A DNA stretch of 22,294 nt from a virus: IMG/VR virus record IMGVR_UViG_3300037333_000017, positions 1 through 22,294 of that record. One strand, written 5' to 3'. Below are positions 1 to 22,294 of this stretch, one piece after another (the first letter of the stretch is position 1; each line of letters opens with the position of its first letter). A program made the position numbers and the translations under genes. Under the pieces are notes generated by a model. The model saw only the letters and a list, made by a program, of their open reading frames with translations. It did not search any database and had not been told where the DNA came from.

Positions 1-318
1 TATTCCTATCTCTTTTATCTTTTGTGCGTTGAGTAAAATAGTAACCTTTGTCGTGGCTGGTGTAGCGAAAACGCCTAACTCCTGATCAGTTGTCATATGA
101 TGATATAGGTCATCACCATCTACAGCCAGACTAGCGAACAGGCCTCTACTCACCGCTGATAGTTCATCTAGATGCGCCTTAGTCGAGACTATCGTAGATT
201 CTAAACCTAGAACAAACGGGTTCGTAGGAGTATCAAAGTCTATGTTCTTCCCATTTAACTCATCAAACAACCCCTTTAATGCCGTTATAGGGCTAGATTG
301 CAGTGTCTTTATTTCCAT
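1..318 (-). CDS. Baseplate wedge-like protein, N-terminal part (runs off left edge)
   Basis: The first 106 residues are visible and the rest lies beyond the left edge. The frame is open throughout. Two adjacent ATGs (minus-strand starts at 321 and 318) follow AAAAGGAAG. I chose 318 because its spacing from the Shine-Dalgarno sequence is better. The start overlaps the stop of the upstream minus-strand gene by 26 bases, which implies co-translation. Residues 33-40 (NPFVLGLE) and 69-88 (DDLYHHM, then VFATPA) match, from memory, a pattern at the N-terminus of gp6/Baseplate_J-like wedge proteins of large myoviruses. In T4, gp6 joins neighbouring baseplate wedges. The family call is by recall of motifs only. 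The diagnostic central domain is outside the window, so another baseplate protein is possible. Confidence 0.6.
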   Translation of the reverse strand, partial: MEIKTLQSSPITALKGLFDELNGKNIDFDTPTNPFVLGLESTIVSTKAHLDELSAVSRGLFASLAVDGDDLYHHMTTDQELGVFATPATTKVTILLNAQKIKEIGI

Positions 319-1330
319 CATCTTCCTTTTCTTTTATTTTTATGTAGTCTTTTGGTATGTACCACAATAGTTTACCTGCGTCAACATCTATATACGGGTA
401 CATTCTAGATTTGAATCTGGTGTAAAGTTCTTTTGGTACTTCATATAGACCGTGATCTTCTCCGTTTTGTAACTTTCTTATCATAGGGTTAAACGCACCC
501 ATTAACATATTAAAATCTATCATCGCTACGATCTTGTTGTATTCGGCACCGATACATTTAAGTCTTACTGATACCTCACTTACCCTAGTCGGAGCCTCAC
601 TATTGTAATCGAAAAGTCCAGCGATATTAATAACGTAAGGAAACCCGGCTCCTGTGTTCGCGAACATTTTTATGTTATTACTCTTTCGGTCTGTCAGTAT
701 GACGTATACTCTTGTCATATAGTCAACTTCTCTTCTTAGTATCATATCAAGGTATGGCTGTATCCTACCTTTGTGAACCTTATCCATATAATCCATCCAC
801 GTCATGAAAAGCGACGTTACAGGCATTGTTGGTACGTTCCTGAATGTTAGGTCTAAATCATACGCCTTGTAAATATCCACCGTTCCGTCCGCTATAATGG
901 TTTGTTGTTTTACTCTACCCTCGGAAGACGTCCTAGTATCGAGCACAGGGTCCGGCCATCCGGATACCTTTTTCAATGTGTTTGATAATATCGGTATGAA
1001 CGGATTGTAATTATCAACTATGTCAGGATTAAATTTCTGTGAGTTATAGAACAACCTAGGGTCTAATATCGCTCTACTATAACTATGTACAGTGTTTAAC
1101 TTATCTGTTAATAGTTTGTTTAATTCGGACGTTAAGATACAGTTATCCTCGGTTAGTCTAAGCTGAGGTCTCGTAAAGAATACGTGCGTCTCGTAGTCGT
1201 CATCGTCCTCAAGTGCTAGACCAGAGGCGTTAGGGTCTAGTCCAAAAAATGCGTTTGTAAGAGTCTGAGACTCACTAATAAATGGACTATTTAGTTTTGT
1301 GAAAGACTCCATATTTATAGTCTGCTCCAT
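293..1330 (-). CDS. Conserved-looking virion protein, 345 aa, unknown role
   Basis: The ATG at 1330 follows a strong ribosome binding site (AAGGAGGA on the minus strand). The protein is soluble-looking, with no signal peptide or membrane segment. It has an acidic stretch at residues 41-46 followed by FFTRPQLRL (51-59), and a PFIPILSN segment near 110. The FFTRP motif and overall style recall uncharacterised virion proteins of jumbo phages, but I cannot assign a structural role. The gene is first in a minus-strand operon and overlaps the wedge-like gene by 26 bases, so a baseplate or tail role is the natural inference. It is divergent from the gene starting at 1408. Confidence 0.75.
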   Translation of the reverse strand: MEQTINMESFTKLNSPFISESQTLTNAFFGLDPNASGLALEDDDDYETHVFFTRPQLRLTEDNCILTSELNKLLTDKLNTVHSYSRAILDPRLFYNSQKFNPDIVDNYNPFIPILSNTLKKVSGWPDPVLDTRTSSEGRVKQQTIIADGTVDIYKAYDLDLTFRNVPTMPVTSLFMTWMDYMDKVHKGRIQPYLDMILRREVDYMTRVYVILTDRKSNNIKMFANTGAGFPYVINIAGLFDYNSEAPTRVSEVSVRLKCIGAEYNKIVAMIDFNMLMGAFNPMIRKLQNGEDHGLYEVPKELYTRFKSRMYPYIDVDAGKLLWYIPKDYIKIKEKEDDGNKDTAI

Positions 1331-1407
1331 ACATAATCCTCCTTAATCATGATGTCAATGAAAGTGTTTTGATATTTCTTTTGAAATACATTATATAAAG
1401 GATTTAA
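1331..1407. promoter_or_regulatory. Divergent start region
   Basis: This 77-base AT-rich gap separates divergent genes and must serve both directions unless transcription enters from outside. It holds the minus-strand ribosome binding site (TAAGGAGGATTA, next to 1330) and the plus-strand one (AAAGGA, about 1397-1402). A TATATAAA stretch at 1392-1399 overlaps the plus-strand Shine-Dalgarno. I therefore do not assign it as the -10 box of the plus gene. The sequence AAAGGATTTAAATG at the plus start recurs exactly at the start of the last gene (21097-21110). Confidence 0.4.
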
Positions 1408-2424
1408 ATGTTATCTATACGACAAGTACTCGATATCTTTAACGAGTACCTAGACAATAACTCTAGTGACACAGAATTACTAAGAGCAGATGGAAATATG
1501 ATGAGAGTAGCGAATAAATTTATTATTCGTCCAGTTATGGTTGTCAATAAGGACTTAAGGGATTTCTCTAAACTGAGTAAGGTTATAGAATACAATACGA
1601 ACCTATTCGCTTCTTTTTATTCTATGGTCTTTGAAGCGCTAGTTAGCTTACATAATCTTGAGCCTAAGGTTGCCTTCAACCTACTGTCGTCAGATGCCGG
1701 AGACCTACTTAGTGGAATGGAAGAAATGGCCTTTACGACACAATCAACAGGTCTCATAGCAGGATTGGAAGCCGGCAAACCTACAAAACCAAACAAACTA
1801 GAAACAGTTTTTACGAGACATGTGGAGGTCACGGTAGATGTGGGACCAACAAGAAGACCGCTCGTTTTCCCAGTAATCATCCATACTACAGTGAAGTTTG
1901 TTAGTTCTGACGCCATCAGAAATCTATATAGCTCTAATGACGGTCAAAACCCATTAGATAGGTTAGACGACCTATTTGCTGGGAGTATTGAATTCTGGAA
2001 GGACTTTGTGTTTGCTATGGACTTAATCAGAGACTATAAATCTAGAAGACTCTTAGATAAGGACGAGGTTCTTAAGGCACTTAGAAATAGGCAGTATGTC
2101 GCTAGGTTAAAGCAGGTCAAGACAGACTATGCTGGTTTCAGTAAGTTATATCAGATGTTGGTTATTACAGACGAGGACGTTAAGAAACTTAAGAAGGTCT
2201 ACAGAAAAACCCTTAACCATGATAGAACGCGTGAGAAATTCTTAAATGACACGCTGAGTTTTTCGGCTACTCTCGTGGATGAGCTTCGTGAGTATGTTAC
2301 TGTATATATCAATGGACTAGAGAACTCCATAGGATTACGGTTTAAGGATTTAAGCGATTCTTCTAAAGCAGAGGACCAGATGGAGGAACTCCTAAAGATC
2401 CTAACATCAACAAGAACAATATAA
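1408..2424 (+). CDS. Virion-type protein, 338 aa, unknown role
   Basis: It begins at an ATG preceded by AAAGGA with a 5-base spacer and ends nine bases before the next gene. No membrane or signal sequence is visible. Residues 41-52 (RPVMVVNKDLRD) and 59-70 (VIEYNTNLFASF) recall, from memory, a conserved core of uncharacterised virion structural proteins in jumbo phages. The C-terminal third is rich in charged helices. It is the first gene of a short plus-strand operon that leads to the abundant-looking head protein, so a head or neck role is plausible but unproven. Confidence 0.75.
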   Translation: MLSIRQVLDIFNEYLDNNSSDTELLRADGNMMRVANKFIIRPVMVVNKDLRDFSKLSKVIEYNTNLFASFYSMVFEALVSLHNLEPKVAFNLLSSDAGDLLSGMEEMAFTTQSTGLIAGLEAGKPTKPNKLETVFTRHVEVTVDVGPTRRPLVFPVIIHTTVKFVSSDAIRNLYSSNDGQNPLDRLDDLFAGSIEFWKDFVFAMDLIRDYKSRRLLDKDEVLKALRNRQYVARLKQVKTDYAGFSKLYQMLVITDEDVKKLKKVYRKTLNHDRTREKFLNDTLSFSATLVDELREYVTVYINGLENSIGLRFKDLSDSSKAEDQMEELLKILTSTRTI

Positions 2425-2433
2425 AGGATAAGA

Positions 2434-3306
2434 ATGTTTAAAAATTTAAAAAAGTTCGTTAGTAAGATTTTTACAACGACGCACAAGAAAAAAGACATCG
2501 TGACACGTGTACGCAACTTAGAAGAGATGCTAAATAATACAACCATCTTTATGTTAGATGAGTTATGTGATAGTATGCATAAAACAAGACCTACCGGTGA
2601 ACAAGCCGATAGGCTCACGAAACTATTTAAGTCTATAGGAACACACACACCTTCTGACACACTAGCATCAGTAACACAACTCAAAGACTTCGCCGTAGAG
2701 CTAGACGGATCGATAAAGGAACTAGTTAAAGTACTAGATGACTTAGAGGACGTAATAACAGATAAGACAATGACGAGTCTAGAAGCAGGTGTCATAGGTA
2801 CATTAAGTAACTTCGAGTCTATGACGGAGTACCTCACAGACCTAGCTTATTATGTTAGTTATGTTATTACAGACTCTGAAGCGAACCTAACGAAAGTAGT
2901 TGTTCTTAGAATAGAAGAAGGGGCTAATGAGTTTAATAAGTTATTTAGAACGTACAACAGAAACGATGTATCGACTGTCACAAAGAGCTTACGTAAATTA
3001 TCTTCTGTGAGAGTGCATGACAATGCTGTCTTCGCATTATCGGCTACTAAGTCAGATAAGTCTTTCATCATGCCATTCAATTCGTTAACGATAAATCCGT
3101 TCTATTACTTAGGTACTTTCCTAGTCGATCTTGAGATGTTATACTTCGACTACTTGAAGTATAAGAAAGAACTACTCGAGTTTAAGATAAAAGAGAGAGA
3201 ATATGGAAATGACCCAGCTACTAAAAAACAAATCGAGTATTACGAGAAACGTTTAGCTGAAATCGAAGCTAAGATGGATGCCATCAAGGAAGGTTACGAT
3301 GTCTGA
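2434..3306 (+). CDS. Virion-type protein with C-terminal coiled coil, 290 aa
   Basis: The ATG at 2434 follows AAAGGATAAGA. The N-terminus is basic (FKNLKKFVSKIF, then HKKK). The middle is predominantly helical. Near residues 220-237 lies NPFYYLGTFLVDLEMLYF, followed by a charged coiled coil ending in QIEYYEKRLAEIEAKM (about 265-280). This ending resembles, from memory, that of a conserved structural protein family found beside the previous gene type in other jumbo phages. Function is unknown. The stop overlaps the start of the next gene (ATGTCTGA), which indicates translational coupling. Confidence 0.75.
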   Translation: MFKNLKKFVSKIFTTTHKKKDIVTRVRNLEEMLNNTTIFMLDELCDSMHKTRPTGEQADRLTKLFKSIGTHTPSDTLASVTQLKDFAVELDGSIKELVKVLDDLEDVITDKTMTSLEAGVIGTLSNFESMTEYLTDLAYYVSYVITDSEANLTKVVVLRIEEGANEFNKLFRTYNRNDVSTVTKSLRKLSSVRVHDNAVFALSATKSDKSFIMPFNSLTINPFYYLGTFLVDLEMLYFDYLKYKKELLEFKIKEREYGNDPATKKQIEYYEKRLAEIEAKMDAIKEGYDV

Positions 3307-3667
3307 TTTATCAAGTAGACTAGAAACGTACGTTAACCAACCCGTAACTGCCAATCTTATTATCTCGTCATATAAGGATATCTGCACCGTTGATCTCGTA
3401 GAGATACTTAAATCGTTTAACACTAGACGAACGTCAGTAGGAATGGCGATCTTATTGGATGGCCTAGAGAAGATCTTTAATGGAGGCGATGGTAGCATTT
3501 TAAAAACCTTTATATTGACTACTGATAAGAATGACATATTAGCTCCAGGAGACGTAATGAAGACTAGATCTCTGTCTCTTAGTTCTAATATAGGGGTCGT
3601 TACTAGCCTGTTCGATAGTCTCGGTATAGCGACAACATACCGAGTACTATCTATTATAGTTGCGTAA
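3299..3667 (+). CDS. Small hypothetical protein, 122 aa
   Basis: I start it at 3299 (MSDLSSRLE), not at the in-frame ATG at 3278. The 3299 codon sits five bases after AAGGAAGG and overlaps the preceding stop in an ATGTCTGA arrangement. The 3278 codon lacks a convincing site. The protein is of mixed helix/strand type with no recognised domain and no membrane segment. Its position between two virion-type genes suggests a minor structural or assembly role. The last codons contain a 14-bp imperfect hairpin (3614-3651), listed separately. Confidence 0.7.
   Translation: MSDLSSRLETYVNQPVTANLIISSYKDICTVDLVEILKSFNTRRTSVGMAILLDGLEKIFNGGDGSILKTFILTTDKNDILAPGDVMKTRSLSLSSNIGVVTSLFDSLGIATTYRVLSIIVA
3614..3651 (+). 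repeat. Imperfect hairpin at the 3' end of a coding region
   Basis: GATAGTCTCGGTAT pairs with ATACCGAG-T-ACTATC around a 9-base loop. This gives 14 pairs with one bulged T at 3645. It ends 16 bases before the end of the 3299-3667 gene. No T-run follows, so it is not a standard terminator. It could stabilise or mark the 3' end of the upstream operon. Confidence 0.55.
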
Positions 3668-3771
3668 CTCTCCGCGGTCACGACTCTGAAAGGCAGATGA
3701 GTATGACGTAAGTCGGTCTAAATTCTGATCAGAATTTAATAAAAAAAAAATAAATAACAAAAGGAATTGAA
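3668..3771 (+). promoter_or_regulatory. A-rich leader of the head-protein gene with 16-bp palindrome
   Basis: This gap precedes the gene that looks most highly expressed. It contains a perfect 16-bp palindrome, AATTCTGATCAGAATT, at 3721-3736. An unstructured A-rich stretch with ten consecutive A follows, and then AAAAGGAA five bases before the ATG. As RNA the palindrome forms a 6-bp stem with a GAUC loop, a typical 5' cap hairpin for mRNA stability. As DNA it could be an operator. No clear -35/-10 pair is visible, so a phage-specific promoter would have to lie here or transcription reads through from upstream. Confidence 0.4.
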
Positions 3772-5052
3772 ATGAGTTTTCAAATTGACATTATTGGAGC
3801 TAGCGAAGAGTGGGGAGGTTCTTACGGTGACGTTAAACTTAACGAGAATGACGTAGCTGCTATTGAGGAAGGTAACCTATGGCACGCAACCGGAGAAGAA
3901 GCACTTAGAGAAGATGCTGCTTATGACGATACTCTAGAAGAAACAATCGAAACTGCAGAGACTGAGAAAATGATCATGGAAGGTAATGAAGAGATTGGAC
4001 TAAGTTCTGCTGCAATGGCTGTAGCTTCTTCTAATAGAATCTTCGCACCTATCGCTTCTGCTTCTGCTCTTAGACTTACTGCCGCTAACGAATCTATTTA
4101 TGACCCTAAAGCTGTGTTTGTTGCTGCGATTGAAGAGAAAATGGGGATCGTGCGTAAGGCACTAGAAACTATTGGTAAATTCGTAGGAAAACTCGTTAGA
4201 AAGATGAAGTCTGTTTTCGGTAAACTTGTAACAGCTGTCGGTTCTAAAGAGAAAGCTCTTATCGTTCTTAAAAAGAAAGTTGATAAATTAGGCGCGCCTA
4301 AACAGTTAACTGAAGATAAATTAAAATCTGTTGGTGAGCTTTTCCCTATGTTGGTTGACGGTAATAACAAAGTAACTACAGGCTGTGTGGATATCGCACA
4401 AGAGATTGTTGATACTGCAGCGTTACCTGTTAAGTTTAAAGCACCTACAGATCCAAAAGCATCTCTTAAAGACTTAGCTGCTAAAGTAGGTAAATTTGGA
4501 GCAAAAGTAATGACATTCGGATTCGCGTTCAGTGGCAATGAAACAGAAGCTTCAGCGCTCGATTCTAAGACATTCAAAGATGGTGTGGTAGATAGACGCG
4601 CATCAATCTTCGGAGCTAAGTTCACTGACAAAGCAACTGTTGAAGTTGTAAGTACTACTCTTTCACATATTCGTATTATTGTGTCTGAAGTTATCGACGA
4701 GAAGTTCAGAATCAAATACACTGTTATCCCGTCAAAAATGGAGGACAACACTGAATATGCAGAAGGTGCGCTTAATGTAGGTAAACTAAGTGCGTTGGTT
4801 GACAGCACCATTAAAGTAAGTAAAACGATTAAGAAAGGTTTCGACGAGTCAAATACCTACGGTAATGACATCCAAAAACTTATCGACTCTTCTATCAAGG
4901 AGATGAGAAAACCTGAAGCCGATTACGATCAAGATGCCAAAAATGCCCTTACAATGCTAAAAACACAAGCGAGTGTAGGTTATGGTATGGCTATGGATCG
5001 TTACAAGATCACAGGTCAAATCCTCACACTAGGTGAAAAGTTAGTCGGATAG
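3772..5052 (+). CDS. Probable abundant internal head protein, 426 aa
   Basis: The N-terminal ~85 residues are strongly acidic. They are followed by an Ala/Ser-rich segment (80-105) and a lysine-rich helical body (about 118-180). This acidic leader plus basic core is the style of phage inner-head or scaffold-associated proteins that are trimmed by a prohead protease. The motif AAIEE occurs twice (residues 29-33 and 118-122) and fits the A-x-E type of cleavage site described for some jumbo-phage prohead proteases. Codon choice differs from its neighbours, with far fewer AUA and more AUC/AUU, which suggests high expression. A strong ribosome binding site and a dedicated UUCG-loop terminator agree with that. 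A scaffold protein or a secreted or injected virion protein are alternatives. Confidence 0.8.
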   Translation: MSFQIDIIGASEEWGGSYGDVKLNENDVAAIEEGNLWHATGEEALREDAAYDDTLEETIETAETEKMIMEGNEEIGLSSAAMAVASSNRIFAPIASASALRLTAANESIYDPKAVFVAAIEEKMGIVRKALETIGKFVGKLVRKMKSVFGKLVTAVGSKEKALIVLKKKVDKLGAPKQLTEDKLKSVGELFPMLVDGNNKVTTGCVDIAQEIVDTAALPVKFKAPTDPKASLKDLAAKVGKFGAKVMTFGFAFSGNETEASALDSKTFKDGVVDRRASIFGAKFTDKATVEVVSTTLSHIRIIVSEVIDEKFRIKYTVIPSKMEDNTEYAEGALNVGKLSALVDSTIKVSKTIKKGFDESNTYGNDIQKLIDSSIKEMRKPEADYDQDAKNALTMLKTQASVGYGMAMDRYKITGQILTLGEKLVG

Positions 5053-5064
5053 TAAATAATGCTA

Positions 5065-5104
5065 CATAGTACTCACTACTTCGGTAGTGAGTACTTATGT
5101 TTTT
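5065..5104 (+). terminator. Rho-independent terminator with UUCG tetraloop
   Basis: AGTACTCACTAC (5068-5079) pairs perfectly with GTAGTGAGTACT (5084-5095) around TTCG, closed by C-G. Three more pairs at the base follow after one bulge, then TTTTT at 5100-5104. It lies 12 bases after the TAG-TAA stop of the head-protein gene. It rules out the upstream ATG at 5087 as a realistic start for the next gene. Confidence 0.9.
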
Positions 5105-5128
5105 CATTTGAAAAAGAAAGGAGGTCCT

Positions 5129-6619
5129 ATGATTAAATTCAGAATACCTATAAACGATACAGATGAAACAATCGTTGCTCCATCCGTAGTATCGATAGTG
5201 AATAGACTAAAACAAGTTTTCCATATAGATAAATACGCTAAAATATCACTAGAGAATAGCGAGAGTCCATACATAAACGATAACTGGTCGGTAGGTGACA
5301 CGACTAACTCATCAAATTCAAACGCTCAAACTTCGATAGATGTTTCATACTCCGTGACCTATGACGAAGCTAATATAAAAACAACAGACGTTAGGAGGAA
5401 TAGGTCTAAGCCGATACTATATAGCGACGAAACGAAGTTTAAAGTAAGCGTCCTTTATATAGCATCTAAACTCACGTTAACGCTTAAGATAAAGTCTAAA
5501 TCTAAGAATAGGCTCGCTACGATACTTTCTGATTTACGCGTAAGAGCAATAAGTAATAGAGAAGTAGTGCAGCACGATCTTGTTTACTACTATTATCTCC
5601 AAAACTTCTTTAAATCACTTATAAGTAACTTTAACTATAATAAGAATACCGCATACGGAAGAATAGGTACTGATGACTGCGTGTCAAATGAGGAATACCT
5701 ATCTGGACTGATAGATGACAGATTTACATTATTAGGGGATATGAGCGGTTCTTTGTCTAGAACAGCCTTAGGGTTTAAAGAAGTACAAAGAGGCGCGTTA
5801 GGTAGGTTTACTGGCGATATGGTTAATAATAAGAAGACGTATGTGAAAGAAGAAGGAGTTTGGGAGACGGATATTGAATATGAGGTCCTATTTAAACAAC
5901 CTATGTATTACGACGTTGAGTATTATCAGATAGCCTATCAGTATAGGCTAGATGAGTCATTCACGCAGATGTTCTCTACAGAATCTAAACCTGAAGGATA
6001 CTATAGTAAGTACGATAACATGCTCAGTAAGTTTAATAACGGAAACTATATGAAGAAGTGTCTGCTTAATCTTAATGATAAGTATGAATACTTGAGAATA
6101 CCAGAGGACGATTTTGATTCCAATATACCGTTCATGATATACTATACAAGACTCCTTAGTGTCAACGTAACACTTACAAGTAATTCAGATATATTATTCA
6201 ATGTGCGAGACATTCCTGGCTTCACGTTCGCGGACGAGATTCTGACAATGTTGGAAGAAACAGAAGGCGTTCTCGCTCATAATATCTTTAATAGTTGTTT
6301 CTATATACAATTATATAACTTCGAAGAACAGATGAACGACGGCGTTGTTTATATGGATGACGCACTTAATGTAAAGCTATCCGAAGATCTTGATAAGTCT
6401 GGAATTTACAGAGTTGTATTCTCTGTCGTAACGGACCTATCTGTACTAATGCCAGTTGCAAGAGAGAGACTCAAGAGTAAATACGGGGAGTTCATGAGCG
6501 ACCTTACAGATCTAGGAACTTCGTTATATTTCACAGGCTTCACTCTTAACGATAGAGGTCAGACGTACTACGCACAAAGAAGTAATATTATAGGTAGATT
6601 CATGAAGGAGAATAAATGA
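5129..6619 (+). CDS. Virion-type protein, 496 aa, unknown role
   Basis: I start at 5129 (MIKFRIP). It is four bases after AAAGGAGG, whereas the in-frame ATG at 5087 lies inside the terminator stem. The protein is rich in Tyr, Asn and Asp, is mostly beta-predicted by eye, and has no membrane segment. It contains a tyrosine cluster (HDLVYYYYLQNFF, about residue 160) and a segment resembling a structural beta fold (ETDIEYEVLFKQPMYYDVEYY, about 250-270; the motif continues to about 280). It ends in an ATGA overlap with the next gene. A tail or neck structural role is inferred from neighbours only. Confidence 0.75.
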   Translation: MIKFRIPINDTDETIVAPSVVSIVNRLKQVFHIDKYAKISLENSESPYINDNWSVGDTTNSSNSNAQTSIDVSYSVTYDEANIKTTDVRRNRSKPILYSDETKFKVSVLYIASKLTLTLKIKSKSKNRLATILSDLRVRAISNREVVQHDLVYYYYLQNFFKSLISNFNYNKNTAYGRIGTDDCVSNEEYLSGLIDDRFTLLGDMSGSLSRTALGFKEVQRGALGRFTGDMVNNKKTYVKEEGVWETDIEYEVLFKQPMYYDVEYYQIAYQYRLDESFTQMFSTESKPEGYYSKYDNMLSKFNNGNYMKKCLLNLNDKYEYLRIPEDDFDSNIPFMIYYTRLLSVNVTLTSNSDILFNVRDIPGFTFADEILTMLEETEGVLAHNIFNSCFYIQLYNFEEQMNDGVVYMDDALNVKLSEDLDKSGIYRVVFSVVTDLSVLMPVARERLKSKYGEFMSDLTDLGTSLYFTGFTLNDRGQTYYAQRSNIIGRFMKENK

Positions 6620-7779
6620 TAGGTTCTACACAACCACCTCTAGAAGAAGCGATAACAGATAGCGTGCAGGAACATATCGCTACGACAACCGTTATAGATA
6701 GAGATATAGACATAAGGGACATGACTCAATATATCGAGGGTAGTTCCTGGTCTGTGGATTATTATAACTCACAGTTGGCTAAGGATGACATAGCGAGTCC
6801 TCAAGATATCGTAACAGACTCCGTTATAGAGCAGTACGTTAAGTATAATGGTCTAGAACTTAAAGTAACTACACCTATAGAGAATGTATCATTTACAGAT
6901 GTCGAAGGTGAAGCTATTATTACTGACATAACGCCGACACAAGGTGACTCATTCGTAGCAGAACTGAGTGGTAACATAAAATGTATATTTAGGGTCATAG
7001 AAGTAGATAGGAACCTCTATAACTTCAAGCCTATATTTACGATAAAATATAAACTAAATACTATATTAACAAAAACAACTGTTGCGACATTCAATGATCT
7101 AAACTCTAAGGTTATACGTGAGTTCTATTACGATAGTAAAGCTATGTTCGAGAAGAAGAGAGCTATCGTATCTAAGGAAACGCTTAGGTTCAGGCGTGAT
7201 ATAGATAGGCACTTACGCAGTCTCACGAGTACATATTTCGATGAGTTTATGTTAGATAGAGTAGGTTCATTAGTTCTACCGTATGATGGAATAGTTATAG
7301 ATCCAGTGTTAGAGGAATTTATTTTTAAGACCTTTACTTATAATGATATTTCCAAGATTAGGCGGATGTCACGACTGGGCGGTTCTGACTCTATGATGCT
7401 GGATACAGTATATAACAATATACTGTATCAAGAACCTATGACAGAGTATACTAAGAAATACATCTGTATAAACACTAGTACGTATAGTAAAACAGACGTA
7501 TTCTTAAAGACATTGAGGCACTACGGGATAACAGGCAAAGTAACGTATGAGACGACAGAAGGAGATGATGTAGTTTATGATTTCACAACAGATAAGGCTA
7601 TTGAGGTGATGGGACACGTTAATAGACACATTAACGACAGAGCATACGACCAAGAAGGAATAGCTTCGTTATTTACAGAATATAGGAGGTGGGACAAATT
7701 AGATAAGTTTTTCTTAGTTCCGATACTATATGTGTTAGCGAAACAAGCTAGTAAGTACTCTTACGATGTTGGAGTCTAA
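6616..7779 (+). CDS. Hypothetical virion-type protein, 387 aa
   Basis: It starts in an ATGA overlap with the previous stop, with AAGGAG just upstream. No recognised domain is seen. The sequence mixes acidic beta-type segments in the first half with a helical, basic middle (EKKRAIVSKETLRFRRDIDR). It carries an 11-bp perfect inverted repeat in its coding sequence at 7402-7429. Its place in an unbroken operon with the putative hub gene suggests a tail or baseplate component. Confidence 0.7.
   Translation: MIGSTQPPLEEAITDSVQEHIATTTVIDRDIDIRDMTQYIEGSSWSVDYYNSQLAKDDIASPQDIVTDSVIEQYVKYNGLELKVTTPIENVSFTDVEGEAIITDITPTQGDSFVAELSGNIKCIFRVIEVDRNLYNFKPIFTIKYKLNTILTKTTVATFNDLNSKVIREFYYDSKAMFEKKRAIVSKETLRFRRDIDRHLRSLTSTYFDEFMLDRVGSLVLPYDGIVIDPVLEEFIFKTFTYNDISKIRRMSRLGGSDSMMLDTVYNNILYQEPMTEYTKKYICINTSTYSKTDVFLKTLRHYGITGKVTYETTEGDDVVYDFTTDKAIEVMGHVNRHINDRAYDQEGIASLFTEYRRWDKLDKFFLVPILYVLAKQASKYSYDVGV
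7402..7429 (+). repeat. Inverted repeat within coding sequence
   Basis: GATACAGTATA and TATACTGTATC are separated by TAACAA, giving 11 perfect pairs. It is AU-rich and internal to the 6616-7779 gene. It is an isolated perfect repeat, unlike the cluster at 14.5-15.1 kb. Confidence 0.6.
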
Positions 7780-7780
7780 T

Positions 7781-8236
7781 ATGAACAGATATCTTGTTAA
7801 GGTACTCTATATATCGCTATTTGAGATGGACTCACAACCAACTAGGGCTACTATAGTTGTATCAGATAGGAACAGTAAGAAAGTGTTGAGGGATGCGGAT
7901 AGAGACGTAAGAACAACGATGGTCGGTATAGATAGACTAGCAACAGTCGTTTCCAACGGTTTTGACTTTATGCTACTTGACCATAGTAAAGCACTCGATA
8001 TGTATAAAGAAACACACAACAAGTTGAGAGAGTTAGATAACTCTAGAGAGATAAAACGCTACATGTCTCGCGATGATGATGTAGATGGTTACGAATACGA
8101 AAAGTACACTGAACTACTGCGGTACATACTAGAAAAGTATGAGACATACATAGGCGAATATAGAACCGGTAACGTAGGCGTTAAACGAGGCTTAAAGTCG
8201 CACACTAAGCGAAGAACAAATAGAAAGGAACATTAA
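7781..8236 (+). CDS. Small basic hypothetical protein, 151 aa
   Basis: I start at 7781 because GGAG sits six bases upstream. The in-frame ATG at 7766, inside the previous gene, lacks a site. The N-terminal ~50 residues resemble a beta domain. The middle is helical and the C-terminus is very basic (GVKRGLKSHTKRRTNRKEH), which suggests nucleic-acid or acidic-partner contact. No family is recognised. Its stop overlaps the next start (TAATG). Confidence 0.7.
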   Translation: MNRYLVKVLYISLFEMDSQPTRATIVVSDRNSKKVLRDADRDVRTTMVGIDRLATVVSNGFDFMLLDHSKALDMYKETHNKLRELDNSREIKRYMSRDDDVDGYEYEKYTELLRYILEKYETYIGEYRTGNVGVKRGLKSHTKRRTNRKEH

Positions 8237-8856
8237 TGGAACTAACAAAGAACAGAGTTTACAAAAGAATATTAGTTGGGTTAGATAAAGACGGAAGTCT
8301 CGAGAACCTTAGAGCGGTAGCGAAAACAATAACGCTACCAGGTGAGTTTGTAAAACTAGTAGAAGATGACAATGTGGAAGAAGAACTACTCGAAGTAGCT
8401 ATATTGAAACTAAAGAACTACGTAGAGTCTCTTATTTCTACATACAAACCAAGTATGCCGGAAGAAGTCTTAGAGGTAGTCATAAGAGCAGCTAAAGAAT
8501 TGCAGGACCCAAAAGAAGAGTTTAAGGACCGCGCTAAAGAGACCCTAGATATTAGCACGGCTAATGCCGTAGCTAGATTGACAGCCATATTAGTGAACGT
8601 AACGCCTGTCTATAATGAACTCGCATCAGATTCTGCAAGGGAGTCATTGGTCAAAACACTACATGCCAACATAGAAACAATAGAACTCGACATATATGTG
8701 ACAGAGGGATTAGGTTTAGTGAACGAGTGTCTGAACAATGACGAATCTCCGTTCGGCTTTATAGCAGACAAGATATATACACTATGTAAGACTATAGACG
8801 TATTAAAAGTAGAGGAACTCTTAAGAGATGTTTCGGACAAAGGAGCGCATGTTTAG
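8236..8856 (+). CDS. Acidic helical hypothetical protein, 206 aa
   Basis: It starts in a TAATG overlap with AAAGGA upstream. It is almost entirely charged helix (long runs of Glu, Lys and Leu, no Trp), with no membrane segment. The size and composition fit an assembly chaperone or a tail-tube-related small protein, but no motif supports either. The stop codon (8854-8856) lies inside the left arm of a 30-bp perfect palindrome. Confidence 0.72.
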   Translation: MELTKNRVYKRILVGLDKDGSLENLRAVAKTITLPGEFVKLVEDDNVEEELLEVAILKLKNYVESLISTYKPSMPEEVLEVVIRAAKELQDPKEEFKDRAKETLDISTANAVARLTAILVNVTPVYNELASDSARESLVKTLHANIETIELDIYVTEGLGLVNECLNNDESPFGFIADKIYTLCKTIDVLKVEELLRDVSDKGAHV

Positions 8857-8886
8857 GCCTAGGCCTAAACATGCGATATGATCATG
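8839..8886 (+). promoter_or_regulatory. Shine-Dalgarno, 30-bp perfect palindrome, start codon: hairpin-bridged translation start
   Basis: AAAGGAG (8839-8845) is followed at once by a perfect 30-bp palindrome (8846-8875, centre CCT|AGG). The only start codons of the next gene come after it (ATG 8878 and ATG 8884). No other ribosome binding site precedes those ATGs. If the palindrome folds, the gap from GGAG to ATG 8884 is eight bases, a normal spacing. This is analogous to T4 gene 38, where a hairpin brings the Shine-Dalgarno to the start. No T-run follows, so it is not a terminator. Confidence 0.65.
8849..8881 (+). CDS. Possible 10-codon leader ORF across the palindrome
   Basis: An ATG three bases after AAAGGAG opens a short frame (MFRPRPKHAI, then TGA at 8879-8881). 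It spans the whole palindrome, and its stop overlaps the ATG at 8878 as ATATGA. Translation of it would melt the hairpin and deliver terminating ribosomes to the next gene. It is an alternative to the hairpin-bridging model. The spacing of three bases is tight, so it may not be translated. Confidence 0.25.
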   Translation: MFRPRPKHAI

Positions 8887-10206
8887 GCTGATAATTTTAT
8901 AAGCGGTGAAGTATTATCAATCAGTGCTGCAGGAGCGTTTAAAGACCTAACGGCCACGTATAGGGCTATTATACATATTGACGATAGTCTCACGTTAGAG
9001 GTACCTATAGTAGAGCATGTAGACATACACAGGGATTATAATACGAACACATTCGATGTTGTTACGATAAGACTAATGCTCCCTTTAGGAGATGTGGTAA
9101 AGAAACTGTACCCAAAACGAGAAAAGCTAAAAATAACATTAATAAACAAGACACTTGCTGAGACCATACGGACGACATATGTTATGATATTGACAAAACT
9201 CGACCCACACCTTAAGGTAGATAACTATAACAATGAAACGCACGGGTCCTTAAATGGTAATTTTACAGTAATAGAAGCAGAATGTAAACCGTTAAATTTC
9301 AATACTCTAAAAAGCATAAGTGTTGGAGGAGTGTATGTTGGTACTATGAAAGATGTGCTCATCTCTGCAATAACGTATAACATAGCAGAAGCCGGACTAG
9401 ACATAGCCGTTAACGTTATCGAGGTAAATAACAGTAGGTTGTATGAGCAAATCGTAATACCTACCAATGTTACGACTTTGAACATTGTCGACTATCTCCA
9501 GAAAACGTATGGCGTCTATAATGGAGGCATAGGGATCTATCTTCAGAAATACCATGGGAGGGATACGTTATTTATATATCCGCTCTATCGCATGGACCTA
9601 TTCTTACATATGGATGAACTATTGCAAGTGACCAATGTAAATAGGACGTTACTGAATGGTATAGATAGTACGTATGGGATGTCTGGCAATACCCTTAAGA
9701 TACTCGTTCCTAAATCGGCACAGGTAGACGACGTTGGTAATGCGAGATTATTGACAAGTGGTACAACGGTTAGTGTAACGGATACTCACACCATAAACAA
9801 ACGCCCTATTGAGGTTAGCGAAGATAAATTAAAGGGGATGGGTAGTGAGACAACAAGAATACAGACGCATAAAGACGTGGGCGAAAACGCACTCACAGTA
9901 CACACTAGTCCGACAGCAAATAATTATGAGAAGCGGTCTGCTGTGCTAAAGAATGATAACACCAGGGTCCTTGTCACGTGGTCTAATAGCAACGCTAGGT
10001 TAATACGCCCATTCATGGCTGTATCGTTTGTAAAAGAGAAGGACGGGGACGTACAGAGATATAACGGAGTAGTTACAGGGTGTCATATTGTTACCGATAC
10101 ACCATCGAAGATGGAGGCAACAGTAATAAGTCTTCAGTTAAGTATCGAGCCGGCTCCCGGAATAACGAATTCTAGTTTATCATTCAGTAAGTTATTTCAA
10201 TACTGA
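8884..10206 (+). CDS. Putative baseplate hub protein (gp27 / gpD-like), 440 aa
   Basis: I use ATG 8884 (MADNFISG), which is well spaced from the Shine-Dalgarno if the hairpin folds. ATG 8878 adds two residues. The first ~135 residues look like a beta-barrel domain. Residues 190-236 read IVIPTNVTTLNIVDYLQKTYG, then VYNGGIGIYLQ and LFIYPLY. From memory this resembles the second barrel region of gp27/late-control-D-like hub proteins of jumbo phages. The hub sits at the centre of the baseplate and joins tail tube to spike. The C-terminal ~150 residues are hydrophilic and less distinctive. The family call is motif recall plus context and needs profile comparison. Confidence 0.6.
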   Translation: MADNFISGEVLSISAAGAFKDLTATYRAIIHIDDSLTLEVPIVEHVDIHRDYNTNTFDVVTIRLMLPLGDVVKKLYPKREKLKITLINKTLAETIRTTYVMILTKLDPHLKVDNYNNETHGSLNGNFTVIEAECKPLNFNTLKSISVGGVYVGTMKDVLISAITYNIAEAGLDIAVNVIEVNNSRLYEQIVIPTNVTTLNIVDYLQKTYGVYNGGIGIYLQKYHGRDTLFIYPLYRMDLFLHMDELLQVTNVNRTLLNGIDSTYGMSGNTLKILVPKSAQVDDVGNARLLTSGTTVSVTDTHTINKRPIEVSEDKLKGMGSETTRIQTHKDVGENALTVHTSPTANNYEKRSAVLKNDNTRVLVTWSNSNARLIRPFMAVSFVKEKDGDVQRYNGVVTGCHIVTDTPSKMEATVISLQLSIEPAPGITNSSLSFSKLFQY

Positions 10207-10225
10207 ATTATTGTGAGGAGTTAAT

Positions 10226-10540
10226 ATGTTAAAGAATATTGATAGGAGTACATCATACATTAGAGAAAGCTATGGTACAACGAACTCTAATGTATGGTTC
10301 CATGACTACGATTTCGATCAGGAGGCCGGTTATCCGTCAGACAGCGCGGCAGCGAACCTGAGTAAGATGACAACAAAGAGAGAGATTATAGGGATAGAAG
10401 GCAAAGAGAAAGATGAGTTTAAAAGACATAATATCGATACGTTATTTGGTCCTATAAACTCTATAGGGTATTGTGAGTACATGTTAGATGCTCCGTCCTT
10501 AGATGAAGTACTGGACGACGTCATGTTACATCTAAACTAA
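10226..10540 (+). CDS. Small hypothetical protein, 104 aa
   Basis: The ATG follows GAGGAG with a 6-base spacer, directly after the hub-like gene. It is acidic, with no membrane segment and no recognised family. T4-type hub genes are often followed by small baseplate or spike genes, so such a role is conceivable, but the sequence shows no spike-type repeat. Confidence 0.65.
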   Translation: MLKNIDRSTSYIRESYGTTNSNVWFHDYDFDQEAGYPSDSAAANLSKMTTKREIIGIEGKEKDEFKRHNIDTLFGPINSIGYCEYMLDAPSLDEVLDDVMLHLN

Positions 10541-10615
10541 AACGGAAACATATAATATATATGACTAACTAGATGCGCCGTAAGGCTAACTAAATTAAAA
10601 CAAAAGGATAAAAAG
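10541..10615 (+). promoter_or_regulatory. Possible promoter: TATAATATATA motif ahead of the 668-aa gene
   Basis: TATAATATATA at 10551-10561 is the reverse complement of TATATTATATA, found ahead of the genes at 14519 and 18104. CTAACTA is repeated directly around a small GCC-GTAA-GGC stem. AAAAGGATAAAAAG precedes the ATG. The motif contains TATAAT but has no good -35 box, so it may be a phage-specific promoter or simply AT-rich spacer. Confidence 0.3.
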
Positions 10616-12622
10616 ATGAAAAAACTAGATAGAATGGAGATGCAACAAGACCTCCTACGAGGTAACTACGATGGAGTAGTGGGCACCCTAGACGTAGAAG
10701 TAGGAACAAGGCTGTATAATAAGAGGACATCAGCCTTATTGATAAACGGTACAACATCCGTCTATCACGAGGAGGGCATAGTCAATGTACCAGCCTCCCA
10801 AATAATATACATACCACACTCTAAAAAGAATGAGGAAGACGGAAGAGGATACGTCTTTATCAATGGAAACGGAGAGGTGGTTAGACTTAGACAACATTAT
10901 GACGGAGAGATAAAAGAGACTATTCTACCGTCAGATGTTAAATTCACAACTGTATATAGTCATGGAACACTAGACTCTGACGTCTTATATCTGACGTCAG
11001 AAAATGACGTATATGAGAGATCGCACGGATTTTTTGTGCCCAGTACAAGGGAATGCCCTATTGCGGGCATTGTAAAAAAGATAAACGACCTAGGGTATGT
11101 CGCATCTAATGCAGACGTACGCATAGACAGAGAGATAATAGGCGGTGACATAAAGTACCTTGTCGTTCTGAGAGACGAACATTCTAGGTTCAGATTATTC
11201 GTTAGACTTAAAAACGACCACTTAGAAGAGATTTTTGATACTTCTGAATTTGTAGCAAGATTCAAGGTCGGTAGAAATACCGTGGTTGAAACGCCATGTT
11301 TCAGAGCGTCCGGAATTATGTCGTATGACTCAAAAACAGTCGAGACGATAAGAACGTTCGCCGCAGAGGAACTAAAAAAGACACACCAGGAGAAACGTAT
11401 AGAGTGTGACTCGCGTATGCGCGCCGTAATCATAGGTACGACGATAATGACGATGACGTCGATGACTAGTGAGATGAGGATAGTAAGATATATTAAGAAT
11501 AAGGTTTCGTCATTCCTATCTTCCAGAAACTTCAAAACTTCTGAAATACCTTACATAAATGAGGTGATAACAAAGACGAACAACGCGTATAACCTAACTG
11601 CGGGCAAGATAGGTGAAATAAAGATTGCGCCAGCGAACGTAATCTACGAGTTACTCGTTAGCAATCCAGATGTACTGAAGGTATTCGGTATAAAAGAGAA
11701 GAAAATAACGGCTAGTCCCTTGAGCGTACCTACAGAGGACGCGAATGTATTCAAGAACACAAAGAAACTCTTAGAGACACTAGAGGAGTCCCTATTCGAA
11801 AGAGGTATCGTCATAACGCTCTTTAAAAGAAAAAAGACGCTTATCCCTAGAACGTCATTCCTGTCGTCAGACCCAACACTAGAAAGCGACGCTATGTTAG
11901 ACTTTATGATAGCCGTGGATGCCACACACAAACGCGGGGGATCATTTAGAACGGCATATACTACCGATGGACTAATAATCGAGTCGGATAACAAGTTCAT
12001 GCACTTACGCGAGTTGTCCGGAGTCTACACGCCATACGTCATAACAACGGAAGAAGATGAGATAATATCTAACCACGTTGTTAGTAACCGTACACTCATT
12101 TATACGACAAGTACGGGAAAAGACACCGTATTAAACCTACTCGACCTTGTAGACATGTCAAAAAGGAGAGTGAAAATACCTGTCTTAGTAAAGGTTGACG
12201 CGCAACCGTACGGTGGATTTGATATTCGCGTTCTAAACAGAGACGTTGTGATGACTCCTATATGTAGTAAAACTGCGAAGCCACTATCACCTGCAATGAG
12301 AGTAACACTACTGCCTGATAACACCTTAGAAGTGTCAGAAGCACATGTACCGAATAGCGAAGTATTCGATAATCTACCGGATTTCGACTATCGCTATAGC
12401 GTCATAAAGAGAAGTGGAGATACATACGCGGCGATACTTAAGAAGTTAGATGGTCCAGGGTATAATAGAGTCGTACTCAAGAATGGTAAACTAAAGTCAT
12501 TTCCAAGAAGAGTACTTAACGACATAAAGATAGTTTATAGAAGGGACGGTAATGACATTGTCCTGAATATGGAGAGCCCATACTTGCTAGACACACTAAA
12601 AGGAGATATAAATGAAATTTAA
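10616..12622 (+). CDS. Large virion-type protein, 668 aa, unknown role
   Basis: This is the longest gene in the window. It has a good ribosome binding site (AAAGGA). The first ~220 residues and the last ~250 are rich in alternating hydrophobic/polar beta strands with repeated short turns (for example FINGNGEVVRL and TDGLIIESDNKFMHL). The middle (about 240-400) is helical and lysine-rich. By eye this could be a beta-propeller-like or fibre-associated layout, but I see no regular repeat period and no known motif. There is no signal peptide. Its stop lies inside the next gene's start region (11-base overlap). Confidence 0.75.
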   Translation: MKKLDRMEMQQDLLRGNYDGVVGTLDVEVGTRLYNKRTSALLINGTTSVYHEEGIVNVPASQIIYIPHSKKNEEDGRGYVFINGNGEVVRLRQHYDGEIKETILPSDVKFTTVYSHGTLDSDVLYLTSENDVYERSHGFFVPSTRECPIAGIVKKINDLGYVASNADVRIDREIIGGDIKYLVVLRDEHSRFRLFVRLKNDHLEEIFDTSEFVARFKVGRNTVVETPCFRASGIMSYDSKTVETIRTFAAEELKKTHQEKRIECDSRMRAVIIGTTIMTMTSMTSEMRIVRYIKNKVSSFLSSRNFKTSEIPYINEVITKTNNAYNLTAGKIGEIKIAPANVIYELLVSNPDVLKVFGIKEKKITASPLSVPTEDANVFKNTKKLLETLEESLFERGIVITLFKRKKTLIPRTSFLSSDPTLESDAMLDFMIAVDATHKRGGSFRTAYTTDGLIIESDNKFMHLRELSGVYTPYVITTEEDEIISNHVVSNRTLIYTTSTGKDTVLNLLDLVDMSKRRVKIPVLVKVDAQPYGGFDIRVLNRDVVMTPICSKTAKPLSPAMRVTLLPDNTLEVSEAHVPNSEVFDNLPDFDYRYSVIKRSGDTYAAILKKLDGPGYNRVVLKNGKLKSFPRRVLNDIKIVYRRDGNDIVLNMESPYLLDTLKGDINEI

Positions 12623-12908
12623 AAGACTGAGTGATAATAGGTTCGAATTAGATAGGGACATAAGTCCCCTAATGGATGCGACTAACGAAGCCGTGAGTAG
12701 GGCATTGAATGTAGAGATCGGTGACGGACTACCAGTGTCTATATCTATAAGGCAGTTAGTACTATATAAAATAGCCAGCGAGTTCGTAACTCTAGAGAGT
12801 GTCGTTAAAGGGATACCATATACCGTATTCATAAAACACAACGGAGAGATGCTAGAAGCAAACATCGCGCAACTACCGAATGGAGATACGGTCTACGCAA
12901 TAAACTGA
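12612..12908 (+). CDS. Small hypothetical protein, 98 aa
   Basis: It overlaps the 3' end of the previous gene by 11 bases. AAAAGGAGATATAA precedes the ATG, which indicates coupled translation. It appears as a compact alpha/beta protein with no membrane segment and no recognised family. It ends two bases before a strong terminator, so it is the last gene of the operon begun at 5129. Confidence 0.72.
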   Translation: MKFKRLSDNRFELDRDISPLMDATNEAVSRALNVEIGDGLPVSISIRQLVLYKIASEFVTLESVVKGIPYTVFIKHNGEMLEANIAQLPNGDTVYAIN

Positions 12909-12909
12909 G

Positions 12910-12958
12910 CAATAGCTACACTAGGTACCGCGAGGTACCTAGTGTGTTATTGTTTTTT
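12910..12958 (+). terminator. Rho-independent terminator with GCGA tetraloop
   Basis: ACACTAGGTACC (12918-12929) pairs perfectly with GGTACCTAGTGT (12934-12945) around GCGA, a GNRA-type loop. After a small internal loop, CAATA and TATTG add five pairs. TTTTTT follows at 12953-12958. It closes the long plus-strand operon. Confidence 0.9.
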
Positions 12959-13119
12959 CTTTAAAGGATAATTCAATGCAGGTGGAGCATTGTAGAAAAA
13001 GAGTATGCGAGCGAGTCTGGAGACTATTGTAGGAGGTCTCCGTTACGAAAGAGGGCAAAACGTATAACTCGCTCAATATAAAGAGTGTTTCCATTGAAAA
13101 TAAATTGAAGGACAATAGA
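12959..13119 (+). ncRNA. Structured leader with possible three-way junction
   Basis: This 161-base gap between a terminator and the next start is more structured than other leaders here. CAATGC (12974-12979) pairs with GCATTG (12987-12992). GAGCGAGT (13009-13016) pairs with ACTCGCTC (13067-13074) and encloses two hairpins. One is GGAGAC/GTCTCC (13019-13024 with 13036-13041). The other is a weaker TACG/CGTA (13044-13047 with 13061-13064). Together they make a three-way junction. No conserved riboswitch or ribozyme core was recognised and it is not a tRNA. A cis-acting mRNA leader is the likeliest reading; an independent small RNA is possible. Confidence 0.45.
12976..13032 (+). CDS. Possible 18-codon upstream ORF
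   Basis: AAAGGA (12963-12968) lies seven bases before this ATG. It encodes MQVEHCRKRVCERVWRLL and ends at TAG 13030-13032, which falls in the loop of the GGAGAC/GTCTCC hairpin. The frame continues without another stop into the main gene at 13120. It could be a leader peptide, a relic of a longer N-terminus, or a chance ORF. Its translation would disrupt the junction described for this leader. Confidence 0.3.
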   Translation: MQVEHCRKRVCERVWRLL

Positions 13120-14352
13120 ATGTACGGAAATAACATAATAAAACTATTTGAAGACTATGTGGAAAACCCTATAAACTATACAAAGTTATATAAGGACCTT
13201 AAGGGTCATACGTTAAAATGGATGTATAGATCGAAAGACCATATAGAGTTTATGTCATCTAATCTCATAGGTGTACATACTGTAAAGTACACGATAGATG
13301 ATGAAAATGACTTCTTCTCTATATTCGATATAGATAAGATAAGTATAAAGAAAGATATAGATAGTCTAAAGGATATTAATCCAGCATGGAAAGTATCATC
13401 TAACCCTAGATACCTAACGGTAATGTATGTAATACATAAGGCGCTATCGGACAAAGCTAGTAAAGACTTAAAACATGACAAGCACCTACAGGAGAAATTA
13501 ATAAAAGAAATAAACCTTATATTCTCTATACAGGTCTATACTAGTTTGATGGTGACGTACTACAGATACGCACTAGATGAGAACATTGCAAGTACCGTGT
13601 TCGAAAATTTACCATATAGGTTTATTCTTAAGAAAGAGGGATCCTGGAAGAGAACGTTTGATTATTTCTCTCAGTATGTATTACCGAAAGGAACCCATGA
13701 AAAGAAGTTAGTTAGATTCCACACGAAAGACGCTATGGACGTAACTGCAGATATGCAAGGTAAAATAAGAAGTACGGTTATAGAACTAACACGAGTCGTC
13801 CATAATACGATAGACGCTCACAACGCTAGAGAGTCTAGGGGTAACCTAACGTTAAACGAAGAGGGTGAGGAGGAGTTACTAGACGTTATTAACGGAAATA
13901 AGGTCTATCATAATGCATTAACAGACATCATATATAGAGAGAATGAGTTTGTTAAGAAGGACTATGTTGGTATGATGAAAGAACTATACCCTAACCTCTA
14001 TGAGAAGGAATTACTATTCACACTATCTCACATGTCTAAGAATTACCTTAAACATAAAAAGGAGATAGATGATCTCATAGAGGACTGCCTTAATGCGAAC
14101 ATAAAATACCTATATAGAAGTAAACTCTATCCTCCTTACGATAAGAACGTTATTGACGTTATACGGTTCCTAAGAGGATTCTGGATAAACAGTAAGGTGA
14201 ACGATGAATATAACGTGAGGTTTAAGAAGAACTGTAAGTCATATGTAAGAATGGCCACAGGTAAGAAGACCGAAAGAGTCATAGCGACAGTAGTGATAGC
14301 TGTGGCGATATATTTCATGCTCATGGCTATAGATAACAGTAGAAGAAAATAA
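13120..14352 (+). CDS. C-tail-anchored membrane protein, 410 aa, unknown role
   Basis: I start at ATG 13120 (MYGNNIIKLFE), seven bases after AAGGA, in preference to the in-frame TTG at 13105. The protein is helical and rich in Lys, Tyr and Ile. Its one clear hydrophobic segment is residues 387-404, right at the C-terminus, followed by a basic tail (SRRK). This is a tail-anchored layout, with the body on the cytoplasmic side. There is no signal peptide. Its own leader and flanking terminators make it a separate transcription unit, unlike the virion operon upstream. It may act on the host membrane or in assembly; the family is unknown. Confidence 0.75.
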   Translation: MYGNNIIKLFEDYVENPINYTKLYKDLKGHTLKWMYRSKDHIEFMSSNLIGVHTVKYTIDDENDFFSIFDIDKISIKKDIDSLKDINPAWKVSSNPRYLTVMYVIHKALSDKASKDLKHDKHLQEKLIKEINLIFSIQVYTSLMVTYYRYALDENIASTVFENLPYRFILKKEGSWKRTFDYFSQYVLPKGTHEKKLVRFHTKDAMDVTADMQGKIRSTVIELTRVVHNTIDAHNARESRGNLTLNEEGEEELLDVINGNKVYHNALTDIIYRENEFVKKDYVGMMKELYPNLYEKELLFTLSHMSKNYLKHKKEIDDLIEDCLNANIKYLYRSKLYPPYDKNVIDVIRFLRGFWINSKVNDEYNVRFKKNCKSYVRMATGKKTERVIATVVIAVAIYFMLMAIDNSRRK

Positions 14353-14397
14353 CGTCTAGTGCCGTTTTCGGCACTAGATGTGTTCTCATTTTTTTTT
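14353..14397 (+). terminator. Hairpin terminator after the membrane-protein gene
   Basis: CGTCTAGTGCCG (14353-14364) pairs with CGGCACTAGATG (14369-14380) around TTTT, with one G-U pair. Nine T follow at 14389-14397 after an 8-base gap, longer than usual. It starts right after the TAA stop at 14352. Confidence 0.8.
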
Positions 14398-14518
14398 ACT
14401 TATATATTATATATTCGGTTAAACTAGATTATGACCTTAATGGTTTGGTACTATAGCGATATGGTACGACTCTCTATATGCTTTCATGGGTGTATAGAAT
14501 AATAATAAAGGAGTAAAC
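14398..14518 (+). promoter_or_regulatory. Promoter-like AT motif and leader hairpin of the palindrome-rich gene
   Basis: TATATTATATA (14403-14413) follows the upstream terminator directly and recurs at 18055-18065, so it is a candidate phage promoter element. The leader then has GTACTATA/TATGGTAC (14448-14455 with 14460-14467), an 8-bp RNA stem with one U-G pair and a GCGA loop. AAAGGAG (14507-14513) precedes the ATG by five bases. This puts the gene in its own monocistronic unit between two terminators. Confidence 0.4.
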
Positions 14519-15046
14519 ATGAAAAATAAAAATAAAACTAGAAAATCGACTCCGACAAAAACAACGACCATAATCCCCGTCGGAGAGGCGTACACCGACA
14601 GAGATGTGTACGTAGAGTCTCTACGTACATTGGAAAAACGCGAGACGCTTCGTCTCGCGAGACTGTTGGAAGAGTTGCTAGGAGAGGCATGCCTCTCCGC
14701 GTCAGCGCGCGCATGGAGAGGAATAAGCGCAGCGAAGGCTGCGTTCGAGAGCGCAGTTAGAGGTGATCCGCGCGCTGAATTCGTTGATATCGATGCGACG
14801 GGATCTTCCGATCCCGTCGCATCGATAAAACGTTTGAGAGAAAGCCTACAGAGAAAAGGAGATGAAAGTCTAAACAATTTGAAGAAAAAAATAGACGTTA
14901 TAGACGCTGAAACCTCAGACCCTGACACGGTAGAGCCGTGTGTACCATCCGGTACACACGAACTAAAACCTAAACCGACACGAACAGTTAATGTGGTTCG
15001 CGGCGGAGGGCTAGACCTCTCTGCCCTCCGCCGCGCGAGAACATAA
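14519..15046 (+). CDS. Hypothetical protein, 175 aa, in a palindrome-studded coding sequence
   Basis: The start is supported by AAAGGAG with ideal spacing. The product has a basic Thr/Lys-rich N-terminus (1-20), an Ala/Leu/Arg-rich helix (about 30-82), a second charged helix (103-130), a Pro/Thr linker (132-158) and a Gly/Arg end. There is no membrane segment and no recognised family. The coding DNA is visibly more GC- and CpG-rich than its neighbours and contains at least seven strong inverted repeats plus a longer-range stem, listed separately. Because of that symmetry an antisense frame is also open, but it has no ribosome binding site. The gene may be a real protein with inserted palindromes, or a structured RNA that is also translated. 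Confidence 0.65.
   Translation: MKNKNKTRKSTPTKTTTIIPVGEAYTDRDVYVESLRTLEKRETLRLARLLEELLGEACLSASARAWRGISAAKAAFESAVRGDPRAEFVDIDATGSSDPVASIKRLRESLQRKGDESLNNLKKKIDVIDAETSDPDTVEPCVPSGTHELKPKPTRTVNVVRGGGLDLSALRRART
14550..14585 (+). repeat. Inverted repeat 1 of the array (7-bp arms)
   Basis: CTCCGAC (14550-14556) and GTCGGAG (14579-14585) are separated by 22 bases. It is the weakest and most open member of the array, near the start of the gene. Confidence 0.5.
14607..14629 (+). repeat. Inverted repeat 2 of the array (11-bp arms)
   Basis: TGTACGTAGAG and CTCTACGTACA flank a single T. All 11 pairs are perfect. It is in frame with the protein and encodes parts of VYVESLRTL. Confidence 0.85.
14639..14659 (+). 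repeat. Inverted repeat 3 of the array (9-bp arms)
   Basis: CGCGAGACG and CGTCTCGCG flank CTT, with nine perfect pairs. It begins ten bases after repeat 2. Confidence 0.85.
14681..14698 (+). repeat. Inverted repeat 4 of the array (18-bp perfect palindrome)
   Basis: GGAGAGGCATGCCTCTCC is a perfect palindrome without spacer, centred on the SphI-type GCATGC. Confidence 0.85.
14702..14778 (+). repeat. Longer-range stem enclosing repeat 5 of the array
   Basis: TCAGCGCGCG (14702-14711) is the exact reverse complement of CGCGCGCTGA (14769-14778). Inside, CGCAGC (14728-14733) pairs with GCTGCG (14738-14743) around GAAG, extended to 8 bp in RNA by a G-U and an A-U pair. A competing CTGCG/CGCAG pairing is also present. 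Confidence 0.7.
14788..14827 (+). repeat. Inverted repeat 6 of the array (18-bp arms)
   Basis: The strongest member. Eighteen bases (14788-14805, beginning TATCGATGCG and ending GGGATC) are perfectly complementary to 14810-14827 around the 4-base loop TTCC. It encodes IDATGSSDPVASI in frame. Confidence 0.9.
14925..14960 (+). repeat. Inverted repeat 7 of the array, two competing hairpins
   Basis: CGTGTGTACC (14937-14946) pairs perfectly with GGTACACACG (14951-14960) around ATCC. An overlapping hairpin, ACACGG (14925-14930) with CCGTGT (14936-14941), uses some of the same bases. The two folds are therefore mutually exclusive. Confidence 0.8.
14999..15035 (+). repeat. Inverted repeat 8 of the array (13-bp GC-rich arms)
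   Basis: CGCGGCGGAGGGC and GCCCTCCGCCGCG flank an 11-base loop. All 13 pairs are perfect and nearly all G-C. GTT/AAC outside (14996-14998 with 15040-15042) may extend it past a bulge. It covers the last codons of the gene. Confidence 0.88.
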
Positions 15047-15096
15047 CACCATACACGTACGTTTAAACGTACGTGTATGGTGTGGTCTTTTTTTTT
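15046..15096 (+). terminator. 38-bp perfect palindrome and T-run between convergent genes
   Basis: Bases 15046-15064 are perfectly complementary to 15065-15083 (centre GTTT|AAAC), with no spacer. Nine T follow at 15088-15096. It ends transcription of the 14519 gene and overlaps the TAA stop of the minus-strand gene ending at 15095. The T-run serves only the plus strand. The minus transcript would still form the stem but has no U-run. Confidence 0.85.
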
Positions 15097-15625
15097 AGTC
15101 ATCGTATATTTCGTACGAGATATCTGTGCTCTTCACTTCCGTAGTATCATCGTCTAAGACCTCTAATAACCTCTCCTCAAATTCAGACTTAACTGTATCT
15201 GATATAGCGTCTGATGCTGCGTTTACTAATCTCTGTGACATTGTTCCTCTTCCCAACCTAGTCATAACTTCGTGTTTACTTTTTAAGCTATCGAAGTTAA
15301 CAGGTATTTTCTCTAACATTTCATGTGGCGTCTTGTGTATTATTCCGGGTATCGTGGCCACCACTACGCCATCCTTAACTATATCTACCGGAGACTTTGG
15401 ACCTCCCGCGTACGATATAAATCTCCCTATCAGGTACATGTTATCATTAGTAATAGGTACCTCACCTAAAAACACCGGTTCAAATAATTCCTTATAAACA
15501 TCATAAGGCATGCGTTTATTCGGTACTGCGGCGAGTGCTGAATATACCTTCTCTATGGTCTTTTCAGCTTGCGCGTACTCCTGTCTCTTTATCCTGTTCA
15601 CTTCTTCTTCTAACGGATTACCCAT
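15095..15625 (-). CDS. Hypothetical protein, 176 aa, second gene of minus-strand pair
   Basis: The ATG at 15625 follows TAGGAG on the minus strand, eight bases after the upstream gene. The N-terminus is helical and charged (EEEVNRIKRQEYAQAEKTIEK would continue this helix). The middle contains GGPKSPVDIVKDG and an IPGIIHKTP segment, and the C-terminus is acidic. No family is recognised. Its pairing with a possibly gp25-like gene suggests a baseplate or neck assembly role. It ends against a bidirectional-looking palindrome. Confidence 0.72.
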   Translation of the reverse strand: MGNPLEEEVNRIKRQEYAQAEKTIEKVYSALAAVPNKRMPYDVYKELFEPVFLGEVPITNDNMYLIGRFISYAGGPKSPVDIVKDGVVVATIPGIIHKTPHEMLEKIPVNFDSLKSKHEVMTRLGRGTMSQRLVNAASDAISDTVKSEFEERLLEVLDDDTTEVKSTDISYEIYDD

Positions 15626-15633
15626 CTCTACTC

Positions 15634-16011
15634 CTATTTGTATAGTCTGATATTTTTATTAAACATCTCAATTTTATTACTGACGACAGAGACGGAACGG
15701 TCTAATGTGTAACCATCTCCCGTCTCTATAAGTATACCTACTGAATAAAAACTATTATCCTCCGTCGTTAGATTAACAGTAACTGTAACGTCTGTGAAGT
15801 AGTTAGAATATAGCTCTACGAGCTCTCTCTTTATCGCCATACCTAAGTCTTCGTCCGTAGGTTCATGTATAGACATAAGATAGTCAAGACTAGCTACGTT
15901 CTTAAAGAAATGACTTTGGCTCTTCCTAGACGCCAAGAAATATTCATATAGTTTTGTCATTATAGATAGCTTATCGTCTATAGAACCCGCTATTGTCAGT
16001 GTCGGTAACAT
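15634..16011 (-). CDS. Small protein, possibly gp25-like baseplate wedge component, 125 aa
   Basis: The ATG at 16011 follows AAAGGAGC on the minus strand. Length is close to T4 gp25 (132 aa). The order of elements resembles the GPW/gp25 fold. There is a first helix (KLSIMTKLYEYFLASRK, 14-30). It is followed by a short region ending in EP (50-51), then a second helix (LGMAIKRELVELYSNYF, 56-72). Strands (VTVTVN, then FYSVGILIE) come last. The conserved Arg-Pro and Phe-Gly residues typical of the family are not obvious, so this is a structural analogy, not a match. In T4-like tails gp25 is the wedge part that contacts the sheath. Confidence 0.55.
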   Translation of the reverse strand: MLPTLTIAGSIDDKLSIMTKLYEYFLASRKSQSHFFKNVASLDYLMSIHEPTDEDLGMAIKRELVELYSNYFTDVTVTVNLTTEDNSFYSVGILIETGDGYTLDRSVSVVSNKIEMFNKNIRLYK

Positions 16012-16084
16012 ATTGCTCCTTTACGTGTACTCAACAAAACTATTCTTTACGACTAAAAGTATTATTGAATAAGGAAGGTAACAC
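16012..16084. promoter_or_regulatory. Divergent start region between gp25-like and SbcD-like genes
   Basis: Seventy-three AT-rich bases separate divergent genes. They hold the minus-strand AAAGGAGC and, for the plus strand, AAGGAAGG six bases before a GTG start. TATTATTGAATAAGG is promoter-like, but no convincing -35 partner is seen and the TATATTATATA motif of other units is absent. Confidence 0.3.
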
Positions 16085-17167
16085 GTGAAGAAAGTAAGAA
16101 TATTTAACATAACAGACATACATTTAGGACATAATAATACCCCTACTAAAACAATAGTTAATAATATCTATACGTACTTTAAAGATAACGTTAAGTTTTT
16201 ACTCAGTGCTGACATAGTAACAATATCCGGAGATTACTTCCATAAGCTACTATCGAGTGTATCTGACGATTACAAATTAGGGATCGAGTGTTTATTGTTT
16301 ATAGCTAAGTTTTGCGATAAGCACGGAATAATACTTAGAGTACTAGAAGGAACACCATCGCACGATGTGAATCAGTTGGCAACATTTAGTAAGACACTGG
16401 AAGCATTTCAGATAACGTTAGACTTTAAGTATATCGACATTCTAACCGTAGAGTATATGGAAGCATTCGACATGCACATACTTTATGTTCCTGACGAGGT
16501 ATCCACAAATGCGGTTGAGACGCAGGATAAGATACGTGATATGATGGGCAATATGAGCCTAACGAAAGTTGACCATATTGTTATGCATGGTCAATTCCAT
16601 TATCACCTACCTATATTTTCTCAACACAGTTTTGATGAGGATTTCTTTTTAGGTATAACGGATAACTATATTGTTAATGGACATATACACATATTTAGCA
16701 CATTTAATAGGATTATTACGCCAGGCAGCTTCGATAGGCTAACACATAACGAAGAGGGTAAGAAGGGAGGCATCTTTATTTCTTACGACGGATACGGAGG
16801 AAAGGAATATATATTTATAGAGAACAAACACGCTATGTCATATGTGACGCTTAGATACAAGCATACTGAACCAGATATTATAGTAAAGGACATAATGAGC
16901 TTAAGGTTGCGTGACGGTTCACACGTAAGGGTACTGACTGAAGCTACGTCAGATAGATCAATTCGTTCAACGCTTAAGACCATGTTTCCAAACTATACAA
17001 TTAAGGTAGAGACAAGAAAGGCAGAAGAGGAGACGTCATTGACAGATACGTTAACCCTAACGTTTAAAGAGTTACATATAACAAGAGACAACATAATGTC
17101 ATTAGTTAAGAGCAGATTAGGTGATAAATTCGAGACCGTTGAGGCGGACTTATGTAAATTCATATAG
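16085..17167 (+). CDS. SbcD/Mre11-type metallophosphoesterase, nuclease subunit (gp47-like), 360 aa
   Basis: Starts at GTG, well spaced from AAGGAAGG. The calcineurin-like metallophosphoesterase motifs are in order: DIH (11-13), GDYFH (49-53), GTPSHD (89-94), MHG (167-169) and GHIH (199-202). Together they supply the two-metal site of Mre11/SbcD nucleases. Length is near T4 gp47 (339 aa). Residues past ~245 form the variable capping region. The usual GNHD is here GTPSHD, a variant I recall from other phage members. The family works with an SbcC/gp46-type ATPase in end processing, recombination and cleavage of DNA hairpins. No ATPase gene is in this window, so the partner must lie elsewhere or be the host's. 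It heads a plus-strand operon of otherwise unknown genes. Confidence 0.9.
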   Translation: MKKVRIFNITDIHLGHNNTPTKTIVNNIYTYFKDNVKFLLSADIVTISGDYFHKLLSSVSDDYKLGIECLLFIAKFCDKHGIILRVLEGTPSHDVNQLATFSKTLEAFQITLDFKYIDILTVEYMEAFDMHILYVPDEVSTNAVETQDKIRDMMGNMSLTKVDHIVMHGQFHYHLPIFSQHSFDEDFFLGITDNYIVNGHIHIFSTFNRIITPGSFDRLTHNEEGKKGGIFISYDGYGGKEYIFIENKHAMSYVTLRYKHTEPDIIVKDIMSLRLRDGSHVRVLTEATSDRSIRSTLKTMFPNYTIKVETRKAEEETSLTDTLTLTFKELHITRDNIMSLVKSRLGDKFETVEADLCKFI

Positions 17168-17175
17168 GAGACAAG

Positions 17176-18045
17176 ATGATAAAAGAGTTACTGGATGAGA
17201 GGACAACGGGTTCTTACGGACTATCTGTGGGGACCTCTATTGTTATGGAAACGCTATTTGGGTCAGACCATTTGGTTTATAAGAAAGACAGGGTAATAGA
17301 GCGTATGGACTATAGGCCATACAGTTATATGTATATAAACCTATATACTATCGTTAGAAACATATTATCGTCCGCTGACAAAACGACAGCGGACCTAATA
17401 AACAAGTCCTCTTATAGAACTATACTAGAGGTTATATATACAGAAGTAGAAATAATAGAGTCTCTATTGCACGGTTCTGGTGTAGAGCCCGTATGGTATA
17501 TGTTCGATTACTCTAAGGGTCTGATAGAGATAAAGAATGTATCTACAAAGGCGTCAAAACTATTTCTACTAACGAAAGATGTGCTAGAATACGATAAGGA
17601 TGAATTTAGCGCTATATGTACAAATTACATACGAGGCGGTATTAAGTTAACAGACTGTAAAGATAAACGCGTAATAATGAACACACACATAACGCAGGAC
17701 CTGTTAAACCATAAATATACGAATACTCTTGTTAACGTAGAATCTGTAACAGGCGCGGTTATCACAAAGATGAATTTCAATAAGAAATATCCAAAATCTG
17801 CAGCATACGGCAAAAAGAGACTTCCGTTTAATGAAGTAATATTACGGATGGTTGGAGATGGTCTACTTATACGTCAAGCGTTTAAGACAAAAGAGTTCGA
17901 TTCCAGAAAGATTGTCGGTAGATTAGCAGATGAGTTTAACTGGACGCCCTTAACTAGTGAGGATACGGTTATAAGAAATATACGGTCTGACGCTGATGGT
18001 AGAGATATGTACAACGCGGTGAAATTGAAACTTATCTACAAATAA
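17176..18045 (+). CDS. Hypothetical protein, 289 aa
   Basis: ATG 17176 follows AGGAGAC, nine bases after the nuclease stop, so the two are probably co-translated. It is a mixed alpha/beta protein with a tyrosine-rich stretch (YRPYSYMYINLYTIVRN, about 46-62) and basic residues in the C-terminal half (NKKYPKSAAYGKKRLPF). No catalytic motif or membrane segment is visible. It may be a nuclease partner or an unrelated virion gene. I do not recognise it. Confidence 0.72.
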   Translation: MIKELLDERTTGSYGLSVGTSIVMETLFGSDHLVYKKDRVIERMDYRPYSYMYINLYTIVRNILSSADKTTADLINKSSYRTILEVIYTEVEIIESLLHGSGVEPVWYMFDYSKGLIEIKNVSTKASKLFLLTKDVLEYDKDEFSAICTNYIRGGIKLTDCKDKRVIMNTHITQDLLNHKYTNTLVNVESVTGAVITKMNFNKKYPKSAAYGKKRLPFNEVILRMVGDGLLIRQAFKTKEFDSRKIVGRLADEFNWTPLTSEDTVIRNIRSDADGRDMYNAVKLKLIYK

Positions 18046-18103
18046 GAATGAAGATATATTATATACATGAGAGTTCTACTCTAAAAAAAACAAAGGAGCT
18101 ATA
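18046..18103 (+). promoter_or_regulatory. Promoter-like AT motif before the 513-aa gene
   Basis: TATATTATATA (18055-18065) repeats the 11-base motif found at 14403-14413. CTAAAAAAAACAAAGGAG follows, placing the Shine-Dalgarno six bases before the ATG. The motif lies about 40 bases from the start codon, a plausible promoter distance. There is no terminator between this and the upstream gene. Confidence 0.35.
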
Positions 18104-19645
18104 ATGCAGATGAGGTATAAAAACGCCTTAGATACTAGACCACTACAACTAGTGGTAGAGCAGGGCGACGAGAGCCTAACGTTCACTATGACGTCAACAC
18201 TAGATAAGAGCAAAAAGTACGACTTAGGTAGCGAGGAACAATTCGCTATGACAACGGCGTACATAAATTCGAAGGGTGAAAAGTACCAAGAAGAGCTCTT
18301 CGAGATGTTTAAAGAACTATACGACATAACTACGGAACTATATGAGGACGTAACGTACTTATTTAAAAATAAGATAAATGAGGTAATAAATCATTTTGAT
18401 TATGACGATATGCGTATGTTTACAGAAGAATATCCGGTGAAACCCCCTACGTCACTCATAGAAGAGTTCGATTCCGTTAAAGAAGAGGATAACATAGGCA
18501 CGAGAATACAGACTTACACTAGAAGCCAGTATCTTGACCTATGTGCGTTAACCATCCTCTTTAAGGTGTGTGTAGGTCCTATAGGTAGTTTTTACATAAA
18601 CAACCCCAGTGTTGTTCTTAAAACGGCCAAGGAGCACTCGCTGGTAATGTTGTTGTTATCCAGAGACAGTTGGTTAAGAGATCACCATACGACAAAAAAG
18701 CTTCTAGGTAGCTTCGAAGCTATCGTTGAGAATAGCATACGCTCTACTAAGGACAAGGCGATAATCCTATCTAAGGGAATATCCAAGGATGAGTTAGGTA
18801 TCTATATGTTAGGGCTCGTTTACATAAAACTCATACCTGTTTCTATAGTTACTCGTGACACAAACTCAGCGAACCTAATAACCTTTATATATAGCTCTAC
18901 TATAAAGAATATAAAGGCTAAGCAAAACGTCATGGAGAAGGCTCCGTTACCGGACGACTCTAGTCTACCGGAGTCAGCTATGGAGATTCTGCGCATGACA
19001 TCAGACGAGATGGTAGGACACGTCGAAGAGTTTAAGCTGTGGGTATCTGACCCATTATACATCTTCAGGACATACGGGTTAGAAGATACAGATAACGTCT
19101 ATGATAAGGTAAGCGCGGTTGTAGACAAGATTATCGACGCTAAACAAATAGACCACAATATGGTAATGATTTGCGGGTGGGTTTTATCTATAACGCCTAT
19201 AAAAGATGATAGATCAATCGGTTTCATACGCCCAGAAGCGTTAAAACATTTTGGACTACCAGAAATAGGCAGCGTTATGAAGGCTGTATATATGGTTCTA
19301 TACTATATAGATTTTAAAGATATAGCCGAGTTAGTGATATCTACAAAACTAGAGACACAAATAACAAGACCAAACGAAGGGAGGGCACATGTAACAAAAG
19401 AGACGAAGGCTAAGTTAGAAGAGTACTATAGTCTAAACACAACGGTAGAACACTCGGTGAGTAATTTGCTCGTAAAGAGCATAAATGAGTTATCGAACGC
19501 GATAGCGTCAGAAGATTATAGGACCGCGTTGCCGGAAGAGATCAGGTGGAGCTCGTCTGAACTTATAGAGTATAAGACAGACCTAAGAGAGAGATTAGCT
19601 AGAATGTTATTAGCGTTATTTAAAATAGGGGAAAAACATGTTTAA
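18104..19645 (+). CDS. Helical hypothetical protein, 513 aa
   Basis: It has a good ribosome binding site (AAAGGAG). It is almost wholly alpha-helical by eye and acidic. It has no membrane segment, though a hydrophobic stretch near 145-165 (LDLCALTILFKVCVGPIG) is moderately apolar. No family is recognised. The size and helical nature would suit a scaffold-like, portal-associated or tape-associated protein, but nothing specific supports these. The stop overlaps the next start by eight bases. Confidence 0.75.
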   Translation: MQMRYKNALDTRPLQLVVEQGDESLTFTMTSTLDKSKKYDLGSEEQFAMTTAYINSKGEKYQEELFEMFKELYDITTELYEDVTYLFKNKINEVINHFDYDDMRMFTEEYPVKPPTSLIEEFDSVKEEDNIGTRIQTYTRSQYLDLCALTILFKVCVGPIGSFYINNPSVVLKTAKEHSLVMLLLSRDSWLRDHHTTKKLLGSFEAIVENSIRSTKDKAIILSKGISKDELGIYMLGLVYIKLIPVSIVTRDTNSANLITFIYSSTIKNIKAKQNVMEKAPLPDDSSLPESAMEILRMTSDEMVGHVEEFKLWVSDPLYIFRTYGLEDTDNVYDKVSAVVDKIIDAKQIDHNMVMICGWVLSITPIKDDRSIGFIRPEALKHFGLPEIGSVMKAVYMVLYYIDFKDIAELVISTKLETQITRPNEGRAHVTKETKAKLEEYYSLNTTVEHSVSNLLVKSINELSNAIASEDYRTALPEEIRWSSSELIEYKTDLRERLARMLLALFKIGEKHV

Positions 19646-21092
19646 TGATTTTGATTTAGAATACACCATAGCGAGCCTTAAACTAATACCGGTTGTACAT
19701 AAACACGGTATGGTACAAAGAAGGAATAGACTAAGAGCTGACGGTAGCGATATAACTACGTTACAAAATATGGTAGATGAGGGAGGCGTGCATACCGGTA
19801 AACTAACCAGGAAACTTCCTAATATTTACACTATGGGTCTTGAGGCAGACATCGGAAGAATCGGAATCGAAGGAGGTTGGGGCAGCGAACGTTTCGCTTT
19901 CGTGCTAGAGCTAAGGGTAGAAGAGCTCGACCATCAGACGGGTGAGGTCATAAACACATTTGTAGAGTTCATTCAAGGTTACACGAACTACGACGGTGCC
20001 GACAAGATTAGAGACGATGTTGAAATCGATAGAGATATGATATTCACAATAAACTCTATCGCGACAGCAAAGTTAGTGAATAGTAGACGTACCGGAGTAA
20101 AAGCGCTGGTACCTAAAGATGCATACAACGTTATGTGCGACCCAAACGGCTCAGCAAAATTAGTGCACGACGAGAACCTGTTCAAGATTTTGAGACCTAC
20201 CGACATCGTAGGAACACTCGCGACGGAAGAGACATTTGGAGATGACATACCTATAACGTCGTTATCAAATACGGTGACATCAAACCTCATCGTACCGTCA
20301 GACATTCAGAACAAGATAGGAAGTAGGAAACTATCTACGATTCTCAATGCCGGTATCGCTGTTTCAGCTAAGACTAGAGGCACTGGACGACATAAATATC
20401 TAGATAGGATAACTGAACTATCCGGAGACGTAGGTGATGCGGACTACTCCGACTCATACTTTATGAATAAGCTATTCGATCACCGTAGTAGATACACAGT
20501 AGAGTTTACTGCAGATGACCTAGCAGATATCGACAGTGAATATTTAGACGATACAGACATGCCAGATGTGAGCGTATCTGACGTTACATTAAAAGCTGAG
20601 GACGCTAGGAAGAACGGTGTGCTATACTCAGATATGGACCTTGAAGACATAAAGAAACCTATCGAAGAGGCCAGAATAGCATCTATAGTAGCGGAAGAAC
20701 TCAGCGCAATTATTTTTGACAGAAGAGTTAATATGTGTTCGTTTACTATATCGACAACGGCAGGTTCTAGAAGACCCGTCTTTCACTGGGTCTTACTCGA
20801 GAGTCTGATTAGTATCGTTGACATAGCGAGCGCTGGTATCGCGATAGAAGACGAGTTCAAACAGTACGTACTACCAAAGATAACAGATGGCGGTAGACAG
20901 TCTGTAGAGTTACTAGTACACATAGACACACTTTCGATAAGTCGCGTAGCTATTTCCATAGACGGTGATTACTTCGCTACATTCGAACTACCTATTTACG
21001 CTAACTCATTATTCGATGGGAACATCGTTAACGAGTCTAAGGTAGAGTCTGAGTTATCCTCATGGGAAACTCTAATAGATTTAACAATTTAA
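19638..21092 (+). CDS. Virion-type beta-rich protein, 484 aa
   Basis: The ATG at 19638 lies within the preceding gene, after AGGGGAAAAAC. A beta-type segment, ERFAFVLELRVEELD (about 83-97) followed by FIQGYTNYDGAD, recalls a conserved element in uncharacterised jumbo-phage structural proteins. An acidic linker (about 275-320) contains many Asp and Glu. The C-terminal ~150 residues again look like strands ending in TLIDLTI. No signal or membrane segment is seen. Probably a head or tail structural protein; exact role unknown. Confidence 0.75.
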   Translation: MFNDFDLEYTIASLKLIPVVHKHGMVQRRNRLRADGSDITTLQNMVDEGGVHTGKLTRKLPNIYTMGLEADIGRIGIEGGWGSERFAFVLELRVEELDHQTGEVINTFVEFIQGYTNYDGADKIRDDVEIDRDMIFTINSIATAKLVNSRRTGVKALVPKDAYNVMCDPNGSAKLVHDENLFKILRPTDIVGTLATEETFGDDIPITSLSNTVTSNLIVPSDIQNKIGSRKLSTILNAGIAVSAKTRGTGRHKYLDRITELSGDVGDADYSDSYFMNKLFDHRSRYTVEFTADDLADIDSEYLDDTDMPDVSVSDVTLKAEDARKNGVLYSDMDLEDIKKPIEEARIASIVAEELSAIIFDRRVNMCSFTISTTAGSRRPVFHWVLLESLISIVDIASAGIAIEDEFKQYVLPKITDGGRQSVELLVHIDTLSISRVAISIDGDYFATFELPIYANSLFDGNIVNESKVESELSSWETLIDLTI

Positions 21093-21107
21093 AAAAAAAG
21101 GATTTAA

Positions 21108-22294
21108 ATGGACGTCATTAAACTATATAAGGATATCCTAGCTAGTTTCGGTTTGGACGCTAGTACAGGATTTGTAAAACGCGGAGGAGACGATGTACTA
21201 ATCAAAGGTAAGAAACTAGCGCTCCCAACGAAGGAGGTCGTAGAAGACCTCTACTTCCTTAACGGGAATGACGAGTACGAAGAGAGATACCATATCTTCA
21301 ATCCTATATACGAAAACCTCGTAGGTAAGGATAGTGTAGCTACGATGTATCTTAAGAAGTACATTGAACATCGCACAAACTTTATGTTCCATACAGTAGG
21401 TAAACTCCTTCTAGAGTTATACGTAAGGAACCCGAAAGACATCGGGAGTAGACTAAGAGATTTCATGATACTTATGGAGTCTGCTAAGTCTGGTAAGGTA
21501 AAGAAGGTCGTAGATGATGCTGTCCTAAAAGAATGGAAGAAGATTGGTAACGAACTCTTCAAAGACAAGAAGTATAAGCTTATCAGTATGTACCTACAGA
21601 AGAGTGTCGTCAAAGAGGGGGAGAAATTTTATAGGGGAATGGTTATTGATTCTCCTATTATGGAGGCTATAAAAGAAGGAGAGCTAGACTTTGGTAGTAA
21701 ACCAAATAACGTGATCAAAATACTTGTTACGTTTATGACAGGATTGATCGATAAAGATAACGATAGTACTATCGCGATATCATCGGATCAGTCTAGTCCT
21801 ACATTTATGGTTCTACTTAAAACATGGCATCGTGTAAGTACGGAATTCAACAAACTTCTCAAACAGTTAAGTATCATAGATGATGAGGTCTGTAAATCGT
21901 TAGAGGTTACTCTAAAGTATGATTTAACATCTATGGCGCTTTCAGATTATGCGGACGAAGCTAAAAGACTACCGTACGAATCTAGTGACGGAGTTATTGT
22001 TGAGAAAGAAGAGAAGAAGGAACGTTCTGAACCTACTAGAAGCAGGAGGAGAAGCGATCTTTACGAAGGCGAAGAGGAAGACGATGCTGATAGCGTAGAT
22101 GATGTTCTAGATTTCATCGCGCAAAAAGGTAGCTCTGGAGATATCGAGGCAGACATCGAGGAGGCATATGAACCGGTACGAAACTCACGAAGGAGAACTG
22201 GCACAAAGGTAAGACCAGAGCGGAAGTCGCTTAGCTCTGGAACGCGTTCCAGAAAAGGTAGACGCAGAGGAAGAAGTATTAGGGAAGAAGACGA
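21108..22294 (+). CDS. Virion-type protein with disordered Arg/Ser-rich C-terminus (runs off right edge)
   Basis: The start is ATG 21108 after AAGGATTT; 395 codons are visible and the frame is open at the window end. Residues 1-295 form a helical body (for example KYIEHRTNFMFHTVGKLLLE). From about 298 the sequence turns into low-complexity acidic and basic tracts: EKEEKKERSEP, RSRRRS, EGEEEDDAD, then RNSRRR, RPERKS and RKGRRRGRS. Such an ending is probably disordered and could bind nucleic acid or an acidic partner during head assembly. The family is not recognised. Confidence 0.75.
   Translation, partial: MDVIKLYKDILASFGLDASTGFVKRGGDDVLIKGKKLALPTKEVVEDLYFLNGNDEYEERYHIFNPIYENLVGKDSVATMYLKKYIEHRTNFMFHTVGKLLLELYVRNPKDIGSRLRDFMILMESAKSGKVKKVVDDAVLKEWKKIGNELFKDKKYKLISMYLQKSVVKEGEKFYRGMVIDSPIMEAIKEGELDFGSKPNNVIKILVTFMTGLIDKDNDSTIAISSDQSSPTFMVLLKTWHRVSTEFNKLLKQLSIIDDEVCKSLEVTLKYDLTSMALSDYADEAKRLPYESSDGVIVEKEEKKERSEPTRSRRRSDLYEGEEEDDADSVDDVLDFIAQKGSSGDIEADIEEAYEPVRNSRRRTGTKVRPERKSLSSGTRSRKGRRRGRSIREED

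Follow-up and report, generated by a model that had tools for sequence, protein, structure and literature searches.

What could have filled a short phage gene with perfect inverted repeats? The question is raised by an ORF of 175 codons at positions 14519-15046 (+ strand) of the window, which is the 22,294-nucleotide stretch that we analyzed and the first part of the 106,101-base IMG/VR record IMGVR_UViG_3300037333_000017 (G000). We consider it possible, with a probability of roughly 45%, that this gene (14519) belongs to a class of short genes, most of them orphans, whose messages are folded under RNA-level selection. The gene would then owe its many perfect hairpins to membership of a class that shares a promoter and leader, and in which nearly all messages are heavily folded.

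The contig is a fragment of a divergent, uncultured phiKZ-like jumbo phage. Among its proteins, matches to phiKZ-type PHROGs include RNA polymerase beta subunits and virion proteins, and it also encodes multisubunit RNA polymerases. In RNA polymerase beta, identity to the nearest cultured phages is ~26%, and identity to four IMG/VR relatives (G001 to G004) is 29-33%; full-length alignments of this protein give 32% for G001 and 34% for G002. The upstream neighbour of the ORF, gene 13105-14352, corresponds to the widespread family phrog_2921, whose flanking genes differ in other phages, with no conserved surroundings.

The ORF is a real coding sequence on the + strand, because its codon signal is frame-specific and it is flanked by a ribosome binding site and a terminator of its own. 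Its codon score is -0.05, whereas the other + frames score between -0.42 and -0.44 and no antisense frame exceeds -0.30. The ribosome binding site, AAAGGAG, lies at 14507-14513 (+ strand). The encoded protein is an orphan: no homologues were detected in IMG/VR, in 50,697 phage records or in the four relatives, and no DNA similarity to the region was found in phages. Neither the ORF region nor the AACTAGAT leader has a relevant Rfam match at E<=1. Single-sequence AlphaFold2 modelling of the 175-amino-acid protein was uninformative (pLDDT 51).

The arms that had originally been listed (7, 11, 9, 9, long-range, 18, 10 and 13 bp) were all located, and are given here as read on the + strand. A 7-bp hairpin, CTCCGAC/GTCGGAG, spans 14550-14585 (arms 14550-14556 and 14579-14585). 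Repeat searches place inverted repeats at 14607-14629 (11-bp arms, 1-nucleotide spacer) and 14639-14659 (9-bp arms, 3-nucleotide spacer), a palindrome of 9-bp arms with no spacer at 14681-14698, and further inverted repeats at 14788-14827 (18-bp arms, 4-nucleotide spacer), 14937-14960 (10-bp arms, 4-nucleotide spacer) and 14999-15035 (13-bp arms, 11-nucleotide spacer). Long-range pairing joins 14702-14714 to 14766-14778, with 12 of 13 positions paired. Directly 3' of the stop codon, a 19-bp perfect palindrome with a T-run (15046-15098, assigned to neither strand) forms a terminator between convergent genes. Inside the ORF, no hairpin is directly followed by a T-run, as an intrinsic terminator would be.

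When perfect repeats with arms of at least 9 bp and spacers of at most 16 nucleotides are counted, the 528 nucleotides of the ORF contain 6 (arms of 9 to 18 bp), versus 64 in the entire contig of 106 kb, the majority being gene-end hairpins. The densest 600 nucleotides hold 7 such repeats in this contig, versus 2 to 4 in phiKZ and the four relatives. The initial annotation had suggested codon-preserving controls, and both repeat density and folding exceed them. In 500 shuffles that hold the amino acid sequence and codon set of the ORF fixed, repeats with arms of at least 8 bp average 0.40 and reach a maximum of 3, versus 6 observed, and the fold energy of -207.2 kcal/mol lies 6.2 standard deviations below the shuffles (-157.7 +/- 7.9; z -6.2). 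The whole transcript region folds 10.5 standard deviations below dinucleotide shuffles. By hand count, the six perfect arm pairs have a GC content of 66%, versus ~45% in the remaining ORF. The ORF folds equally well in antisense and in sense, and its own repeats are strand-symmetric.

These arms indeed lack G-U pairs, but the argument drawn from this, that an RNA fold kept for long would have tolerated wobble, fails when applied to other hairpins of the contig. Hairpins at convergent gene ends contain 3 G-U pairs among 333, and those at one-directional gene ends have G-U mainly at the ends of stems or in one doubtful stem. Because gene-end hairpins necessarily act as RNA, and are nearly free of G-U, the missing wobble is no argument against RNA.

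Upstream of gene 14519 (all features on the + strand), the preceding gene ends in a terminator hairpin with a T-run (14355-14398; perfect arms of 10 bp, loop TTTT). An AT-rich octamer, TATATTAT (14403-14410), is a putative early-type -10 element, as suggested by the same layout before other class genes. It is followed by a conserved 5' leader element, TTAAACTAGATTATG (14419-14433), that is common to the leaders of genes 57796, 58490 and 101981, and by three hairpins. Pairing in H1 (14433-14445) is kept between the leaders of 14519 and 101981, and in H3 (14473-14498), which has 11 bp including G-U pairs, it is kept with one two-sided change. H2 (14448-14467) has 8 bp and a GNRA-type tetraloop, GCGA, and covaries across four leaders: all 8 pairs are formed in all 4 sequences, with two-sided changes in 6 of the 8, in an alignment from whose 57796 row one bulged A was deleted by hand. 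None of 500 shuffles was equally good. Over H1 to H3, 7 of 23 base pairs differ between the leaders of 14519 and 101981, and all 23 are still paired. The leaders fold better in sense than in antisense, most clearly in 14519 and 101981; the 14519 leader has 8 G-U pairs, and its sense fold is far better than its antisense fold. The covariation in H2, the retained pairs and the sense-strand bias together establish that the leader acts as RNA. It is a conserved RNA element, and H2 is a conserved RNA fold. An exact search of IMG/VR with the leader core GACTAAACTAGATTATG gave three chance matches, all inside unrelated genes.

Other short genes of the contig have the same promoter motif, AACTAGAT, and the same leader as 14519. 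In a scan of all genes, strong excess folding was also apparent in the short genes 55797-56150 and 58490-58741, and both have the same upstream element, namely an AT-rich octamer of the YATATWAT type and a short spacer, then TAAACTAGATTA or TCTAACTAGATTA. A motif search added genes 57796, 101981 and 105811, as well as 10616 and 51136, which have a variant leader. The statement that nothing comparable occurs elsewhere thus holds within the window, but not for the contig, where genes 55797, 58490, 101981 and 105811 are also unusually folded. Ranked among 96 genes by fold gain, i.e., relative to codon-preserving shuffles, 55797 is 1st, 14519 2nd, 58490 4th, 101981 6th, 51136 17th and 10616 22nd, and only one gene outside the class is more folded than 105811. 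Five of the six short class genes are within the 7 most folded of ~97 genes; the exception is 57796, which has the leader and yet is the least folded gene (rank 96). The excess is significant for all eight class genes (Mann-Whitney, p=0.001) and for the five that remain when the three that led to the motif are left out (p=0.043). The motif was picked partly after folded genes had been seen.

Fold gain does not depend on GC content among genes outside the class, whose median is near zero, so pervasive folding is not a genome-wide property. Once GC and length are taken into account, the residuals are still large, at -7.3 standard deviations for 14519. Relative to codon shuffles, 7 of 9 class genes show a sense-strand bias within the ORF (pooled by hand, Stouffer z about -3.2), and 14519 is neutral. 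We infer that selection on RNA also operates inside the class ORFs. The variant leader, ACTAGATGYGCCGTAAGGCTAACTAAATTAAAACAAAAGGATAAAA, contains a GCC-GUAA-GGC hairpin and constitutes a second class of leader; it is near-identical upstream of 10616 (window 10548-10615) and 51136 (contig 51086-51135), and part of it also occurs at contig 26998-27020.

A similar trait is seen in G001, where an intergenic word, TTAACTAGACAA (repeated, and read on the coding strand), or a leader, GACAAAGCAAAACCAAAAAAGGAGT, precedes strongly folded genes; the motif belongs to the family seen in G000, and it marks four of the six most folded genes. Genes with this motif or leader rank 2, 4, 5, 6 and 83 of 190 in fold gain (p=0.0009), rank 83 being that of gene 87984, which has the promoter. 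Increased folding likewise characterizes G001 genes downstream of TATATTAC/T-type promoters (p=0.006). In the class genes of G001, imperfect stems that rely on G-U pairs in the sense strand are common. The folded genes have no evident homology to the class of G000, and no relative of 14519 was found in G001. The 26 phiKZ genes that lie downstream of TATATTAC show no increase in folding (p=0.82), and neither do ORFs behind comparable promoters in G002 and G003, including those with a small leader hairpin, GATACTNNNNAGTATC. The trait, present in G001 and missing behind comparable promoters in G002, G003 and phiKZ, is therefore lineage-specific.

Several other structures were observed in these phages. 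At many genes of G002 and G003, the intergenic region has TATATTATTAA as a promoter and then a small leader hairpin with the sequence GATACT-NNNN-AGTATC or a variant of it; examples, all on the - strand, are at 175348, 113333 and 14223 in G002 and at 72913 in G003. A 142-amino-acid gene of phiKZ (AF399011, 172658-173086) has long imperfect stems and an extreme codon-preserving fold gain, with z about -11.6. An AT-rich intergenic region of G001 (90273-90411) contains perfect palindromes of 21 bp and 26 bp.

In our preferred reading, each class gene has its own promoter of one type, most full leaders include the conserved covarying hairpin, and several genes end at a strong terminator hairpin. 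Synonymous choice, and probably amino acid choice too, would be bent so that the message becomes a chain of stable hairpins. The class is probably transcribed early by the virion RNA polymerase, which in such phages recognizes early promoters by AT-rich motifs near -10 (PMC7598289). The AT-rich octamers of the class resemble phiKZ-type early promoters, which are octamers as well (PMC7058600). "Early" is a reading of the promoter layout, because a promoter matrix trained on phiKZ sites neither found nor scored the class sites of G000. Early transcription proceeds inside a vesicle, before the phage nucleus forms (PMC12908238), and RNA structure shields some T4 messages from endonuclease, as when structure blocks RegB or in the gene 32 leader (PMC3014915). 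Since the virion RNA polymerase reads early genes before the nucleus exists, and structure protects some messages of T4, we propose early protection, as a conjecture, for the most likely mechanism: folding might leave RNase E and other host endoribonucleases few unpaired stretches to attack, and reduced access might give a longer life to the small pool of messages made at that stage.

A broader proposal is more tentative, and we hold it to be possible but doubtful. Within a single branch of the nucleus-forming phages, selection may have acted on messages from probable early promoters as a class, so that they fold over their full length, with a shared covarying leader, and thereby escape host ribonucleases or RNA-guided immunity until the nucleus forms. 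Nucleus-forming phages hide their DNA, yet their messages stay exposed. If the proposal is true, a set of small, unrelated genes with a common promoter, almost all of them heavily folded, would represent an adaptation at the level of the message, and the class signature could serve as a sequence handle for first-acting host-takeover genes that lack homologues.

The hairpins might instead be by-products of mutation, if template switching during phage replication perfects imperfect palindromes and the result is tolerated in orphan genes that are small and evolve fast. Contig-wide there are 16 perfect palindromes without a spacer versus ~0.6 expected, and such palindromes are in excess in G001 to G004 too, some of them inside unrelated genes, a hint that mutation also generates palindromes in these phages; the perfect, strand-symmetric arms of 14519 would fit such a process. 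However, folding follows one promoter class in two diverged phages, and this pattern argues against mutational bias as the whole explanation, as do the GC-rich arms of 14519, the many imperfect class stems of G001 with G-U on the sense strand, and a leader hairpin maintained through compensatory change. We regard a mutational origin, the main rival to our reading, as rather unlikely, although for 14519 taken by itself it stays a candidate. All of the folding data are also compatible with another RNA-level purpose, such as evading RNA-guided immunity (Cas13 or type III), pacing translation, or binding ChmC or another RNA-binding protein of the phage for export. DNA-targeting systems fail against nucleus-forming phages, whereas RNA-targeting systems succeed, and phage RNA is bound by ChmC (PMC12908238). 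Late messages would need equal protection but are not generally folded, and we judge such purposes unlikely.

Roles of the palindromes as DNA, i.e., as targets of a hairpin-acting enzyme, as a replication or packaging signal, or as copies of a palindromic element, stay candidates for 14519 alone, together with recent inverted duplication, because its own repeats are strand-symmetric, and perfect; an SbcD-like nuclease gene also lies ~1 kb away (window 16085-17164). The arms share no sequence, however, and a search of the contig for second copies returned only self matches, which lends no support to the small palindromic element that had been offered as one role. Similar folding in unrelated genes with the same promoter, and the average preference of class genes for the sense strand, also weigh against DNA-level action, which seems improbable. 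Least probable of all is a large structured noncoding RNA with an incidental reading frame. GOLLD and ROOL are large phage noncoding RNAs with several hundred strongly folded bases, and the 14519 region resembles them in its ~600 nucleotides from its own promoter-like element to the terminator and its very stable fold. Unlike them, it is coding, with a frame-specific codon signal and a ribosome binding site, and has no Rfam match; the protein of class member 105811 has PHROG relatives. Of the roles proposed in the initial annotation, the one with the most support is that of a translated message that doubles as a structured RNA.

Class membership under RNA-level selection, our preferred reading, has partial parallels in known systems. 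Early transcripts of phiKZ-like phages (Chimalliviridae), made from promoters of the virion RNA polymerase, are similar in the AT-rich octamer before small genes and in the phiKZ-type PHROGs and multisubunit RNA polymerases found in G000, but phiKZ genes behind TATATTAC lack excess folding, and the leader described here lacks an Rfam match. The structure-protected messages of T4 likewise involve phage mRNA structure thought to limit endonuclease access, as we conjecture here; the T4 cases are local structures of leaders or ribosome binding sites, whereas the hairpins of G000 span coding sequence across a promoter class. In the genome-scale ordered RNA structure (GORS) of positive-strand RNA viruses (PMC3695492), coding RNA is pervasively folded beyond codon-preserving chance, as in 14519. 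Unlike those viruses, G000 is a dsDNA phage in which only a few short genes are folded, into short, local and often perfect hairpins.

Other features of the contig were noted in passing. Perfect palindromes with spacers of 0 or 1 are in excess, both at gene ends and inside genes, for example at 8846-8875, 27515-27544, 41377-41408, 51011-51028 and 55936-55957. A tRNA-Met (CAT) gene is located at 54862-54937. At 75793-75895, between two annotated ORFs and with no obvious ORF of its own, a promoter-like octamer is followed by ~95 nucleotides with three hairpins, the last of 12 bp, and this region may correspond to a small RNA.
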